Source of the DNA: Nitrospira sp. CG24C
GTDB taxonomy: Bacteria; Nitrospirota; Nitrospiria; Nitrospirales; Nitrospiraceae
Length of the DNA stretch: 64,000 bases
Assembly (NCBI GenBank): GCA_002869885.2
Contig: NEWR02000008.1
Coordinates: 24,204 to 88,203, forward strand
Reading direction: 5' to 3'
In this document: in pieces, positions 1-64,000 of the stretch
How positions within the stretch are numbered: the first letter of the stretch is position 1
Layout of the letters: each line of letters opens with the position of its first letter
Program-made: the position numbers and the translations under genes
Notes under the pieces: model-generated
The model's input: the letters and a program-made list of their open reading frames with translations, nothing else
The model's database searches: none
What the model was told of the DNA's origin: nothing

Positions 1-867
1 CTCGGCCATCTGCTTGACGACGTCCGGATACCGGCACATCAGATCGGCGCGCATCTGACAGATGTAGGGCTCCGTGAAGCCCGCAGCCTTATACTGGACA
101 CAGAATTCACGGCTCCAGCGGTGATTGATGAAGAACAGATCGTCGTGCGCCATCCAACTCTTGAACTTGAACCGTTCTTTCAGATATCGCAGCTCGCCGA
201 TAACGTTTTCCTGGCTCCGCATCTTGACTCGATTGCCGAACACGGCCCGTTCGGCTGGCTGACAAAAATTGCATTTGAACGGACAACCTCGCCCGGCATT
301 GGTCGTGACAAACGGTGTCGGCATACCCGGCACCATCGGCGTGGCCAATTCGCCGCTCATGTCGAAAAGATCGCGGTCCACCCAGGGGATCTCATCCAGT
401 ACCGGACCTTCGCCAACGATGAGGCGGTCAGCTTGTTTCCCCGCCGCGAGTGTGCCGAGCAATTTGACGAAGCTGATCTCACCCTCTTGCGTAATGATGT
501 GGTCGATAAGCCGGTTCGCCGTCACTTGCTGAGTCTTGATCGTGGCATGGACACCGCCGAGCACGACGACGGCATCTTCCCGCTCTTCCTTGAGAATCCT
601 GATCGCACGAACAACATCGGGATAGTGGAGACTCCATGAGGTGAAGGCCCAGATTTTTGTGGTTCGCCGCCGGATCTCTTCGCGAAAATGAGTCCAGTCT
701 CTCAATGTGCGGAGATCGATCAGATCGACCGTATGGCCGGCGGCCTTGGCTGCTGCGCTGAGCGACGCCAGGCCATGGTCGATGAAATTGGCATCGATGG
801 TGGGTTTCTTCCCGAAACTATCGAACCCCGGCAGTGCGATCCCAGGGAAAATCATCGTCACATGCAT
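1..867 (-). CDS. B12-binding radical SAM protein (C-terminus beyond window)
   Basis: The 289 visible residues begin at ATG 867 and run off the left edge with no stop. Residues about 1-150 look like a cobalamin-binding fold (opening FPGIALPGF, later VVLGGVHAT). A radical SAM core follows with the [4Fe-4S] motif CPFKCNFC (C-x3-C-x2-C) after GRG. This is the layout of the BchE/HpnJ-like B12 radical SAM family, which methylates or rearranges lipids and pigments; the substrate cannot be read here. The start overlaps the end of the upstream epimerase gene by 10 nt, so the two are probably co-transcribed. In-frame GTG (861) and ATG (855) are alternative starts. Confidence 0.85.
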   Translation of the reverse strand, partial: MHVTMIFPGIALPGFDSFGKKPTIDANFIDHGLASLSAAAKAAGHTVDLIDLRTLRDWTHFREEIRRRTTKIWAFTSWSLHYPDVVRAIRILKEEREDAVVVLGGVHATIKTQQVTANRLIDHIITQEGEISFVKLLGTLAAGKQADRLIVGEGPVLDEIPWVDRDLFDMSGELATPMVPGMPTPFVTTNAGRGCPFKCNFCQPAERAVFGNRVKMRSQENVIGELRYLKERFKFKSWMAHDDLFFINHRWSREFCVQYKAAGFTEPYICQMRADLMCRYPDVVKQMAE

Positions 868-1910
868 GTCATGGCTCCCGGTTGTCGGCGCAATACAGCC
901 AGGAGAGCCGGCAGCTGGCCGCTTGTGTCATACCACTTGAGAGTCGCGGCGAGTCCGCGAGACAGAGACCAGCGTGCGTAGGGGCCGATCTCTGCGCGAA
1001 GCCTGCTGTTGTCGTAGGAGCGGTGGCAGCGTTCCTCGGTGCCCATCAATACATACGCAAAATCAGGCGCGATCGGGAACGATCGTTCGGATAGCTCTGC
1101 GGGCTTCCGCATCAGTTGAACGCGGTCGGTCAATTGCGTCAAGCTTGCCAGTGTGGCCAGATAACCTTCGATCGTGACCTGCTCCTCCCCTGTTATGTTG
1201 TAGGTGCCGGCGAGCCGATGATCGACAGCTCGAGAAATACCTTCAACCAGATCGTCGATGAAGAGCGGCTGAAACAGACGATGTCGAAGCTTCGTCCAGA
1301 TAGCCAGGATCGGCGTAGCCCCCAGCAAAGCCAACAGGGAAGGATGGAGAAACCAGGCGCTCCCCGGTCCATAAATGTTGCCGATGCGAAGCACCAAAGC
1401 CCGATGGCCCGGCAACGATCCCCACTTGGTCACGAGCTCTTCTGCCTGAACTTTCGACTGTCCGTAGTCCGAAACCGGACGGCAGGCACTGTCTTCCCGA
1501 AGAGGAATTTCGTGATCGGATCCGAGCCCCTGCGCCTCGATACTGCTCGCATACACGACATGGGGAATCGCCAACGCATCCGCTAAGGCCAAGACGCGGC
1601 TGGTGCCGTCGACATTCGCAGCCCGGAGCGTGGGGCTACTGACAGATACGTCTGCGGCAAAGTGGAACATGGCGTCGGCCGGGTCGAGAATATCCGGTTG
1701 CGGGATGCGCTGCTCGTCGGCAAGATCGCAGGCCACGACCTTGCATCCCTGTTGGGCAAGTGATGTTGCCCGCGGCGCCGACGGATTCCTCGTTAATATA
1801 GTGACGCGCGTTTTCCCCTTGATGAGGCGCGCACTGAGCTGTGAGCCGATGAAACCGGCTCCGCCCGTAATGATGACGTGGCGCAGAGGCTTTGTTGGGT
1901 GTTCAAGCAT
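858..1910 (-). CDS. NAD-dependent epimerase/dehydratase (extended SDR)
   Basis: This 350-residue protein belongs to the extended short-chain dehydrogenase/reductase family, which modifies nucleotide sugars or isoprenoid/steroid-like substrates. The N-terminal Rossmann motif is GGAGFIG (residues 16-22) and the catalytic pair is Y149-x3-K153 in DYGQSK. Typical NIYGPG and FIDDLVEG segments follow. The start ATG at 1910 has a strong Shine-Dalgarno AAGGAGAGG. The end overlaps the radical SAM gene by 10 nt, suggesting a shared pathway, possibly lipid or hopanoid tailoring; that is inference only. Overall length is normal. Confidence 0.85.
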   Translation of the reverse strand: MLEHPTKPLRHVIITGGAGFIGSQLSARLIKGKTRVTILTRNPSAPRATSLAQQGCKVVACDLADEQRIPQPDILDPADAMFHFAADVSVSSPTLRAANVDGTSRVLALADALAIPHVVYASSIEAQGLGSDHEIPLREDSACRPVSDYGQSKVQAEELVTKWGSLPGHRALVLRIGNIYGPGSAWFLHPSLLALLGATPILAIWTKLRHRLFQPLFIDDLVEGISRAVDHRLAGTYNITGEEQVTIEGYLATLASLTQLTDRVQLMRKPAELSERSFPIAPDFAYVLMGTEERCHRSYDNSRLRAEIGPYARWSLSRGLAATLKWYDTSGQLPALLAVLRRQPGAMTCM

Positions 1911-2188
1911 CGGTGCGTCCTCTCCTTAAATCACAGTACGACTCGAACTAGTGCAAGGCTTAGACCACTTGTTAAGGAATCGAACCGGAAAGAAAAATGT
2001 GCGGCAGACAACGGTTTGCTGTGAGACTCGCTATTGTGAGAGAGATCCAGCCAGGCAAGAAATGCCTAGCAGGATGCTGAAAAGTCCGCCCGCGAAGAAG
2101 GCCGTTATGTGGTTTGTTTAGTTTGTCTGGTTATTTGGTTGAGCGAAATTAACCAAAGAAACCAGATCAACCTTCGCCCGCAACTCCG
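1911..2188. other. Intergenic region with repeat remnants, no gene seen
   Basis: This gap holds a lone end of the GGATGCTGAAAA terminal-repeat family (2071-2105) and a 9-nt-period palindrome (2109-2172). I see no convincing ORF or RNA. It contains the promoter region of the epimerase gene and the 3' flank of the PilZ gene. Confidence 0.5.
2109..2172. repeat. 9-nt-period inverted repeat, copy 1
   Basis: The left arm is GGTTTGT/GGTTATTT-type units, the centre is GTTGAGCGAAAT and the right arm is AACCA-type units. One of eight copies of this family in the window. Confidence 0.75.
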
Positions 2189-2926
2189 TCACGGTTCTGA
2201 CGCCGGTGTCAAGAACCCCCAATCGGTATGCCGTTGCATCACGGCATACTCAATGGACTTCTGAACGCTCCCTCCCCAGCCACGGTATTCGATAACCTCT
2301 TTCCCGTTATAACGGAACTCAATTCCAAGTGAGAGAGCGCCGTCACGTTCTGTTACATTCTTGATCGTGCCGGCGAGATGCGTAACGTGCCCGACCCCGA
2401 TCAGTTCGAATTCTAAATAGACCGTGGAGCCCAGTACGACGTCCGTACTGGGCCTCTGTAGAATGATTTGGCATCCCGACAGGCTGATATCTTGTAGTAA
2501 CCCTCCGATGGGGACAGACCCATCCCGCAGGACAAGCGTCGCGTCTCCTGGTACGCCTTTCATTAAGAGTAATGGCTCATTGCTGGCGACACGCGTATCC
2601 TTACGGAGATGGATTTCTTCAGTTCTGCGGGGAAATTTGAGATAGAGAAGTGGAAGCGGAGCCATCTGTGTCATGCAAACTTCGCTTGGGTATGCGACGA
2701 GCTTGCCGGCCACCATCGAGCGGACGAGACAAGGAGTTCCCGTTTCGCACGGAACCGCTTGCCCGAAATGAAACGGCCATTCGCAAATCAGCCAGGCCCG
2801 CTCTTTCCAACCCAGTAATGTAGACCCACAATTCACTTTGTCGTGACCAGCTCCAATGACCATCTGAAGCGGTAATCCGACTTTGAGAATCGACGAATGT
2901 GCGAGGGCATGCTCTGCTTCCATCAT
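2189..2926 (-). CDS. YcgR-like PilZ-domain c-di-GMP receptor
   Basis: The 245 residues fit a flagellar-brake protein: an N-terminal YcgR/PilZN-type beta domain (about 10-100) and a PilZ domain (about 103-230). Both c-di-GMP contact motifs are visible: RxxxR at 108-112 (RKDTR) and DxSxxG at 146-151 (DISLSG). PilZ proteins of this type bind c-di-GMP and slow or steer the flagellar motor at the membrane. The start codon overlaps the stop of the upstream HD-GYP gene in an ATGA, so the receptor is translationally coupled to an enzyme expected to destroy its ligand. Confidence 0.85.
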   Translation of the reverse strand: MMEAEHALAHSSILKVGLPLQMVIGAGHDKVNCGSTLLGWKERAWLICEWPFHFGQAVPCETGTPCLVRSMVAGKLVAYPSEVCMTQMAPLPLLYLKFPRRTEEIHLRKDTRVASNEPLLLMKGVPGDATLVLRDGSVPIGGLLQDISLSGCQIILQRPSTDVVLGSTVYLEFELIGVGHVTHLAGTIKNVTERDGALSLGIEFRYNGKEVIEYRGWGGSVQKSIEYAVMQRHTDWGFLTPASEP

Positions 2927-4119
2927 GCGGCTTCCTTATCGAGATAGATGCGAGGGTTGATTCCCAAGACGGTTGGATCAAGGATCGACCGGATCGTCTG
3001 TTCCGGTCGGCGACGCTGCGCCGCGAGATCGAGGTCGATCGGAGTGGCGAGCCGACGCCCGGCTTCATCCGTAACCAGCACGACCAGGGGCCTAATTGGA
3101 GCCTCGTGATTAAACTGCTTGACAATCGCCGTCTCCCCCGTACTGAGCGAGACACATGAACCGACGGGATAGACCCCTACAACCTGTACGAACTGCTGGA
3201 CCAACGTCCCGTCCACATGACCCTGAGCTCCCAATTGATAGAGAAACTGCAGCGTATCGTGGGGTGTTTTCCCTTTGTGATAACAGCGGTCGCTCGTCAC
3301 GGCATCGTAGATATCCACAATGGCGGCAATGAGGCCGAACTGACTGATGTCTATTTTGAATCGGTGATGGGGATAGCCAGTCCCATCAACGCGTTCATGG
3401 TGCTCCAATGCAGGCTTCAGAAACATATCGGTGAGGCCGGTGGTGTTCGACAGTATCTCCGCGCCACGCAGAGCATGTTGCTTCATGATCTCGAACTCAT
3501 TGGCCTCATAGCGGCCAGGCTTGTTCAGAATCTCGACCGGAATCAGCATTTTCCCGATATCGTGCAACAACGTACCGGTCCCTAGCTGAAGCAACGACGC
3601 CCGTTCATACCCGAGATGTTTTCCGACCGACAGAGCCAGGGCGGAGGTGTTGACGGAATGGAAAAAAGTATATTCGTCGAATTGTTTGAGGCGTGTCAGG
3701 CTGGTAAGCGCGTCAGGATTGCGCAGAATACTGTCAGCCATGTTCCCGACCACATCGCTGACTGCCTCCATATTCAGCGCGCGGCCCATCCGAACATCTT
3801 CCATGGCCTGTTGAATGACTAATTTTGCGGCTCTGTAGGTTTGTTTTGCTGCCGGCAGCTCTTCGGCAAAGGGAATGGCCGGCGATTCAGGCTCCTCAAC
3901 CTTCGCCGGTATAGCCGACGCGCACGAGCCGGAGTCCTGGCAGGCGTCGTCCGTCTCGACATCAAGCCGTTGAACACCGCTGCTGCGCAGTTGTGTAATT
4001 TGCTCTGAGGACGTGATCGTGAATCGATGCCGCAAAAAAGGCGTAGCCAGCCAGGAGCGGTCGAGTTTCTCGACCTTCATGCCGATTTTCAGTTGATCAA
4101 TGGAAATTCGTTTACGCAT
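2923..4119 (-). CDS. HD-GYP domain c-di-GMP phosphodiesterase
   Basis: This 398-residue protein has an N-terminal DUF3391-like domain (1-60, starting with IDQLKIGMKV), a linker, and a C-terminal HD-GYP domain. The metal and active-site signatures are intact: HDIGK at 186-190, HHERVDGTGYP at 240-250 and DIYDAVTSDR at 269-278. Such enzymes hydrolyse c-di-GMP to pGpG/GMP. It overlaps the PilZ receptor gene by 4 nt and is divergent from a second, degenerate HD-GYP gene at 4607, so this is a c-di-GMP control point beside the flagellar genes. The receptor connection is inferred from position. Confidence 0.93.
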   Translation of the reverse strand: MRKRISIDQLKIGMKVEKLDRSWLATPFLRHRFTITSSEQITQLRSSGVQRLDVETDDACQDSGSCASAIPAKVEEPESPAIPFAEELPAAKQTYRAAKLVIQQAMEDVRMGRALNMEAVSDVVGNMADSILRNPDALTSLTRLKQFDEYTFFHSVNTSALALSVGKHLGYERASLLQLGTGTLLHDIGKMLIPVEILNKPGRYEANEFEIMKQHALRGAEILSNTTGLTDMFLKPALEHHERVDGTGYPHHRFKIDISQFGLIAAIVDIYDAVTSDRCYHKGKTPHDTLQFLYQLGAQGHVDGTLVQQFVQVVGVYPVGSCVSLSTGETAIVKQFNHEAPIRPLVVLVTDEAGRRLATPIDLDLAAQRRRPEQTIRSILDPTVLGINPRIYLDKEAA

Positions 4120-4126
4120 CCCAACT

Positions 4127-4230
4127 ACTCAGGTAGATAGGCTGAAGACTGAAGTGTTCGGATTTCCGACCTCCGACCTTCAGCCTGCATCCCTTCAGCC
4201 TGAACCCCTTCAGCCTAAACCCCTGAGTCG
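4127..4230. repeat. CTTCAGCC-type (7+8 nt) inverted repeat, copy 1
   Basis: An AGGCTGAAG arm faces a right arm of three 15-nt units, CCTTCAGCCTGNANC. The flanks ACTCAGGTAGATAGG and CCTGAGT also pair. Confidence 0.75.
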
Positions 4231-4462
4231 TGCATCGGACACCAACAGGCCCTGATGGACTCTATCGGTGTCGAAGGGGGAATCTTGAGGAGAGACATAG
4301 CCGGCGCATCGAAGGCCAGGGGACTGGCTCCGACGTCTGCGGCGGTGCCTGTCCCGTTACTTCTCCGCCTGTCGCGTTTTTCCGCAGTCTCGCCCGTCTC
4401 GCTGGTCTTAAGTTCAGCTCGATTTCCCCCGATAGAAATGGGACAGGTGAGGCGGGTGACGC

Positions 4463-4591
4463 AGTTCTGGGTTCTGAGTTCTGAGTTTTCGGATCTCTCT
4501 CAGATCTCTGCACTGATCTTTCAGTGTTTCCGGATAACTCAGAACTTCGAACTCAAAACTCAGAACTTCCCAGTGACTCAGCACTTCGAAG
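4463..4591. repeat. 7-nt-period inverted array
   Basis: The left arm steps in TTCTGAG heptamers. The right arm reads ACTCAGA, ACTTCGA, ACTCAAA, ACTCAGA, ACTTCCC without slippage. It ends 16 nt before the start of the degenerate HD-GYP gene. Confidence 0.75.
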
Positions 4592-4606
4592 GCCTAGGCA
4601 TCATCA

Positions 4607-6103
4607 ATGAAAAACATAAAAACGATCACAATCGACCAACTCAAACCGGGAATGTTCATCGTTGGAATGGACCAGCCTTGGTATCGGACCCCCTTTCTCC
4701 TCCATAAGCGTCTCATCCGCGATACAAAAGACATCGCCCTGCTCCGACAGCATGGGATCAGAGAACTGAAGATAGACCCCAGCCAAGGCCTCGATGCGGA
4801 GCCGGATCCGTCAGGAGTAGCGCCTCCGACGTCGAACACACAGGGCACAGCTGCCGTCCTTCAGTCGAACCTCGCAGGAAAGCCTGCCTCGACAGAAAAG
4901 GCTCCGCAGAGCCCTGCCTCCGTGGAGGTCAGAGAAACGCAACCACCGTCACCTGGCACACAGAAGGACAAGCCGCCGTTGAACAAGAGGGAAGCAACCG
5001 CCGCCCCTCAGCCGAACCATGCGGTGCAGTCCCCTTCACCAAAACAAGCCCCCCTGCCTTCCTCCAGCGTAACAATGAACGGCGTACAACCGCTACCGCC
5101 TATCACACAGGAAGACGTGCCGAGGACATCGACGATGCGGGAACAGGCAGCGGCTGCCCAAGAAACCTACAGAGAAGCAGCCTGTTCGATGGAACGTATG
5201 TTTGAAGAGTTAGAGGCGGGAATCGTCCCTCGGCCGGATACCCTGCGAACAGTCGTCGGAAATGTACTGTCGCGTGTGCTGGACAATGGCGCCTCCATGC
5301 TCAGTCTCCTCTCTTTCCAAAAGATGAAACGGTTCGACCGCACATTGGCCTCCCACGCGCTCGATGTCTGCACCCTCTCACTCATTGTGGCGCATGACTA
5401 TGGAATTGCGGAGGGAGACCTGGACGCGCTCGGCGCCGGCGCCTTGCTGCACGACATCGGCTATGTCCGGTTGCCGCGGAACCTGTACCGCAGAGGCCAG
5501 AGCATCACCGAGCAAGAGCGCGCAACGATGCAGCAGCATCCTGAGCTGGGACTGGCGATCTTACTGGATGCCAAGGAGGAACGGGACGCGGTCGTCCGGA
5601 TTGTCGTGGAACATCATGAGTGCGGCAATGGGAGCGGATTCCCGCACAGACTCACGGGAGACTCTCTCTCGGTCTTGGCGCAACTGGTCGGCTTGGTTGA
5701 TGTCTATGACGGCATGGTGAGTCGCCGTGGAGGACGTCCGGGGATGCTGCCGCACGATGCCATTCGAGAATTGTTCCGCCTTGGGGATACCGGACAATAC
5801 CCAAAGGATTTGATCCAATCCATGATCGGCAGTCTAGGCGTCTATCCGATCGGTAGTCTGGTCCTGTTGAACACGGCAGAACAGGCGGTGGTCGTAGGGA
5901 TGAATCCCACCCAACGGCTCAAACCGGTCGTAAAAGTGATCACAGGACCGCAGGGGGGATCCTATCCCACGCCGATTCGCATTGATCTTGGAACCCAGGT
6001 GCCAGGGGCTACAGTACGGGCCATCACAAAAGTGCTGAATCCCCTCGATGAGCGCGTGAATGTAGCCATGTTTCTTAACGACATCCACGAAGAGGCAGCC
6101 TGA
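4607..6103 (+). CDS. HD-GYP-like protein with altered catalytic motifs
   Basis: The 498 residues repeat the plan of the neighbouring HD-GYP protein: a DUF3391-like N-terminus ([14 protein letters not shown]), then a long Pro/Ser/Thr/Gln-rich linker (about 60-175), then an HD-GYP-type domain. Key motifs deviate: HDIGK is HDIGY (282-286), GYP is GFP (344-346), and the DIYDAVT stretch is DVYDGMV. It may therefore be a weak enzyme or a sensor/scaffold rather than an efficient phosphodiesterase. The stop overlaps the start of the hybrid kinase (TGATG), indicating one operon. Confidence 0.88.
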
Positions 6104-9024
6104 TGAAACAGAAACCAATAAATCGCGGTACTGCATCCCATTCTTCGAGTTCGTCTGCATTCCATAGCCGGATGAGCCCCGCAGTGCTGGACACACTCCC
6201 GATAGGGTTCCTGCTGCTCGATAGCCAGCTTCGCGTCCTGTCCATGAACAGGGAGGCCGCTCGTCTGGTGGGACATTCAGCAGAGTATTGCGCATCAAAG
6301 CTTCTGCGGGAGTTACTGCTCCAGCAGCCCGACACAACCGGTCACACCATCGCGACGCTCATCCAAGCGTCCCTTCCCGAGCACCGGCCCATACAAGCAG
6401 CGCGCGCGACGCTCAAAGACCACACCAACGAACCGCACCAGATCGAATGGACCTATGTTCCGCTGGATGTAGAAGATGATCCCGGCGGGGTGTTGACGCT
6501 CCGCGACCTGACTTGCGAGAGCGAGTTACAGCAAGATCGCGACCGACTGGCGCGCGTCGCAGAAGAAAGTCCTTCCCCCATTATCGAATTGGACTCCGAT
6601 GCGAATCTTGTCTATGCGAACCCTGCGATGACACAATTGCTGCAGCGGTTTGGATATGCTGCCGGAGGATTTCCCTCCGTCTGCCCTGGCGAGCTGGTGC
6701 AACTTGTTCAACGCTGCCTCGAGACAGGAAAAGAGATACGGGGGCAAGAGGTCCGCTTAGCACAGGCCAGCTTCACCTGGATTTTCTGCCCAGTCCCTTC
6801 ACATCGATTGGTTCGGTGCTATGCAGTAGATATGACGGACGTCACGGCAGCCCAAGAGGAGCTGCGCCGGTCGGCGGAACATCTCCAGAACAGCAATTGC
6901 CAATTGGATCAGGCACTCCAGGAAGCGCAGGCTGCCGCTCGCGTGAAGACGGCGTTCCTGGCAACCGTGAGCCATGAGTTGCGGACGCCGATGAACGGAG
7001 TCATCGGGATGACGGACTTACTGATGGATACGGAGCCCTCGGAAGAACAACAGTCCTATATCGAACCCATTCGACAATGCGGCGAGGCCTTGCTGGGCTT
7101 GATCAACGACATTCTTGAATACGGCAAGATCGAAGCCGGCAAACTGGAGTTGGAATGCATCGACTTCAACCTTCGTACGACCGTAGAAGATGTCTTGGGT
7201 CAATTCGCGGAACAAGCCCAAAAGAAAGGGCTGGAAATCACCGGCCTGGTGCATGCTGCCGTGCCGACCGGTCTGCGCGGCGATCCGGGGCGGCTTCGTC
7301 AAATTCTCACGAACTTCGTCGGCAATGCGATCAAGTTTACCAAACAGGGCGATGTGACGGTTCAAGCCTTCCTTGAGAAGGATCTGGTCGATGCGGTGGT
7401 CGTCAGATTCGAAGTCACCGATAGCGGAATCGGTATCCCTCCGGAGGTACAGGCGCGACTGTTCCAACCGTTTACTCAGGCTGACAGCTCCACTTCGCGC
7501 AAATACGGGGGGACCGGGCTAGGGCTCGCAATTTCAAAGCAGCTCATCGAGCAAATGGGCGGCAGTGTCGGCATCACCAGTCAGCCGGGACTTGGCAGTA
7601 CCTTCTGGTGTACCGCCCATTTCACTAAACAAACGATGTCTCCCTTGGCCATCGTGCCGTCGGCTGAGTTGACCGGACGGCGCGTCCTGATCGTAGACGA
7701 CAATGAATCGAACAGAATCATTCTCCATCATCTCGTCACTGGATGGGGCATGCTCGACGATCAAGCCCAGGATGCCGCCTCAGCCATCGCGCTGATCGAA
7801 CAACAGGCGGAAAAAGGCGTGTCGTACGACGTGGCCATCGTCGATATGTTGATGCCGGGCAAGGATGGATTACAACTCGCTAAGGAGCTAAAGGTTCATC
7901 CTGTCGGATCTCTCGTCCGTCTTATCATCCTCACCTCACTCATTCAGCGAGGGCATGCAGAACTGGCACGCCAAGCCGGATTCCTCGCCTATCTCACCAA
8001 GCCCATCCGCCACGATCAACTCTCGAACTGTTTGAGAACCGTTCTGGGTTTGCCGGGGATCACGGGGGAAAGGACGCTGACAGCCGTTGCGGCGCCGGCA
8101 CTGCCGCTCATCACACGGCACACTCTCTCAGAAATAGAGTCAGCGCCAAGAATCCTGGTGGCTGAAGACAATCTTATCAATCAGAAACTGACCGTTCGTC
8201 TGCTGGAGAAGCTCGGCTATCAAGCGGATGTCGTGGAAAACGGCCGCGAAGCCATAGCGGCATTAGCCCGAAACTCCTATGCCATGGTTCTGATGGACTG
8301 CCAAATGCCGCTCCTCGATGGATTAGAAGCCACGCGCCTCATTCGCGAACGCGAAGCGTCTTCGGTACGTGAAGCGCAAGATGAGATGCAAAAGACCCGT
8401 GACGCGAATTCTTCTACCCCTTACCCCTTACCCTTTACCCCTCGGCGCATTCCGATTGTCGCCCTCACGGCCAATGCCATGAGCGGGGATCGAGAACGTT
8501 GCCTCGCAGCCGGTATGAACGATTATTTGACGAAGCCTATCCGGAAGGAAAACCTCAGGGGAGCCCTCGATCGATGGATTGCTGCGCCCATCCAGCCGCA
8601 GGCTTCACCGACCGGCGATGCAAAACACAGCACCGATGGAATAGACGCTGAGGTTCTCCCGGTCATCTTTGACGCGCCTGCGATGTTACGAAACATCGGA
8701 GGCGACACCGCACTATTGGAAGACCTGGTTGAGCTGTTTCTTCAACGCTACCACGCCATGTTGGAAGCGATCCGCGCAGCCTTGGCTACCCGAGATCAAA
8801 AAGCCGTCGAGCAGGCCGCTCATGCGCTGAAAGGGACTGCCGGAAATCTCTGCGCCTCGGAGGTGGTGTTGTACGCTGGACAATTGGAGGCGTTTGGAAG
8901 ACTCGGTACGCTGGGTGAGGGCCCGGTGATCTATACGCAGCTTGAAAAAGCGGTACTCCGCCTCGTTCAACTTTTTAAAAAGCGCAGCAGGCTCCAACAC
9001 GACATCAGGAAACATGCAGCATAA
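6103..9024 (+). CDS. Hybrid sensor histidine kinase (PAS-HisKA-HATPase-REC-REC-HPt)
   Basis: This 973-residue protein has no evident membrane segment. Domains in order are PAS-like regions (about 28-140 and 145-245), HisKA with the phospho-His in SHELRTP (H291), HATPase_c with DSGIGIP and GGTGLGLAI, a first receiver (VDDNESN, acceptor D581), a second receiver (AEDN, acceptor D732) and an HPt domain (H907 in [10 protein letters not shown]). It is thus a full intramolecular phosphorelay. The second receiver carries an extra ~28-residue stretch (752-780) encoded by repeat-like DNA. It is coupled to the HD-GYP-like gene upstream, so output may feed c-di-GMP signalling; that is inference. Confidence 0.93.
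8360..8453 (+). repeat. Repeat-like insertion inside receiver domain of kinase 1
   Basis: The in-frame segment encodes the extra loop between IREREA and [12 protein letters not shown]. Its first half (GTGAAGCGCAAGATGAGATG) matches the insertion in kinase 2. Its second half is a 7-nt array of ACCCCTT units, like that at 30331-30366. Confidence 0.7.
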
Positions 9025-9029
9025 GAGCC

Positions 9030-9186
9030 ACGCTGAAGGCTGAAGGGATTCAGGCTGAAGGCCAGAGATCAGAGAACGAAGCTCCGAATACTTCAGCCTT
9101 TACCCCTTCAGCCTGCACCCCTGCCCCCCTTCAGCCTGAACCCCTGCACTCTGTACCCCTTCAGCCTTTTCATCCTTCACCCTTGA
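9030..9186. repeat. CTTCAGCC-type inverted repeat, copy 2 (overlaps kinase 3' end)
   Basis: GGCTGAAGG arms face CCTTCAGCCTGNACCCC units. The element lies between the two convergent hybrid kinases and its right part is read through as the last ~30 codons of the minus-strand kinase. Confidence 0.75.
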
Positions 9187-11790
9187 GCCCGCCTCACCCA
9201 TCTCCGCTGAAGCGGAAGAGGCCGGCGGAATCCAACGCGCAAGCACCTCGGCTAAAATTTTTGATTGCATGGGTTTGCTGATGTAGTCATCCATGCCGGC
9301 ATCGAGACACTGGATACGATCTTCGGGTTGAGCGTTGGCCGTCATGGCGATGATCGGAATGCGCCGAAGATGCGCGTCGTTCGTGATGCGTGAAGCGTGA
9401 AGCGTCATTGGGATTTCATCTGACGTGTTACGTTCAACGCCTAACGCGTCACACGTTTTGTGTATCTCGTCTGACGTTTCACGTTTCACGTTTAACCTTT
9501 CACGTCTTCTAATTTCCGCCGTCGCGGCGAAGCCATCCATCTCCGGCATCTGGCAATCCATGAGCACCGCCGCGTAGTTAACCCGCCCGAGCGCCTCGAG
9601 CGCCTCTTTGCCATTGGCCGCCAAATCCACCCGATACCCCAACTTCTCCAACATCCTGGTCGCCACCTTCTGGTTGATGACGTTATCCTCGGCGAGCAGA
9701 ATCTTGCGGGTGCCCTGGGCCTTGCCCTCGGCTAAACTGTGGCGCGTGATCAATACGGGAGGCGCCTGCGGCGCCACCACGGCGAGGAGGCACTCATACA
9801 GGCGCGATTCATGTATCGGTTTGGTGAGGTACGCGGTATAGCCTGCCGCCTGCGCCGCCTGGGCATCGCCCCGCTGTCCCTGGGACGTCAAGAGAATGAG
9901 CCGGGTGGGGGCCAGCAGCGGATCGGCCTTGATCGCCTGGGCCAATTCAAAGCCGTCCATCCCGGGCATCTGCATGTCAATGATGGCGAAGTCGCACACG
10001 GTACCCTCCGCAACCGCGGCGCGCAAGCAGGCTAATGCCTCCGGGCCGTCCACGGCCAGTCGGCACCGGACGCCCCATTTCTCCGCATAGACTTCCAGAA
10101 TGCGGCGGTTGGTGGTATGGTCATCCACGATACAGAGGCTGCGCCCGCGCAAATCTTGCGCAGCCCGGTTATCCATCGGTTGCGTGCTAGGCGGCTGAGT
10201 GGCGAGGGAGACCGTGAACCAGAACGTACTGCCTTCCCCCGGACGACTCTCCACCCCGATCTGACCCCCCATCAGCTCCGTGAGCTGTTTGCAGATGGCG
10301 AGCCCCAACCCCGTGCCGCCGTACTTGCGTGTGGTCGAATTATCGGCCTGGCTGAAGGACTGAAACAGGCGCCCTTGCGCCTCAGGGGACAGGCCGATGC
10401 CGGTGTCTTGGATCTCAAACCGCACCGTGACCGAGTCATCGGTGCCGCCCGCCAGCGACACAGAGAGCACGACTTCGCCCTGGGCTGTAAACTTCAGGGC
10501 ATTCGACAGGAGATTCAGCAGAATCTGGCGCAGACGCCCGGGATCGCCCCGGAGAGCGGAGGGGATGTTCGCATGGACCAGGCAGGCCAGGTTCACCCCC
10601 TTGTCAGCGGCAGACTTGGCCACCAGATCCAGCGTTTCGTCGACCGCGGTGCGCAGGTCAAAGTCGATGATTTCTAAGTGCAACTTGCCGGCTTCCATTT
10701 TTGAAAAATCGAGAATGTCGTTGATGATCATGAGCAGGTGCTCCCCACTGCTGCGGACGGTCTCGGCATATTCCCGCTGCTCGGGCGTGAGGTCGGTATC
10801 CAGCAGGAGGCCGGTCATGCCGATGACGCCGTTCATGGGGGTCCGAATCTCATGGCTCATGGTCGACAGAAAGGCCGACTTGGCTTTGACCGCTGACAAC
10901 GCCTGGTCCCGGGCATCGGCCAGTTCAGTCGTCCGCTGGCGCACTTTTTCCTCCAGTGTGACGTTCATCTGGAGCAGCTCCCTGGACTGGGTTTTGATGA
11001 GCCCAACCGTTACCTGGGTCGCGGTCACGGTTTGTTCGAATTCCCCTTGATCGGTTCTGCGCTTCGCCTTAGCCACCTTCTCATCACTCCCCTGGAACAG
11101 CACCACGTCGCCGGAAAGATCAAAGATCGAGAAGGCTTCTTCCAGTTGCGTCAGAATCGAATTGAAGGCCGCACCCACCCGCTTCATGACTAACCGAATG
11201 ACAAAGAAGCCGATCAGGGTTGCAGCCAGCGTGAGAGCGATCGTACGCCACATAGCCAGTGTGATTTCATGTTGTATCCGAGTCAGGGAGTATTCGATAC
11301 GAATCCACGCGGCAATTTCTCGTCCGATATACAATGGCTCCACGAAGACTAGTCCCGGTTCGCCGGCTTGGTTGGGGAACGGACTGAGCTGTTCAATGCC
11401 GGAGCTTCTAGACGTCTCCCACTGAGGATCGTTCAGGACGGTTCCGATCCGTTCAGAATTCTTGGCTGCAACAATCAGGTTGTCCGGATCGATCACATCC
11501 AGTTCCCGGATGTCGGGATTGTTCTGATGGGCCGACAACGCCTCCTGAAAGCGAAACAGATTATTGAGGATCGCTGTCGCTCCGGTCACGGCAAACGCTC
11601 GGCCTATCTCACGCACCTGATTTTCGGCTGCCTGGTAGAGAACCTGCGTCTGCTGGGTGATGGTCCATGCCGAACTGCCACCTAGGATCAGCAGGATGAA
11701 GAGGCAGAGCCCGAGCGCCAGTCTGTTCTGCAGACTACCAGCCCATATGCGCATGAACCCTGTCCAGATGGGGATCGATCGTGTCGGCAT
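9100..11790 (-). CDS. Membrane hybrid sensor histidine kinase (HisKA-HATPase-REC-REC)
   Basis: The 896 residues start with a membrane segment (about 23-45), then a periplasmic sensor (about 46-178), a second membrane helix (about 183-201) and a coiled coil. HisKA follows (SHEIRTP, H313), then HATPase_c ([15 protein letters not shown]), receiver 1 (VDDHTTN, D605) and receiver 2 (AEDN, D745). There is no HPt. Receiver 2 has a ~43-residue insertion (766-808) encoded by heptamer repeat DNA. The tail (861-896) is encoded by a CTTCAGCC-type repeat. Only 19 nt separate it from the cupredoxin gene upstream, so it may be co-transcribed with the cytochrome operon. Confidence 0.92.
9388..9508 (-). repeat. 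Heptamer-repeat insertion inside receiver domain of kinase 2
   Basis: On the plus strand this reads as CGTTTCA-type heptamers (CGTTTCACGTTTCACGTTTA) plus diverged copies. It is in frame and adds about 43 residues between RRRE and [12 protein letters not shown]. The same site in kinase 1 holds a related insertion. Confidence 0.75.
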
Positions 11791-11809
11791 GGTTGTCGGT
11801 CTCGTGTTC

Positions 11810-12553
11810 CTATGGGTATTGAAACGTCACAGACAACTCGCCCTGCGGTGGGACGGTCACCTGCTTCGTGAGTGCGCCCAGCGTTTCGTGCCAGAGGCTG
11901 ATCTCATGCTTTCCGGGGGGAACGCCGGCGATCGAGAACCGGCCCAGGGCATCGGTCGTCGCAACGAAGCCGTGATCGCTCACCATGACATAGCCATGCA
12001 TGAATGGATGCGCGTCGCACGTCAGCTTCATCAGCCCAGGACTCCTCACCTTCTTCTGGACTGGCTTGCCTCCGGCGACGAGAGCCACGTTTAAGAATGT
12101 CCGATTGTCCGCAAAGATATGGGTGTTGTGCATCACCGGATCCTCGTTTCGAGTCTCAAGAAGATCGCCCGTCTTTGCCATCCCGACTCGCGGATGGAAG
12201 GCGCAAGTCCGGTTCGTGACCGTGGGGATGGTCGAGGGCTGCTCGGTGGCCGGCATGACAGGCCTGTCCTGCAGCACTAGGCTGACGACCGTGTCTTTGA
12301 CGCCGCCGGATGAGGGATCGACGATCATCGGCTGAATGGACTGTGACGCGCCGCAGGTCTCCGGATTGCGTGTGACCTGGACGACCTCTGGCGGAGGGAC
12401 TGCGCCGCGAAAGATCACGCGCCCCACGATCGTCGCGCCCGCCGGCGCAGCGAGACCGCTGTCTGCGGCGCCCCACGCAGGCAGGCTGAAAGCGACCAGC
12501 GCAATCCATGCCCCTCCGAGGGCCATGAGCGGTCGAGGCAAAACGATCGTCAT
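11810..12553 (-). CDS. Periplasmic cupredoxin-like protein (original separate cistron)
   Basis: Starting at ATG 12553, this 247-residue protein has its own signal peptide (MTIVLPRPL to AWGA). A beta-rich domain with ETCG is followed by a type-1 copper-like set: HNTH and then C-DA-H-PF-M (C-x2-H-x2-M). The C-terminal part (about 200-247) looks like a carboxypeptidase-regulatory-type beta domain ([18 protein letters not shown]). Similar cupredoxin-domain proteins shuttle electrons in the periplasm. Position after a Cyc2-like porin and a diheme cytochrome supports an electron-relay role. It can be translated alone from the ATGA overlap or as the tail of the composite ORF. Confidence 0.7.
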
Positions 12554-13255
12554 GGCTTCACCTCCGGAGAGAGCGATAGGATGTAGTTCACCACATGCCA
12601 GAGTTGTTCTTCTTTCCCGGCGAACTGAAGCCCCGTTCTTGTATGAAGCGCGATTCGTCAGATCTGTGGGTGCGATGCGAAGCCCTGCACCGTCGTGCAG
12701 ACTTCCTGCCTCAGCAAGGGGACCGTCGCCTCCCCCACTCGAACCGTGACACACAAAACATTCCAAGGATCGATAGAGTGTCCCGCCGGTCTCCAGGCTT
12801 TCCGGTGTGGGTGGGATCGATGGCAACCCAATGGAAAGGGGCTTTGCGGCTTCCTGGCGAAAGACATCCGATAATGATTTGATGTAGGCGATCAGCGCCC
12901 AGCGGTCTTCGGCGCTGAGGCCGGCGAAGGATGGCATAAAGCCGGGGATTCCTCGGGTCAGCGTTCTGAACAGATCCTGATCGGTCGGCGCCTCGCCTGA
13001 GGCGGTGGTCCGCAACTTATACTCGCCGACTGTGAAGTCTCTCGGCCTGGGCGAAGAATAACGGCCAAGGAACCAGCCGGCCGGGCCATCGCCCTTTCCC
13101 GTTCCCCCATGGCAGAACAGGCAGGATCGTTCATAGATCGCTCGCCCCTGTTCCCTGGTCGCCTGAGTCTCGTCGGGCTTCATGGCCTGCGCCAACGATG
13201 CTGCGCTGAACATCGCAAGGCCGGCGCCGATTGCGACAACGGTACGGATTCCCAT
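11810..13255 (-). CDS. Diheme cytochrome c read through into cupredoxin (481-residue composite ORF)
   Basis: As the sequence stands, one frame runs from ATG 13255 through two genes. Residues 1-24 are a signal peptide. Heme 1 is C45LFCH49, with a likely Met ligand in GFMPSF. Heme 2 is C166FVCH170. After NGASV (211) the match to a cytochrome stops and the frame becomes arbitrary until M235, where the cupredoxin signal peptide begins. In the neighbouring frame, 12624 to 12550 encodes [20 protein letters not shown] and a stop, a normal cytochrome c ending. So sequence was lost near 12624 and the frame shifted; the Met-bearing loop of heme 2 is missing. The reconstructed cytochrome gene is 12550-13255 and overlaps the cupredoxin start by ATGA. 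Confidence 0.8.
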
Positions 13256-13267
13256 AGCCCGTCTCCT

Positions 13268-14662
13268 TCAGAAAATTATATCGATCCCGGAAAAGAAGGC
13301 GTTGCGGAGGTTCCGCGCGGCATGGTCGCCCTCTTCAGCTTTTCTGATATTGAAGTCGTTACGCACAAAAATCGCGACATTGGTCCGCAGAAAGTGTTTG
13401 GCCTGCAGGCCGACAAAGGTCACCGACTTCCGCTGATCCAGCATTCCGCCTGCATCCAGGTTATCGTACCGCAGCGACAACAACGTCTTATCCGTGACAT
13501 AGGTATCGGCGCCGACGGTCAGACCGGTCGCGGTCGTGTCGAATAGGCCGGCAAACGCCGTCGGTGTCTTATTGATCTTATCGATTGAAAAGGCGGCGTA
13601 GACATCGAGCATCTTGTAGGTCGCCCGCGCCGACAGCCCATAGCGATTCCAATTCACATCGTCGTGCGTCTGCAATTTGGCATTGCTGTTGCCTTGATAC
13701 ACGAATCCTGAAATGTTCGCGGAGAAGTTGTTCGCCCGGCCGTAATCGAACCGAATCATGCCGTAGACATCCTTCCCCTTGTTCGAATCGCCTATGGGCT
13801 CGTTGGCTCCGTTCAACACCCCGACCTGATAGAGGAACCAATCTCCGAACGGACGCCCATGCACATCGGCGCCGGTCTCGGCCCCTGAGTTAAAGAGCGA
13901 GGCAGCGAAGGGAGACAGATAGTTACCAGACCGATCGTAGAGGCCGTAAAACTTTGTGGCGAAGGCGCTGGGCGAGAGGCCCACCCGGTTCAATCCACAG
14001 GGAGCGAATGCCGCACATCCGCTTGTCTGGCTTTCCCCGACATCGCCCAACTGCTGGCGCACCGTGGCATAGGACGAGAAGGTGTTGGGATCGAACTTTC
14101 CGACTCGCAGATGCGCGAGATTATGCGACCCGAGGTTGTTAAAGGTTACGAAGCCCCGCTCTACAGCGGCGCCACCCGCTTGGACGTCATGGCCCAACTC
14201 GACCATAAAACCAACGTTTTTCGCCACGGTCCCGCCGGCGAACAACACGAAATTTTCAGGAAACATAAACTCGGATTTGTTTTCAACCACCCCGGCATCG
14301 GCGCCTGCAGGGTTCTGCTTCTTGAAACTCCAATTGCTGAACGCGTTGCCGACCAGGCGGAAGCCGATATACTGGTTCACATCGTCCAGATTTAGATCGC
14401 CCAACTTTTTCTTACCGGTACTGCCGCCGTCTTCGGTCCCTGGGAGCTGATACCCATTCTCCAGAAACCGCTGACCGTACGTATTCAAGATCGGCGGCGC
14501 CGTATGACAGGCGGTGCAGTTCACATCGTATTTCCTGGCAAAGGCCGGGATCGCCTGCGCCTCCGTTGCCACAAAGAGTGACATCAGCGTGGCAAGAACG
14601 CTTACCGCCAGACAGACGGCGCACAGGCCAATCCATTTGCGGACTAAATTATAATCACGCAT
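13268..14662 (-). CDS. Cyc2-like monoheme cytochrome-porin, outer membrane
   Basis: The 464 residues begin with a signal peptide ending near AQA (37). A single heme motif C49TAC52H53 follows in FARKYDVNCTACH, and then about 390 residues of alternating, aromatic-rich beta-barrel sequence ending in Phe (FFSGIDIIF), as outer-membrane proteins do. This fused N-terminal heme plus porin plan is that of Cyc2 and Leptospirillum Cyt572, which move electrons from extracellular Fe(II) across the outer membrane. I match architecture and the IPAFAR...CxxCH stretch, not a full alignment. The cytochrome gene follows after 12 nt. Confidence 0.72.
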   Translation of the reverse strand: MRDYNLVRKWIGLCAVCLAVSVLATLMSLFVATEAQAIPAFARKYDVNCTACHTAPPILNTYGQRFLENGYQLPGTEDGGSTGKKKLGDLNLDDVNQYIGFRLVGNAFSNWSFKKQNPAGADAGVVENKSEFMFPENFVLFAGGTVAKNVGFMVELGHDVQAGGAAVERGFVTFNNLGSHNLAHLRVGKFDPNTFSSYATVRQQLGDVGESQTSGCAAFAPCGLNRVGLSPSAFATKFYGLYDRSGNYLSPFAASLFNSGAETGADVHGRPFGDWFLYQVGVLNGANEPIGDSNKGKDVYGMIRFDYGRANNFSANISGFVYQGNSNAKLQTHDDVNWNRYGLSARATYKMLDVYAAFSIDKINKTPTAFAGLFDTTATGLTVGADTYVTDKTLLSLRYDNLDAGGMLDQRKSVTFVGLQAKHFLRTNVAIFVRNDFNIRKAEEGDHAARNLRNAFFSGIDIIF

Positions 14663-14750
14663 AGTATCGGGAACAGGCTAGCCACCCATACCTTCTGAGT
14701 AGTAAATACACCCATAGGCCCTATCGGCTCATTGCTGTTCGTTCTTGAAT

Positions 14751-14826
14751 GAAGGCCGAAGGGATACAGACCGAAGGTCGGAGGTCCGAACCCTTCAGCC
14801 TGTATCCCTTCGGCCTGCACCCCTAG
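14751..14826. repeat. CTTCAGCC-type inverted repeat, copy 3
   Basis: AGGCCGAAGGGATACAG pairs with CTGTATCCCTTCGGCCT, a perfect 17-nt inverted pair. It lies between fliW and the cytochrome-porin gene, both read on the minus strand, and could serve as a terminator-like hairpin. Confidence 0.8.
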
Positions 14827-14827
14827 C

Positions 14828-15307
14828 CTAAGCTGGAATCGCCTCAGCAGGCGTCAGGCTCTGGCTACGCTCGGCGTGGTTTGGAGCGGAAAATACCGGA
14901 TAGCGAGTGGGATAGTCTTCGGAAAGAACAAGTTGCTTGCAGCGTCTCGTGCGGGGGTTCATGAGGAGGGGGCCGCGAAGATTGGCGGTCATGGCAGTGG
15001 GATCATTCGATGGAATGGTGAGGATGACCACGAGGCTCAGCTCATCAGTCTCATTCCCTTCCACCTCAAACCGCGCCTCTGGCGAAATCGTGACCTGGTA
15101 GTGTTGGTTGAACAACGCGGGATCGATGATCACAAATGCAAGGGACGCCTCTTCCGCACAGTGCAACCATTTAAATGGCGCGTCGGTGTCATGATCGAGT
15201 ATCACATAGCTGGTCCACTCTGGAAATCCGAGCAACCCTGACGGAAAGGTCAGGAGTGACTCACGAGGGACATCGAACGGACCAAAGCGAGTTGACGCGA
15301 CATTCAT
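14828..15307 (-). CDS. fliW: FliW, flagellar assembly factor and CsrA antagonist
   Basis: The 159 residues match FliW throughout: TRFGPFDVPRESLLTFPSGLLGFPEW at the N-terminus and SLAFVIIDPALF in the middle. FliW binds the translational repressor CsrA or, alternatively, flagellin, so flagellin level sets CsrA activity. It lies directly after csrA in the same direction (18-nt gap with an AAGGAAC ribosome site), the usual partner arrangement. The flagellin gene that this pair would regulate is not in the window. Confidence 0.95.
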   Translation of the reverse strand: MNVASTRFGPFDVPRESLLTFPSGLLGFPEWTSYVILDHDTDAPFKWLHCAEEASLAFVIIDPALFNQHYQVTISPEARFEVEGNETDELSLVVILTIPSNDPTAMTANLRGPLLMNPRTRRCKQLVLSEDYPTRYPVFSAPNHAERSQSLTPAEAIPA

Positions 15308-15325
15308 AACAACGGTTCCTTAGGG

Positions 15326-15562
15326 TTAGGCAAGTTTCTTTCGCAATAATCGCCGAAAGTCGTCGAGCGGTACCACTGGCGTGCGTGCCGCAAGTTGGTT
15401 CTCCTCTTGAATCCTGACACAGACTTCGTCGCGATGGACTTCAGTCGTCCGTGGCGCTTCGATGCCCAAGCGAACCTGTCCATTCGTTACCCCCAGCACC
15501 ACGATCCGTATGTCAGGACCGATGGCCACACCTTCACCGCGTCTTCTTGTCAGAACCAGCAT
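15326..15562 (-). CDS. csrA: CsrA, carbon storage / flagellin translation regulator
   Basis: From ATG 15562 the protein is 78 residues: MLVLTRRRGEGVAIG, then IRIVVLGVTNGQVRLGIEAP, the standard CsrA beta core, and a slightly long C-terminal tail (RTPVVPLDDFRRLLRKKLA). Extended C-termini are common in CsrA proteins that pair with FliW. CsrA is a dimer that binds GGA in mRNA leaders, typically blocking flagellin translation. A longer frame upstream (to 15664) only reads through a repeat and is not credible as protein. Confidence 0.95.
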   Translation of the reverse strand: MLVLTRRRGEGVAIGPDIRIVVLGVTNGQVRLGIEAPRTTEVHRDEVCVRIQEENQLAARTPVVPLDDFRRLLRKKLA

Positions 15563-15617
15563 CCGTGCAGTCCAATCTCTAGGCCGTGGCGCGTGACACG
15601 CGAGATATGCAAGAAAA

Positions 15618-15665
15618 GCGCGATTCGACGTTCGAAAAACCTCGAACTTCGAACCTCGAACCACC
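15618..15665. repeat. 7-nt-period array upstream of csrA
   Basis: Heptamers CTCGAAC, TTCGAAC, CTCGAAC run in phase, with an inverted GTTCGAA to the left. It lies between flgL and csrA. Confidence 0.7.
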
Positions 15666-15683
15666 CACCATCCTGCTCAGCCA

Positions 15684-16574
15684 TCAGCGGAGAAACCTCA
15701 ACAGCGACAGATCGAACAAGCGTGAGAATGTTTGGCTGGTCGCCTGGTAGGCTGTTTCCTGCAGCTGAAGCTCAGTCAGCGCTGTCGCCAGATCTGTGTC
15801 GGTTTGATCCGACAGCGCTCGATGAATAGCTTCTGACACAACCAGCGAGGTCCCGTAGGCCGTATCGAGACGATTGGCAATGGCTCCGATCTGCCCTTGC
15901 GCAAGACTGAATTGACCGATCGCCTGGTCGAGCTTTCCGATGCCCGTTTCAATCCCGGCCCCGCTGTTTGTCTCCAAAGCGGTCAGTAGGTTGGCGAGAT
16001 CGTCAAAGATATTCGTGGCGGCTCCCGTGAACACCTGATCGCCAGGGAGAATAATTTGCGTGGTTTGGCCCGGGCCAACCGCAATCGACTGGCTCTCGCT
16101 ATTGCCCTGATAGGTAACAGCATCGCCAGCGCCCAATACGAATGGAGGCGCACCGGTCTTGGTTCCGGCAAACACCGGCTGCCCGCTGACTTCTGTATTG
16201 GCGAGTTGGATCAATTGCCGATGCAGTTGGCGAACCTCCTGCGCGATCGTCACCCGTCCTTGCGCTGATGTTGTATCGCTCCTCGCTTGCACCGCCAGTT
16301 CCCGAACGCGGCTGATCAGATTTTGAGCTTCCCCCAAGGTCTGGTCGGCCACAGTGACGCGCGCCGTCCCGAACTGTATGTTTCTGATCCATTGATCGTT
16401 CTCGGCAAGCGCGGACTTCTCAAGAATGACTTGTCCGAAAATACTGGGGTCATCGGAAGGTTTGGCGATACGTTGCTGAGTCGCGATCTGTTCGTGTGCA
16501 CGAACAATATTTTCCTTGATGCGCTCCAAGCTCCCTGCCGTCGAGCCAAACAACTGCTGATCAGAGACTCGCAT
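15684..16574 (-). CDS. flgL: FlgL, hook-filament junction protein (HAP3)
   Basis: The 296 residues show the flagellin-like N-terminal helix pair (MRVSDQQLFGSTAGSLERIKENIVRAHEQIATQQRI) and the matching C-terminal helix (TALTELQLQETAYQATSQTFSRLFDLSLLRFL). FlgL sits with FlgK between hook and filament and is exported by the flagellar type III system. It follows flgK downstream, separated by a 9-nt-period repeat. Confidence 0.95.
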   Translation of the reverse strand: MRVSDQQLFGSTAGSLERIKENIVRAHEQIATQQRIAKPSDDPSIFGQVILEKSALAENDQWIRNIQFGTARVTVADQTLGEAQNLISRVRELAVQARSDTTSAQGRVTIAQEVRQLHRQLIQLANTEVSGQPVFAGTKTGAPPFVLGAGDAVTYQGNSESQSIAVGPGQTTQIILPGDQVFTGAATNIFDDLANLLTALETNSGAGIETGIGKLDQAIGQFSLAQGQIGAIANRLDTAYGTSLVVSEAIHRALSDQTDTDLATALTELQLQETAYQATSQTFSRLFDLSLLRFLR

Positions 16575-16591
16575 GGTCAGTCCCCCTCTTT

Positions 16592-16696
16592 CCGGTTTGT
16601 TTAGTTCATTTGGTTTGTCTTGTTTATTGGGTTGACCGGACTGACCAGAGGAACCAAATCAACTAAACAAACCAGAAAAACCAAATAAACCAGATC
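16592..16696. repeat. 9-nt-period inverted repeat, copy 2
   Basis: The left arm is GGTTTGTTTAGTTCATTTGG, the centre GGTTGACCGGACTGACC, and the right arm repeats AACCAAAT/AACAAACC units. It fills the flgK-flgL gap. Confidence 0.8.
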
Positions 16697-18086
16697 ATCG
16701 TTTGATGGATAAAATGGTTTGAAACATCTCGTCCGCGAGTACAATCATGCGCGAGGCAGCCTCGAAACTCCGTTGATACTGGAGGAGATTGGCGAGCTCT
16801 TCGTCCATCGATACACCTGAAATGGACGCGCGTTGAGACGTTAATTGAGCATGAAGAATCTCTTGCGCCTTGAGATTGCCATCGACGCCTTGCGTAATCG
16901 AACCAAAATTCCCGGCGATGGTGCTGTAATACTCTTGAAAGGTCACATTCCCGAACGAGGCGAAGTCCTGGCTCCTGAGACCGGCCAAGGCCAGGGCATT
17001 CGCATTATTGCCAGGAACTCCTCCCGCCGTCGACGAGGCCGCAATCTGCCGGACATTGGCTAACGAGACGGCGATCGTACTGGCCGTCGTCCCAGTCGGA
17101 ACAAAAAGATCCTGATTGGTGGAGCCATCGAGGCCGAAACCCAGTCGATGTTGTTGATTGACCTGAGTGACGACTTCCGAAGCCAATGTGTCGAGGGAGG
17201 CCCGCAACGACGGGATGGTTTGATCGCGAACGTCCAGGAGCCCTTTGAGCCGCCCGCTTTGAATCACAGACGTCAGACTCGTCGTCGCCCCTGCCCCCAC
17301 GCCATAGTGCACATCGAGCAGCCCATTGTTGCCGGAATTTGGGATTGCGACCAGCTGGTAGGTCCGCTCCTTATCAACCAGAACGTGCCCACGGCCGGCA
17401 GATACGGTCAATTGGCCCGTGGCGTCTTCGATCGATGACACCTCGATCAGCTCGCCCAGTTCGGCGAGCGCGACTCCCCGTTGATCGCGCAGATCATTGG
17501 GCTGTTGCCCACTTGATTCTGCGACGGCAATTTTGGCGTTCAAATCAGCGATCCGAGATGTCAGGCGGTTCACATCCGTAATGGTTTGCCCGACTTGACG
17601 ATCGAGAAAATCCTGCGCGGCAGTCAAGTCCGCAGCCGCCTGATTGAATCGGCCCGCGAGCGCCGTAGCCTTGGAGAGGAACACTGTCCTGGCAGACAAG
17701 TCGTTCGGGTTGGTCGCCACGTCCTGAAGCGCGCCGAAAAATTCATTGAGCCCCGCCCCGATACCGAGATTATTGGCATCCCCAAACAACGGCTCCAGCC
17801 TGGCTAGGGCATTGCTCGAAGCGGTAAACTCTCCCAGCCGTTCACGCGAGGCGAGAAGTTGCCCTTCGACAAAGGCATCGAACGAGCGGCGAATAGCCTC
17901 GGCATGCACCCCCGTGCCGATCTGACCGGGCGATCCATTCTCCGGCCGGTTTTCGGCCAAGGTAATATGTTGCCGGGAAAACCCCGGCGTATTGACATTC
18001 GCAATGTTGTGCCCTGTGACGGAAATAGCCTGCTGGGCGGTAAACAAGGCGGATTTGCCGATCTCCACCAGTCTATTGATCGACAT
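16695..18086 (-). CDS. flgK: FlgK, hook-filament junction protein (HAP1)
   Basis: Starting at ATG 18086 (ribosome site GAGGGGC), the protein has 463 residues. It has the typical start MSINRLVEIGKSALFTAQQAISVTGHNIANVNTPGFSRQ and the C-terminal helix SGVSMDEELANLLQYQRSFEAASRMIVLADEMFQTIL. It is the first hook-associated protein, exported with its chaperone FlgN, whose gene lies just upstream. A longer frame upstream only translates the heptamer repeat. Confidence 0.96.
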   Translation of the reverse strand: MSINRLVEIGKSALFTAQQAISVTGHNIANVNTPGFSRQHITLAENRPENGSPGQIGTGVHAEAIRRSFDAFVEGQLLASRERLGEFTASSNALARLEPLFGDANNLGIGAGLNEFFGALQDVATNPNDLSARTVFLSKATALAGRFNQAAADLTAAQDFLDRQVGQTITDVNRLTSRIADLNAKIAVAESSGQQPNDLRDQRGVALAELGELIEVSSIEDATGQLTVSAGRGHVLVDKERTYQLVAIPNSGNNGLLDVHYGVGAGATTSLTSVIQSGRLKGLLDVRDQTIPSLRASLDTLASEVVTQVNQQHRLGFGLDGSTNQDLFVPTGTTASTIAVSLANVRQIAASSTAGGVPGNNANALALAGLRSQDFASFGNVTFQEYYSTIAGNFGSITQGVDGNLKAQEILHAQLTSQRASISGVSMDEELANLLQYQRSFEAASRMIVLADEMFQTILSIKR

Positions 18087-18103
18087 TTGCCCCTCTATCT
18101 TCG

Positions 18104-18202
18104 TGAAACGTAAAACGTGAAAGGTGAAAAGTTTCGGATGAAGAAACTTCGGCAATCCTACGTTTCACGTTTCACGCCTCACAGTTCACGGTTCACGGTT
18201 CC
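18104..18202. repeat. 7-nt-period inverted array (CGTTTCA type)
   Basis: The right arm reads CGTTTCA, CGTTTCA, CGCCTCA, CAGTTCA, CGGTTCA, CGGTTCC, six heptamers in phase. The left arm carries the complement (GTGAAACGTAAAACGTGAAAGGTGAAA). It lies between flgN and flgK. Confidence 0.8.
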
Positions 18203-18204
18203 TG

Positions 18205-18714
18205 CTAGCCCTTCTGTCGAAATATCATGGCGCCCATGCCATATTCGTCAGGTTCTCCGGATCCGGAATAGAGCCCCAGAGGAGCCGTGGCCTGGCGCAC
18301 AACGTTCAACCCTTTTCTAATGAAGGTCTGTAGGCTATTCAGTATGCTGGCATTGATCGATATCTCGTGACGAAGCGCACGAATCTTCCCGGCCATCCCC
18401 GTATACAATGTTTCCAGCCTCTGGGCATCGGCCGTTTCGATCCGTTCAAGAATGACGCTCAGGGAGATGGCCGACGAAGCGAGGTTCCAACGATCGGCCA
18501 GTTGTGCAACCCATGCCGTTCGCTCCGTTTCGAGCAGGAGAAGCTCATCCAGCAATGCGGCTCGTTGACGATTGACCTCAGCCATGTCTGTCAATGTGAG
18601 TGTTCGAAGGGCCTGCCGTTCCCGCTGAATATTGTCCGCCAGCGCATCGCACTGGGCTTCTTCACGGCGCAGAATGTGATCCAGTTGTTGGAGGGCTGCC
18701 ACGTTGTCCTGCAT
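18205..18714 (-). CDS. flgN: FlgN-like flagellar export chaperone
   Basis: This 169-residue all-helical protein lies directly upstream of flgK. The N-terminal part (VAALQQLDHILRREEAQCDALADNIQRERQAL) and the C-terminal IRALRHEISINASILNSLQTFIRKGLNVV are typical of FlgN, the export chaperone for FlgK/FlgL. There is no catalytic motif; the call rests on helical pattern, size and position between flgM and flgK. Confidence 0.85.
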   Translation of the reverse strand: MQDNVAALQQLDHILRREEAQCDALADNIQRERQALRTLTLTDMAEVNRQRAALLDELLLLETERTAWVAQLADRWNLASSAISLSVILERIETADAQRLETLYTGMAGKIRALRHEISINASILNSLQTFIRKGLNVVRQATAPLGLYSGSGEPDEYGMGAMIFRQKG

Positions 18715-18744
18715 AGTTTTCGATACCAGTGAAGTGTGAAGCGT

Positions 18745-18852
18745 TAATCATGACGCGTGTCTCGTTATTCGCGCGAGACTCGCGGGGCGGTGAGAAAACA
18801 GAAGTGTTCGGATCTCAGACCTTCAGCCTGCACCCCTTCAGCCTTCCCAACC
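18745..18852. repeat. Hairpin and CTTCAGCC-type repeat, copy 4 (partial)
   Basis: GTCTCG-N9-CGAGAC forms a short hairpin at about 18758-18778. It is followed by CTTCAGCCTGCACCCCTTCAGCC. The gap separates flgM and flgN. Confidence 0.6.
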
Positions 18853-18854
18853 TA

Positions 18855-19157
18855 TTAGAGAACCGCGTCGGTGAGCGTCTGACGGATGAGTGCGTCGGCA
18901 ACCTGTCTCCCTGACACCGCATAGGTGCCGGCCTCTACCGATCGGCTAATCCGTTCAATCCGCTCTTCTCGTGCGGCATCGGGCTGATCGGCCAACGTCT
19001 TGATCCGCTGCATCTCCTTGGCCCGATCTGAGATCTGCACCCGATCCTGGCGTCCGTCCTGCTGTGATTTCGACTTTGCACCGACAGCATCGGTTCCCTG
19101 GATACCGAGTAGAATCTTCGCAAGATGATCTGGCTTACCATGACCGGAGATCTGCAT
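18855..19157 (-). CDS. flgM: FlgM, anti-sigma-28 factor
   Basis: The 100 residues have the FlgM pattern: a disordered polar N-terminus, DRVQISDRAKEMQRIK in the middle and a C-terminal sigma-binding helix (IERISRSVEAGTYAVSGRQVADALIRQ). FlgM holds FliA inactive until it is exported through the finished hook. FliA is encoded at 25097 in this cluster, so the checkpoint pair is present. Confidence 0.93.
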   Translation of the reverse strand: MQISGHGKPDHLAKILLGIQGTDAVGAKSKSQQDGRQDRVQISDRAKEMQRIKTLADQPDAAREERIERISRSVEAGTYAVSGRQVADALIRQTLTDAVL

Positions 19158-19192
19158 GACGATGGCTCCTCTCTGTTCCTTCTTTTACGAAC

Positions 19193-19597
19193 TCAGCCCG
19201 ATACCCTGTTGAGGGTGGGGGGATGATCCTTGTCGCCTCTAGTATCGGCTATCGGTTCTGAAAACTTGAGGGGGGTGGCGTTTTTTTCTGTGTATTCACG
19301 AATCATTCTTGCCAATCCAATCCCGCCCGCCTCGGCAGCCAACCGGCCGATTTCCTGGTCATAAAAGGAGTAAAAATAGGCCCCCCCCTTGTTTTCCAGC
19401 GCTCCCTTTGGAACGGTTGCTCTCATCTCTTTCAATAGGTTAGAAATAAAATAGGCTTCGAATTCATGGGCTGCGTCTTTAAGATCTGCCAGATGCGCCT
19501 GACGACCTTCGGCAAATCCCTGAGGAACTTGCGACAAGCCAAGCTGGGTTCCGGCTAAATTTCCGATCGGGCTAAGACTCTTGATATCCTGATACAT
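19193..19597 (-). CDS. flgJ: FlgJ rod-binding domain protein (no muramidase domain)
   Basis: The 134 residues contain only the FlgJ N-terminal rod-cap domain: DAAHEFEAYFISNLLKEMRATVPK, then YFYSFYDQEIGRLAAEAGGIGLARMI. The C-terminal muramidase domain of enterobacterial FlgJ is absent, as in many bacteria that use a separate peptidoglycan hydrolase. It follows flgI and precedes flgM. Confidence 0.92.
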   Translation of the reverse strand: MYQDIKSLSPIGNLAGTQLGLSQVPQGFAEGRQAHLADLKDAAHEFEAYFISNLLKEMRATVPKGALENKGGAYFYSFYDQEIGRLAAEAGGIGLARMIREYTEKNATPLKFSEPIADTRGDKDHPPTLNRVSG

Positions 19598-19642
19598 GGC
19601 ATCACCGTAAGTTAAGCATACGCAAGCTAATCAATGCTTTAA

Positions 19643-20776
19643 CTATATAACGTCAAGATTTGCCTGAAGTGCCCCAGCTGCTCTGAGAGCCGACAGAATA
19701 GCGACCAAGTCCCTGGGGGTCACTCCGACTGCATTCAGCGCTCGCACGACTTCCCCAAGCGTGACCGTCTCATCCACAACTACCAGCCTGGACTCCTGCT
19801 CCTTCGCCTCCGTCTGAACATCTTCGGTTACGGTTGTCTGTCCGGCAGCGGACCCGATCAACGGCGCGGATGGCTGCGACACATTGAGCGTATTCTTCAC
19901 TGAAATTGTCAGATTGCCATGGGAGATGGCGCAAGTAGAGATACGGACATGTTCCCCCAGCACCACGGTACCGGTTCGTTCATTTACGACGACTTTCGCA
20001 GGCAGGTCGACATTGACATCCAAGCCTTCGATCGTGGCGATGTATTCCACGACTCGGCCACGAAATGTTGCCGGAATCGACGCCCGAACAAGTCCGGAAT
20101 TCACCGCCGTCGCGCTCCCCTTGCCGAACACTCCATCGATCGCTTCCGTCGTTCGGATCGCCGTCGTAAAATCCGGTTGTCGCAGAAGCACCGACACGGT
20201 CTCCCACGATTCGATATCGATGCCTGCATCCTTTTCAATGATGGCGCCGCCAGGCACGATCCCGGCTGATTGATGGTTCTTCGTGACAGTGGATCCGCCT
20301 GCCCCGCCCGTTCCTCCCAAGAATCCCCCGATGGAAACCGGTCCTTGAGCCACGGCATACACTTGCTGATTCGCCGCCTTCAACGGGGTGAGCAACAAGG
20401 TGCCTCCTTGCAAACTCTTCGCATTGGCCATGGAGGACACCAACACATCGACCGTCAAGCCGGGCTTGGCAAAGGGCGGCAATTTGGCCGTCACCATCAC
20501 CGAAGCGATATTGCGCGTCAGCAACTGGATCGGATCGATCACGAGGTTGATGCCCATCTTGTTGAGCATCGACATCATGGCCTGGATCGTGAACTGTCCG
20601 CCGATGACCTGATCGCCGGTTCGATCTAAACCGACGACGAGGCCATAGCCGATCAACTGGTTGTCCCGAACGCCTTCGAACGACCCCACGTCTTTGATCC
20701 GAACCGCATCAGCCGGTAGGGCCCACAGAAGGCTCCCCAATACCACCAGTCCGATGCTTATTCGCGCTCGTATCAT
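19643..20776 (-). CDS. flgI: FlgI, flagellar P-ring protein
   Basis: From ATG 20776 the 377 residues start with a signal peptide (MIRARISIGLVVLGSLLWALPADA) followed by VRIKDVGSFEGVRDNQLIGYGLVVGLDRTGDQ, diagnostic of FlgI. The C-terminus GEVVRALNAVGVTPRDLVAILSALRAAGALQA is also typical. It forms the peptidoglycan-level bushing of the rod. The start overlaps the stop of the small upstream ORF by ATGA, so translation is coupled. Confidence 0.97.
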   Translation of the reverse strand: MIRARISIGLVVLGSLLWALPADAVRIKDVGSFEGVRDNQLIGYGLVVGLDRTGDQVIGGQFTIQAMMSMLNKMGINLVIDPIQLLTRNIASVMVTAKLPPFAKPGLTVDVLVSSMANAKSLQGGTLLLTPLKAANQQVYAVAQGPVSIGGFLGGTGGAGGSTVTKNHQSAGIVPGGAIIEKDAGIDIESWETVSVLLRQPDFTTAIRTTEAIDGVFGKGSATAVNSGLVRASIPATFRGRVVEYIATIEGLDVNVDLPAKVVVNERTGTVVLGEHVRISTCAISHGNLTISVKNTLNVSQPSAPLIGSAAGQTTVTEDVQTEAKEQESRLVVVDETVTLGEVVRALNAVGVTPRDLVAILSALRAAGALQANLDVI

Positions 20777-21048
20777 GTCGTGTGCCTCGCTTGGGTAAAG
20801 GGTGTATCGGCTCGTTTGCGAAATAATCTGGTGAACCAACCTTGTTTATCAAGGTCGGCGAGCGGTATGGAGGACGATGGCCTTGGATCCATTCCAATGG
20901 CTGAACGAACGGAAGGGTGTTGAGGGGGATCGACCTCTGCTCTGCGTACGACTCCATTCAGCACCATCAGCTCCAACGATCGCATCATGGCCATGCGGTG
21001 CCAGCGATCCCAACGGATGCCTTCAGTTCGTCTCATGGTATTTTTCAT
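20773..21048 (-). CDS. Small protein of unknown function coupled to flgI
   Basis: These 91 residues have no family I recognise. The start ATG 21048 has a strong ribosome site (GGAGGAGCC) and the stop overlaps the flgI start (ATGA), which argues for a real gene. The protein is basic with no signal peptide. It starts MKNTMRRTEGIRW, has a helix MRSLELMVLNGVV, a Pro/Ser-rich middle and a basic tail (GWFTRLFRKRAD). Position between flgH and flgI suggests a role in ring assembly; this is inference. Confidence 0.65.
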   Translation of the reverse strand: MKNTMRRTEGIRWDRWHRMAMMRSLELMVLNGVVRRAEVDPPQHPSVRSAIGMDPRPSSSIPLADLDKQGWFTRLFRKRADTPFTQARHTT

Positions 21049-21142
21049 GGCTCCTCCGTCCTTTAGCTGGCAGCGGAAAAACTATTTCGGCATAGCAGAA
21101 CTTTGGAGTGGGTACGTCTATGACAAGAACAGAACACCCACA

Positions 21143-21309
21143 CAGGATGCTCAAAATGGCCACGGTTCTCACCCTCCCAACCCCGGCGCACCAAGACGCG
21201 CCGCTCCGCAGGCACGGCCGCAGCGAGCGAAGAGGCGAGGCGTACGCTTCGGTACGTTGAGCCTCTGAGCGATGCGAGAACAAAGCTGGCGGACATTTTC
21301 AGCATCCTG
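21143..21309. mobile_element. MITE-like element with GGATGCTGAAAATG ends, copy A (~167 nt)
   Basis: The ends are a 16-nt inverted pair, CAGGATGCTCAAAATG and CATTTTCAGCATCCTG, with one mismatch. The interior is GC-rich with an inner hairpin (GAGGCGAGGCGTACG facing TACGTTGAGCCTC) and no credible ORF. It ends directly at the flgH stop codon. Confidence 0.65.
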
Positions 21310-21984
21310 TTAAATTGGGCTGATCCAATCAAGGATCCGTACGAGCCATCCCGGGCGTTGAATATCGCCCAGAACCCCCAGCCCTGAATACTCGATCTTG
21401 GCATCCGCGATGGCGGACGAGAACACCGTATTCTTCGTATTGACATCTACCCGACGGACGATGCCGGCGATCGTCATCAATTGCTTCTCGCTATTGACCG
21501 TCACCTCCCGGCGTCCCTCGATCCGGAGATCGCCGTTGGGCAGCACTTCCGTGACGACGGACGAAATGGTTCCCGTCAAGGTACCTTCACGATTCGTAGT
21601 GCCCTTGCCCTCAAACTTGTTCGAGGCGCTCGCATCGATGCCAAGCCCTCGCCTGGCTTCACCGCCGAGGCGAATACCTGGAATGCCGATGTATCCGATG
21701 GCGCTGCCGGTTAGACTGTTGTTGATGGTGGAATCCCGCTCGGCTGAGGTGTCGGCAGACTTCGATCCCTTATGATTTTCAATAATTTTGATCGTCAGAA
21801 TATCTCCCACCCGCATCGCCCTCATATCTTCATAGAGATAGGCGCGGCCGTTTTCTTCCTGCCAGAGAGAACCCAGCGTTTTCGGCGCCGGCAAGGAAGG
21901 GACCGTGAGCGTCGAAACGACTTTTGGCGACGATGACGCACAGCCATAGCTCAGCAGCGCCACCGTCAACATGGCCGCCGTCAT
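21310..21984 (-). CDS. flgH: FlgH, flagellar L-ring lipoprotein
   Basis: From ATG 21984 the protein has 224 residues with a lipoprotein signal (MLTVALLSYGCASS, lipobox Cys). FlgH hallmarks follow: GSLWQEENGRAYLYEDMRAMRVGDILTIKI, NEFEGKG-like NKFEGKGTTNREGTLTGTI, LPNGDLRIEGRREVTVNSEKQ and the final EYSGLGVLGDIQRPGWL. It forms the outer-membrane ring. A MITE-like element abuts the 5' end and leaves no clear ribosome site; another abuts the stop. The longer upstream frame is repeat translation. Confidence 0.95.
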   Translation of the reverse strand: MTAAMLTVALLSYGCASSSPKVVSTLTVPSLPAPKTLGSLWQEENGRAYLYEDMRAMRVGDILTIKIIENHKGSKSADTSAERDSTINNSLTGSAIGYIGIPGIRLGGEARRGLGIDASASNKFEGKGTTNREGTLTGTISSVVTEVLPNGDLRIEGRREVTVNSEKQLMTIAGIVRRVDVNTKNTVFSSAIADAKIEYSGLGVLGDIQRPGWLVRILDWISPI

Positions 21985-21988
21985 AACT

Positions 21989-22160
21989 GCAAGATGCTCA
22001 AAATGACCGTTCCGCAAGACCTCAGAGGATCTACCACTTACCAAGGGGTGGCTGGGATGATCCCAACTGCGCGCGTCCAACGAGGGGAGTCTGCGACCGC
22101 GCGTTGCGCGAGCACAAGGGATCGTCCCAGCTACCCCGCTCATTTTTTTCAGCATCTTGC
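21989..22160. mobile_element. MITE-like element with AGATGCTCAAAATGA ends, copy B (~172 nt)
   Basis: The ends are CAAGATGCTCAAAATGA and TCATTTTTTTCAGCATCTTG, the same family as copy A. Inside, GGGGTGGCTGGGATGATCCC pairs with GGGATCGTCCCAGCTACCCC (17 of 20), making a long hairpin. It fills the whole space between flgA and flgH. Confidence 0.65.
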
Positions 22161-22942
22161 TAGTAGTCAACACGAACAGCTCCCGGTCCGACAATCTTTG
22201 CGCGCAGCTCTTTGCCTGAATCGACATTGGACACCGTGGCGGTCTGCCCAAGCTCCCCGCTCGACTTCGCCAGGCCGACCACCTGAATCGAAAGCCCTCC
22301 GTGCCTCGCCTCGATGGACACGCGATCTCCCTTGCGCACGGCATAGGGCTTCTTCACCATCCCGAGACGAATCGGGTTATTGGTCTGCAATGGACGCGCG
22401 GCGCTCTTCCCGATGACATCCTTCACGTTCATGATCAGCTGATGGTCCAAGTCCATGAGTTTGACACGATGGACCGCGACATCCTCCGCTTCGATCACGC
22501 TGTCGACTTGGATGACTCTGGTCGGGACAACGGCATCGATGGACGCCGACACATCGGCAACGGCGTCGATCGTCTGCCATGGCTCCCCGTTCGTACTGAC
22601 CTGGACATGAAATGCCCGGCGACCAAGTCCTTCTTCAACTCCTTTTGAAGTGACCCGCAGGCCGATGTTACCGGAAGGGGTTTTTATCGGATCGACCGGA
22701 TCCACCACGACAGCATGGATAGCACGGACCCGCCCCGCCATCTCTTGCTCAAGTACTCGCAGAATACTTCGTTGGATTTGCTCCGGATGCAGCTGATGAA
22801 CCGTCGGCCTCGATTCACTACGCTTCAAGGCTGAGCGTTGCTCAGAACCAGCCTCCCCGGCAGGCGCGGCCTCCACCATGACCGGCCCAAGGCATATCGC
22901 GGCCACGAAGATCGACTGCATACATATACGAGGTACGGACAT
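22160..22942 (-). CDS. flgA: FlgA, P-ring assembly chaperone
   Basis: From ATG 22942 (ribosome site GGAGGAG) the 260 residues start with a signal peptide. The SAF/FlgA domain includes TRVIQVDSVIEAEDVAVHRVKLMDL, IGKSAARPLQTNNPIRLGMVKKPYAVRKGDRVSIEARHGGLSIQVVGLAKSSGELGQTATVSNVDSGKELRAKIVGPGAV-type segments. FlgA is a periplasmic chaperone for FlgI. It lies between flgG and flgH, as is usual. Confidence 0.95.
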   Translation of the reverse strand: MSVPRICMQSIFVAAICLGPVMVEAAPAGEAGSEQRSALKRSESRPTVHQLHPEQIQRSILRVLEQEMAGRVRAIHAVVVDPVDPIKTPSGNIGLRVTSKGVEEGLGRRAFHVQVSTNGEPWQTIDAVADVSASIDAVVPTRVIQVDSVIEAEDVAVHRVKLMDLDHQLIMNVKDVIGKSAARPLQTNNPIRLGMVKKPYAVRKGDRVSIEARHGGLSIQVVGLAKSSGELGQTATVSNVDSGKELRAKIVGPGAVRVDY

Positions 22943-22968
22943 AGAAAAGACTCCTCCGTGCAACGCAC

Positions 22969-23760
22969 TTACCGTTTCAGATTGTTGGCGATCGACATCA
23001 TTTCATCCGATGCTTGAATCGTCTTTGAGTTAATTTCATAGCTCCGTTGCGCGATGATCATGTTGACCATCTCCTCGGCCAAGTTCACGTTGGAACTTTC
23101 GAGGAAACCCTGTTGGATGGTTCCAAATCCGGTCGAGAACCCGCCGGTGCCTTGCAATGGAGGCCCTGAGGCGAAACTGTCGAGGAATAGATTGCTTCCC
23201 ATCGCCACAAGTCCGGACGGGTTGTCGAACTTCGTCAACTGGATCTGGCCTACTTGCGACGCTTGGGTCACGCCGGGGAGCAATACGGATACGGTGCCGT
23301 CTTGGCCGATGTCGAGCTTCAATGCCCCTGACGGGATCGTGATGACGGGATTGAGGAGATCGCCGTCTCCGGTTACGAGATTTCCGACGTTGTCACGCTT
23401 GAAGGAGCCGTTGCGGGAGTACATGACCGTCCCATCGGGCCGCGAGACTTGGAAAAACCCTGGGCCATCGATCGCCAAGTCCAATTCATTGTTGGTCTGC
23501 CGCATGTTCCCCTGCATCCATTCCTTGGCCACCGTCACAGGACGAACTCCCGCTCCGATCTGAATGCCGACGGGAAACACCCCGACGTTCGACGCGTTGG
23601 TGCCTGGCATACGTTGAACCTGATACAGCAGATCCGCGAACTCCGCGCGGCTGCGCTTAAACGAGTTCGTATTCACGTTCGCCAGATTGTGGGCAATCGT
23701 GTCGACATTGATCTGTTGCGCGGTCATTCCGGTGGCCGCCGTCCACATCGCTCTGATCAT
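22969..23760 (-). CDS. flgG: FlgG, distal rod protein
   Basis: The 263 residues have the axial-protein start MIRAMWTAATGMTAQQINVDTIAHNLANVNTNSFKRSRAEF and the end SSNVNLAEEMVNMIIAQRSYEINSKTIQASDEMMSIANNLKR, both characteristic of FlgG. It forms the distal rod. flgA follows and flgF precedes, separated by a 9-nt-period repeat. Confidence 0.97.
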   Translation of the reverse strand: MIRAMWTAATGMTAQQINVDTIAHNLANVNTNSFKRSRAEFADLLYQVQRMPGTNASNVGVFPVGIQIGAGVRPVTVAKEWMQGNMRQTNNELDLAIDGPGFFQVSRPDGTVMYSRNGSFKRDNVGNLVTGDGDLLNPVITIPSGALKLDIGQDGTVSVLLPGVTQASQVGQIQLTKFDNPSGLVAMGSNLFLDSFASGPPLQGTGGFSTGFGTIQQGFLESSNVNLAEEMVNMIIAQRSYEINSKTIQASDEMMSIANNLKR

Positions 23761-23775
23761 ACAAACCTCCTAGCC

Positions 23776-23865
23776 AGCTGGTTGCTCTGGTTTGTTTGGT
23801 TTATCTCGTCTGTTTGGTTGAACCAGATTAACCAAATGAACAAAACAAACCGGATGAACCAGATC
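23776..23865. repeat. 9-nt-period inverted repeat, copy 3
   Basis: The left arm is TGGTTTGTTTGGTTTATC, the centre GGTTGAACCAGATTAACC, and the right arm AAATGAACAAAACAAACC. It lies between flgF and flgG. Confidence 0.8.
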
Positions 23866-23875
23866 CCGTCGCGCC

Positions 23876-24646
23876 TTACAACACTCGCCCAAGACTCTGA
23901 ATCGAGATTTCCGCCATATGATCCAACGTCTGAATCAGTTTCTGCGACGACTCATAATTCCGCATGCCCTGGATCATCTTGACCATCTCACCGATTGAGT
24001 TCACGTTCGACTCTTCGACATGCCCGCCCTGGACTTGCGGACTCTTCGCCGGTTTAGCGGAGTCGGAGGTGAACAGTCCTTCGAAATGCTTCTGCGGCAT
24101 ATGATCCGCGGGAAAATCCATTATCTTCAGCGTCGCAACCGGCCGTCCATCGACGTCAATTCCCCCTTGCGCGCCCACCTGGACCGTGCCGGGAGGAATC
24201 TTGATTTCTCCCTTTGTCCCCATCACCGGATATCCCAGATTCGTGACTAAGCGGCGCTGAGAGTCCAACGAGAACATGCCGCTCCTGGTATAGCGAAGGC
24301 CCTGAGGAGTCTTGATCTCAAAAAATCCGCTTCCTTGGATAGCCGTATCGAGAGGATTCCCGGTGATTCTGAGTCGGCCTGCCTCAAATGATGTGTGGAC
24401 GGCGCTGGGAGCCGCAAAAACTCGTTCGGCTGGGCCGGCAGGAATAACGCCAATCTGCTGACCAAAGCCGGCTGAGTGCGCGAAGGACGGCATAGCAACT
24501 TGCGCGCGCGCCATGACGGATTTAAACCCCTGGTCGTCCTGTTTAAATCCAGCCGTATTGACATTCGCCATATTATTGGCAAAGACCTGCATCTGTCGTT
24601 CTTGCGCCAAGGCGCCGGAAAGGATGGGATAGACAGCTCTGTTCAT
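23876..24646 (-). CDS. flgF: FlgF, proximal rod protein
   Basis: The 256 residues open with MNRAVYPILSGALAQERQMQVFANNMANVNTAGFKQD and close with EESNVNSIGEMVKMIQGMRNYESSQKLIQTLDHMAEISIQSLGRVL, the flagellar rod family pattern. The internal TRSGMFSLDSQRRLVTNLGYPVMG is typical of FlgF/FlgG; position before flgG makes it FlgF. Its start overlaps the stop of the uncertain ORF upstream (ATGA). Confidence 0.95.
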   Translation of the reverse strand: MNRAVYPILSGALAQERQMQVFANNMANVNTAGFKQDDQGFKSVMARAQVAMPSFAHSAGFGQQIGVIPAGPAERVFAAPSAVHTSFEAGRLRITGNPLDTAIQGSGFFEIKTPQGLRYTRSGMFSLDSQRRLVTNLGYPVMGTKGEIKIPPGTVQVGAQGGIDVDGRPVATLKIMDFPADHMPQKHFEGLFTSDSAKPAKSPQVQGGHVEESNVNSIGEMVKMIQGMRNYESSQKLIQTLDHMAEISIQSLGRVL

Positions 24647-25077
24647 GTGTGCTTTTCCAAGTTGGACTGCTCGACCACATCACATCGCAACATGCATGCC
24701 ATCACTCCATGGGATAAATTTCTGCAAGCCGAACGATCGTCCTGCTGGTCCAGGTGCTGTGAATACAGTGCCATGGCATCGTCTACATCCACGGAAATCC
24801 TTCGATCAATGGCGGTGCAAGACGGACTGATAATACGAGCTAGGAAAAGATTGCCGGAGTGGGAAGAATGTCGCTGGTCGGAAACGTCGAGAGCGGGAAG
24901 GTGAAATGTTAAATCGTCAATGGTGATGAATTGCTGGAATCGTAGGAAGTCGCGAGATGAGATGGGGAAAGCAGCGGGAGAAATGAGCGCTATTTGTCGC
25001 CTGATGAATTGTGAATTATCGAAATCGTCGGCAACTGGCTCTGCGAGCGCATCTAATGAACTCCGACCATTGACCAT
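24643..25077 (-). CDS. Uncertain ORF between fliA and flgF
   Basis: The 144-residue frame has no family I recognise, no signal peptide and no clear motif. In favour of a gene: its stop overlaps the flgF start by ATGA. Against: no good ribosome site, its first codons come from a heptamer array (GACCATT units, 25063-25095), and the composition looks more like non-coding sequence than its neighbours. The stretch may instead be the promoter and leader region of flgF-flgG. Confidence 0.3.
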   Translation of the reverse strand: MVNGRSSLDALAEPVADDFDNSQFIRRQIALISPAAFPISSRDFLRFQQFITIDDLTFHLPALDVSDQRHSSHSGNLFLARIISPSCTAIDRRISVDVDDAMALYSQHLDQQDDRSACRNLSHGVMACMLRCDVVEQSNLEKHT

Positions 25078-25096
25078 TCAGCATTCCCATCAAGGC

Positions 25097-25846
25097 TCAT
25101 TGCAACACTTCGAGCGTCCCTTTTAGGTGAAGAACCGCTTGAGTGTGGATCTGACATACGCGAGACTCCGTGACTTTGAGAATTCCGCCGATTTCCTTCA
25201 TCGTCAATTCTTCATAGTAATACAGTGTGAGCACAAGCCGTTCCTTCTCTGGCAATTGCTGGATCGCATCGGTTACCCGCGATCGCTCCCGATCGTTGAG
25301 GATCATCGCAAGGGGATCTGGGTGCTGCCGGTCGGCAAGCATGTCGACAATTTTGGGCCCGTCGGACTCATGCAGGTTGAAGTCATCCAAGCTGAGCAGA
25401 ACGGCTCCCTGGGACCGCACAAGAAACTCATCCAATTCAGCTGGAGACAGCTTCATCTCTGCCGCGACTTCCTCATCTGTCGGAGGGCGTCCAAGCCTGT
25501 TCAACAGTTTGGTATGAGCGCGTTGCAACAACGAAACGCGCTCGTGAACCGACCGGGGAATCCAATCCATCGAGCGAATTTCATCCAACATGGCGCCTCG
25601 AATACGGAACTCCGCATAAGTTTTGAACTTCGCTTCCCGAGTAGGGTCGTACTTATCCATCGCATCCATCAACCCAATGATGCCGACCGACACAAGATCT
25701 TCCGCATCCATATAGGCGGGAAGACGGTAGGCCAGGCGATAGGCCATCGCCTTCACAACATGCGCAAACTCTTTGATGATCTGTTCGCGATGCGAGTCGG
25801 ATGCGGGAGCGATGTTCGGGCTTCGCTGCGTCGCTAGATTGTTCAT
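25097..25846 (-). CDS. fliA: FliA, flagellar sigma-28 factor
   Basis: The 249 residues contain region 2 (FKTYAEFRIRGAMLDEIRSMDWIPRSVHE), region 3 and region 4 (LPEKERLVLTLYYYEELTMKEIGGILKVTESRVCQIHTQAVLHLK). FliA directs RNA polymerase to late flagellar genes such as flagellin. It follows flhF-flhG, a common order (flhA-flhF-flhG-fliA), and its antagonist FlgM is encoded at 18855. Confidence 0.97.
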   Translation of the reverse strand: MNNLATQRSPNIAPASDSHREQIIKEFAHVVKAMAYRLAYRLPAYMDAEDLVSVGIIGLMDAMDKYDPTREAKFKTYAEFRIRGAMLDEIRSMDWIPRSVHERVSLLQRAHTKLLNRLGRPPTDEEVAAEMKLSPAELDEFLVRSQGAVLLSLDDFNLHESDGPKIVDMLADRQHPDPLAMILNDRERSRVTDAIQQLPEKERLVLTLYYYEELTMKEIGGILKVTESRVCQIHTQAVLHLKGTLEVLQ

Positions 25847-25910
25847 AATCAGTGTGCCTTCTTTATTCGTAAAAAAGTGGCGCGCGAGGAGCGAGCCTCG
25901 CGTGACGATC

Positions 25911-25970
25911 GACGGTTCGAGGTCAGACGTTCGAGGTTTTGGGAGCTTCGAACCCTGAACTTCGAACTTC
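25911..25970. repeat. 7-nt-period inverted array (GGTTCGA / CTTCGAA)
   Basis: GGTTCGA, GGTCAGA, CGTTCGA, GGTTTTG face CTTCGAA, CCCTGAA, CTTCGAA in phase. It lies between flhG and fliA. Confidence 0.75.
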
Positions 25971-26030
25971 TGGTCGCGCCAGTCACGCTTTTCACGCCAA
26001 TCTCGCCCGTCTCGCTTGAGTCAGACATGT

Positions 26031-26891
26031 CTAGTTCATAGGAACCAATTGCTGCCACAGAAACTGCACGGTACTCTTCGGCAGCTGAGGATCGGGCCAC
26101 TCAGCGACCTTTTTCGCCAACTCGACAAAGGCCCGGCTGGAAGGTGATGCGGGAAAGCGTTCTGTGACTGCCTTCTGCTCGATGACGGCCATCGGCAGGT
26201 AATCGTCGAGGGGAATGAACCCCAGGTAGTCAAGGCTGATGTTCAGAAAACGCTCCGCGGCTACATCGAGCTTGCGGAATGTCTGAGTCGCGTCACGCTG
26301 ACTTTTCACCATGTTGACCAACACTTTAAATCGGCGTTCACGATGCTGCCGGCATAACACCTTCATCAGCGCATAGGCGTCGGTCAACGACGTCGGCTCC
26401 GGCGAGATGACCACGATGGTCTCCTGGGCGGCGGCGGCGAAATAGGTGACATTGGGAGATATGCCGGCTCCGGTATCGATCAACAGCACCTCCACATTGT
26501 CAACAACCTGCTCCAACTCAGTCTGTAAGGTGAGTTGCTGTGTGTCGGTCAAGGCGGTGAGTTGCGGCAGGCCGGAGCCAGCCGGCAACACCTGGATTCC
26601 AGCCGGACCTGGAATGATGATGTCGGACAGACTGCGTGATCCGCACAGCACATCCTCCAGCGTATACCGAGGCACCAACCCCAACAGCACATCGATATTG
26701 CCCAGGCCCAAGTCCGCATCCAGTACCAGCACCTGTTTTCCGGCTCGCGCGAGCCCCACTGCGAGGTTGGCGACCACATTCGTTTTCCCCACCCCGCCCT
26801 TCCCGCTGGTTACGGCGATCACACGGGTACACAGGCTCCCTTGAGCCATTGCCGGCATCGCTGTCTCCTGTTCACTGAGCATGTTCTTCAT
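26031..26891 (-). CDS. flhG: FlhG, MinD-like ATPase controlling flagellar number
   Basis: From ATG 26891 the 286 residues contain the deviant Walker A SGKGGVGKTN, switch DADLGLGNIDVLLGL and the LIDTGAGISPNV segment typical of FlhG/FleN/YlxH. It counteracts FlhF, limiting flagellar number and site, and in Pseudomonas and Vibrio it also restrains FleQ/FlrA. An FlrA/FleQ-like activator is encoded at 52781. The upstream part of the longest frame overlaps flhF and is not coding. Confidence 0.95.
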   Translation of the reverse strand: MKNMLSEQETAMPAMAQGSLCTRVIAVTSGKGGVGKTNVVANLAVGLARAGKQVLVLDADLGLGNIDVLLGLVPRYTLEDVLCGSRSLSDIIIPGPAGIQVLPAGSGLPQLTALTDTQQLTLQTELEQVVDNVEVLLIDTGAGISPNVTYFAAAAQETIVVISPEPTSLTDAYALMKVLCRQHRERRFKVLVNMVKSQRDATQTFRKLDVAAERFLNISLDYLGFIPLDDYLPMAVIEQKAVTERFPASPSSRAFVELAKKVAEWPDPQLPKSTVQFLWQQLVPMN

Positions 26892-26907
26892 GTGCGGAGT
26901 CTCCCTA

Positions 26908-28260
26908 CTACGCTTGTTGTGGCGTCGTTCCGCCCATGGATACAACCGAGTCGCGTCCAATGGATGACGAGAGGCCTGATGGTGTGAAACGGGCTGAACC
27001 CCTGTCGAGTAACAGATCTGCCAACCGCGCCGATTCCGCCGGCTCGAAATCTTCCGGTACCCGCTGGCCATTGCTCCAATAGGACAGGGGCAAGGCGGTC
27101 TGGTACGCCAGTTCGAAGAGATTGCCGTATTCCTCCGTCTCGTCCAGCTTGGTAAAGAGCAACCGAGACGGCGCGCAGGCTGTGTACCTCGCCACGGTGC
27201 GGCGAAGATCCTGCATCCTCGTGGTGGCGGATAAAACCAGATGCGTCTCGATCGATCCGTACGAGTCTTTGATGCCTGCCAGATTCATGAGCTGCGCCGT
27301 CTCATGGGGACCGAGCCCCGGCGTGTCGATCAGGATCAGGCTTGCCTGGCGATGACGGCGTATACCTTCGACCACTTCAGCCGTGGTCTGAGCCGTTTCG
27401 AGAGGAACACCCAGGACATGCGCATACGTGCGGAGCTGTTCGACGGCGGCCATCCGGCAGGTGTCAAGTGTGATCAGGGCAACCGACCTGTTTTCTTGAA
27501 GCCGGTAGTGGGCCGCGAGTTTCACGATGGCCGTGGTCTTGCCCGCCCCGCTCGGTCCGATAAACATGGCGACCTTGTAATCATTCTCCGCGTCCAGCAG
27601 GGGTCCGCTTACTCGAATCCGCTCCATGCAGAGATGATGCAGTCCATCCTGAATCTCGGAGTCCGATTGGAGAGATTCCGGTGAAAGACGGCGGCGAAGC
27701 GCGAGGCAGAGATCTTCGGCAGTTGCGGGCCGTAATCCCTGCGTCACCAGCAAACGGCAGGCTCGCGCCAACGGCGCAGGAAAGCTCGATCCTGCCGTCT
27801 GCGACTCATCGGGTAATGAGGACGTGAGCTGCTGCTGCAGATCCAGGAGTTCATGCTTGAGCCGGCGAAAGCGCCATTGTGAGACTGATTGCGGCGCCGG
27901 TTTCGTCGACGGCGACGAAATTTTGGCCGTCTCTACCACGGACTCCGTCGGATGAGGGGCGCGAAGCAATGAACTTAATGTGTCCTGAAACGCGGATGCC
28001 GACCCTCTCTGATTCTCGACCGGAAGGGCAGCATCCTGCCTGAGCGGAGGAGCCGCCTGCTGATCAGGAACCGTCTGCTCGGCAGTCGAATCGGTCGCAG
28101 CAGTCACCTCTAAGAGCGATCGCCCAAAAATCGAGAAGGGCAAGCTCCCCCGCTTCACCCGCTTCGTGGAGAGGATGAGCGCATCCGGCCCCAACTCCTC
28201 CTTGATGGCGCGGATGGCGTCATGCATGGTGTCGGCATGAAAGACTTTCATCTTCATCAT
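26908..28260 (-). CDS. flhF: FlhF, SRP-family GTPase placing the flagellum
   Basis: The 450 residues have the FlhF N-terminus (MKVFHADTMHDAIRAIKEELGPDALILSTKRVKRG), a long variable B region (about 60-150) and an SRP-type NG GTPase domain with GPSGAGKTTAIVKLAAHY, TLDTCRMAAVEQLRTYA, IDTPG and FTKLDET. FlhF recruits early basal-body parts to the pole. It is followed at once by flhG and preceded by flhA, five nt away. Confidence 0.97.
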   Translation of the reverse strand: MMKMKVFHADTMHDAIRAIKEELGPDALILSTKRVKRGSLPFSIFGRSLLEVTAATDSTAEQTVPDQQAAPPLRQDAALPVENQRGSASAFQDTLSSLLRAPHPTESVVETAKISSPSTKPAPQSVSQWRFRRLKHELLDLQQQLTSSLPDESQTAGSSFPAPLARACRLLVTQGLRPATAEDLCLALRRRLSPESLQSDSEIQDGLHHLCMERIRVSGPLLDAENDYKVAMFIGPSGAGKTTAIVKLAAHYRLQENRSVALITLDTCRMAAVEQLRTYAHVLGVPLETAQTTAEVVEGIRRHRQASLILIDTPGLGPHETAQLMNLAGIKDSYGSIETHLVLSATTRMQDLRRTVARYTACAPSRLLFTKLDETEEYGNLFELAYQTALPLSYWSNGQRVPEDFEPAESARLADLLLDRGSARFTPSGLSSSIGRDSVVSMGGTTPQQA

Positions 28261-28265
28261 TCACC

Positions 28266-30329
28266 TCACGGTAGAAGAGTTTCGCCGTCCAGCTTGATGG
28301 TATCCAGCGACTGAAGCCGGACCATCGAATCGAGTTCGTTGAATCCCACCACCGGCACGGCGTGCAATATCCGATCGGTCAAGCGGCGGATATGGCGCCG
28401 GAGCGCCGGTGAGCAGAGCAACACCGGTTGATGGCCGCGCGCGGAAACGCGTTCCACTGCTTGCTTCAGCGCCGCCAGCAATGTGTGGGAAAGACCTGGG
28501 TCCAGGTTCAGCATGCCCCCTTGGGGGATCGCGGCAGCCTGTTCGCTCAAGGATCGATCGAGCCGTGGATCGAGCGTGATCACAGGCAACGTGCCGTCCG
28601 GTGCTTGGTATTGACGCGTAATCGTCCGGCCCAACGCCTGCCGCGCCATTTCCGTAAGCAGCTCAGGATCTTTGGTGATGCCCGCGTGGTCGGCCAGGGC
28701 TTCGATGATCGATCGAAGATCGCGGATCGGAATGCCTTCACGGAGCAAGTTGCCAAGAACACGGACAACCGTTCCAAGCGGAAGCAAGGTGGGAATCAAC
28801 TCTTCAACCAGTTTGGGATGGACCTTCGCCACCTCGTCGAGCAGGGACTGCACCTCCTGCCGCCCCAACAATTCATGCCCATGGCGTTTAATAATTTCAG
28901 ACAAATGCGTGGCGATGGCTGAACTGGCATCCACGACGGTATAACCGGCCAGTTGCGCTTGCTCGCGCGTCGACTCCGGCACCCACAGCGCAGACAAGCC
29001 GAACGCCGGTTCCTTTGTGGCGACACCATGAATGAGGCCCCGTTGGGCGGTACCCGGATCGATGGCCAGCACATGCCCCGGCAACACATCGGCCTTCGTC
29101 AGTTCCACGCCTTTGAGCATGACGGCATACTCGTTGGGGCGCAGTTGGAGGTTATCGCGGATATGGATGGGCGGCAGGAGAAACCCCATCGTATCGGCAA
29201 ACTGTTTTCTGAGGCCCTTAATCCGATCCAGCAACGCGGTCCCATGTTTACCTTCCACTAACCCGATGAGCCCGTACCCGACCTGTACTTCCATCAAATC
29301 GAGCGGAGCCAATTGAGGTACGGTACTTTCAGCTTGTGGCGGCGAGGAAACCGGCGCCGCCTCGGTGGGCTTCTTTGCCTCCAGCGACAACCGATAGGCG
29401 AACCAGGCCGCGACTCCCCCCAATCCGAGAAACGCCAGATGGGGCAAGCCGGGGACGACTCCGAGCGCCAGCAAAATCCCGGCGGCCGTGCCGACGGCTT
29501 TGGGTGACAGCAGCATCTGCCGCGTAATCTGGCTCCCGAGATCGGCGTCCGCGGCAGCGCGCGTCACCACGATGCCGGCGGCTGTTGAGATGAACAGCGC
29601 GGGAATCTGCGCAACCAGTCCTTCTCCGACCGTCAAGAGCGTATAGGTTTGCGCGGCCAATCCGGGACTCATGCCCTGTTGTAAGATGCCGATGGTCAGT
29701 CCACCGATGATGTTGACCAGAACAATGATGATCGCCGCGATCGCATCGCCCCGGACAAACTTGCTGGCGCCATCCATGGAACCGTAGAAATCCGCCTCTT
29801 CTGAGATCTCCCTCCGCCGCCGCCTCGCTTCCGTCTCGTTGATCAAGCCGGCATTCAAATCGGCGTCGATGCTCATCTGTTTGCCAGGCATCGCGTCCAA
29901 GGTAAACCGGGCCGCCACTTCGGCGACGCGACCGGCGCCTTTGGTCACGACCACGAAGTTGATGACGACCAGGATCGAGAACACGACGAGCCCGGCCCGA
30001 ATCACCTCGCCCGCTGCCGCTGCGCCTTCATTGCCGTGCAACAGAATCAGCCGCGTCGACGCAATGTTGAGAGACAAGCGGAATAGGGTCACGATGAGGA
30101 GAATGGATGGGAACGCCGAAAATTCGATCGGCCGTCGAACTTGCAACCCCACGAGTAAGATGATCACCGACAGCGTGATGTTGAAGGCCAGAAGAAGATC
30201 CAGAAAAAACCGTGGCAGCGGCAGGATCATCAGCATGATGACACCTACCACGCCGACTGATACCAGAATATCCGGATGCTTGATAAACGACGAGGGAGAC
30301 AATGTGTTGGTGTTGGACTCTGATGCCAT
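28266..30329 (-). CDS. flhA: FlhA, flagellar type III export gate protein
   Basis: The 687 residues have eight predicted membrane helices in the first ~310 residues, including the FHIPEP-region PGKQMSIDADLNAGLINETEARRRR and GAMDGASKFVRGDAIA-like segments, then a cytosolic chaperone-docking domain ending VPVVGFNELD. FlhA is the main export gate. It follows flhB directly, with a short 7-nt array between them. Confidence 0.97.
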   Translation of the reverse strand: MASESNTNTLSPSSFIKHPDILVSVGVVGVIMLMILPLPRFFLDLLLAFNITLSVIILLVGLQVRRPIEFSAFPSILLIVTLFRLSLNIASTRLILLHGNEGAAAAGEVIRAGLVVFSILVVINFVVVTKGAGRVAEVAARFTLDAMPGKQMSIDADLNAGLINETEARRRRREISEEADFYGSMDGASKFVRGDAIAAIIIVLVNIIGGLTIGILQQGMSPGLAAQTYTLLTVGEGLVAQIPALFISTAAGIVVTRAAADADLGSQITRQMLLSPKAVGTAAGILLALGVVPGLPHLAFLGLGGVAAWFAYRLSLEAKKPTEAAPVSSPPQAESTVPQLAPLDLMEVQVGYGLIGLVEGKHGTALLDRIKGLRKQFADTMGFLLPPIHIRDNLQLRPNEYAVMLKGVELTKADVLPGHVLAIDPGTAQRGLIHGVATKEPAFGLSALWVPESTREQAQLAGYTVVDASSAIATHLSEIIKRHGHELLGRQEVQSLLDEVAKVHPKLVEELIPTLLPLGTVVRVLGNLLREGIPIRDLRSIIEALADHAGITKDPELLTEMARQALGRTITRQYQAPDGTLPVITLDPRLDRSLSEQAAAIPQGGMLNLDPGLSHTLLAALKQAVERVSARGHQPVLLCSPALRRHIRRLTDRILHAVPVVGFNELDSMVRLQSLDTIKLDGETLLP

Positions 30330-30330
30330 A

Positions 30331-30366
30331 CTTCCTTACCCCTTACCCCTTATCACTTATCACTTA
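30331..30366. repeat. Short 7-nt-period array (CTTACCC / CTTATCA)
   Basis: CTTACCC, CTTACCC, CTTATCA, CTTATCA, CTTACCG run in phase between flhA and flhB. The same unit occurs inside kinase 1 (about 8418-8452). Confidence 0.65.
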
Positions 30367-31452
30367 CCGGACCACCCGTTCAGACACCAGCCCTCGCGCA
30401 CGGAACACAAACGCAAGAATCTCCGCCACCGCACGGTAGAGATCGGCGGGGATCGCTTTGCCGACGTCGACAAGTTTATAGAGGGTCCGAGCCACGAATT
30501 TGTTCTCGACGACGGCCACCCCGTGCTGCCTGGCCACCGCGCGAATCCGTTCCGCGAGGTGACCGGCTCCCTTCGCGACGACGATAGGCGCGGACATACG
30601 CGCCTGGTCGTACTTGAGCGCGACGGCCAGGTGCGTCGGGTTCGTCACGACCACGTCCGCTTCCGGCACGGCCGCCATCATGCGTTTTCTCATCATGTCC
30701 CGCTGAACGCTACGCACCCGGCTCTTGATCAACGGATCGCCCTCTGCGTCACGAAATTCTTCTCTCACCTCTTGAACGGTCATCTTCAGGGACCGCTCCC
30801 ATTCCCACCGTTGATAGAGAAAGTCCGCCCCCGCAACCACGGAGATAGCCCCCACGATCACGGCCGCGGTTTTCAACGTCAGCCACCCCATGACTGCCAG
30901 AAGCCCCCAGATGTCGTAGTCCACCACCTCCGGGAGTCGCGGAAGATCCTGCCAGAGCACGAACGCGCCGATGCCGCCGATGATCGCAATTTTGAGCAAC
31001 GACTTGATCAACTCCGCGACAGACCGGAGGCTCACGATGCGGCCGAATCCCTTGATCGGGTTTAACCGGCCGATGTCGCACGGAAGGGAGGATTTCCACA
31101 GCAACCCGGTCTGAGCCATGGTGGCCCCGGCCGCGACGAGCGCCAACCCGCCAAGGAACGGCAGCAGAAGCAACCCGCTCGTGAACCCTACCTCAATGAC
31201 CAACGAATGCAGCTGCTGGACCGTCAAGCTGGTATGGACCACACGGTCGAACGACCTTGTAAGACCCACACGGGTAATATCGGTCAGCTGATGGATGCCG
31301 GGACCGGCAAATAGCGCCAACAGGCCGATGCCGGAGAACAGCAGCGCCGCAGTGGTCACATCGCGGCTCACCGCAATGTTGCCATCCTTGCGGGCATCCG
31401 CTTTCCGTTTCGGAGTCGCCGGCTCCGTCTTGTTGTCCTTATCTTCAGCCAT
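30364..31452 (-). CDS. flhB: FlhB, export switch protein
   Basis: The 362 residues have a basic N-terminus (KTEPATPKRKADARKDGNIAVSRDV), four membrane helices and the cytosolic autocleavage site NPTH in VVVTNPTHLAVALKYD. Cleavage at this site switches export from rod/hook to filament substrates, together with FliK (encoded at 38107). It overlaps fliR upstream by 8 nt. Confidence 0.97.
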   Translation of the reverse strand: MAEDKDNKTEPATPKRKADARKDGNIAVSRDVTTAALLFSGIGLLALFAGPGIHQLTDITRVGLTRSFDRVVHTSLTVQQLHSLVIEVGFTSGLLLLPFLGGLALVAAGATMAQTGLLWKSSLPCDIGRLNPIKGFGRIVSLRSVAELIKSLLKIAIIGGIGAFVLWQDLPRLPEVVDYDIWGLLAVMGWLTLKTAAVIVGAISVVAGADFLYQRWEWERSLKMTVQEVREEFRDAEGDPLIKSRVRSVQRDMMRKRMMAAVPEADVVVTNPTHLAVALKYDQARMSAPIVVAKGAGHLAERIRAVARQHGVAVVENKFVARTLYKLVDVGKAIPADLYRAVAEILAFVFRARGLVSERVVR

Positions 31453-32233
31453 GTCCCAGTATCCTCATGAGCCTCTCGATCGTGTCGTGTAATCCTATAA
31501 ACTCCCGTTCAAACAGCAAGACTGTGTAGGGTAACGCCAGACCTAAGACCAGCAGTCCTCCCGCGATCGTCAGGGGAAAGCTCAAGACAAAGACATTGAT
31601 CTGCGCGACGGCGCGTCCCAACATGGCCAGCAAGAGATTGATGAGAACCAGGGCGACGAGTACCGGCGCCGCCAGCTTCAAGGCCACCAGAAACATATGC
31701 TGCGAGAGCTGGAGCACTTCCTCACCGAGAGCAGGAGAGAGCCTGGCGCCGAATGGCGGGATAGTGTCGTAACTCGACACGATGGCAGCCACGACGATCA
31801 TGTGCGCATTCACCGAAAGAAACACCATCGAGGCGATGATTCGAAAATACTCGCTGATCAACGACGACTGTTGGGAGGTCATGGGGTCCAACAGCTGCAC
31901 CGCGCCGAATCCAATCTGTATCCCAAGCAGATCGCCGGCCACTTCAAGCGATGCAAACAGCAATCGGACAGCCAGCCCAATCACCAGGCCGATGAGCAGC
32001 TCACTCGCAAGCCCGGCCGTCATTTCGATCGTGTCTTGCGACATCGGCGGAAGCCGAATGAGCGGCGTGAGGGCGATCCCCAGCATCACGACAAGCGCGA
32101 TTTTGATTTGAGCCGGAACCGTCCGCCCGCCCAACATCGGAAAGGCCGCAACGATACCCCCGATACGGGACACCAGAACCAGAAAGGACTGGAATTCCGG
32201 CAAGAGAAGATGGAGTGATGGCGCTGTTGTCAT
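31445..32233 (-). CDS. fliR: FliR, export gate membrane protein
   Basis: This 262-residue hydrophobic protein has the FliR pattern (ALVVMLGIALTPLI, GLVIGLAVRLLFASLEVAGDLLGIQIGFG, LALPYTVLLFE). With FliP and FliQ it forms the export channel core. The gene overlaps flhB by 8 nt and follows fliQ. Confidence 0.96.
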   Translation of the reverse strand: MTTAPSLHLLLPEFQSFLVLVSRIGGIVAAFPMLGGRTVPAQIKIALVVMLGIALTPLIRLPPMSQDTIEMTAGLASELLIGLVIGLAVRLLFASLEVAGDLLGIQIGFGAVQLLDPMTSQQSSLISEYFRIIASMVFLSVNAHMIVVAAIVSSYDTIPPFGARLSPALGEEVLQLSQHMFLVALKLAAPVLVALVLINLLLAMLGRAVAQINVFVLSFPLTIAGGLLVLGLALPYTVLLFEREFIGLHDTIERLMRILGHG

Positions 32234-32266
32234 GGTTCTTCCGTGATCGATTACAGCAATGCCGAG

Positions 32267-32536
32267 TCAGTGCGCATAGTTGGGGATGCTCAAAAATAGC
32301 TGCGTCATAAACGACGTGAGCACGCCCATCATCCAGGGCAGAAACACAAGAATCACGGCGAATACGCCCACCACTTTCGGCACGAACGTCAGCGTCATTT
32401 CGTTCAATTGCGTCATGGCCTGTACCACGCTGACAGCAAGGCCCACGACTAAGGCAAGTCCCAGCATTGGCGCAGAGATAAGCAGCGTGGTTTCGATGGC
32501 TTGGCGACCGATCTCTGTGACCATCTCAGGTGTCAT
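32267..32536 (-). CDS. fliQ: FliQ, export gate membrane protein
   Basis: From ATG 32536 the protein is 89 residues, the usual FliQ size, with two membrane helices (TLLISAPMLGLALVVGLAVSVVQAMTQLNE and VVGVFAVILVFLPWMMGVL). A longer frame to 32602 only adds repeat sequence. It is part of the FliPQR channel. Confidence 0.96.
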   Translation of the reverse strand: MTPEMVTEIGRQAIETTLLISAPMLGLALVVGLAVSVVQAMTQLNEMTLTFVPKVVGVFAVILVFLPWMMGVLTSFMTQLFLSIPNYAH

Positions 32537-32559
32537 CTCGCTCGCTCCTTTCGGATCTC

Positions 32560-32676
32560 GCTCAGTAACTACGCAGGTGTTCAGGCTGAAGGCTGCGGGC
32601 ACAGGCTGAAGTGTTTGGAATTTCGAACTCCGGCCTTCAGTCTGAACCCCTTCAGCCTATCTACCTGAGCAGTTAC
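32560..32676. repeat. CTTCAGCC-type inverted repeat, copy 5
   Basis: AACT...CAGG-TTCAGGCTGAAGG faces CCTTCAGTCTGAACCCCTTCAGCCTATCTACCTGAGCAGTT, with a heptamer TTTCGAACT core. It fills the fliP-fliQ gap. Confidence 0.75.
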
Positions 32677-32681
32677 CTCGC

Positions 32682-33485
32682 TCATTGAAAGCTTTTCACC
32701 AACGACCCGACGACTAAGTTCCACCCATCGGCCAGCACAAAGAGAATGAGTTTGAATGGGAGGGAAATCATGGTTGGAGGCAACATCATCATGCCCATGG
32801 ACATCAGCACGCTGGCCACCACCATGTCGACGATCAGAAACGGAATATAGATGAGAAACCCGATCTGAAACGCGACGCGCAATTCGCTCAAGATATAGGC
32901 GGGAATCACCACATGGATGGGAACCTGATCGACCGTTTCAGGCTTCGGACGCTTGCTCAGCTCGATAAAGAGTTCAAGATCCTTGTCGCGCACCTGTTTC
33001 AGCATAAATGTACGAATCGGCTGAATACCCCTGGTCCAGGCCTCTTCGTGAGAGATCTGTTCTGCAAGCAAGGGCTGGAGGGCTTGGCTATAGACAGCCT
33101 CCCCTACTGGGGCCATCACAAAGACCGTAATGAACAAGGCCAGGCTGATGAGAACCTGATTGGGCGGCACCGACTGCGTCCCTAAGGCCTGGCGGAGAAA
33201 TGAGAGGACGATCACGACCCTCGTGAAAGACGTGACCATGATGAAGAATGCCGGCGCCAGGGAGAGGACCGTCAACAGTGCAAGAATTTGAAGGACGACG
33301 GCGGTCTGTTTGGGGCCCGTCTGGCCGAGATCGATCGTGACCGAAGGATTGGCCGCGCCGATGGCATCCTGGGTCATTCCAAAAAGCAGGCAGATCAGGG
33401 TGAGCAGTAAGAAACCAGCACGGTAGACTTGTGGCAATCGCACGGAATACGTCGGCAGTGGACATATGCGGGCGTTATCCGACAT
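32682..33485 (-). CDS. fliP: FliP, export channel protein
   Basis: From ATG 33485, with a strong ribosome site (GGAGGTGGCC), the 267 residues carry a signal peptide (about 15-44) and the FliP core: PAFFIMVTSFTRVVIVLSFLRQALGTQSVPPNQVLI, and RVAFQIGFLIYIPFLIVDMVVASVLMSMGMMMLPP. It overlaps fliO by 11 nt. Confidence 0.97.
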   Translation of the reverse strand: MSDNARICPLPTYSVRLPQVYRAGFLLLTLICLLFGMTQDAIGAANPSVTIDLGQTGPKQTAVVLQILALLTVLSLAPAFFIMVTSFTRVVIVLSFLRQALGTQSVPPNQVLISLALFITVFVMAPVGEAVYSQALQPLLAEQISHEEAWTRGIQPIRTFMLKQVRDKDLELFIELSKRPKPETVDQVPIHVVIPAYILSELRVAFQIGFLIYIPFLIVDMVVASVLMSMGMMMLPPTMISLPFKLILFVLADGWNLVVGSLVKSFQ

Positions 33486-33873
33486 GGCCACCTCCAGTCT
33501 CTGCCTTCCCGTCGCGCACTGGAGCCTGAGGATCATTGTGCGCTGACGGCCTGCCTGGCACGACCGATCGACCGGATGTCGCCGCGGACAGAAACTGTTG
33601 GACTCGTTCCCGATCCGTGATGTGGCCGAGCGGCACCAGATCCGTCGGGGTCATGCCGACGATGACGAACTCCCCCGCAACCGATACCAGAGAAATAGTC
33701 TTGCGTGGGCCGATATACCCGCTGCCGAGCACCTGGATAATCTGCGTAGACACAGGCCCGCAGAATCGCGTGCCGGCAAATCGACGAACCAAGACGAGAA
33801 GCCCGCCTATGAGCGCAAGCACAAGGGCCAGAGCTGATGCCATTCGTATAATACTGTCCCAAAAGTCGATCAT
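33475..33873 (-). CDS. fliO: FliO, export assembly protein
   Basis: The 132 residues have one N-terminal membrane helix (MASALALVLALIGGLLVLV), then a FliO beta domain (IQVLGSGYIGPRKTISLVSVAGEFVIVGMTPTDLVPLGHI). FliO helps assemble FliP. Position between fliN and fliP and overlap with fliP support the call. Confidence 0.92.
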   Translation of the reverse strand: MIDFWDSIIRMASALALVLALIGGLLVLVRRFAGTRFCGPVSTQIIQVLGSGYIGPRKTISLVSVAGEFVIVGMTPTDLVPLGHITDRERVQQFLSAATSGRSVVPGRPSAHNDPQAPVRDGKAETGGGHVG

Positions 33874-33891
33874 CTTGTCTTCGTTCCTTCA

Positions 33892-33987
33892 ACTTGTTTA
33901 CTTGGTTTCTTTGGTTTGTCTCGTTTGTTTGGTTGAACGAAACTAACCAGGTGAACCAAATAAACAAAACAAACCAGATAAACCAGC
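33892..33987. repeat. 9-nt-period inverted repeat, copy 4
   Basis: The left arm has units TGGTTTCTT, TGGTTTGTC, TCGTTTGTT, the centre is GGTTGAACGAAACTAACC, and the right arm has AGGTGAACC, AAATAAACA, AAACAAACC, AGATAAACC. It is the clearest copy for counting units; it lies between fliN and fliO. Confidence 0.85.
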
Positions 33988-33994
33988 CGGACCC

Positions 33995-34369
33995 TTATGC
34001 CAGTTGCTGAACTCGTTCGGCCGCGCTGATCACGTCGGTGAGGCGAATGCCGAATTTCTCGTTCACCACGACCACTTCACCCCGCGCCACCAGCTTGTTG
34101 TTGACCAGCACTTCCATCGGTTCTCCCGCGAGCTTTTCGAGTTCGATCACTGATCCTTGCCCAAGCTGCAGTAACTCTCGAATGACCATCTTGGTCGACC
34201 CGACCTGCACGGTCACCTGCATCGGAATGTCGAGGATAAAGTCGATGTTCTTGGGCGCCGGGGCCGCGCCTCCTCCGTCAAGCGATGGAAATGACGCAGG
34301 AGTCGGTGGAGAAGCGGGCGCGGGCGTGGAAGCATTCGTTCCGGGGTTCACTACTTCGTTGTCAGCCAT
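33995..34369 (-). CDS. fliN: FliN, motor switch C-ring protein
   Basis: The 124 residues have a Pro/Ala-rich N-terminus (1-40) and the SpoA domain (IDFILDIPMQVTVQVGSTKMVIRELLQLGQGSVIELEKLAGEPMEVLVNNKLVARGEVVVVNEKFGIRLTDV). FliN forms the base of the switch complex with FliM and binds the export ATPase regulator FliH in other bacteria, which matters for the REC-FliH fusion here. Confidence 0.96.
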   Translation of the reverse strand: MADNEVVNPGTNASTPAPASPPTPASFPSLDGGGAAPAPKNIDFILDIPMQVTVQVGSTKMVIRELLQLGQGSVIELEKLAGEPMEVLVNNKLVARGEVVVVNEKFGIRLTDVISAAERVQQLA

Positions 34370-34398
34370 AGACGGTTCTCCTCAGTCGTGCACGTCGC

Positions 34399-35373
34399 TT
34401 ATGCGACGACCTTTTCAATGCGGCAGGCGTGATTTCCCTTGGAGACGCCGGGGCTCCCTTGAAACTTCAGGTATCCCTCGACAAAACAATCGAGCGGGTC
34501 GCCGGGCCGCTGGTCTAACAAAATGAGATCTCCAGGGGCAAAATCCAACACATCTCGTACCTTGACCGTGGCGGTTCCAAGCCGAACCGTCACGCCAAGC
34601 CGGCATTCTTGTAGCTTTTCATGAAACCTGGTTGCCCAACTTCCATCTTGCTCAAGTTGATCCGAGACGATCCCTGAATAGAGTTTCTCTTTAATAGGCT
34701 CGAGCATCGAGTAGGGATACACTAAAAAGAAGTCGCTGGTGGTCTCCCCAAATTGAACCTGGAGGGTGGTCACGAAGACGATTTCCGATGCGGAGACCAC
34801 CATGGCAAACTGAGGATTGACTTCAGAACGGACCAGTCCAGTCTTGACGTCGAGTGCGGCGCGCCAGGCTTTCTCCAAGTCCTCAAACGCCAGATGTACG
34901 AGCTTCTTGATGATCCTCAACTGAATCGGCGTGAAATCCCGGCCTTCAGGCTTGACATGCGTTTGCGCCTTCCCTCCATAGAAATAGTCCACCATGAGGT
35001 AGACCAAGAACGCATTGATGACAAACAGACCATTCCCCCGTAGCGGGTCCATGCGAAACACGTTCAGCGAGGAGGGAATCGGAACGGTCTTCATGAACGC
35101 GCCGAACTTCATGATTTGCGTCCCGATAATATTGAACTCCACCTTCGTGCTCAGCAGAGCGCTCCATGAGAGGGACAGGTGCCTAGTAAACCGGTCGGTA
35201 ATCAGCTCGAGCGTCGGCATGCGCCCGCGAACGATGCGTTCCTGATTGAAGAGGTCGAACTGCCTAATCCCGCCGGCCGGCTGTCCCTCTTCTTCCGCTT
35301 GGGTCTCAACCTCCCCGGAGACAACCCCCTTTAACAGCGCATCGATTTCGTCTTGTGAGAGTATTTTTTCCAT
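34399..35373 (-). CDS. fliM: FliM, motor switch protein
   Basis: The 324 residues begin with the CheY-binding peptide (SQDEIDALL), followed by the CheC-like middle domain (YDLFNQERIVRGRMPTLELITDRFTR-like) and a C-terminal SpoA domain (VRLGTATVKVRDVLDFAPGDLILLDQRPGDPLDCFVEGYLKFQGSPG). The CheY-binding motif shows the motor is built for chemotactic switching. fliL lies 15 nt upstream. Confidence 0.97.
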   Translation of the reverse strand: MEKILSQDEIDALLKGVVSGEVETQAEEEGQPAGGIRQFDLFNQERIVRGRMPTLELITDRFTRHLSLSWSALLSTKVEFNIIGTQIMKFGAFMKTVPIPSSLNVFRMDPLRGNGLFVINAFLVYLMVDYFYGGKAQTHVKPEGRDFTPIQLRIIKKLVHLAFEDLEKAWRAALDVKTGLVRSEVNPQFAMVVSASEIVFVTTLQVQFGETTSDFFLVYPYSMLEPIKEKLYSGIVSDQLEQDGSWATRFHEKLQECRLGVTVRLGTATVKVRDVLDFAPGDLILLDQRPGDPLDCFVEGYLKFQGSPGVSKGNHACRIEKVVA

Positions 35374-35388
35374 AGCAGCGATGTCTGA

Positions 35389-35943
35389 CTATTGCACGAC
35401 GAAGTCCGTAAAGTAGGCGGCCCGCACAGCAGGTTTGGGAAGTAGGCTGTTGACCCGTTGCGTAATCTCATCGCGCAACTGGAACTTACCCTGAGGAGTG
35501 CGGATCGATGCCGCATCCTTGCTTGTCAGGAGGACAAGAATTGTGTCCCGTAATTGCGGGACACGGCTGGCGAGTTCGACCGAGGCGTCCGGACTCTCGA
35601 GCTCAAACTTCACAGTCAGTTTCAGATAGCGCACTTCCGGCGTATCGGCTAAGTTCACGATGAAGGGGTCAACATCGTAGATCGCGCCTGGCGCATTGAC
35701 TTTCGGAGCGTCATGTTTCGCTTCAGCCTCACTGTGCCCCGCCGCCTTTATAGCCGCCGCCTCTGCTTTCTGATCGTCGCCCCCATGCCCTCCGGCCATA
35801 AACTTAAAGAGCGCGAATGCCCCTCCAAGTCCCAGCACAAGGGTCCCTGCGACAATGATGATGACCATTTTCATCGGAATCCCCGCCGCAGCCTGCGCTG
35901 GAGCCGGCGTCTCCTCCGGCGGCTTGGTTTCTTTCTCTGCCAT
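35389..35943 (-). CDS. fliL: FliL, stator-associated basal-body protein
   Basis: From ATG 35943, with a strong ribosome site (GGAGGAGGC), the 184 residues have an N-terminal membrane helix (MKMVIIIVAGTLVLGLGGAFALFKF) and a periplasmic FliL domain (YDVDPFIVNLADTPEVRYLKLTVKFELE) ending in PAVRAAYFTDFVVQ. FliL supports stator function. A sigma-54-type promoter lies about 45 nt upstream, making this the likely first gene of a fliL-to-flhG unit. Confidence 0.95.
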   Translation of the reverse strand: MAEKETKPPEETPAPAQAAAGIPMKMVIIIVAGTLVLGLGGAFALFKFMAGGHGGDDQKAEAAAIKAAGHSEAEAKHDAPKVNAPGAIYDVDPFIVNLADTPEVRYLKLTVKFELESPDASVELASRVPQLRDTILVLLTSKDAASIRTPQGKFQLRDEITQRVNSLLPKPAVRAAYFTDFVVQ

Positions 35944-35988
35944 ATGTGCCTCCTCCAACAATCGAACCCTGTCGACGAACGTGAAGTT

Positions 35989-36004
35989 TGCAATGGCTAT
36001 GCCA
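35989..36004 (-). promoter_or_regulatory. Sigma-54 type promoter for fliL
   Basis: The minus strand reads TGGCATAGCCATTGCA: GG and GC are 10 nt apart, with TGGCA and TTGCA elements intact (consensus TGGCACG-N4-TTGCW). It lies about 45 nt upstream of the fliL start, and two sigma-54 activators are encoded nearby. Confidence 0.7.
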
Positions 36005-36118
36005 TCGGCAAAAAGATTCACACGAATGACGCATCCGCCACAAAAGGGCAATTGGCGTGTGAATACGATGGGCTGTGGCAGGAGAAACGGTGCGCGCCTC
36101 TGCCAGAGGCTTGACGAT

Positions 36119-36132
36119 GTCAAAATAATGAC
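36119..36132. promoter_or_regulatory. FleQ-like upstream activator site of fliL
   Basis: GTCAAAATAATGAC is a GTCA-N6-TGAC dyad matching 11 of 14 positions of the Pseudomonas FleQ box (GTCAATAAATTGAC). It lies 115 nt upstream of the sigma-54 promoter, a usual enhancer distance. Confidence 0.45.
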
Positions 36133-36182
36133 GCCTGCAATCGAATAGACAGGCGGCGTGGGAGAGAAAACATCAGCGATGT

Positions 36183-36268
36183 TCAGGCGAGAGGCACGGG
36201 GCCAGAGGCTAGAGGCGATCAGAAGGAATGTCTTCCCTCTAGCCCCTAGCCCCGTGCCTCTTGCCTAA
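36183..36268. repeat. 7-nt-period inverted array (CCCCTAG type)
   Basis: CCTCTAG, CCCCTAG, CCCCGTG, CCTCTTG in phase face AGAGGCACGGGGCCAGAGGC. This makes a long hairpin between flgE and the fliL promoter and could end flgE transcription. Confidence 0.7.
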
Positions 36269-36309
36269 CCAGTTGGTACGATTTCTCGGACTACCGTATG
36301 AATAGAGAG

Positions 36310-37536
36310 CTACCGCTTGAGATTCACCAGCTCTTGCAGCATCTCATCGCTCGTGGTAATAGCTCGGGAGTTCGCTTGAAATGCCCGCTGAGTGATGATC
36401 ATGTCGACGAATTCTTTACCGAGATCGACATTGGACTGCTCGATGGTTTGGGAAATGAGCCGTCCTAATCCATTGTTCAACGGCGCCCCTGCCAACGCCG
36501 CACCAGAGTCTACCGTTTCGGCGAATCCATTCGCACCTGAACGTACTAGGCCATTTGGATTCGTGAATCGGCTCAGAACGACTTGGGCAAGGGTTCTGGT
36601 TTGACCGTTGCTAAACTGCGCCACCACTCGACCTCCCGAATCGATCGACAAACTCTGAAACGACCCGGAGGTAAACCCATCCTGAGTTTGGTCGGTTAAA
36701 TTGGATGCAGACCCAAATTGCGTGATGGCTGAGAAATCCATGGCCACCGTCAGCGGCGTGGCCGCCCCGCCGGCGATAGGCAATGTAAATGTCTGCGCCC
36801 CGCCGCCTGTCAGTATGCCGCTCGAATTGAATACTAAGTCGGTCTGGGCCGTCGTGGCGCCGCCATCGATTTGAGAATGGAGGTTCCATGTGTTGGCCAC
36901 TGCGTCTTTTACGTAATACATCCGAAGCTGGTGCTGCGCTCCGAGTGTGTCGTAGACGGTGATGCCGTTTGAAAAGTTATACGTCGTGGCATCGGTCACG
37001 TCGAATGCGGCCGCTGGAACGGTAGAGCCAGCATTGAGGTTGGCCACCACAGCCGCGGTACTGGTTGCCTGTGGAGCGATTGTGGCTGTTGACAAGGTAA
37101 TATTTCCCACCGTTCCCAAGATGACCCCCGTCGCTGACGCTTGATAGCCCTGCAAGAATCGGCCGCTCGGGTCCACGATCTCTCCGAGGCTGTTCACTTT
37201 AAAATTGCCTGCACGGGAATAGGACGTCGTTCCCGTGTTATCGGCCAGCTGGAAAAACCCATTCCCATCGATCGCTAAGTCCAGGGTGTTCCCTGTATTC
37301 GAGAGAGAACCCTGGGTAAAACTCGTCTGTATATCGTTCAAAAATACGCCCAATCCAACCTGGCTAGTACTCGACCCACCGCCAAGCGAGGCTGAGACCA
37401 GATCGGCAAATGACGCATGGCTCGACTTAAACCCCACCGTCCCGACGTTTGCAATATTGTTCCCGATCACAGCCATGGCATTTCCATATGTATTGAGCCC
37501 GCTGACAGCCGAAAAGAGTGAAGTCAAAATTCCCAT
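36310..37536 (-). CDS. flgE: FlgE, flagellar hook protein
   Basis: From ATG 37536 the 408 residues start MGILTSLFSAVSGLNTYGNAMAVIGNNIANVGTVGFKSSHASFADLVSA and end IEQSNVDLGKEFVDMIITQRAFQANSRAITTSDEMLQELVNLKR, as hook proteins do. The middle is a variable Thr/Ala-rich hook domain. It follows flgD, its cap protein gene. The longer upstream frame reads non-coding sequence. Confidence 0.96.
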   Translation of the reverse strand: MGILTSLFSAVSGLNTYGNAMAVIGNNIANVGTVGFKSSHASFADLVSASLGGGSSTSQVGLGVFLNDIQTSFTQGSLSNTGNTLDLAIDGNGFFQLADNTGTTSYSRAGNFKVNSLGEIVDPSGRFLQGYQASATGVILGTVGNITLSTATIAPQATSTAAVVANLNAGSTVPAAAFDVTDATTYNFSNGITVYDTLGAQHQLRMYYVKDAVANTWNLHSQIDGGATTAQTDLVFNSSGILTGGGAQTFTLPIAGGAATPLTVAMDFSAITQFGSASNLTDQTQDGFTSGSFQSLSIDSGGRVVAQFSNGQTRTLAQVVLSRFTNPNGLVRSGANGFAETVDSGAALAGAPLNNGLGRLISQTIEQSNVDLGKEFVDMIITQRAFQANSRAITTSDEMLQELVNLKR

Positions 37537-37621
37537 GTTCCGTCTCCTTTGCTTATTGTAATGTCCCAATAATCGACTCGACTGTCCCGCTTTCGCCCGA
37601 TACAAGTCCCGCCTGCCCCGC

Positions 37622-37903
37622 CTACGCCTGTTGCACGTTTGGCTTCTGTGCCGTTGCAAGGCTGGACTCCTGTAACTCAACGCTCCGCTTCATCAAACTG
37701 ACGAGGTTGGTCATCTGACTCAATTGACTGAACTGCGCCGTCTGCGCAATGAAGTCCTGGTTTTCGAGAGGCTTGAGCGGATCCTGATACTTGAGCTGGG
37801 TGACGAGCAGCTTTAAGAACTCGTCCTGGCCGAGTTCTTTCGGTCCGGTGGCCGGCGTGGAGGGCGTGGCTGTTGAATTGTTTATCGCAGAAAAGTCGAT
37901 CAT
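37622..37903 (-). CDS. flgD: FlgD, minimal hook cap protein
   Basis: At 93 residues this is less than half the usual FlgD (~220-230). Only the N-terminal export/assembly region is present: [64 protein letters not shown]. The FlgD Ig/tudor-like domains are missing and the 85 nt before flgE contain no remnant of them. It is followed by flgE and preceded by fliK, so identity is firm; whether it is a natural short form or a truncation is open. Confidence 0.88.
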
Positions 37904-37925
37904 GATGATGTCCTTTCGTTAAAAA

Positions 37926-38099
37926 GAGGTAATTACTCAGGTGTTCAGGCTGAAGGTCATGAATTATCTGGCAAAACACGAATCGCGCCATTCAACACCA
38001 TCTCGGTTTCTACGACCTTGGGTTCGAGAAGAGATGAATCCTCGTTGCGCAAGAAGCCTAACCCATAATAGCCTTCAGCCTATCTACCTGAGTCGTTGT
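37926..38099. repeat. CTTCAGCC-type inverted repeat, copy 6
   Basis: ACTCAGGTGTTCAGGCTGAAGG at the left faces GCCTTCAGCCTATCTACCTGAGT at the right, with about 115 nt of unrelated sequence between. It occupies the flgD-fliK gap. Confidence 0.65.
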
Positions 38100-38106
38100 T
38101 CCACGG

Positions 38107-39609
38107 CTAAGCAAACAGACTCAATGCACGCGGAAGCCGATGATCGGGCCGTTCGCGATCTTCGCCTTTCTGGTTGTGATCTCGCGATGCCGGCTGCTGG
38201 TCCGGCGCTTCACCGTTCCGTCGCGGCTGCCGATCCTGCAACGATTCTTGTTGGTTTCGCTGATCGATGTGTACCTGAAATTGCCCTAGTTCCAATCCGG
38301 TCTTGGCCAGACTTTGCTGAAGTTGATCCTGTCGCCCCATGAGTAATGCGCCGAGATCGTTTCGATCGGTGGTGAACTGTGTATGCACCATCTGATCTGT
38401 CATGGAGATCCGCACGCTGAGTGGACCTGAGTCATGAGAGGGCAGCTCCACATGGACGGACTGAACCTTTCCAGATGCCGAGGTCACGGCCGCCGAATGA
38501 TCTTCGCTGAGAAAGGCCTGTGTCATCTTGAGGCGATCTGCCGCCGGCGTCACGACGGACGCGCCCTCTCCCGGCGCCGATGACTGCGCCTGCATCGCCG
38601 ACGAGAATTGGCCATTGAAGGGCTGAGACTGATTTCCTCGCGTCACCGATTCGGGCGGCCCACTCTCACCGAAACGAAAAAAGGTTCCGTCTCCTGCTCC
38701 CTGTGCATCAGCCCCGAATGGGTCTTGTTCCCCTCCCTCGCTAACACCAATCACAGGGACCGATAGAGATTGACCAGTCAACGTGGTCTGTTGAGCCCCC
38801 TGCTCTTGGACCATCGCCAATGGCTGAACTCCTGCCGACAGACGCTCAAGAGATTGCCCCCCCACATTCACAGATGTGGCGGGAATTACAGTCTTCGCAC
38901 TCTGGTCCTCCATAACAGGAGTAAGCCCTTGATTGGTCATCAGGGAGCCCGGTGGGATCTTGGCTGGAAGAGTCACGTTACCTGACGATTGATCGAGGGG
39001 AGCAGGAGAAAGAGCGACTGGAATGCTGCGATCGTTTCGAATGGGTACTCCATCCGTAGTTCGAGCACCTTCTTGCCTCACAGCTGTCTCACCTGAACGA
39101 TCAAGATCGAGAACCGGCTGGGGCAGGGAATCGATGGAAGAGTCATTGGTTCTAGGCATGCGCGGATCGACCGGCGTAGGCTCCGATCTCATTGAGCGAA
39201 CGTCAGGGAGCGCAACGACAGTCACGCCATGCGGAAGGAGAGGAATCGATTCGACGTTCTGTAGTTGAATCTTTGTGGAGCCCTCTAAAGACTCAGCCTT
39301 GTCGGCCACTGGAGAAGCCGCCGCAGGAAGATCCTGCGCTGCGAAATACGACACGACTGCGATATCGCTCAATGCCGATCCAGTTGCATGGTCATCGGTT
39401 TCCATCGACGGAGCTGGTTCTATCGGGTCTTCGGGATTGGCGAGTAGAAGGAGCTGCGCATCTGATAAATTCCTGGCCACGTCCTTGAGAAGGACAGAAA
39501 ATGTTCCGCTCTGAGCGGATTGCAGAGACAGAGTGTCCTCGCTCAATGGGCTTGAATTCGTCGACACAGCAGAACAATCTGCAGGGGAAATAAGAAGTCC
39601 AATATCCAT
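38107..39609 (-). CDS. fliK: FliK, hook-length control protein
   Basis: From ATG 39609 (GTG 39639 is an alternative) the protein has 500 residues. The long N-terminal part is low-complexity and Ser/Pro/Gln-rich, as in FliK rulers. The C-terminal Flg_hook domain includes LPSHDSGPLSVRISMTDQMVHTQFTTDRNDLGALLMGRQDQLQQSLAKTGLELGQFQVHI, with a charged Gln/Arg tail. FliK measures the hook and triggers FlhB switching. It precedes flgD-flgE. Confidence 0.93.
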   Translation of the reverse strand: MDIGLLISPADCSAVSTNSSPLSEDTLSLQSAQSGTFSVLLKDVARNLSDAQLLLLANPEDPIEPAPSMETDDHATGSALSDIAVVSYFAAQDLPAAASPVADKAESLEGSTKIQLQNVESIPLLPHGVTVVALPDVRSMRSEPTPVDPRMPRTNDSSIDSLPQPVLDLDRSGETAVRQEGARTTDGVPIRNDRSIPVALSPAPLDQSSGNVTLPAKIPPGSLMTNQGLTPVMEDQSAKTVIPATSVNVGGQSLERLSAGVQPLAMVQEQGAQQTTLTGQSLSVPVIGVSEGGEQDPFGADAQGAGDGTFFRFGESGPPESVTRGNQSQPFNGQFSSAMQAQSSAPGEGASVVTPAADRLKMTQAFLSEDHSAAVTSASGKVQSVHVELPSHDSGPLSVRISMTDQMVHTQFTTDRNDLGALLMGRQDQLQQSLAKTGLELGQFQVHIDQRNQQESLQDRQPRRNGEAPDQQPASRDHNQKGEDRERPDHRLPRALSLFA

Positions 39610-39668
39610 AGTGCCGATCAACCCCTTCAACCTGTGCACAGAAAATCCGAATACTGGATCGGAGCATC

Positions 39669-39684
39669 TTCAAGCTCTATGCCA
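39669..39684 (-). promoter_or_regulatory. Possible sigma-54 type promoter upstream of fliK
   Basis: The minus strand reads TGGCATAGAGCTTGAA: a good -24 half, but the -12 half is TTGA instead of TTGC. It lies about 60 nt upstream of the fliK start. No FleQ-like dyad is visible near it. Confidence 0.25.
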
Positions 39685-39812
39685 TCTTGAAAATCGTCGG
39701 ATATGCCGATCGGCGTGGATTTGGCGCAGGGATCGAGGGCTAACGGAAGGATAATAGGGAAGAAGATGCAGGGTGCGCAGGCAAATATTTCCGTGTAATA
39801 GAATGAATCGGG

Positions 39813-40490
39813 CTACGGAGTGGCGAGAAGTTCTTCCGTCAACTTCGCCGCACGTTCGACTTTTACCTGAGCCAGAATCGCCCCGGCCGATTTCGTCTTA
39901 ACCAAACGAAGAATCTCCAGCGCTTTCCGGTCCGCCATTCGCTCGATTCGCGCAGCCGCCTCCTCGGCAGGCATACTTTCATACATTTTTGCCAGCTGCG
40001 CTAGCTGTTGCGCGCGAATGTCGCCTGGTCGTTTGCCCTGTGAAGCTTGTTGAACCAAGACCGCCTTCTCCTGCTCAAGGCGGCGTTTTTCTACCGCTTC
40101 GACTTTGGTCAATATCTGCTCAACCTCAGCTTTGAGAATCGCTAACTGCCCCTCTGCCGTCCGGACTGCTTTCTCGCGACGATCCAAATCCTGCTTCCGC
40201 TGCTGAAACATAGCAACTATTTCCTCCGGCACAACGAGAGCCGGTCCTTGAACCAGCTCTATATCCGACTCGGTTATTTCGTCTCCGGATTTTCCCATTG
40301 GTTCTGCCGGATCTGCCGATACCGGCTTTTTCGGCTCCACCCCCTGTTCGGCCGAAGCCTGGACGAGCTGGACCATCGTCCAGGCCATCGCGATGATCAC
40401 GGCAATCCCGACTCCGACTGCCCAGAGCCGACTGATCCATCCAGGATGCCCAAATTGAGTTGTGTTGTGTATCCGGCTTGTCTGGTTCAT
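39813..40490 (-). CDS. motE: MotE-like flagellar motor chaperone protein
   Basis: About 225 residues: an N-terminal membrane helix (LWAVGVGIAVIIAMAWTMVQLV), a long coiled coil (about residues 95-150) and a C-terminal MgtE-N/MotE-like helical repeat (AKMYESMPAEEAAARIERMADRKALEILRLVKTKSAGAILAQV). Such proteins follow fliJ in many flagellar clusters and aid MotB. The start is unclear: possible ATGs at 40490, 40499 and 40526 all lie inside a 9-nt-period repeat, and no Shine-Dalgarno is visible. Confidence 0.8.
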   Translation of the reverse strand: MNQTSRIHNTTQFGHPGWISRLWAVGVGIAVIIAMAWTMVQLVQASAEQGVEPKKPVSADPAEPMGKSGDEITESDIELVQGPALVVPEEIVAMFQQRKQDLDRREKAVRTAEGQLAILKAEVEQILTKVEAVEKRRLEQEKAVLVQQASQGKRPGDIRAQQLAQLAKMYESMPAEEAAARIERMADRKALEILRLVKTKSAGAILAQVKVERAAKLTEELLATP

Positions 40491-40568
40491 GTGGTTCATC
40501 TGGTTTGTTTTAATTATTTGGTTCATCTGGTTAGTTCGTTCAAGCAAACAAACCAGACAAACCAAATA
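40470..40568. repeat. 9-nt-period inverted repeat, copy 5 (overlaps motE start)
   Basis: Oriented opposite to most copies: the centre reads GGTTAGTTCGTTCAAGC. Units GGTTCATGT, GGTTCATCT, GGTTTGTTT face AAACAAACC, AGACAAACC. The potential motE start codons fall in it. Confidence 0.8.
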
Positions 40569-40592
40569 ACAATCTTGTTGGCGCTGCTGCGA

Positions 40593-41015
40593 TCACATCA
40601 CACTCATACGACGCGCCGCCTCATCCATTTCCATTTGATCGATTCTGTCTTGTACAAGCTGGCGCTGTTGGCGCATACGTTCAGCCAGACGATCGAGGGT
40701 GCGACGATCTTGCATGGCTTCGCGCAATTCATTCTGCTTCTGATCCCATGCCTTACTGAGCCGCGCTTCCTCCTGCCGGGCTTGCGCCAATAAGGCAGTC
40801 CCGGCCTGAAAGCGGGACTGCCACACCAGAAATTCATCCAGCGCCACTACTCCACAGGCCTTGGCCAGGTATGCGTCTGTCGTGAGTCTCATATGTTCAT
40901 CAAGCAGACGAGCGCGCGCTTCTGAATCTTGAAGTTCCTGGCGCAGTTGGAAGAGGTCCATCCGCGCGACCTCTTCCAACTGCGCCCGATAGCGCCGCAG
41001 CACATCGAGTTTCAT
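40593..41015 (-). CDS. fliJ: FliJ, export ATPase stalk protein
   Basis: This 140-residue protein is almost entirely coiled coil (LDVLRRYRAQLEEVARMDLFQLRQELQD to LAERMRQQRQLVQDRIDQMEMDEAARRMSVM), as in FliJ. FliJ sits in the FliI hexamer and links it to FlhA. Its start overlaps the fliI stop (ATGA), so the two are coupled. Confidence 0.93.
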   Translation of the reverse strand: MKLDVLRRYRAQLEEVARMDLFQLRQELQDSEARARLLDEHMRLTTDAYLAKACGVVALDEFLVWQSRFQAGTALLAQARQEEARLSKAWDQKQNELREAMQDRRTLDRLAERMRQQRQLVQDRIDQMEMDEAARRMSVM

Positions 41016-42319
41016 GCTGTCGCCTTTACCAGTGTAAGTAATTCTTGGATCGAGGAGCCCATCGAGACAGATTGCTCGATATCCTGACGAAGAAAAGCAT
41101 TGATGCCGTCTTGAGCTTTCACGGCTTTGTCTAGATCGCGGTTGGTGCCAGCCTTATAGGCGCCAAGCAGGATGAGATCCTCAGATTGTTGATACCGAGC
41201 CTGCAGCTCGATCATGGACCGAACTGCGGTATAGTGGTCGCGCCCCACAATGTCTTTCATCACCCGACTGGTACTGTTCAAGATGTCGATTGCCGGAAAA
41301 TGGTTGCGCGCGGCCAACTGCCTTGAGAGCACGATGTGGCCGTCCAGGATCGACCGAACCGTTTCTGCAATGGGGTCGGAGAGCTCGTCGCTCTCCATGA
41401 GAACCGTATAGAGCCCGGTGATCGCGCCTGAACCGGAGCCGGTTCCGACCCGTTCCAGAAGTTTGGGCAACATCGTAAAGACGGAGGGGGTATACCCCTT
41501 TGTGGTCGGCGGTTCCCCGATGGCGAGTCCGACTTCGCGTTGGCTATGGGCCAGACGGGTGAGAGAATCCATCATCAAGAGGACCTGCTTGCCGCAGTCG
41601 CGGAAATACTCCGCAATCGAGGTCGCAATCGACGCGCCTCGTAATCGCACGAGCGGTGGTTGGTCTGATGTCGCCACGATCACCACCGAGCGGCTGAGCG
41701 CCTCAGGAGTTAAGTCGCGCTCCAGAAATTCGTTAACTTCCCGCCCCCGTTCGCCGATGAAGGCGATGACATTCACGTCGGCTTTCGTGTAACGGCTGAT
41801 CATGCCAAGCAACACGCTCTTCCCGACACCGGAACTGGCAAAGATGCCGACCTTCTGACCACGGCCGCACGTCAGACAGGCGTTGATCGCCCGGATGCCC
41901 AAATCGAGCGGTTCAGCGATGCGCGTTCTCTTCAACGGATTGATCGGCGCGGCATGCAACGGATAGCGTTGTTCGGTCATGAGGGGACCGCGGCCATCCA
42001 ATGGCTCCCCAAGCCCGTTGAGCACACGACCGAGCAGTTGTGGGCCGACCGGAACCGAGGCACAGTGCCCTTTCATCAGCAGCCGGCTGCCTGGCCCAAT
42101 CCCGCGCATCTCACCGAGCGGCATCAGTAACACGCGGTCGCCGCGAAATCCCACTACCTCCGCCTGCACGATTCCCTCTCCATCTTCGCGCGTGACGTCG
42201 CACAGTTCCCCGACCGATGTCATGGGGCCATAGCCTTCGATCACAATCCCAACGGCCTGCGCCACACGCCCCGAGACCGCAAGAGGGTCTGTCTGTTCAA
42301 TGAGATCGACGAGATTCAC
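41012..42319 (-). CDS. fliI: FliI, flagellar export ATPase
   Basis: I place the start at GTG 42319 (ribosome site GAGGG), giving 435 residues beginning VNLVDLIEQTDPLAVSGRVAQAVG. Walker A is ASSGVGKS, followed by IGERGREVNEFLE, Walker B VLLMMDSLTR and GSGAITGLYTVLMESDELSDPIAE. FliI is an F1-beta-like ATPase that energises export. The start lies 23 nt inside the end of the REC-fliH gene. An ATG-started longer frame overlaps it further and lacks family support. Confidence 0.95.
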   Translation of the reverse strand: MNLVDLIEQTDPLAVSGRVAQAVGIVIEGYGPMTSVGELCDVTREDGEGIVQAEVVGFRGDRVLLMPLGEMRGIGPGSRLLMKGHCASVPVGPQLLGRVLNGLGEPLDGRGPLMTEQRYPLHAAPINPLKRTRIAEPLDLGIRAINACLTCGRGQKVGIFASSGVGKSVLLGMISRYTKADVNVIAFIGERGREVNEFLERDLTPEALSRSVVIVATSDQPPLVRLRGASIATSIAEYFRDCGKQVLLMMDSLTRLAHSQREVGLAIGEPPTTKGYTPSVFTMLPKLLERVGTGSGSGAITGLYTVLMESDELSDPIAETVRSILDGHIVLSRQLAARNHFPAIDILNSTSRVMKDIVGRDHYTAVRSMIELQARYQQSEDLILLGAYKAGTNRDLDKAVKAQDGINAFLRQDIEQSVSMGSSIQELLTLVKATA

Positions 42320-43355
42320 GATGCCCTCGCTTCTGTAGGGCCTCTCCGAGCCGCAGCAACTGCTGGTCCAGTGAGGCATCAACCAGTCGATTCGTCGATT
42401 GTACGACACAGCTTCCGCGCGAGAGAGACGAATCGCCTTCGACATGCATCGCAAAAGCCGGGGGCCGATCGCGGCACAACTCCGCGCGAGCCGCCTCTAG
42501 GACCGGGGCATCGGTGGGATGCGTTCGCACCGTGACGACCCCTGCCTCCCGAACCGTCGCCAGGGCCGACTTCAGCAATGCGGTCACGGCATCCTGACGT
42601 TCAATAATCGTGTCGCGCAGAATGCGTGTCGCCAGGCTGAAGGCTAGCGCCGTCACGTCATCTTCGATGGTCTGGTGCAGCGATGCTCGAGTGTCATCGA
42701 GTCGCCGAACTGCATCGGCCAAGAGCATCTGCTCCTGTCGTCTGGCTGCCGCGACTCGCGCGTCTGCTCGTCGTTCACCCTCAACGATACCTTGATCGTA
42801 GTCCGAGAGACTCTGATCGCCGACAAACCGATCGCCGGTGCCGAAATCAGTCAGCGCAAGACTGCGGCAGCGAACCCCCGAGGCGCGAATCACCGCCTGC
42901 TTGAGGACCGTATTCTCCGAACGCAGGTGATACAGATCAAGGAGGCGATTCACGGTCAGCTGTAGCGCTTCGACTTCGAACGGTTTCATCAGAAACTCCG
43001 CCGCTCCAGCCTTCATCGCCTGAACCGCGAGATCCACCGTGCCATATCCGGTCATCACCAGCCCCATCAGGCGGTGGTCGAGTTCACAGGCCTGCTGGAG
43101 CAGCGCGATGCCGTCTTGGTCCGGCAATTTAACGTCGGTGATCAAGAGCGAGACGGGAGACTCTTTCAATGATGCATAGGCTTCCCGTGCAGACCCGACC
43201 GCGCGCACACGATGCCCCGCCGATTGCAACAACTTCACTAATAGTTCCCTGATCGCCTCCTCATCGTCGACGACTAAGATCGAACTATTTCGTTGCCCAC
43301 TGGGGCTGGCGTATGGCTGGGCGACTGCCGACTGTCCATTCACAGCCTGTTCCAT
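42297..43355 (-). CDS. fliH: Receiver domain fused to FliH, export ATPase regulator
   Basis: The 352 residues form an unusual two-part protein. Residues 25-140 are a complete NtrC-type receiver: acid pair D30-D31, acceptor D74 (ITDVKLPD), T102 (MTGYG) and K124 (LMKPFE), followed by the helical linker seen in NtrC proteins. Residues about 185-352 are FliH: a coiled coil (GIVEGERRADARVAAARRQEQ), FSLATRILRDTII and GSCVVQSTNRLVDASLDQQLLRLGEAL. FliH binds and restrains FliI and tethers it to FliN. It lies exactly where fliH should be, one nt after fliG and overlapping fliI. All phosphorylation residues are present, so export may be tuned by phosphorylation; that is inference. Confidence 0.9.
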   Translation of the reverse strand: MEQAVNGQSAVAQPYASPSGQRNSSILVVDDEEAIRELLVKLLQSAGHRVRAVGSAREAYASLKESPVSLLITDVKLPDQDGIALLQQACELDHRLMGLVMTGYGTVDLAVQAMKAGAAEFLMKPFEVEALQLTVNRLLDLYHLRSENTVLKQAVIRASGVRCRSLALTDFGTGDRFVGDQSLSDYDQGIVEGERRADARVAAARRQEQMLLADAVRRLDDTRASLHQTIEDDVTALAFSLATRILRDTIIERQDAVTALLKSALATVREAGVVTVRTHPTDAPVLEAARAELCRDRPPAFAMHVEGDSSLSRGSCVVQSTNRLVDASLDQQLLRLGEALQKRGHRESRRSH

Positions 43356-44354
43356 TTACAGCATTGCCTCCGCTCCACCGGCGCTGGCGATGACGATGCG
43401 CCCTTCTTCTTCAAGTTTCCGGCAGACTTTGAGGATGTTCTGCTGCGCCTTCTCGACATCCGCCACCTTCATCGGCCCCCTTGCCTCCATGTCGTCTTTC
43501 AACATCTCCGACGCCCGACTCGACATATTTTTCAGGAACTTCTCCTTGGTTTCCGGGCTCGCGCCACGCAATGCCACAGGAAGATCTTCCTTGCTGACCT
43601 CTTTCATGAGCTCTTGCATGCCACGGTCATCGAGCTTAATCAGATCGTCGAAGACGAACATCAATCCTCTGATGGTATCGGCCAATTGCTGATCGCGCTC
43701 GGCGATTTTCGACATGATGCTCCCCTCCGTGGCTTTGTCGAGGGTTGTCAGAATATTCGCCGCCGCTTCAGCGCCGCCGACACTTTGCGCGCGAGTGCCG
43801 GTATTCGCAACGAGTGAGCTCTGCAATGCGTCGCTGAGTTCCTCCAGCACGCTGGGCTGTAAATCCTCCATCGTCGCAAGGCGCAGAGCGACATCCACTC
43901 GAAGGGATTCAGGTAAGTCGGCCATGACGACGCCTGCCTGATCCGGATCCATGTGCGCCAGTATCACGGAGATCGTCTGGGGATGCTCGGTCTTGATCAT
44001 TTGTGAAACAGCCTTCGCATCGACCCACTTCATTGCGTCGAGCCCCGGATACACCTTGCTGGTCATGGACTCGAGCATGCGGCTGGCTTTTTCAGGGCCG
44101 AGCGCCTTGGACAGAATGGTTTTGATGTAGTCTTTTCCATGGAACGACATCTGACCGTTTGCGCTCGCCTTCTCAAATTCATCGATGACGATCGATTCCT
44201 CTTCCCTGGTGATATTCGCCGTCGCATTCATGGAGGCCCCCAGTCGGCGGATCTCCTTAGGGTCAAGGCTCTTCATCACCAATGCCGCGGCGTCCTCTCC
44301 GATCGCTTTCAGAAGGATCGCCGCCTTTTGCTCGCCGCTGAGTTCCGTGGCCAT
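43356..44354 (-). CDS. fliG: FliG, motor switch and torque protein
   Basis: The 332 residues have the three FliG domains: N-terminal FliF-binding (QKAAILLKAIGEDAAALVMKSLDPKEIRRL), the middle domain with EHPQ (MIKTEHPQTISVILAHMDPDQAG) and the C-terminal torque helix (FVFDDLIKLDDRGMQELMKEVSKEDLPVALRGA). It is followed immediately by REC-fliH and preceded by fliF. Confidence 0.97.
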   Translation of the reverse strand: MATELSGEQKAAILLKAIGEDAAALVMKSLDPKEIRRLGASMNATANITREEESIVIDEFEKASANGQMSFHGKDYIKTILSKALGPEKASRMLESMTSKVYPGLDAMKWVDAKAVSQMIKTEHPQTISVILAHMDPDQAGVVMADLPESLRVDVALRLATMEDLQPSVLEELSDALQSSLVANTGTRAQSVGGAEAAANILTTLDKATEGSIMSKIAERDQQLADTIRGLMFVFDDLIKLDDRGMQELMKEVSKEDLPVALRGASPETKEKFLKNMSSRASEMLKDDMEARGPMKVADVEKAQQNILKVCRKLEEEGRIVIASAGGAEAML

Positions 44355-44370
44355 CGCTACATGCCCCTTA

Positions 44371-45939
44371 CTAGCTGGTCTTCAGCCATTGTTTGACAAC
44401 CAAGGCCGTAGTGTCAGGGTTGCCCCGAGCCATATCGACAATCTGTGAGCGGGGCTTCCCCGTCAGCGACGCTTCGATCTGACTCACCGATGCGGGAAGC
44501 GGCGGCGTAGCCCCATCCGCTGATGACCCGGCCGATGACCCGGACGTCCCCAGCATCGACATCAATGGACGCACCACCATGAAGAGGATCAGGAGAAAGA
44601 GGCCTCCTCCGACCCCATAGCGGATATAGGGCGTGAAGGAGTTGGCCGGTTCTGCCGCAGCCTCGATGCCCTGCGCTGGAGCCTCCTCCGTCGCGATGTC
44701 GAATTGCACGTTGGTCACCTGGACTTGATCCTGCCGCTCTGCCGAATAGCCCATGGCTTTCTTGACAATCTCTTCGATACGCTTCATGTCCTCTTCAGGC
44801 CGTGCCAGATACTTCTTCGCCGTATCGCTTCCGGCCTTCCCTGCCTCAGACGGCGCAGCCATTTCATAGATACCGTCCACCAGCACCGCCACGGAAAGCT
44901 GCTTGATGCTGCCGCTGGACTCCACGACGCGGGAAACTGTCCGGCTGATTTCGTAATTCACGGTTTCGTTTTTGGTCTGATTGTTACTCGAACTCGTTTG
45001 AGTCGGCTCTTGAACTGTCCCTTCCGGGACATTCGACTGGACGCCCGGTACGCCACCGGATACGCCATTGAGCCCATTGGCCTTTTCCTGTCCACGCTGC
45101 TCGCTTCGAACGACTTGACTGTTCGGATCGTACCGCTCTTCAGTCGTTTCCACCTTACGGAAGTCAAGAATACTGGACACCCGCACCACGGCTTTATTCA
45201 CCCCGACGATTCGTTCCAACATCGTTTGGATGCGTGTCTCGATATCCTTTTCAACCGTGCGCTGGTATTCCAACTGCGACCCTGTGAGTCCCGCTGCGTC
45301 GTCGCTGCCGGCTGCCGATGAAAGGAGCCGTCCATGGCCATCCACCACGGTAACATCCTTCACTTGCAGGCCCTCGACGCTGCTCGACACGAGATGAACA
45401 ATCCCATTCACTTGTGTCTTGGCAAGGGCTTGCCCATTTCGCAACGACAGGACGACGGAAGCGCGCGACCGATTGTTCTCATCGTTGGAGAACAACCGCC
45501 GTTCCGGGGTGGCGAGGTGCACACGGGCCCGTTCGATCTCTGGCATTTGCGCAATAGTCCGCGCCAGTTCCCCTTGCAACGCACGGCGATAATTGAGTTT
45601 CTGGACGAAATCGGACATGCCGATCGACGTTCGATCGAAAATCTCAAAGCCTACTCCGCCCCCATGAGGAAGTCCCTGGGTGGCCAATTGCAATCGCAAT
45701 TCATGAACTTGTGCGCTGGGAACAAGGACCGTGTTGCCGCCTCCGGTCGTCTCATACGGCACTTTCGTCTCTTTCAGCTTATCCACGATTCCTCCCGCAT
45801 CTTCGGGATTGAGGTTCGTGAATAGCACCTGCATATCGGGCTGTTGCGTCCACAGTGCGATAGCGATAAGACCGGCAATAGAGCCGGCAAGCGCAACCAG
45901 AACGATCATGCGTTGGTTAATGGAAAACTTGGATAACAT
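44371..45939 (-). CDS. fliF: FliF, MS-ring protein
   Basis: The 522 residues contain an N-terminal membrane helix (MIVLVALAGSIAGLIAIALW), YscJ-like ring domains (DAGGIVDKLKETKVPYETTGGGNTVLVPS; LARTIAQMPEIERARVHLATPERRLF), a C-terminal membrane helix (VGGGLFLLILFMVVRPLM) and the FliG-binding tail (VVKQWLKTS). It is the basal-body platform. Confidence 0.97.
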   Translation of the reverse strand: MLSKFSINQRMIVLVALAGSIAGLIAIALWTQQPDMQVLFTNLNPEDAGGIVDKLKETKVPYETTGGGNTVLVPSAQVHELRLQLATQGLPHGGGVGFEIFDRTSIGMSDFVQKLNYRRALQGELARTIAQMPEIERARVHLATPERRLFSNDENNRSRASVVLSLRNGQALAKTQVNGIVHLVSSSVEGLQVKDVTVVDGHGRLLSSAAGSDDAAGLTGSQLEYQRTVEKDIETRIQTMLERIVGVNKAVVRVSSILDFRKVETTEERYDPNSQVVRSEQRGQEKANGLNGVSGGVPGVQSNVPEGTVQEPTQTSSSNNQTKNETVNYEISRTVSRVVESSGSIKQLSVAVLVDGIYEMAAPSEAGKAGSDTAKKYLARPEEDMKRIEEIVKKAMGYSAERQDQVQVTNVQFDIATEEAPAQGIEAAAEPANSFTPYIRYGVGGGLFLLILFMVVRPLMSMLGTSGSSAGSSADGATPPLPASVSQIEASLTGKPRSQIVDMARGNPDTTALVVKQWLKTS

Positions 45940-45975
45940 AGGCGACCTTACTCCTCGCTAGCGGACTGTGAAAAC

Positions 45976-46052
45976 GGTCTATCTCGTCTGTCTGGTCTAT
46001 CTGGTTAGTTGAATTCAACCAAACAAACCAGACAGACCGAACAGACCAAATG
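45976..46052. repeat. 9-nt-period inverted repeat, copy 6
   Basis: The left arm is TCTGTCTGGTCTATCTGG, the centre TTAGTTGAATTCAACCAAAC (nearly perfect palindrome), and the right arm AACCAGACAGACCGAACAGACC. It lies between fliE and fliF. A single GGATGCTGAAAAAGC end (46070-46085) follows at the fliE stop. Confidence 0.8.
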
Positions 46053-46086
46053 AACAAGTTAGGCTAGCGGGCTTTTTCAGCATCCG

Positions 46087-46398
46087 TTAAATCTGCATCC
46101 GCTGAATTTCTTCATACGCCGACACCAACTTGTTCCTGATCTGCATCATCAGCTGGAAGGACACATCGGCTTCCTGTAAGGCCACCATCGTCTGATGGAT
46201 ATTCTGCGTCTGACCGGTCATCAGCGCTTCGGTCGCCTGACCCGCTTCCAGTTGGATGTCGTTGGCTTTACCGATTGCTTGCTGCAGCGCATTCATGAAT
46301 CCGCTTGATGGAGCGCCGCCGGCCGCATGAGAAGCGGCGGCATTTTCCCCCAAGGATACTGTCGACAGTGTAATCGCTTTGATCTGATCCACGATCAC
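46087..46398 (-). CDS. fliE: FliE, MS ring-rod adaptor
   Basis: The 103 residues end in the FliE helix pair (QTQNIHQTMVALQEADVSFQLMMQIRNKLVSAYEEIQRMQI), with SSGFMNALQQAIGKANDIQLEAGQATEAL before it. FliE links the MS ring to the rod. It overlaps flgC by 4 nt. Confidence 0.95.
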   Translation of the reverse strand: MIVDQIKAITLSTVSLGENAAASHAAGGAPSSGFMNALQQAIGKANDIQLEAGQATEALMTGQTQNIHQTMVALQEADVSFQLMMQIRNKLVSAYEEIQRMQI

Positions 46399-46844
46399 CT
46401 CCCGATCTCCAGCGCCTTATTCCACATGGCGCGGGTTGCGTTGATCGCCTGCACATTGGCTTCGTAGGAACGGGACGCCCCCATCATGTTCACCATTTCC
46501 TCCATGACATTGATGTTCGGCATCTTGACGAATCCCTTTTTGTCGGCGTCCGGATGGCGTGGATCATAGATGACTTGCCCGGGCCGCTTATCTTCCTGCA
46601 CTCGCAAGACCTTGACGCCATCGAGCGCATGAGCCCCCGGACCCGTCGACACCTGCCGAAACGTCCGTTGGAACGGACTGGCAATCGGGGTGGATTGAAA
46701 CACCACATCCCGGCGTTTGTACGGGCCGCCTTCTGGCGTATGGGTGGACTGGGCATTCGCCAGATTGCTGGAAATCACATTCAGCCGTTGACGTTGCGCA
46801 TCTAAGGCGGTCACAGACACCGCCATGCTGTCGGTCATGTCCAT
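46395..46844 (-). CDS. flgC: FlgC, proximal rod protein
   Basis: The 149 residues show the rod pattern: MAVSVTALDAQRQRLNVISSNLANAQSTHTPEGGPYKRRDVVFQS near the start and MPNINVMEEMVNMMGASRSYEANVQAINATRAMWNKALEIGR at the end. It follows flgB and overlaps fliE. Confidence 0.96.
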   Translation of the reverse strand: MDMTDSMAVSVTALDAQRQRLNVISSNLANAQSTHTPEGGPYKRRDVVFQSTPIASPFQRTFRQVSTGPGAHALDGVKVLRVQEDKRPGQVIYDPRHPDADKKGFVKMPNINVMEEMVNMMGASRSYEANVQAINATRAMWNKALEIGR

Positions 46845-46903
46845 AGTCGTTCCTCCAGGCTAAAGGCTAGGGGCAAGGAGTACAGACCTCTCGCCATTAT
46901 TGT

Positions 46904-47311
46904 TTAACGCCCCTCGCGGATGGCGCCCATCAGTTGCCGAAAACGGATCGCCATGATCGACGCAGCCGTGTTGTACAGCATCGCATTCTCCGACATTTTG
47001 GCCATTTCCAGCTCGATGTTCACTGAGTTGGCATCCAAGGGAATATCCCCCGCCGGCACGGAGCCGAGCTGGCCCGTTACCTGTTGCATCGGATTTCCGC
47101 GTGGACCGATGTGATGCCCCTGAGTCACCGCGAGCGTGACAGGTCCTCTCCCTTGTTGCGCGGATTGCAAGGAATCCTGAAAATTGAGTTCGGTGGCGCG
47201 ATAACCCGGCGTTTCTTCGTTCGCGATGTTCGAAGCAATCACCCTCTGTCTGGCTTGCCGCAAGTCCAGTGTACGATTGAGTAATTGCATGGTGCGATCA
47301 ATGAGCATCAT
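46904..47311 (-). CDS. flgB: FlgB, proximal rod protein
   Basis: The 135 residues include MQLLNRTLDLRQARQRVIASNIANEETPGYRATELNFQDSL and the C-terminal ELEMAKMSENAMLYNTAASIMAIRFRQLMGAIREGR, typical of FlgB. It is the first structural gene of the cluster in transcription order, directly downstream of the flrC-like regulator. Confidence 0.96.
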   Translation of the reverse strand: MMLIDRTMQLLNRTLDLRQARQRVIASNIANEETPGYRATELNFQDSLQSAQQGRGPVTLAVTQGHHIGPRGNPMQQVTGQLGSVPAGDIPLDANSVNIELEMAKMSENAMLYNTAASIMAIRFRQLMGAIREGR

Positions 47312-47340
47312 GGTCTATCCCTCCTGTTATCGTCTCGTAC

Positions 47341-47416
47341 CGACTCAGGGGGCCAGGCTGAAGGTCGAAGCTCCGAACACTTCAGCCTGAACCCCTTCAG
47401 CCTATCTACCTCAACA
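47341..47416. repeat. CTTCAGCC-type inverted repeat, copy 7
   Basis: CCAGGCTGAAGG faces CTTCAGCCTGAACCCCTTCAGCCTATCTACCT. It lies between flgB and the flrC-like gene. I searched the rest of this gap for a sigma-54 promoter of flgB and found none convincing. Confidence 0.7.
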
Positions 47417-47481
47417 GTCATCTCTGCCGATCGGCAAAACCTGCCGGCTGTTTTCTGCCCACACCGTGCGGCATGGCCTGA

Positions 47482-48888
47482 TTATGCAGAGTCCTGGCAA
47501 CTTACCCCTCGATACTCGCGAAGTTTGTTACGCAACGTACGGATGCTGATCCCGAGTTCTTTCGCCGCATGAGTACGATTCTCCCTCACGCGTGTGAGGG
47601 TCTGAAAAATCAGTTCCCGCTCCATTTCCCACAGAGAACCGTTTCCAGAAGGCTGCGGCACCGATGAGACTGGAGCGGGAGACACCGGTTGTCCGACGGA
47701 TTCCACCAACAAGTGGCTCGGAAGGATCGGCTCGTTCCCGGCTAAGAGCACGGCCCGTTCCATGACGTTTTGCAGTTCGCGCACATTCCCTTTCCATCGT
47801 CGGTCTTGGAGCATCGCGCAGGCCTCCGCCGACATTGTCGGCAGCGGAAGACTATTGCGCGCCGCGGAGACTGCCACAAAATGCCTCGCGAGCAGCGGAA
47901 TATCCGCGGGCCGCTCCCGCAACGGAGGGACCGTGACGGGGAATACGTTCAACCGGTAATACAAGTCTTCCCGAAACCGCCCCTGCTCCACTTCGTGATA
48001 GAGCGATCGGTTGGTCGTCGCAATGACCCGAATATTCACGGATACAGGGTCCCTCCCTCCGACGCGATCCACTTCCCGCTCCTGGATCACTCGGAGCAAC
48101 TTGGCCTGCAGGCCCATGTTCATTTCGCTGATTTCATCCAGCAACAGCGTGCCGGTATGCGCCATCTCAAACTTGCCGATTTTTTTCATGATGGCGCCGG
48201 TAAATGCGCCGCGCTCATGGCCGAACAGTTCGCTCTCCAGAAGCCCGTCGGGTAAGGCCGCGCAATTCACGGCAATAAACGGTCGGTGGGCACGAGGGCT
48301 TCTATTATGAATAAAGCGGGCCAGCAGTTCTTTCCCTGTGCCGCTTTCTCCATTAATTAGGATCGTCGCTTGACTCGCAGCGACTCCCTCAACGGTGCTG
48401 AGCAGGCGGACCATGCCAGGATCTTGAGTCAGGATAGACCGCTGGTCGATCGGCGCAGGAGATGACGCTGAGGCATCAGCGCCACGCGCTTTCAGATTGG
48501 CGATCACACGCTCGAGCAAGTCCGTGGAGAACGGCTTGAGAATGTAATCGCTCGCCCCGTATTTCATCGCGTCCACGGCAGTCTCCACCGTCCCGTAGGC
48601 CGTCATCAGGACCATCAACGTCTGAGGCGAACGGCGTTTAATTTCCTTGATCAGATCGAGACCGCCAAGACGCGGCATCTTCAGATCCGTCACCACCAAC
48701 CAGGGTTTGTAGCGGCTGACCCGATCCACGGCGTCGGCGCCATCGATCGCGCCCTGTACGTCATAGCCGAGACGACGAACGGACTCCACTAAGGCCGTCC
48801 GCATGGATGGATCGTCATCGACGATCAAGATTCGCTCAGCTTGCGTGGGAGCTTCCGTCGCAAGGCCTGCTGTGCCGTGTTCGCTCAT
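47482..48888 (-). CDS. FlrC/FleR-like sigma-54 response regulator
   Basis: The 468 residues have a receiver (acid residues at 23-26, acceptor D68 in VTDLKMP), an AAA+ domain with Walker A GESGTGKE and the sigma-54 loop GAFTGA, and a Fis-type HTH (RTHAAKELGISIRTLRNKLREY). It is coupled by a 4-nt overlap to its kinase and lies directly upstream of flgB, the arrangement of FlrB/FlrC (FleS/FleR), which switch on basal-body and hook genes. Confidence 0.9.
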   Translation of the reverse strand: MSEHGTAGLATEAPTQAERILIVDDDPSMRTALVESVRRLGYDVQGAIDGADAVDRVSRYKPWLVVTDLKMPRLGGLDLIKEIKRRSPQTLMVLMTAYGTVETAVDAMKYGASDYILKPFSTDLLERVIANLKARGADASASSPAPIDQRSILTQDPGMVRLLSTVEGVAASQATILINGESGTGKELLARFIHNRSPRAHRPFIAVNCAALPDGLLESELFGHERGAFTGAIMKKIGKFEMAHTGTLLLDEISEMNMGLQAKLLRVIQEREVDRVGGRDPVSVNIRVIATTNRSLYHEVEQGRFREDLYYRLNVFPVTVPPLRERPADIPLLARHFVAVSAARNSLPLPTMSAEACAMLQDRRWKGNVRELQNVMERAVLLAGNEPILPSHLLVESVGQPVSPAPVSSVPQPSGNGSLWEMERELIFQTLTRVRENRTHAAKELGISIRTLRNKLREYRGVSCQDSA

Positions 48889-50189
48889 GCGGAAGTCTCC
48901 TCTTCAACGAAGTGGCGTTCACCGATCATGGCAGAGACACCGGTTCCGGCTCCGCGATCAGGCTCAGGACGTTCAGGCGCCTCGATACGAACCGACTCTC
49001 GGCGATGCGGCAGTACGATCGTCAATGTCGTACCGCGCCCTTCAACGCTTTCCACGTCGATCCGGCCCCGATGCGCTTCGACAATCGCGTGGACAATCGC
49101 CAGCCCTAACCCGGTGCCTTCGTCCCTCGTGGTGAAAAATGGGTCGAAAATCTTCGAGCGCTGGGCCGGCGCAATGCCTACGCCGGTATCCGAGACCGAG
49201 AGACGAAACACCGGCCCTCCGGGAGTCTGTTCCTCTGTAAGAGCCGCCGACAACGTCAGCGTTCCACTGCCGGGCATGGCGTGAATGCTGTTTAGAATCA
49301 AGTTCAGGAGCACTTGTTTCATTTGCCCTGCGTCGCACCAAATCCGGGATGCCAGAGGATCGACTTTCAGGCGAATGTCGATTCTGGTATTGGCCACGGC
49401 ATGGGCGGCGAGCGTCAAGGCATCGAGCATGAGCGCTTCCGTCTCATGCCACTTTCCATGGGAACAATCCGGTTTGGTATAGAGCAGAAGGTTGGTCAGA
49501 AGACGATTCATCATGTGGACAGACGATGAAATATGCTCGGCGTACCCTCGCAATGCCGGGGCGCCATTCAAATCACGGCGCAGCATCGACGCAAACAGTT
49601 CGATACTACCCAAGGGATTCCGGATTTCATGGGCTATCCGTCCGACCATTTCACCCATGGCCTCCAGCCGATTGCGGCGCTGCAGCCGATCCTCCAGTTC
49701 TCGCACCGCCGTGACGTCCTGGATCAACAGCAAACTCCCGGCATGGCGCCCATCGCTGCTCCGCAAGTCGCGCTTGGAGAGTGCGACAGCAGCCCCCTGT
49801 TGTGTCGTCAAGGGATAGCCGCCGCCGTCCAGCTCCGCCTCCCTAAGACAAACGGCTAACGACCGGCCGATTATCTGTCCGCGCTTGAGCCCGATGAATT
49901 GCTCGCCGGCCTGGTTACAACGTGTAATCAATCCTTCCGTATCCATGACGAGCAATCCCGTTGAAAGAGACTCCACAATCGCCGTCAAGTGCTCCCGCAA
50001 TTCTTCATTCGTGCGCAGATTCCGGCTGAGCGCCTCGTTGCGGTCGGCCAGTTCTACGTCAAGCTGCTCCAATCGTGACGTCATCGTCTGATAGGACTGT
50101 TGCAACGTCGCCGCCGCATCGTCGAAACTGCGAAAGGCTTCGTGCAACAAATCGCTATCCGCAGTCGCAGAAATAGGCTGTACGTTCAT
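48885..50189 (-). CDS. FlrB/FleS-like histidine kinase
   Basis: From ATG 50189 (ribosome site AAGGAGAA; ATG 50207 is an alternative) the 434 residues have no membrane helix. They contain an N-terminal helical region, a PAS domain (VESLSTGLLVMDTEGLITRCNQAGEQFIG), HisKA with phospho-His in GRIAHEIRNPLGSIELFASML, and HATPase_c ([29 protein letters not shown]). The soluble PAS kinase form matches FlrB/FleS. It starts a few nt after the TPR gene and overlaps its regulator. Confidence 0.9.
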   Translation of the reverse strand: MNVQPISATADSDLLHEAFRSFDDAAATLQQSYQTMTSRLEQLDVELADRNEALSRNLRTNEELREHLTAIVESLSTGLLVMDTEGLITRCNQAGEQFIGLKRGQIIGRSLAVCLREAELDGGGYPLTTQQGAAVALSKRDLRSSDGRHAGSLLLIQDVTAVRELEDRLQRRNRLEAMGEMVGRIAHEIRNPLGSIELFASMLRRDLNGAPALRGYAEHISSSVHMMNRLLTNLLLYTKPDCSHGKWHETEALMLDALTLAAHAVANTRIDIRLKVDPLASRIWCDAGQMKQVLLNLILNSIHAMPGSGTLTLSAALTEEQTPGGPVFRLSVSDTGVGIAPAQRSKIFDPFFTTRDEGTGLGLAIVHAIVEAHRGRIDVESVEGRGTTLTIVLPHRRESVRIEAPERPEPDRGAGTGVSAMIGERHFVEEETSA

Positions 50190-50193
50190 CACA

Positions 50194-52344
50194 TTATTCT
50201 CCTTCATTCGCCTTTGTCGCTTGGAGGCCTGGTTGCATCGCTCCCGCCGCCCGATGGAACAACGGATCGGTAAATTCTGCGTCTGGCGCCGTGGCACTCG
50301 ACCGGGCTCCTTGAGGATTCTTGGCCTCAGGGTTCAGCATGATCTGCACCCTGGCCCATTCGGCCTCTATAGAATTAGGTCCAGCCTTCAGCACCTGCCG
50401 GTAGAGCTCCACGGCATGCTCCCGGTGATTCAGCTGTAAGAGCAGATCGGCATACGACAGAAGATCCTGCGGCTCACGGAGGACGTTGTTTCGCAATGCA
50501 TTCTCGAATATCGCTGCAGCCTCTTCTCGCTTCTGTTCTTCGAGCAATGTCCGCGCAAGCGTCAGAGACATCCAACCTTGCGCCGCATCGCGCGGGTGCA
50601 ACTTGGTCCAGTGCCTCATGACTCTGATAGCGCTCCGGCGATCTCCCTGCTCAAGCATGGCCGTCGTCAATTGCCGTGAGACCAGCGGCGATCGTGGGCT
50701 CTGCGGATACTGAAGGCGGAAACCTTCGAACACGTTCCTGGCAGCCGCAGGATCGAGCTGATCCAAATAACTCTCGCCAAGGCCAAGAAGCACCTCTTCG
50801 TGAAATGCAGTCGCCTTCCGATTCTTCACCAACGTTTGATAGAGATGCACCGCTTCGGTTGAGAAGCCCAACCGGCGATGCCTGTCGGCCACCTCCAATA
50901 ATGTCCTTGTCCCTATGTAATGCTGCTCTGGGGCATGGCCATGGCTATGGAACAGCATGACCGCCAGGACATCCTTCTTGTCCTTGAGCGCCGTTTCTAA
51001 CTGGGGCTTCAGAAGCGAGGCCAGATGGAGTCCGGCAGTCTGAGGCCAGGGATCATCTGGAATGACACCGGTTCGCCGAGTGACGTCTTGATAGACCTTG
51101 ATGCCTCGCACAGGGTTTCCTCGTAACTCATAGTGCTCAGCCAGGTAATAGAGCGCCTCACTACCGAGAATATCGTTCTGATGTTCAAGAGCGATGGTCT
51201 TATAGATTTCCTCTCCTTCTGATGCATCCAGGTAGGAGAGGCCCCTCCCCCGGATCATGCCTTCAACTTTTTTTTGCAAGAAGCTCTCTCCTGCAGACGC
51301 CGCAATTTCCTGTTCTTGCCGTGCCAGGCGTATACGGGCGGCGACCGCTGCCGCCATATCTGCATACTGAGTCCGGGCTGCTGCATAAAAAAACTCTGCC
51401 TTTGTTCCCAGACCGAGCCGGCCGTGACTGTCTCCAAGGCGCACGAGCGCCGTACCAGCGTGCCGGTGTGAAGGGAAGAGGTTGTACAGGAGGAGATCGA
51501 TCTCGCATGCTCTTTTCAGTTCCTGAACCTCAATGAGGGCATCGCCATACTGCTGCAATGCATCGGGATTTTGCTTGAGAAGATTCCGCCAGCGCCGATA
51601 CAGGAAGTCGTATAGCGGTACCGCGTCACGCTTGCGCCTTTGGACGTAGAGGGCATTGGCCTGATTGAACGTCGCCCGTACAATAAGACGATCATCCATC
51701 GCGCGTTCTCGAACCGTTTCGAAGGCCCGTTCCGCTTCCGTCCATCTCCCCAACTTTCCAAGTGTGACCCCCAACGCGAGCAACGATCGATCCGCATCGT
51801 GATGCGGCAGGCCGAGGGAAAGAGCATATTGGTAGGCGACAATGGCCTCCTGGTACCATCCCATTTCGGTATAGAGATCGCCGACCCGCCAGTAGGCCCT
51901 GAACGCATTGGGATTCTTCGTATATGCGCCAATAATGCTGCGATATTGCGTAATCGCCTCTCTGCGCCCATGGTCGGTCGGATCCTCCAGCAGAGTGAGT
52001 TCCGCCATGAATGCCTTCAACGGCGGAATCAATGGACTGGTGGAATCGAGAGCGGCAAGCGCATCAAACCCTGCACGGGCTGCGGCATACTGCCCACGAC
52101 CGAGCGCCTTCACTGCTTCCTGGAATGGTAACGCCCCTGGCCCCTCGACGGTTCGATCATAGCGGGGCCCATCGTCAGGCAAGGCGAGCGGGGAAGCCTC
52201 CGACCTCGCCTGAGGGGACATCGTGCGGGTGGGCGATGGCATCGCCTGAGGCTCTCGTGGATCAGCGGCAGATGCAATCTGAAGCGCAGATCCATGCGCA
52301 AACACACAGACGATCAACAAATTGCATAATGTGCTCATTCTCAT
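50194..52344 (-). CDS. Secreted TPR-repeat protein of the flrBC operon
   Basis: About 716 residues, with a signal peptide (MSTLCNLLIVCVFAHGSALQIASA) followed by many tetratricopeptide-type helical repeats (for example AYWRVGDLYTEMGWYQEAIVAYQYALSLG, VGDSH-like RLGDSHGRLGLGTKAEFFY, LLQLNHREHAVELYRQVLKAGPNSIEAEWARVQ). TPR proteins act as scaffolds; the partner is unknown. It is the first gene behind a sigma-54-type promoter and ends 4 nt before the flrB-like kinase start, so it is probably co-regulated. TTG 52350 and ATG 52338 are alternative starts. Confidence 0.82.
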   Translation of the reverse strand: MRMSTLCNLLIVCVFAHGSALQIASAADPREPQAMPSPTRTMSPQARSEASPLALPDDGPRYDRTVEGPGALPFQEAVKALGRGQYAAARAGFDALAALDSTSPLIPPLKAFMAELTLLEDPTDHGRREAITQYRSIIGAYTKNPNAFRAYWRVGDLYTEMGWYQEAIVAYQYALSLGLPHHDADRSLLALGVTLGKLGRWTEAERAFETVRERAMDDRLIVRATFNQANALYVQRRKRDAVPLYDFLYRRWRNLLKQNPDALQQYGDALIEVQELKRACEIDLLLYNLFPSHRHAGTALVRLGDSHGRLGLGTKAEFFYAAARTQYADMAAAVAARIRLARQEQEIAASAGESFLQKKVEGMIRGRGLSYLDASEGEEIYKTIALEHQNDILGSEALYYLAEHYELRGNPVRGIKVYQDVTRRTGVIPDDPWPQTAGLHLASLLKPQLETALKDKKDVLAVMLFHSHGHAPEQHYIGTRTLLEVADRHRRLGFSTEAVHLYQTLVKNRKATAFHEEVLLGLGESYLDQLDPAAARNVFEGFRLQYPQSPRSPLVSRQLTTAMLEQGDRRSAIRVMRHWTKLHPRDAAQGWMSLTLARTLLEEQKREEAAAIFENALRNNVLREPQDLLSYADLLLQLNHREHAVELYRQVLKAGPNSIEAEWARVQIMLNPEAKNPQGARSSATAPDAEFTDPLFHRAAGAMQPGLQATKANEGE

Positions 52345-52361
52345 AGACAAGTTGTAGGTTC

Positions 52362-52377
52362 AGCAAATTCTGTGCCT
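52362..52377 (-). promoter_or_regulatory. Sigma-54 type promoter for the TPR-flrB-flrC operon
   Basis: The minus strand reads AGGCACAGAATTTGCT: GGCAC and TTGCT with GG and GC 10 nt apart, missing only the first T and the G after GGCAC of the consensus. Transcription would begin at about 52350, just before the TPR start codons, so the leader is very short. Confidence 0.65.
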
Positions 52378-52480
52378 TTTGTATCGGGCGAATAAATGCG
52401 GGCCATATGAGGACAATCGCGATTCGGCGCAGGGTGCGTCAGTAAAATCTGTCAAACGTCCGACGCTTTGATCCTGCGTC

Positions 52481-52496
52481 CGTCAATCGATTGACG
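52481..52496. promoter_or_regulatory. FleQ-box-like perfect palindrome (activator site)
   Basis: CGTCAATCGATTGACG is a perfect 16-nt palindrome. Its core GTCAATCGATTGAC matches 12 of 14 positions of the Pseudomonas FleQ box (GTCAATAAATTGAC). It lies 105 nt upstream of the -24 element and 300 nt from the end of an FlrA/FleQ-like gene. Confidence 0.6.
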
Positions 52497-52601
52497 CCGG
52501 TGCTGTCGAGCAGATGTCAGAATTCGACATGAGTGGGTCTGGCAGGATGCGGAATAGCTATGGGATAGCAACTCGAGACTGGCGAGACACGGAATGTTGA
52601 G

Positions 52602-52745
52602 TCACTGGGAAGTTCTGAGTTTTGAGTTCTGGGTGCTGAGTGCTGAATTCTGAGTTTGAAGTTCAGAAAACCTCGAACTTCGAACCGTCGTCCGTCTCGC
52701 CCTTTCCGGTTCTCCTCTCACTCAGAACTCAGAACCCAGAACTTC
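52602..52745. repeat. 7-nt-period inverted array (TTCTGAG / ACTCAGA)
   Basis: Left-arm TTCTGAG, TTTTGAG, TTCTGGG, TGCTGAG heptamers face ACTCAGA, ACCCAGA, ACTTCTT, with an AACCTCGAACTTCGAACC core. It lies at the 3' end of the FlrA-like gene. Confidence 0.75.
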
Positions 52746-52780
52746 TTCACCCGTCCCGCCCGTCCTGCTTGTCGCGCAGC

Positions 52781-54208
52781 TCATGCTGCAGAGAACTGCT
52801 CAGAGACCCGCAGCCCCTGGGCCTTCGACACAAACCCTTTCCGTTTCATCTTCTCGATGAGTGTGGTGCGGTTCACCTGGAGCAACTGAGCCGCCTTACT
52901 CGTAATCCCATTGGCCTGGCGAAGCGCGTCCACAATCAACCGGTTCTCGAGCTGTTCAATCTCTCGCGGCAAATTCACCCCCTGGTCGCTGAAGTTGATG
53001 AAGTGCGCTGCAGTCTGTTCCGCGGCGACCGGAGAGCGCCTGATGCGTTCTGGAAGATCAGCGGCTTCGATTGTCCCTGAGCGGCTCAGCACCGCGAAGC
53101 GCTCGACCATATTTTCTAATTCTCGAATATTCCCCGGCCAGTGATATTCCATCAAACGGGCCATCGCGTCCGGGGAACAGCCTGTCATCTCAGTCGGCTT
53201 GCCATGATTCAACTTCGCAAGAAAATGGTTCACCAATTGCGGGATATCGCTTCTGCGCTCCCTCAGAGGTGGAATGGTGACAGGAATCACATTCAGACGA
53301 TAGTACAGATCTTCCCGGAAACGCTTCTGCCGGACGGCCTCCTCCAAATCTTGATTGGTGGCGGCGACGACACGGACATCCACGTCGATCGTTTTCGTAC
53401 CCCCTACTCGTTCGAACGAACGCTCTTGGAGGACGCGAAGCAGTTTCACTTGCAGCCCGAGGCTCAACTCGCCGATTTCGTCGAGAAAGATCGTTCCACC
53501 GTGCGCCGATTCAAAGCGCCCGATGCGCGTTTGAACTGCGCCGGTAAACGCTCCCTTCTCGTGCCCAAACAACTCAGACTCGAGTAGGTTCTCAGGAATG
53601 GCGCCACAGTTGACCGGGATGAGCGGACGATCTTTACGCGCGCTGTTAAAATGCAGCATCCGCGCGACCAACTCCTTGCCTGTTCCACTCTCCCCCTGGA
53701 TCAAGACCGTGCTGCCGTGATCTGCAACCTTTGTCACAAACTCAAGGACCTGCCGGATCGGTTCGCTGGTGCCGACGAACTGCTCCATTTGATATCGGTC
53801 ACGGACAGATTTTCGAGACGACAGCGTGCTCTGCCTGCGGCGATAGGCCTCCAGCGCCCTATTGATGGTAATCGTAAAGACCTCGTTGTCGAACGGTTTT
53901 GTCAAGAAGTCGAAAGCGCCGGCCTTCATGGCCTTGACCGCACAGTCGATTGAGCCGTAACCGGTCATCACAATCCCAATCACCTTGGAATCGATCTGGT
54001 GGATGCGCTCCAGAACGGCCAGTCCATCGATATCGGGCAGCTTTAGATCAGTCATCAGCACATGAACGGGAATCTCTTTGGCCACGCGAATGGCCTCCAG
54101 TCCGCTCCCGACAATCGTCGCCTCATGACCTGCTTGAGAGAACAGCCTCCGGAGCAGGTCCTGCAGGCTTTCATCATCTTCGACCACAAGAATCGATACC
54201 GTACTCAT
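52781..54208 (-). CDS. FlrA/FleQ-like sigma-54 activator with receiver domain
   Basis: From ATG 54208 (ribosome site GAGGGG) the 475 residues have a full receiver (D54 in MTDLKLPD), an AAA+ domain with GESGTGKE and GAFTGA, and a Fis-type HTH (ITSKAAQLLQVNRTTLIEKMKRKGF). The NRTTLxEKM ending is the one seen in FleQ/FlrA. True FleQ/FlrA receivers usually lack the acceptor Asp; here it is present, so this may be a phosphorylatable relative. Its HTH type fits the FleQ-like boxes found at two promoters. Confidence 0.85.
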   Translation of the reverse strand: MSTVSILVVEDDESLQDLLRRLFSQAGHEATIVGSGLEAIRVAKEIPVHVLMTDLKLPDIDGLAVLERIHQIDSKVIGIVMTGYGSIDCAVKAMKAGAFDFLTKPFDNEVFTITINRALEAYRRRQSTLSSRKSVRDRYQMEQFVGTSEPIRQVLEFVTKVADHGSTVLIQGESGTGKELVARMLHFNSARKDRPLIPVNCGAIPENLLESELFGHEKGAFTGAVQTRIGRFESAHGGTIFLDEIGELSLGLQVKLLRVLQERSFERVGGTKTIDVDVRVVAATNQDLEEAVRQKRFREDLYYRLNVIPVTIPPLRERRSDIPQLVNHFLAKLNHGKPTEMTGCSPDAMARLMEYHWPGNIRELENMVERFAVLSRSGTIEAADLPERIRRSPVAAEQTAAHFINFSDQGVNLPREIEQLENRLIVDALRQANGITSKAAQLLQVNRTTLIEKMKRKGFVSKAQGLRVSEQFSAA

Positions 54209-54519
54209 ACTGGTATTCCCCTCGCTTTCTTTCTTGCTGTCATAAAATTTACGCAGTGCATCAATACTAAGCGTAGAAGAAATTTTCATATTCGAAAGTG
54301 CGTAATGGCCCTTATCAAGAATGAGTTTCAGCCATATAATGATGGAGCCCATAGATCCTATATGTAATTGACATACAGTCTATTCAGCTCTATTCGTATG
54401 GTCTTTGGCAGTGGAGTGAGCTGTTGCGGGGAAGCATGCCAACACGCCTTCAAGTGAAAGCGTCTATCTTTCTTAGAATGCCGCGGCTAGAGGGAGGGAA
54501 ACAAGCCAGTTGCGAAGGG
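54209..54519. other. Promoter region of the FlrA-like gene
   Basis: The 311-nt gap holds copy 1 of a 19-nt element also found upstream of the NarL-type regulator. A weak FleQ-like dyad (GTCATAAAATTTAC, 54239-54252) could allow self-regulation; I give it little weight. No gene is seen. Confidence 0.45.
54378..54396. promoter_or_regulatory. 19-nt shared regulator-gene element, copy 1
   Basis: On the minus strand CGAATAGAGCTGAATAGAC contains GAATAGA twice, 10 nt apart, as a direct repeat. An identical 19-mer lies at 55447-55465. Direct repeats one helical turn apart are typical of response-regulator binding sites. Confidence 0.5.
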
Positions 54520-55239
54520 TTACTGCGATTTCACGGGGAGCTTATAGGTCGGCAGCAAAGATTGGAGACCTGATCGTTTTTCCGAAGGCGAATCGCGGAC
54601 GAAAAAAGCTGCAGCTTGAGCGCGCCTGGTCACTTTCATCTTCTGAAAAATAAACCGGATATAGTTCTTCACAGTCTTATCGCTCAGTTCGAGCGATACA
54701 CCGATCTCCTTATTCGTTTTCCCCTCGGCTACGAGCGCGAGGACACGCTGCTGCTGAGAGGAAAGGGTCGCCCGCTGAGGCTCTGATGCCTTCTCCTTCT
54801 GCTGCTGCATCCTGGTGAGAAGCGGCTGTGTAATGGCCGGATCGAGGATCGACTGCCCCTGGGCGACGGCATGAATCGCTCGCGCTAATGCGTCGCCATT
54901 TATTTGCTTCAACAGATAACCGGACGCCCCCCCGACGACCGCGGCATGCACCGCGTCATTATCCTCATAGGAAGAGAGAAAGAGCACCTTCGTGCCGGGG
55001 CAGGAATTCCTGATCGCACGGCAGGCATCCACTCCGCTACCACCAGGCAAGCGGACGTCCATCAGAACCACATCCGGCTGAAGGCGGCAGGACTCGCCTA
55101 CAGCATCCTCGACGGTAGCCGCTTCGCCGACCACAGTGATATCGTCCTGGCGACTCAGCATCGTCTGCAATCCCTCTCGAACAATTTCATGATCGTCTAC
55201 GATTAACACGCTGATTGGTTTTATGCTAGGCCGAACCAA
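54520..55239 (-). CDS. NarL/FixJ-type response regulator
   Basis: I start at TTG 55239, which has an excellent ribosome site (AAGGAGGAGCC), giving 239 residues. The receiver has VDDHEIVREGLQTML and acceptor Asp in VVLMDVRLPGG, and the C-terminal LuxR HTH reads QQRVLALVAEGKTNKEIGVSLELSDKTVKNYIRFIFQKM. No partner kinase is adjacent. It lies next to the flagellar master-type regulator and shares a promoter element with it. Target genes cannot be read from the sequence. Confidence 0.9.
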   Translation of the reverse strand: MVRPSIKPISVLIVDDHEIVREGLQTMLSRQDDITVVGEAATVEDAVGESCRLQPDVVLMDVRLPGGSGVDACRAIRNSCPGTKVLFLSSYEDNDAVHAAVVGGASGYLLKQINGDALARAIHAVAQGQSILDPAITQPLLTRMQQQKEKASEPQRATLSSQQQRVLALVAEGKTNKEIGVSLELSDKTVKNYIRFIFQKMKVTRRAQAAAFFVRDSPSEKRSGLQSLLPTYKLPVKSQ

Positions 55240-55446
55240 GAGGCTCCTCCTTCGTGGAAGGATCTGATGATCTGTCGATCTTATACGAGTTCTTTTGGGT
55301 CTATGCGTCTGACCATGCGGCAGGAGAATATGCAGGCTCCGCATGAAGGAGAGAGTGAAAGAGCCGTCATACACATCTAGTCCCAGGATTCGACTGCCTC
55401 GTCATTGCAGAGGAATCATAATGCTACTTGCGATACTTAGCAATGC

Positions 55447-55465
55447 GTCTATTCAGCTCTATTCG
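55447..55465. promoter_or_regulatory. 19-nt shared regulator-gene element, copy 2
   Basis: Identical to 54378-54396, about 210 nt upstream of the NarL-type regulator start; copy 1 is about 170 nt upstream of the FlrA-like start, in the same orientation. Confidence 0.5.
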
Positions 55466-55652
55466 AGTCAGCCATAGAGACAGGAATAGAATTAACCTCT
55501 TCCGTAATGACTGACATCCAATAGATTACGTATATTCACTCTCACTCGCAGAATAGCCTTTCGCGACAGGCGAGGCTGTCAGGAAACGCGCGACGGCCTC
55601 AAACCTGAAGTGTTCGGATCTTCGAACTCAGCACTTCGAGTGGCGCCTGTCT

Positions 55653-55726
55653 TTCTGGTTCATCTGGTCTGTCTCATCTGCTTGGGTGAATGAAACTAAC
55701 CAGACAGACCAGACCAACCAGATAGA
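55653..55726. repeat. 9-nt-period inverted repeat, copy 7
   Basis: CTGGTTCATCTGGTCTGTC, centre GGGTGAATGAAACTAACC, then AGACAGACCAGACCAACC. Confidence 0.8.
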
Positions 55727-55863
55727 CGCTTCGCCTCCGGGTTAAGGTTCCGAGCTATTCTACCGACAAGAGCTTGTACGGGGAGCCTGTCTGACATTGC
55801 CGTGCGTAACGAGGCGAAGGAGGTGCGGCAAGATGCGAGGCCTCAGGCCCAAGGCTGACCCTC

Positions 55864-55892
55864 GTTTCACGCCTCACGTTTCACGGTTCTTG
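55864..55892. repeat. Short heptamer array before the HDOD gene
   Basis: CGTTTCA, CGCCTCA, CGTTTCA, CGGTTCT in phase, ending 8 nt before the HDOD start codon. Same unit as at 18104-18202. Confidence 0.65.
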
Positions 55893-55900
55893 GGAGCAAC

Positions 55901-56770
55901 GTGGATACAGCCATACGTCACCCGCACGATGTTGGAATGATTGCGCAGCTCGAACAAACTTTAGTTGAACGGATCGACAAGCATCGGATCGAGCTACCTG
56001 TACTTCCGCAAGTTGCTGGCCGGGTCATGGCCCTGGCCAATGACCCATCAGCAGATGCGGTCCGCCTGTCTGCCCTCATTCACCAGGACCAGGCATTGGC
56101 GGCACATGTTCTGAGAATAGCCAACTCGCCCGCCTACATGCCGCGGACTCCGATTGCCTCGCTCCAACATGCCGTCGCCATGCTTGGCATGAGTCAGCTA
56201 TCGGAAATCGCTGTTACGGTTTCTCTGAAGAGTGTGGCAGTCAAGATTCCCGGATACGAAGCGGACATCCAGCAACTCTGGCGGCATGCGCTGGCCAGCG
56301 GGGCCTACGCGAAAGAGATCGCGCGCATGCGCCGGTACAATGTGGAAAGCGCGTACCTCTGTGGGCTCCTGCACGCGGCTGGAAAACCGGTTGTACTACA
56401 AGCCGTCACGTCCATTGCCGCAGAAATGCATATCGTGCTCGAGCCCAGCACTGTGCATGCCTTCCTCGACGGCTATCATCCCCATGTGGGTAGTTTGATT
56501 GCAATTGAATGGGCTTTGCCTCCACAGGTCGCTGAGGCCATCTCCTATTATCGGATCTATGAACAGGCGTCCGCTCATAAGCAGGAAGTGATGATGACCT
56601 GCCTGGCTGACCGGCTGGCGACCTTCATACTCGTTCCCGATTCATTCGACGACAACACGTTTCGCGAGCACACGGTCTTTGCCGATCTCAACCTCTACCC
56701 CAACGATATTGATTCATTACTCAGCCTGAAAGAGAAAGTGCTCAATCTCGTAGACACGATGGCGCAATGA
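55901..56770 (+). CDS. HDOD-domain signalling protein
   Basis: The 289 residues start at GTG 55901 (ribosome site GGGAG) and contain an HDOD domain: LPVLPQVAGRVMALANDPSADAVRLSALIHQDQALAAHVLRIANSPAYMPRTPIASLQHAVAMLGMSQLSEIA. HDOD is a degenerate HD fold without the metal ligands, found in signalling proteins. The stop overlaps the start of the transhydrogenase gene by ATGA, an uncommon pairing. Role unknown. Confidence 0.88.
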   Translation: MDTAIRHPHDVGMIAQLEQTLVERIDKHRIELPVLPQVAGRVMALANDPSADAVRLSALIHQDQALAAHVLRIANSPAYMPRTPIASLQHAVAMLGMSQLSEIAVTVSLKSVAVKIPGYEADIQQLWRHALASGAYAKEIARMRRYNVESAYLCGLLHAAGKPVVLQAVTSIAAEMHIVLEPSTVHAFLDGYHPHVGSLIAIEWALPPQVAEAISYYRIYEQASAHKQEVMMTCLADRLATFILVPDSFDDNTFREHTVFADLNLYPNDIDSLLSLKEKVLNLVDTMAQ

Positions 56771-58182
56771 GTACCCTACTTCGCTATGACATTATCGTAA
56801 TCGGGAGCGGCCCAGCCGGCCAAAAGGCTGCCATCCAAGGCGCCAAAGCGGGCAAACACGTGGCCATGATCGAACGTGAACCGGGCGTCGGTGGGGGCTG
56901 TGTGTATCGAGGAACGATTCCAAGCAAAACACTCCGCGAGAGCGCGGTGCAAGCGGATCGGATGAAACAATCCTCACCTATGCTGGACAGGCAAGCCCCC
57001 GCCAACATCATGGTCTCTACCCTGATGCGTCGATTGGATGAAGTCGTCACAGCCCATGGCGACTATATGATGAATCAGCTGACACGTAATGGCATCACCT
57101 TGTTCCACGGCCGAGCCCAATTTCTCAGCGACAGCCTGATCGAGATGCTCACGGTCGATGGCATCAAACAAACACTCACCGCCGACACGATCGTCATTGC
57201 CACAGGATCCAGACCCCGCGCACCGGTCGAAATACCGATCGATCATGAACATATTCTCGACAGCGACTCAATTCTCTCGATGATCTATCTGCCACGCTCC
57301 CTGACCGTGCTAGGCGGAGGCATCATTGCATTGGAATATGCGTCGATTTTCGCCGCACTCGGCGTGCAGGTCACCATCATCGATCGGTCCGATCGCCCGC
57401 TTCAGTTTTTCGATGCAGAACTTGTCCAAACATTTGTGCAAAGCTTTGAAGAAAAAGGCGGCTGTTATTGTGGGGGACAATCCATCAAAGAGGTTCGGTG
57501 GGATGGCATCTCTCAGGTCGTAGCGACACTCCAAAACGGGCAGGTATTCACGAGCGATAAGATGCTCGTGGCCTTGGGACGGCAGGCAAATATCGAAGAC
57601 CTCAATCTCAGCGCTGCAGGCTTGACCGTCACCGAAAAGGGAACCCTGGGTGTCAACGAACATTGCCAGACGGCTATTTCACATATTTACGGCGTCGGCG
57701 ATCTGATCGGCCCCCCTGGTCTGGCCTCCTCCGCCATGGAGCAGGGCCGGCGTGCCGTATGCCATGCCTTGGGTCTCCCTGAAGGACAGTCAGCCGACAT
57801 CATTCCTGTCGGGGTGTACACCATCCCAGAGATGGCCAGCATCGGGCTCGATGAAGCAGCGGCTCGGAAACGCTATCGAGAGGTCATGATTGGCAGAGCG
57901 AAGTTCAGCGAAATAGCCCGCGGCCAGATCTCGGATATTCGCAACGGTTTACTGAAGATGGTGGCCGATCCGACAGGCGAACGCCTCCTGGGCGTCCAAA
58001 TTGTCGGAGAAGGTGCGACGGAACTGATCCATCTCGGTCAGATGGCGCTTCAGCATGCGGCCACAGTCGATTCATTCGTTGAAAATATCTTCAACTTTCC
58101 GACGCTGGCTGAAACCTACCGTGTCGCAGCCCTTGATATCGTGGGTCAACGCCAAAAACGTCTGGCCTCGGCAGCCGCATAA
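56767..58182 (+). CDS. sthA: Soluble pyridine nucleotide transhydrogenase (SthA-like)
   Basis: The 471 residues are an FAD flavoprotein of the disulfide-reductase superfamily: FAD motif VIGSGPAGQKAA, NAD(P) motif LGGGIIALEYASIFAALGVQVTIIDR, and IYGVGDLIGPPGLASSAMEQGR. The redox-cysteine site reads GGGCVYRGTIPSK, with the second Cys absent, as in SthA, where the GTIPSKxLRE stretch is conserved. The C-terminal NFPTLAETYRVAALD also fits. SthA equilibrates NADPH and NADH in the cytosol. It is coupled to the HDOD gene. Confidence 0.88.
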   Translation: MSTLLRYDIIVIGSGPAGQKAAIQGAKAGKHVAMIEREPGVGGGCVYRGTIPSKTLRESAVQADRMKQSSPMLDRQAPANIMVSTLMRRLDEVVTAHGDYMMNQLTRNGITLFHGRAQFLSDSLIEMLTVDGIKQTLTADTIVIATGSRPRAPVEIPIDHEHILDSDSILSMIYLPRSLTVLGGGIIALEYASIFAALGVQVTIIDRSDRPLQFFDAELVQTFVQSFEEKGGCYCGGQSIKEVRWDGISQVVATLQNGQVFTSDKMLVALGRQANIEDLNLSAAGLTVTEKGTLGVNEHCQTAISHIYGVGDLIGPPGLASSAMEQGRRAVCHALGLPEGQSADIIPVGVYTIPEMASIGLDEAAARKRYREVMIGRAKFSEIARGQISDIRNGLLKMVADPTGERLLGVQIVGEGATELIHLGQMALQHAATVDSFVENIFNFPTLAETYRVAALDIVGQRQKRLASAAA

Positions 58183-58218
58183 AACCCGCGCGACTGGCGG
58201 GAAAAGCGAGACGCGACG

Positions 58219-58272
58219 GCTTGAGGCTCGAAGTTCGAGGTTTCTGGAACTTCGAATACTTCAGCCTTCGGA
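58219..58272. repeat. 7-nt-period array near convergent gene ends
   Basis: CTTGAGG, CTCGAAG, TTCGAGG face GAACTTCGAATACTTC. It lies between sthA and the convergent ferritin-like gene and encodes the last few codons of the latter. Confidence 0.65.
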
Positions 58273-58863
58273 CTTCTCACTTTGGCCTTCGTGGCGTGCC
58301 GACAATCCCACGGCAAAAAAACGTTCGTCAATCACGCCAAGAATATGCCCTTGAAGCTCGTCACGATACGGCGCGAAGCTCTCATCGTGGAGATACCGAT
58401 TGATCGTGGGGGGCAGCCGCCGCCGCCAGGCCTGAGCCGCCTGTCTCGCGCCGTCGGCAACTGGTCCTCCCTGTATAAGTATGGTACGGACTTCATGCTC
58501 GAAAAACCCCACATGGACTTCTTCATCTTTCAAGATCGAGCTCAGATCAGGCCGCAAACCGACTAACAGCCTTGCGAACTCTAATCCCACCGTTTCGTAC
58601 CCGTAGAGATGCACCGCAAGAACCCTCCATTGACTGGGCATACGAGGGAGAGCCGTCTTACCGTGTGAATTCATACCCAGCAGCATCTCAAACTGTTTGA
58701 GATGCTGCGCCTCTTCTTCCTCATGGCGACGCAAGAACTGCAGCACCCCAGACGGAACGTCCTGCGCCTGCGCAGCGCGTACCGCCCACAAGGCCATAGC
58801 CTCCGCCTTGAGGAATTGTTCCAGAATCGCCCGTTCACAGGAAGAAGGAAGCGGATGAGTCAT
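58261..58863 (-). CDS. Ferritin-like four-helix protein
   Basis: The 200 residues form four helices with carboxylate/His ligands of the ferritin-like type (FLKAEAMALWAVRAAQ, RHEEEEAQHLKQFEMLLG, LYGYETVGLEFARLLVGL, KDEEVHVGFFEHEVRTIL). The second and fourth helices contain ExxxH-type pairs (EEAQHLKQFE; EEVHVGFFEHE), suggesting a di-iron site. Function (oxygen/peroxide response or hydroxylation) is open. The last ~12 residues (RHEGQSEKSEG) derive from repeat sequence. Confidence 0.7.
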   Translation of the reverse strand: MTHPLPSSCERAILEQFLKAEAMALWAVRAAQAQDVPSGVLQFLRRHEEEEAQHLKQFEMLLGMNSHGKTALPRMPSQWRVLAVHLYGYETVGLEFARLLVGLRPDLSSILKDEEVHVGFFEHEVRTILIQGGPVADGARQAAQAWRRRLPPTINRYLHDESFAPYRDELQGHILGVIDERFFAVGLSARHEGQSEKSEG

Positions 58864-58916
58864 GCGCTGAGTCTACTAGAACGATGGGGCAGAACCAATA
58901 AGCCTGGAACAGGCTT

Positions 58917-59025
58917 GGTCAATCTGGTTTGTTTAGTTCATCTGGTCTGCCTGGTTTTTTTGTTGAACGAAACTAACCAGATGAGCCAAATCAACCAAAT
59001 AAACAAAACAAACCAGATCAACCAG
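58917..59025. repeat. 9-nt-period inverted repeat, copy 8
   Basis: This is the longest copy: units TGGTTTGTT, TAGTTCATC, TGGTCTGCC, TGGTTTTTT, then centre TGTTGAACGAAACTAACC, then AGATGAGCC, AAATCAACC, AAATAAACA, AAACAAACC, AGATCAACC. A small GC hairpin (AGCCCG-N6-CGGGCT) follows at about 59024-59041. Confidence 0.85.
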
Positions 59026-59105
59026 CCCGTTCTCACGGGCTTTCGCGGGCTAGACAGTCTCCAAACCATTCCTGTATTCTATCGGGATTGCGTACCATCC
59101 TTTCT

Positions 59106-59181
59106 GGCGGTGTAGCTCAGTTGGTAGAGCAGCGGACTCATAAGCCGCGGGTCTCCCGTTCAATCCGGGACACCGCCACCA
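59106..59181 (+). tRNA. tRNA-Met (anticodon CAU, probably elongator)
   Basis: This 76-nt cloverleaf has acceptor GGCGGTG/CACCGCC, D-arm GCTCAGTTGGTAGAGC, anticodon stem GCGGA/GCCGC around CTCATAA (anticodon CAT), T-arm with TTCAATC, and an encoded CCA end. A 1:72 G-C pair makes it an elongator rather than an initiator; a lysidine-modified tRNA-Ile2 (also CAU) cannot be excluded by eye. Confidence 0.93.
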
Positions 59182-59241
59182 AACCCACCTTGATTAACCC
59201 GCCGACTCCATGGGTTTCGACACGAACCGCCATGAATAGCG

Positions 59242-59427
59242 TCACTGCCCGCAGCACCCGCCTGAAAATATTTTCCGCTGTTGAGAGACACTCCAGCAGC
59301 GTTCGCAGAACTCAATGGTTGAATGGGTCATCCCATCGATAGATGTGATTCGGTGCTGGGCCATCGTTCCACAGTCAGAACAGACACCCGCGAGTCGAAT
59401 ATCTGCCTTACGCTCTCGGGTCAGCAT
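59242..59427 (-). CDS. Small Cys-rich (zinc-ribbon-like) protein
   Basis: From ATG 59427 (TTG 59436 is an alternative) about 61 residues carry CSDC and CERC pairs, 24 residues apart, plus a GGCCG tail, the spacing of a small zinc ribbon. It overlaps the upstream small ORF by 20 nt in another frame. No family name can be given. Confidence 0.55.
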   Translation of the reverse strand: MLTRERKADIRLAGVCSDCGTMAQHRITSIDGMTHSTIEFCERCWSVSQQRKIFSGGCCGQ

Positions 59428-59659
59428 ATGACACAACCTTTGTGTTCGGACGAACGCATCGATTGCAGACAGCTGACATGAACTCCTGCCCGCCTTTGAG
59501 ACTCACCAGGTTTCGCCACAACCGAGTCGAAAGCGGCTCCGCCTTGGCTCGGTATAAGTCCCATTGCATCTTACGTAACTGTCCATTTAATGAATCCACC
59601 GTTCGTTCCAAGTCACCGAGCCGCTCTGTTCTAAAGGATCTTCCTGCTGTGAGCATCAC
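59408..59659 (-). CDS. Small protein with coiled coil and CxxC
   Basis: Up to 83 residues from GTG 59659 (or ATG 59656, ribosome site GGGAGGG). It has a helical/coiled-coil part (LGDLERTVDSLNGQLRKMQWDLYRAKAEPL), then a single CNRC pair and a short polar tail. Because it ends within the start of the next Cys-rich ORF, the two may be coupled, or may once have formed one protein with two CxxC pairs. Function unknown. Confidence 0.5.
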   Translation of the reverse strand: MMLTAGRSFRTERLGDLERTVDSLNGQLRKMQWDLYRAKAEPLSTRLWRNLVSLKGGQEFMSAVCNRCVRPNTKVVSYADPRA

Positions 59660-59685
59660 GCCCTCCCTTCTTTCATTAAATAGAA

Positions 59686-59752
59686 TGCTGAGTTTTGAGT
59701 GAGTCCCAGTAACTCAGAACCCAGAACTCCTAACTCAGAACTTCTTCACTAG
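59686..59752. repeat. 7-nt-period inverted array (ACTCAGA type)
   Basis: GCTGAGTTTTGAGTGAG faces AACTCAGAACCCAGAACTCCTAACTCAGAACTTC. It lies directly at the 3' end of the repressor gene. Confidence 0.7.
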
Positions 59753-60294
59753 ACCGTACAATGCCGAATCACGCCGATGAGAATGCCTTCGATATGAAAC
59801 GTATCTGACGGTTTCACGATGATCGGCTGCATTGCCGCGTTCGCAGGATGCAGCTCAATGTGCGAATCCTTTTTGAAATAGGTCTTGATCGTCGCATCAT
59901 GATTGACCAGCGCAACGATGGTCTGCCCGTTTCTGGCGGTCTCCTGTTTCCGCACCACCACCAGGTCGCCGGGAAGAATGCCGTCATCTTTCATGGATTC
60001 CCCTTTGACGCGGAGGGCAAACGTCTTTCCACCGCGTAACATGCTGGGCGGCACATCGGTCAACTCGCTTTGCTGCACCGGTTCGATCGGTGAGCCGGCT
60101 GCCACCATCCCCGCCATGGGAATTTCAGATGATCGCCCCAACTGGGCCAACATAACCTGAACCATTCCGGGAATGCGGCGCATCCCCGCTTCGTAACGAG
60201 CAACCGATACGCGCGTGGTCCTCAACGCATCAGCCAATTGCTGTTGCGTCAGTCCTAGTTGTTCTCGCACTCGTTTAAGATCCGCCGGCTTCAT
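59749..60294 (-). CDS. LexA/CI-like repressor (XRE HTH plus S24 peptidase)
   Basis: The 181 residues have an N-terminal XRE-type HTH (REQLGLTQQQLADALRTTRVSVARYEAG), unlike the winged helix of classic LexA, and a C-terminal S24 self-cleaving domain. The cleavage site is AAG (in GMVAAGSP), the nucleophile Ser is in VKGESMKDDGI and the base Lys is in VNHDATIKTYF. It should repress until activated RecA or similar triggers cleavage. A perfect palindrome at the start codon suggests self-repression. It could be the housekeeping SOS repressor or a phage-derived regulator; no phage genes are near. Confidence 0.85.
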   Translation of the reverse strand: MKPADLKRVREQLGLTQQQLADALRTTRVSVARYEAGMRRIPGMVQVMLAQLGRSSEIPMAGMVAAGSPIEPVQQSELTDVPPSMLRGGKTFALRVKGESMKDDGILPGDLVVVRKQETARNGQTIVALVNHDATIKTYFKKDSHIELHPANAAMQPIIVKPSDTFHIEGILIGVIRHCTV

Positions 60295-60672
60295 GATGTA
60301 ACCAATGGTTACATACGCTGCAACAGGCTGTCAAGCCCCAGTATTGGGACTCCTAATATTGGAGCGGAAACCCCAATCTACGAGAGGGTCTGTGCATAAC
60401 TTGAGTGCGAACAACGCTCCCAGTAACGAGATTCAGAATTACGATGCAGGAAACACCTGTATTTAACTAAGATTTGTTGTTTCTGCCTTATTTCCTTAGA
60501 AGCACCACCATATCTTGTGGTGTGGAGACTTGTGGGGCCAATGCTTACATTTTAGGCAAAGACGTATTTGAGGCAGGAAAATACCCACTATTTCGATGGC
60601 GGAATGATCTTATGAACAGACTTATCCACAGAAGCTGGGGAGAGGGTTTTGTGAATATTTCGCTTGACCTTT
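60295..60672. other. Repressor promoter region, no gene seen
   Basis: The 378-nt gap upstream of the repressor contains the palindromic operator (60297-60313), a pair of CCNRTATTGG-type half-symmetric sites (about 60336-60365) and a small hairpin CACCAC-N8-GTGGTG (about 60495-60515). No ORF with protein-like content is visible. Confidence 0.5.
60297..60313. promoter_or_regulatory. Palindromic operator at the repressor start codon
   Basis: TGTAACCA-A-TGGTTACA is a perfect 8+1+8 inverted repeat, 2 nt upstream of the repressor ATG. Binding would cover the ribosome site and early transcript, giving autorepression. Confidence 0.7.
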
Positions 60673-61791
60673 CTACTGCGACGAACGACCCATATGCAGC
60701 TGAGTCGATCTTGGAACGAGATGCACCGCACCAGCCTTGATCACGGCTGCAACCAGCGAGCCTGTTTCGAGACCAAGTTCTTCTCTGGCTCCTCGCGTAA
60801 TCACCGCCCGCAGGGGAAAGCCGCAATCGACCGTAACCGTCACCAGCACACCTTGCGGCAGCATCTCGGTTATACGTCCAGACAAGTGGTTACGCGCGCT
60901 GGTGACTCCGCTCCCTGATTGTTCAAGTAAAACATCCTCCGCGCGGATGCAGACATACACAGCTGTTCCATTCACGTCCGCTGCCAAGCCCTTCAGCATC
61001 GTCCCATTCACCGACACGGTCGCCAGTCCATTGTCGTTCGCGACTACGTGACCCTGCACGACGGTCTCGATACCGACGATCTGCGCCACCTCCGCATTGG
61101 CTGGCCTGGAGAACACCTCCTGAGGCGAGCCGGTTTGAAGAATCGTCCCACCCTGCATCACCGCAATCACATCGCCCAACGTCAAGGCTTCGGCCCAATC
61201 GTGCGTGACAACGACGGAAGGAATGTGCAATTGCGTCAACAGCGCCCGCAGTTCTCCGCTCAAGCGACTGCGTGTCGGCGCATCCAATGCCGATAGTGGC
61301 TCATCGAGCAACAAGAGTTGCGGTCGTCTGGCAATCGCGCGGGCAAGCGCCACACGTTGCTGCTGCCCACCAGATAGCTGCGCCGGCTTGGCCTGTTCGA
61401 GCCCCTGAAGTTGCAACAAGGCGATCAGCTCACGGACACGCTCCTGTCGCGCTTCAACCGGCAGATCGCTCAATCCATACTCAATGTTGCCGCGTACAGT
61501 GTGGGTGGGAAAGAGCGCATAGTCTTGAGCCATGTAGCCGATCCGCCTCGCTTGCGGCGAGAGACGAATGTTGGACGCCGCATCGAGCCAGGTCGTCGGA
61601 CCGAACTGAATCAGCCCCTCTTCCGGCCACTCCAACCCGGCAAGACAACGCAGCAGGGTTGTTTTCCCGGATCCTGATGGCCCGAAGAGAATCAGGACTC
61701 GCGGAGGATCCAGCGGCAACGTAAGCTGTGTCGCCGCCGTAAACCGGCCGGGATAGGTCTTGCGGCACTCAACCGTCAGCGCTGCGGCCAT
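60673..61791 (-). CDS. modC: ModC, molybdate ABC transporter ATPase
   Basis: The 372 residues include Walker A FGPSGSGKTTLL, signature LSGGQQQRVALARAIA, Walker B LLLLDEPLSALD and switch His (VVTHDWAEAL). A C-terminal TOBE-type domain (about 295-365) that binds molybdate is present, typical of ModC. It overlaps modB by 16 nt and energises import of molybdate or tungstate. Confidence 0.93.
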   Translation of the reverse strand: MAAALTVECRKTYPGRFTAATQLTLPLDPPRVLILFGPSGSGKTTLLRCLAGLEWPEEGLIQFGPTTWLDAASNIRLSPQARRIGYMAQDYALFPTHTVRGNIEYGLSDLPVEARQERVRELIALLQLQGLEQAKPAQLSGGQQQRVALARAIARRPQLLLLDEPLSALDAPTRSRLSGELRALLTQLHIPSVVVTHDWAEALTLGDVIAVMQGGTILQTGSPQEVFSRPANAEVAQIVGIETVVQGHVVANDNGLATVSVNGTMLKGLAADVNGTAVYVCIRAEDVLLEQSGSGVTSARNHLSGRITEMLPQGVLVTVTVDCGFPLRAVITRGAREELGLETGSLVAAVIKAGAVHLVPRSTQLHMGRSSQ

Positions 61792-62450
61792 ACAGCCCAG
61801 ACCTTTCGATTCATCGCGTAGACCAGCAGCAGCACGCTATAGGAGACTGCGAGCAACAGCAGCGCCGTCTTAGCGGCCCCGGCATAGTTGAGCGCCTGCA
61901 CTTCATCGTAAATATCAATCGAAACCGTTCGCGTCTCGCCCTCAATATTGCCGCCGACCATCAGCACCACACCGAATTCTCCGAGCGTATGGGCAAAACT
62001 CAGGACCGCACCGGTGATGAGGCCTGCCGTCGACAGCGGAACAATCAGACGAAAGAAGGTCTTGAGCTTCGACACTCCGAGCGTCCAGGAAGCTTCGATC
62101 AACCGGCGATCGACTTGCTCAAAGGCCGCGGCAAACGGCTGCACGGCAAACGGCAGACTGTAGAGAATCGACGCGAGAAGCAGGCCTTCGAAGGTAAAGG
62201 GGAGCGGATGCCCGACCACGTCGCTGTAGAATCGACCGACTGGGCTGTGTGGACCGATCGCGACCAGAATATAAAAACCCAGCACCGTCGGAGGCAGAAC
62301 GAGCGGCAACGCAACCACCGACTCCACAATGAACTTCCAACGCCATTTGGAGAACGTGAGCCAGTAGGCGATGGGCAATCCGACAACGAGCAGCACGGCC
62401 GCGGTGAGCAGCGCGAGCTTGAAGGTGACGGCGATCGCAATCCAATTCAT
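61776..62450 (-). CDS. modB: ModB, molybdate ABC transporter permease
   Basis: From ATG 62450 the 224-residue protein has about five membrane helices and the EAA-type loop (ASWTLGVSKLKTFFRLIVPLSTAGLITGAVLSFAHTLGEFGVVLMVGG). TTG 62471 would only add heptamer repeat sequence. It forms the channel with ModC and ModA. Confidence 0.93.
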   Translation of the reverse strand: MNWIAIAVTFKLALLTAAVLLVVGLPIAYWLTFSKWRWKFIVESVVALPLVLPPTVLGFYILVAIGPHSPVGRFYSDVVGHPLPFTFEGLLLASILYSLPFAVQPFAAAFEQVDRRLIEASWTLGVSKLKTFFRLIVPLSTAGLITGAVLSFAHTLGEFGVVLMVGGNIEGETRTVSIDIYDEVQALNYAGAAKTALLLLAVSYSVLLLVYAMNRKVWAVWPQR

Positions 62451-62457
62451 CGTTGTC

Positions 62458-62496
62458 TCGTCATTGGTCAATCGTCATTCGTCAAACGTCCATTGA
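62458..62496. repeat. 7-nt-period array (GTCATTC type)
   Basis: GTCATTG, GTCAATC, GTCATTC, GTCAAAC, GTCCATT run in phase between modB and modA, five heptamers. Confidence 0.75.
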
Positions 62497-62517
62497 GAGT
62501 CCACAAAAGTTGCCCGT

Positions 62518-63291
62518 CTATGGTTTCGCACCGCCTGGAATGGTGAACCCGTAGCGTTTCATCATGGCCTGCCCTTCAGCACCCTGGACAAACGAGAGAA
62601 AGGCTTTCGCACGTTCCTGGTTCTTCGCGCTCTTGAGAATCACCGCGCCCTGTTCGATCGGTGGATACGCATCGGCAGGGATCTCCCAATAGTGCCCCGC
62701 TGCCTGCATCGGTGGTGCGAGCGCGAGCGACAACGCAATAATCCCGACATCCGCCGCACCGGATTCGATGAACTGGGCGGCTTGAGAAATGTTCTCTCCG
62801 AGCACCAGCTTGTCTTTAACGCGATCATAGACCTGGGCATGTTCCATCGCGGCCACTGCCGCTCTGCCATAGGGTGCATGCTTGGGATTGGCGATGGCGA
62901 TTTTTTTGATCGTCGGCTCAAGCAAGACATCCAGCCCCTTGGAGAGATCCAGACGCGAGTCCTTGCCGGCCCATAAGACAATCCGCCCGATGGCATAGGG
63001 ATAGAGCGAGCCGGGAACGGTCAGACCGGCTTCTTCCAATTTCCTGGGATACGCGATGTCGGCTGAAAAGTAGAGGTCGAACGGCGCGCCATTTTGAATC
63101 TGCGCGTAGAAATTCCCCGATGATCCAAGCGATAGCCTCACGCGATCGCCGGTCGTTTTTTCATACTCGGTGACGAGTTCTCTGAAGACAAAGTTTAAAT
63201 CCGACGCCGCCGCAATCGTAATGTCCTCGGCAACCGCCCCGTTCACACCTGTGATGACGAACAGACACAACGCAATCATCACTCGAATCAT
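62518..63291 (-). CDS. modA: ModA, periplasmic molybdate-binding protein
   Basis: The 257 residues have a signal peptide (MIRVMIALCLFVITGVNGAVA) followed by EDITIAAASDLNFVFRELVTEYEKTTGDRVRLSLGSSGNFYAQIQNGAPFDLYFSADIAYPRKLEEAG, the ModA pattern with its Ser-containing oxyanion site (AASDL, GSSG). It captures molybdate for ModBC. Cells of this type need molybdenum for enzymes such as nitrite oxidoreductase or nitrate reductase; that link is general knowledge. Confidence 0.94.
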   Translation of the reverse strand: MIRVMIALCLFVITGVNGAVAEDITIAAASDLNFVFRELVTEYEKTTGDRVRLSLGSSGNFYAQIQNGAPFDLYFSADIAYPRKLEEAGLTVPGSLYPYAIGRIVLWAGKDSRLDLSKGLDVLLEPTIKKIAIANPKHAPYGRAAVAAMEHAQVYDRVKDKLVLGENISQAAQFIESGAADVGIIALSLALAPPMQAAGHYWEIPADAYPPIEQGAVILKSAKNQERAKAFLSFVQGAEGQAMMKRYGFTIPGGAKP

Positions 63292-63303
63292 GGGCCAGCC
63301 TCC

Positions 63304-64000
63304 CTACAGTCTGACTCTCATCTGAAGATAGAAATAATCCGTATCTTTGTTCCCGCCGGCGGGTAAGTTGGCGGAAACGGGAAGCCGGTCGAAATAGGAC
63401 CCCTTGAACCAATGCACGTACCCAACATCGAAGTCCATGTTGCTGCTGACGACCCATTGCGCACGAAGTTCCACATCGTGACCGAGATAGTTTCCTGCCC
63501 CTCCTGTGGAGTCTTGCAAGAGGCCACCTGTATATACTCCGCTCGATTCCGCCAAATACCAGAACCGTTGCTTGACTTGCACTGTCCAGTTTTGGTCGGG
63601 TTGGACAATCAGCCTCCAACCGGGAGAACTGATGTTGGACCGAAAAAATGCTCCGAAATTTCCCGTGGGCATCAAATCAAATCGACGGGCGCCGAACAGG
63701 GGATCAAAGTCTCCGTTCTGGCTTCCTCCCGGGGTGCGAGTGCCGCTGGCGTAGGTATACTGCACCAAGAAACGAGGGGTCCACGGCAGATTAAGCGTAT
63801 ACCCAGCTTGCGCGTTTGGGTTATAGGCAAAATGATCGACGTTGCCTAAGCGTCCCGTTTGTATAGCCCCCTCGAATTCATAATCGAATTCGCTGATCGC
63901 GGGAGACTTGAAGAGGCGAAGACCGTACGTACCGTATGTACGGTGAAGACTTCTGTTTTGCAGTTGTTGATCGTTTAACCCGAAATAGAACGCATTCACG
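63304..64000 (-). CDS. Alginate-export-type outer-membrane porin (N-terminus beyond window)
   Basis: The visible C-terminal 231 residues are amphipathic beta strands ending MRVRL, with segments typical of the alginate_exp family (LRLFKSPAISEFDYEFEGAIQTGRLG, DPLFGARRFDLMPTGNFGAFFRSNISSPG, DVGYVHWFKGSYFDRLP). It lies 12 nt upstream of modA in the same direction, so it is probably the first gene of the operon and may let a solute, possibly molybdate, cross the outer membrane. The 5' end lies outside the window. Confidence 0.8.
   Translation of the reverse strand, partial: VNAFYFGLNDQQLQNRSLHRTYGTYGLRLFKSPAISEFDYEFEGAIQTGRLGNVDHFAYNPNAQAGYTLNLPWTPRFLVQYTYASGTRTPGGSQNGDFDPLFGARRFDLMPTGNFGAFFRSNISSPGWRLIVQPDQNWTVQVKQRFWYLAESSGVYTGGLLQDSTGGAGNYLGHDVELRAQWVVSSNMDFDVGYVHWFKGSYFDRLPVSANLPAGGNKDTDYFYLQMRVRL

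Follow-up and report, generated by a model that had tools for sequence, protein, structure and literature searches.

Does a two-component signal act directly on the flagellar export machinery in Nitrospira? Known controls on flagellar export are the order of transcription, chaperones, hook-length switching and the proton motive force; the papers found do not establish two-component control of the export ATPase complex. The question is raised by a gene in a 64,000-nucleotide stretch of the genome of Nitrospira sp. CG24C (the window), which encodes a phospho-receiver domain and FliH, the stator of the export ATPase, in a single protein. This protein, REC-FliH, is probably (at a rough probability of 0.6) a response regulator that has the export-ATPase stator as its output, with phosphorylation gating either the docking of the FliH2-FliI complex or the state of the FliH dimer.

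The rec-fliH gene and its locus

The gene encoding REC-FliH lies at 42297..43355 on the minus strand. An earlier note on this DNA had described an in-frame fusion of a receiver and FliH at these coordinates, in the place where fliH belongs, between fliG and fliI. Both Pfam domains do lie within one 352-residue open reading frame with an ATG start, and Pfam matches and sequence place that frame between fliG (43356..44354, minus strand) and the open reading frame of the export ATPase gene fliI (41012..42454, minus strand). The coordinates were correct, but the strand had been left unstated; many stops occur on the plus strand across the interval. The ATG follows directly on the fliG stop codon (TAA, 43358-43356) with zero gap. 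To judge from the sequence, the true start of fliI is probably inside its open reading frame, overlapping the 3' end of fliH.

Pfam Response_reg is found at residues 26-135 of the window protein (E 8.1e-25) and Pfam FliH at residues 207-334 (E 2.9e-16). The match to FliH (PF02108) scores 60 bits against a curated cut-off of 24.1, and 62.2 bits in a search of the genome, in which REC-FliH is the sole FliH. The sigma-54 interaction AAA+ and HTH domains are absent from REC-FliH according to Pfam. The Pfam-matched receiver has its acidic pair, Asp acceptor, Thr and Lys all present, and a check of the sequence located D30, D31, D74, T102 and K124 exactly where they had been placed by the earlier note.

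Further along the same strand, behind fliJ, is a gene for a MotE-like coiled-coil protein (39813-40565, minus strand), which has no Pfam match yet occurs in all neighbourhoods compared. In one other genome (G007, L097:6959-8305, minus strand), FliJ and the MotE-like coiled coil share one open frame, a possible fusion or frameshift, where the window has two genes.

Structure of the fusion protein

A single-chain AlphaFold2 model of REC-FliH was built from 48 aligned sequences. The receiver (residues 23-135; 42951..43289, minus strand), delimited by Pfam, conservation and model confidence, is confidently modelled, with pLDDT of about 90-95. In Foldseek searches its fold matches the receivers of NtrC1, NtrX, DctD and FleR, with TM scores to the target of at most 0.94 and rmsd of about 1 Å, and structures of NtrC1, NtrX and DctD that include the linker are among the best matches. 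The receiver leads into alpha5 and an NtrC-type linker helix (residues 128-157; 42885..42974, minus strand). Such a helix had been proposed for this protein; in the model it appears as a single 32-residue helix spanning residues 128-159, and its homology to the linker of a neighbouring regulator (see below) reaches residue 157.

Beyond the helix is a flexible spacer (residues 158-183; 42807..42884, minus strand), of which residues 160-180 are predicted to be disordered (pLDDT <50). The remainder of the protein (residues 184-352; 42297..42806, minus strand) comprises the FliH coiled-coil stalk, which begins at residue 185 in the model, and the C-terminal FliI-binding domain after it. The orientation of the receiver relative to FliH is not fixed in the model (pTM 0.41). 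When the C-terminal 169 residues are modelled separately, pLDDT is 93, and a fold search with that model ranks the FliH-FliI complex (5b0o) first, with the peripheral stalks of V-ATPases (E/G) next. A profile of the C-terminal part likewise has 5b0o as its best match (E 3.4e-13); a phmmer search of the C-terminal half against the PDB gave zero matches.

Distribution in the Nitrospiraceae and beyond

A 31-row profile of the fusion was searched across 137 genomes of the GTDB family (Nitrospiraceae). End-to-end matches are present in 94 of these, representing 9 genera and including some one-contig genomes, a recurrence well beyond what chance would produce. The fusions score 381-543 bits, and the next-best match of any type in the 137 genomes scores 173 bits. 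The receiver is absent from all 31 FliH proteins examined outside the family, sister families included, and FliH open frames elsewhere in the phylum are about 170-313 residues long among the matches listed. In two other phyla (398 and 284 genomes, best 5-7 candidates per genome), no REC-FliH occurs among the roughly 150 matches listed, the best of which are lone receivers scoring at most 139.5 bits; a fusion there should top the list at 380 bits or more, because fusions do so in the family. Betaproteobacterial scan matches (L044-L048) were considered as REC-FliH and rejected, being receivers only at loci that also carry an unfused FliH.

Within the family, the sister genera g18 and g19 encode an unfused FliH with an outgroup-like N-terminal peptide (ARILK/ALILK); their flagellar cluster is otherwise complete, with only the fusion missing. 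Genomes with and without the fusion have an identical gene order, flgB-flgC-fliE-fliF-fliG-fliH-fliI, and in the unfused relatives compared fliG and fliH have no receiver gene between them. An artefact of assembly or annotation that joined two genes, a concern raised by the earlier note, is thus vanishingly improbable and was discarded, given that 94 genomes share the architecture, some of them in one contig, and that separate receiver and fliH genes were sought at this locus in relatives and none were found.

A single gain of the fusion agrees with a tree built from FliF, FliG, FliI and FlgC, although the fork that unites g22/g25 with the other fused genera is weak (70/53). One genome (G1124) carries REC-FliH twice, on contigs C33 and C47, which perhaps reflects a mixed metagenome assembly.

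Origin of the receiver

The receiver closest to that of REC-FliH in the genome, at 49% identity, belongs to RR2 (52781..54352, minus strand), an orphan REC-sigma54-AAA-HTH activator. RR2 is located upstream of TPR-flrB-flrC, a location conserved across the sampled order and corresponding to that of FlrA/FleQ in Vibrio and Pseudomonas. FlrA/FleQ receivers are usually degenerate; the RR2 receiver is intact, with D, T and K retained.

Receivers of FliH and RR2 group together in a 103-row tree (96 SH-aLRT) and in a 71-row tree (93/98). In the latter, the FliH receivers form one clade (95/89) nested in the RR2 set, which argues that one copying event supplied them. In the receiver trees, this group stands apart from the rest of the genome's sampled receivers, including that of the FlrC-like REC-sigma54-AAA activator (47482..48888, minus strand; Pfam), which forms a separate clade. 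FlrC is thereby ruled out as the source.

Homology to RR2 is not limited to the receiver, continuing through the linker to residue 157 (47% identity, E 1.5e-54, HHalign). In other genera, RR2 linkers show LRQENHLLRKAVR at the position of LRxENTVLKQAVVR in FliH, and receiver and linker were therefore acquired together. By these comparisons, the receiver and linker of REC-FliH are a duplicate of those of RR2 in the same cluster, an origin that the earlier note had overlooked.

The junction with FliH

Profiles of unfused FliH align with the fusion from residue 146 on (98% probability, HHalign), mostly through the stalk. The stretch 146-157 thus aligns with both parents, the RR2 linker and unfused FliH. 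The end of the helix (ENTVLK) was considered as the VIK motif of unfused FliH, as the alignment had hinted; the RR2 linkers with LRQENHLLRKAVR assign it to the receiver linker instead. In unfused FliH, the part that aligns with the spacer is the N-terminal peptide, in a stretch (146-172) where the HHalign alignment is weak. In column counts, spacer residue F171 is conserved in 39 of 41 sequences, and only L or F occurs at position 168.

Ahead of the stalk, 21 of 34 unfused FliH proteins have a [VI][IVL]K motif, which occurs in 1 of the 49 fused N-terminal tails and in none of the 49 fused spacers. These counts suggest that the N-terminal motif was lost in the fusions. FliH is a coiled-coil dimer that restrains FliI, and its N terminus (W7, W10 in Salmonella) binds FliN and FlhA (PMC9114704). 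It may be that a docking peptide of this kind persists in the spacer of REC-FliH, directly behind the receiver helix.

Conservation of the receiver

Conservation was counted over 49 distinct fusions from 7 sampled genera. D74, T102, G103, K124 and P125 are invariant (49/49). D30 is D in 47 fusions and E in the other 2, and D31 is D in 45 and gone in 4. Loss of this second acidic residue is seen in L092 and L114 (both VDAD), L113 (VDHD) and L005 (VDGD), all of which retain D74, T102 and K124. It possibly weakens Mg2+ binding in those species, and since D31 is missing in these 4 of 49 fusions, the switch may be weaker in some species.

Between relatives, dN/dS is about 0.01-0.17 for the receiver, similar to the C-terminal domain of FliH, and by this measure purifying selection on the receiver equals that on FliH. 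Of all segments, conservation is highest in the linker helix (mean majority 0.77), with R137, R145 and L151 invariant in column counts. The overall pattern looks like that of a working receiver with working output coupling.

These data also bear on whether the receiver is needed as a receiver at all. It might be chiefly a structural cap for dimerisation or docking, replacing or aiding the N-terminal peptide of FliH, with phosphorylation of minor importance. A long helix of the dimerisation type beside the stalk would suit such a role, as would a receiver that is tied to no kinase and that lacks D31 in four fusions, and in ordinary FliH a peptide alone suffices at this place (PMC9114704). This is an unlikely account of REC-FliH, however, because D74, T102 and K124 would be structurally dispensable and are nonetheless kept in 49 of 49 fusions across the 7 sampled genera. 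Pseudo-receivers usually lose the Asp acceptor, the Thr and the Lys.

Candidate kinases

As possible phosphodonors, the earlier note had pointed to two hybrid kinases and an FlrB-like kinase nearby; none of them now stands out as an obvious donor. The hybrids are in the region 4607-11790, in which an HD-GYP protein, a PAS-HK-REC-REC-Hpt hybrid and an HK-REC-REC hybrid adjoin one another, at a distance of about 31 kb from fliH. Nothing was found that ties these hybrid kinases to REC-FliH, and FlrB stands alone as the kinase of the conserved cluster.

The FlrB-like PAS histidine kinase (48885..50297, minus strand), identified by Pfam and synteny, is presumed to partner FlrC. In FlrC, the alpha1 specificity residues are invariant (M15, A18, E21 and R25, Spo0F numbering), and the beta5-alpha5 loop is near-fixed, with S/A at position 107 (Spo0F numbering). 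REC-FliH has mostly I/V, L, a variable residue, S/P/Q and Q/E at these positions; it retains a VMTG motif and the alpha1 I/V and L that are RR2-like, in which it is unlike FlrC. With the FlrC contact positions near-fixed and those of FliH and RR2 variable and differing from them, FlrB is disfavoured as the main donor, and a kinase of RR2 is left as a candidate. The reading in which FlrB phosphorylates both REC-FliH and FlrC, prompted by the earlier note, draws on FlrB being the sole histidine kinase of the conserved cluster; its chances appear slim in view of these fixed FlrC residues and of the fact that FlrB occurs just as regularly with an unfused FliH.

No kinase is conserved beside RR2 in the relatives compared, and RR2 is an orphan within the window. 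Between RR2 and flrB, and conserved alongside them, is a gene encoding a 718-residue TPR protein (50194-52350, minus strand), which is possibly a partner of a checkpoint kinase.

A proposed mechanism

On the reading preferred here, that of a response regulator with a stator output, the RR2 receiver and its dimerising linker helix were copied once and attached to the FliH N terminus, in an ancestor within the Nitrospiraceae. A kinase, possibly one that also serves RR2, would phosphorylate D74, and the NtrC-type dimer formed by alpha4-beta5-alpha5 and the linker would change upon phosphorylation. In receivers of the NtrC1 and DctD type, dimers form via alpha4-beta5-alpha5 together with the linker helix and are altered by phosphorylation. 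In REC-FliH, this change could alter the docking of FliH2-FliI at the basal body, or the continued inhibition of FliI. A shift in docking is plausible because the linker helix ends just before the putative FliN/FlhA docking peptide and the FliH dimer stalk. Flagellar protein export would in this way be coupled post-translationally to the signalling that activates the flagellar genes.

The activity of FlgS, FlrB and FleS in polar flagellates depends on assembly of the MS ring, rotor and export gate (PMC7064773). A kinase of this kind could therefore give the stator and the promoters one message. There is an even chance that a phosphorelay in the Nitrospiraceae switches flagellar export, through the docking or activity of FliI, in response to the same signal as transcription, with the stator as the response-regulator output; export would share that signal because the receiver descends from the sigma-54 activator of the cluster itself.

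The flow of information might also run the other way, with REC-FliH acting as a phosphate sink or feedback sensor that competes with RR2 for one kinase, such that the state of the stator tunes transcription. Its derivation from RR2 and its RR2-like features, unlike those of FlrC, are consistent with such competition, as is the dependence of FlgS, FlrB and FleS activity on assembly state (PMC7064773). The specificity positions of the FliH and RR2 receivers have diverged within genomes, however, with 3-9 of 15 identical and drift between genera, and a sink would not need to be fused to the stator; this reading is accordingly very doubtful.

Returning to direct control of the stator, a receiver is built into this component across a bacterial family, at the place where FliH docks and dimerises. 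This suggests that the family switches flagellar export by direct phosphorylation, beyond turning genes on and off. REC-FliH also provides a natural construct for asking whether FliH docking or the restraint of FliI is a regulated step, long a matter of debate because export can run without FliH-FliI, and it is a clear example of how the receiver of a neighbouring regulator was duplicated and given a new output. Among nitrite oxidisers and complete ammonia oxidisers, Nitrospira hold a major place, and REC-FliH may therefore bear on the decision between swimming and living in flocs.

Comparison with known systems

The earlier note knew of no described REC-FliH protein, and the fusion is likewise undescribed in the papers searched, a set that excludes subscription papers and domain databases, so that an earlier listing is possible. 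As far as can be told, both halves are of known kinds, and what is new is that they are combined, that the combination is fixed across the family and that it arose with the help of a neighbouring regulator, the source of the receiver.

REC-FliH resembles FliH/SctL proteins (PF02108, 5b0o) in its stalk and C-terminal FliI-binding domain, in the fliG-fliH-fliI gene order and in being present as a single copy. It differs in the added N-terminal phospho-receiver and linker helix, and in having a docking peptide that is at most internal. With NtrC-type regulators (NtrC1, DctD, NtrX and RR2) it shares a receiver with an intact active site and an extended alpha5 linker, homologous to residue 157, but its output is an ATPase stator rather than an AAA+ activator with a DNA-binding domain.

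The FlgSR, FlrBC and FleSR systems are similar in that they involve the same gene cluster and a two-component control that is linked to assembly of the MS ring, rotor and export gate. What they control is transcription, and no export component is itself the response regulator there. CheY and other receivers that work on the flagellum through protein contact are, like REC-FliH if the proposed model is right, phospho-receivers that act directly on the flagellar machinery. However, CheY is free and diffusible and acts on FliM/FliN to control rotation, whereas the receiver of REC-FliH is held covalently in the export apparatus.
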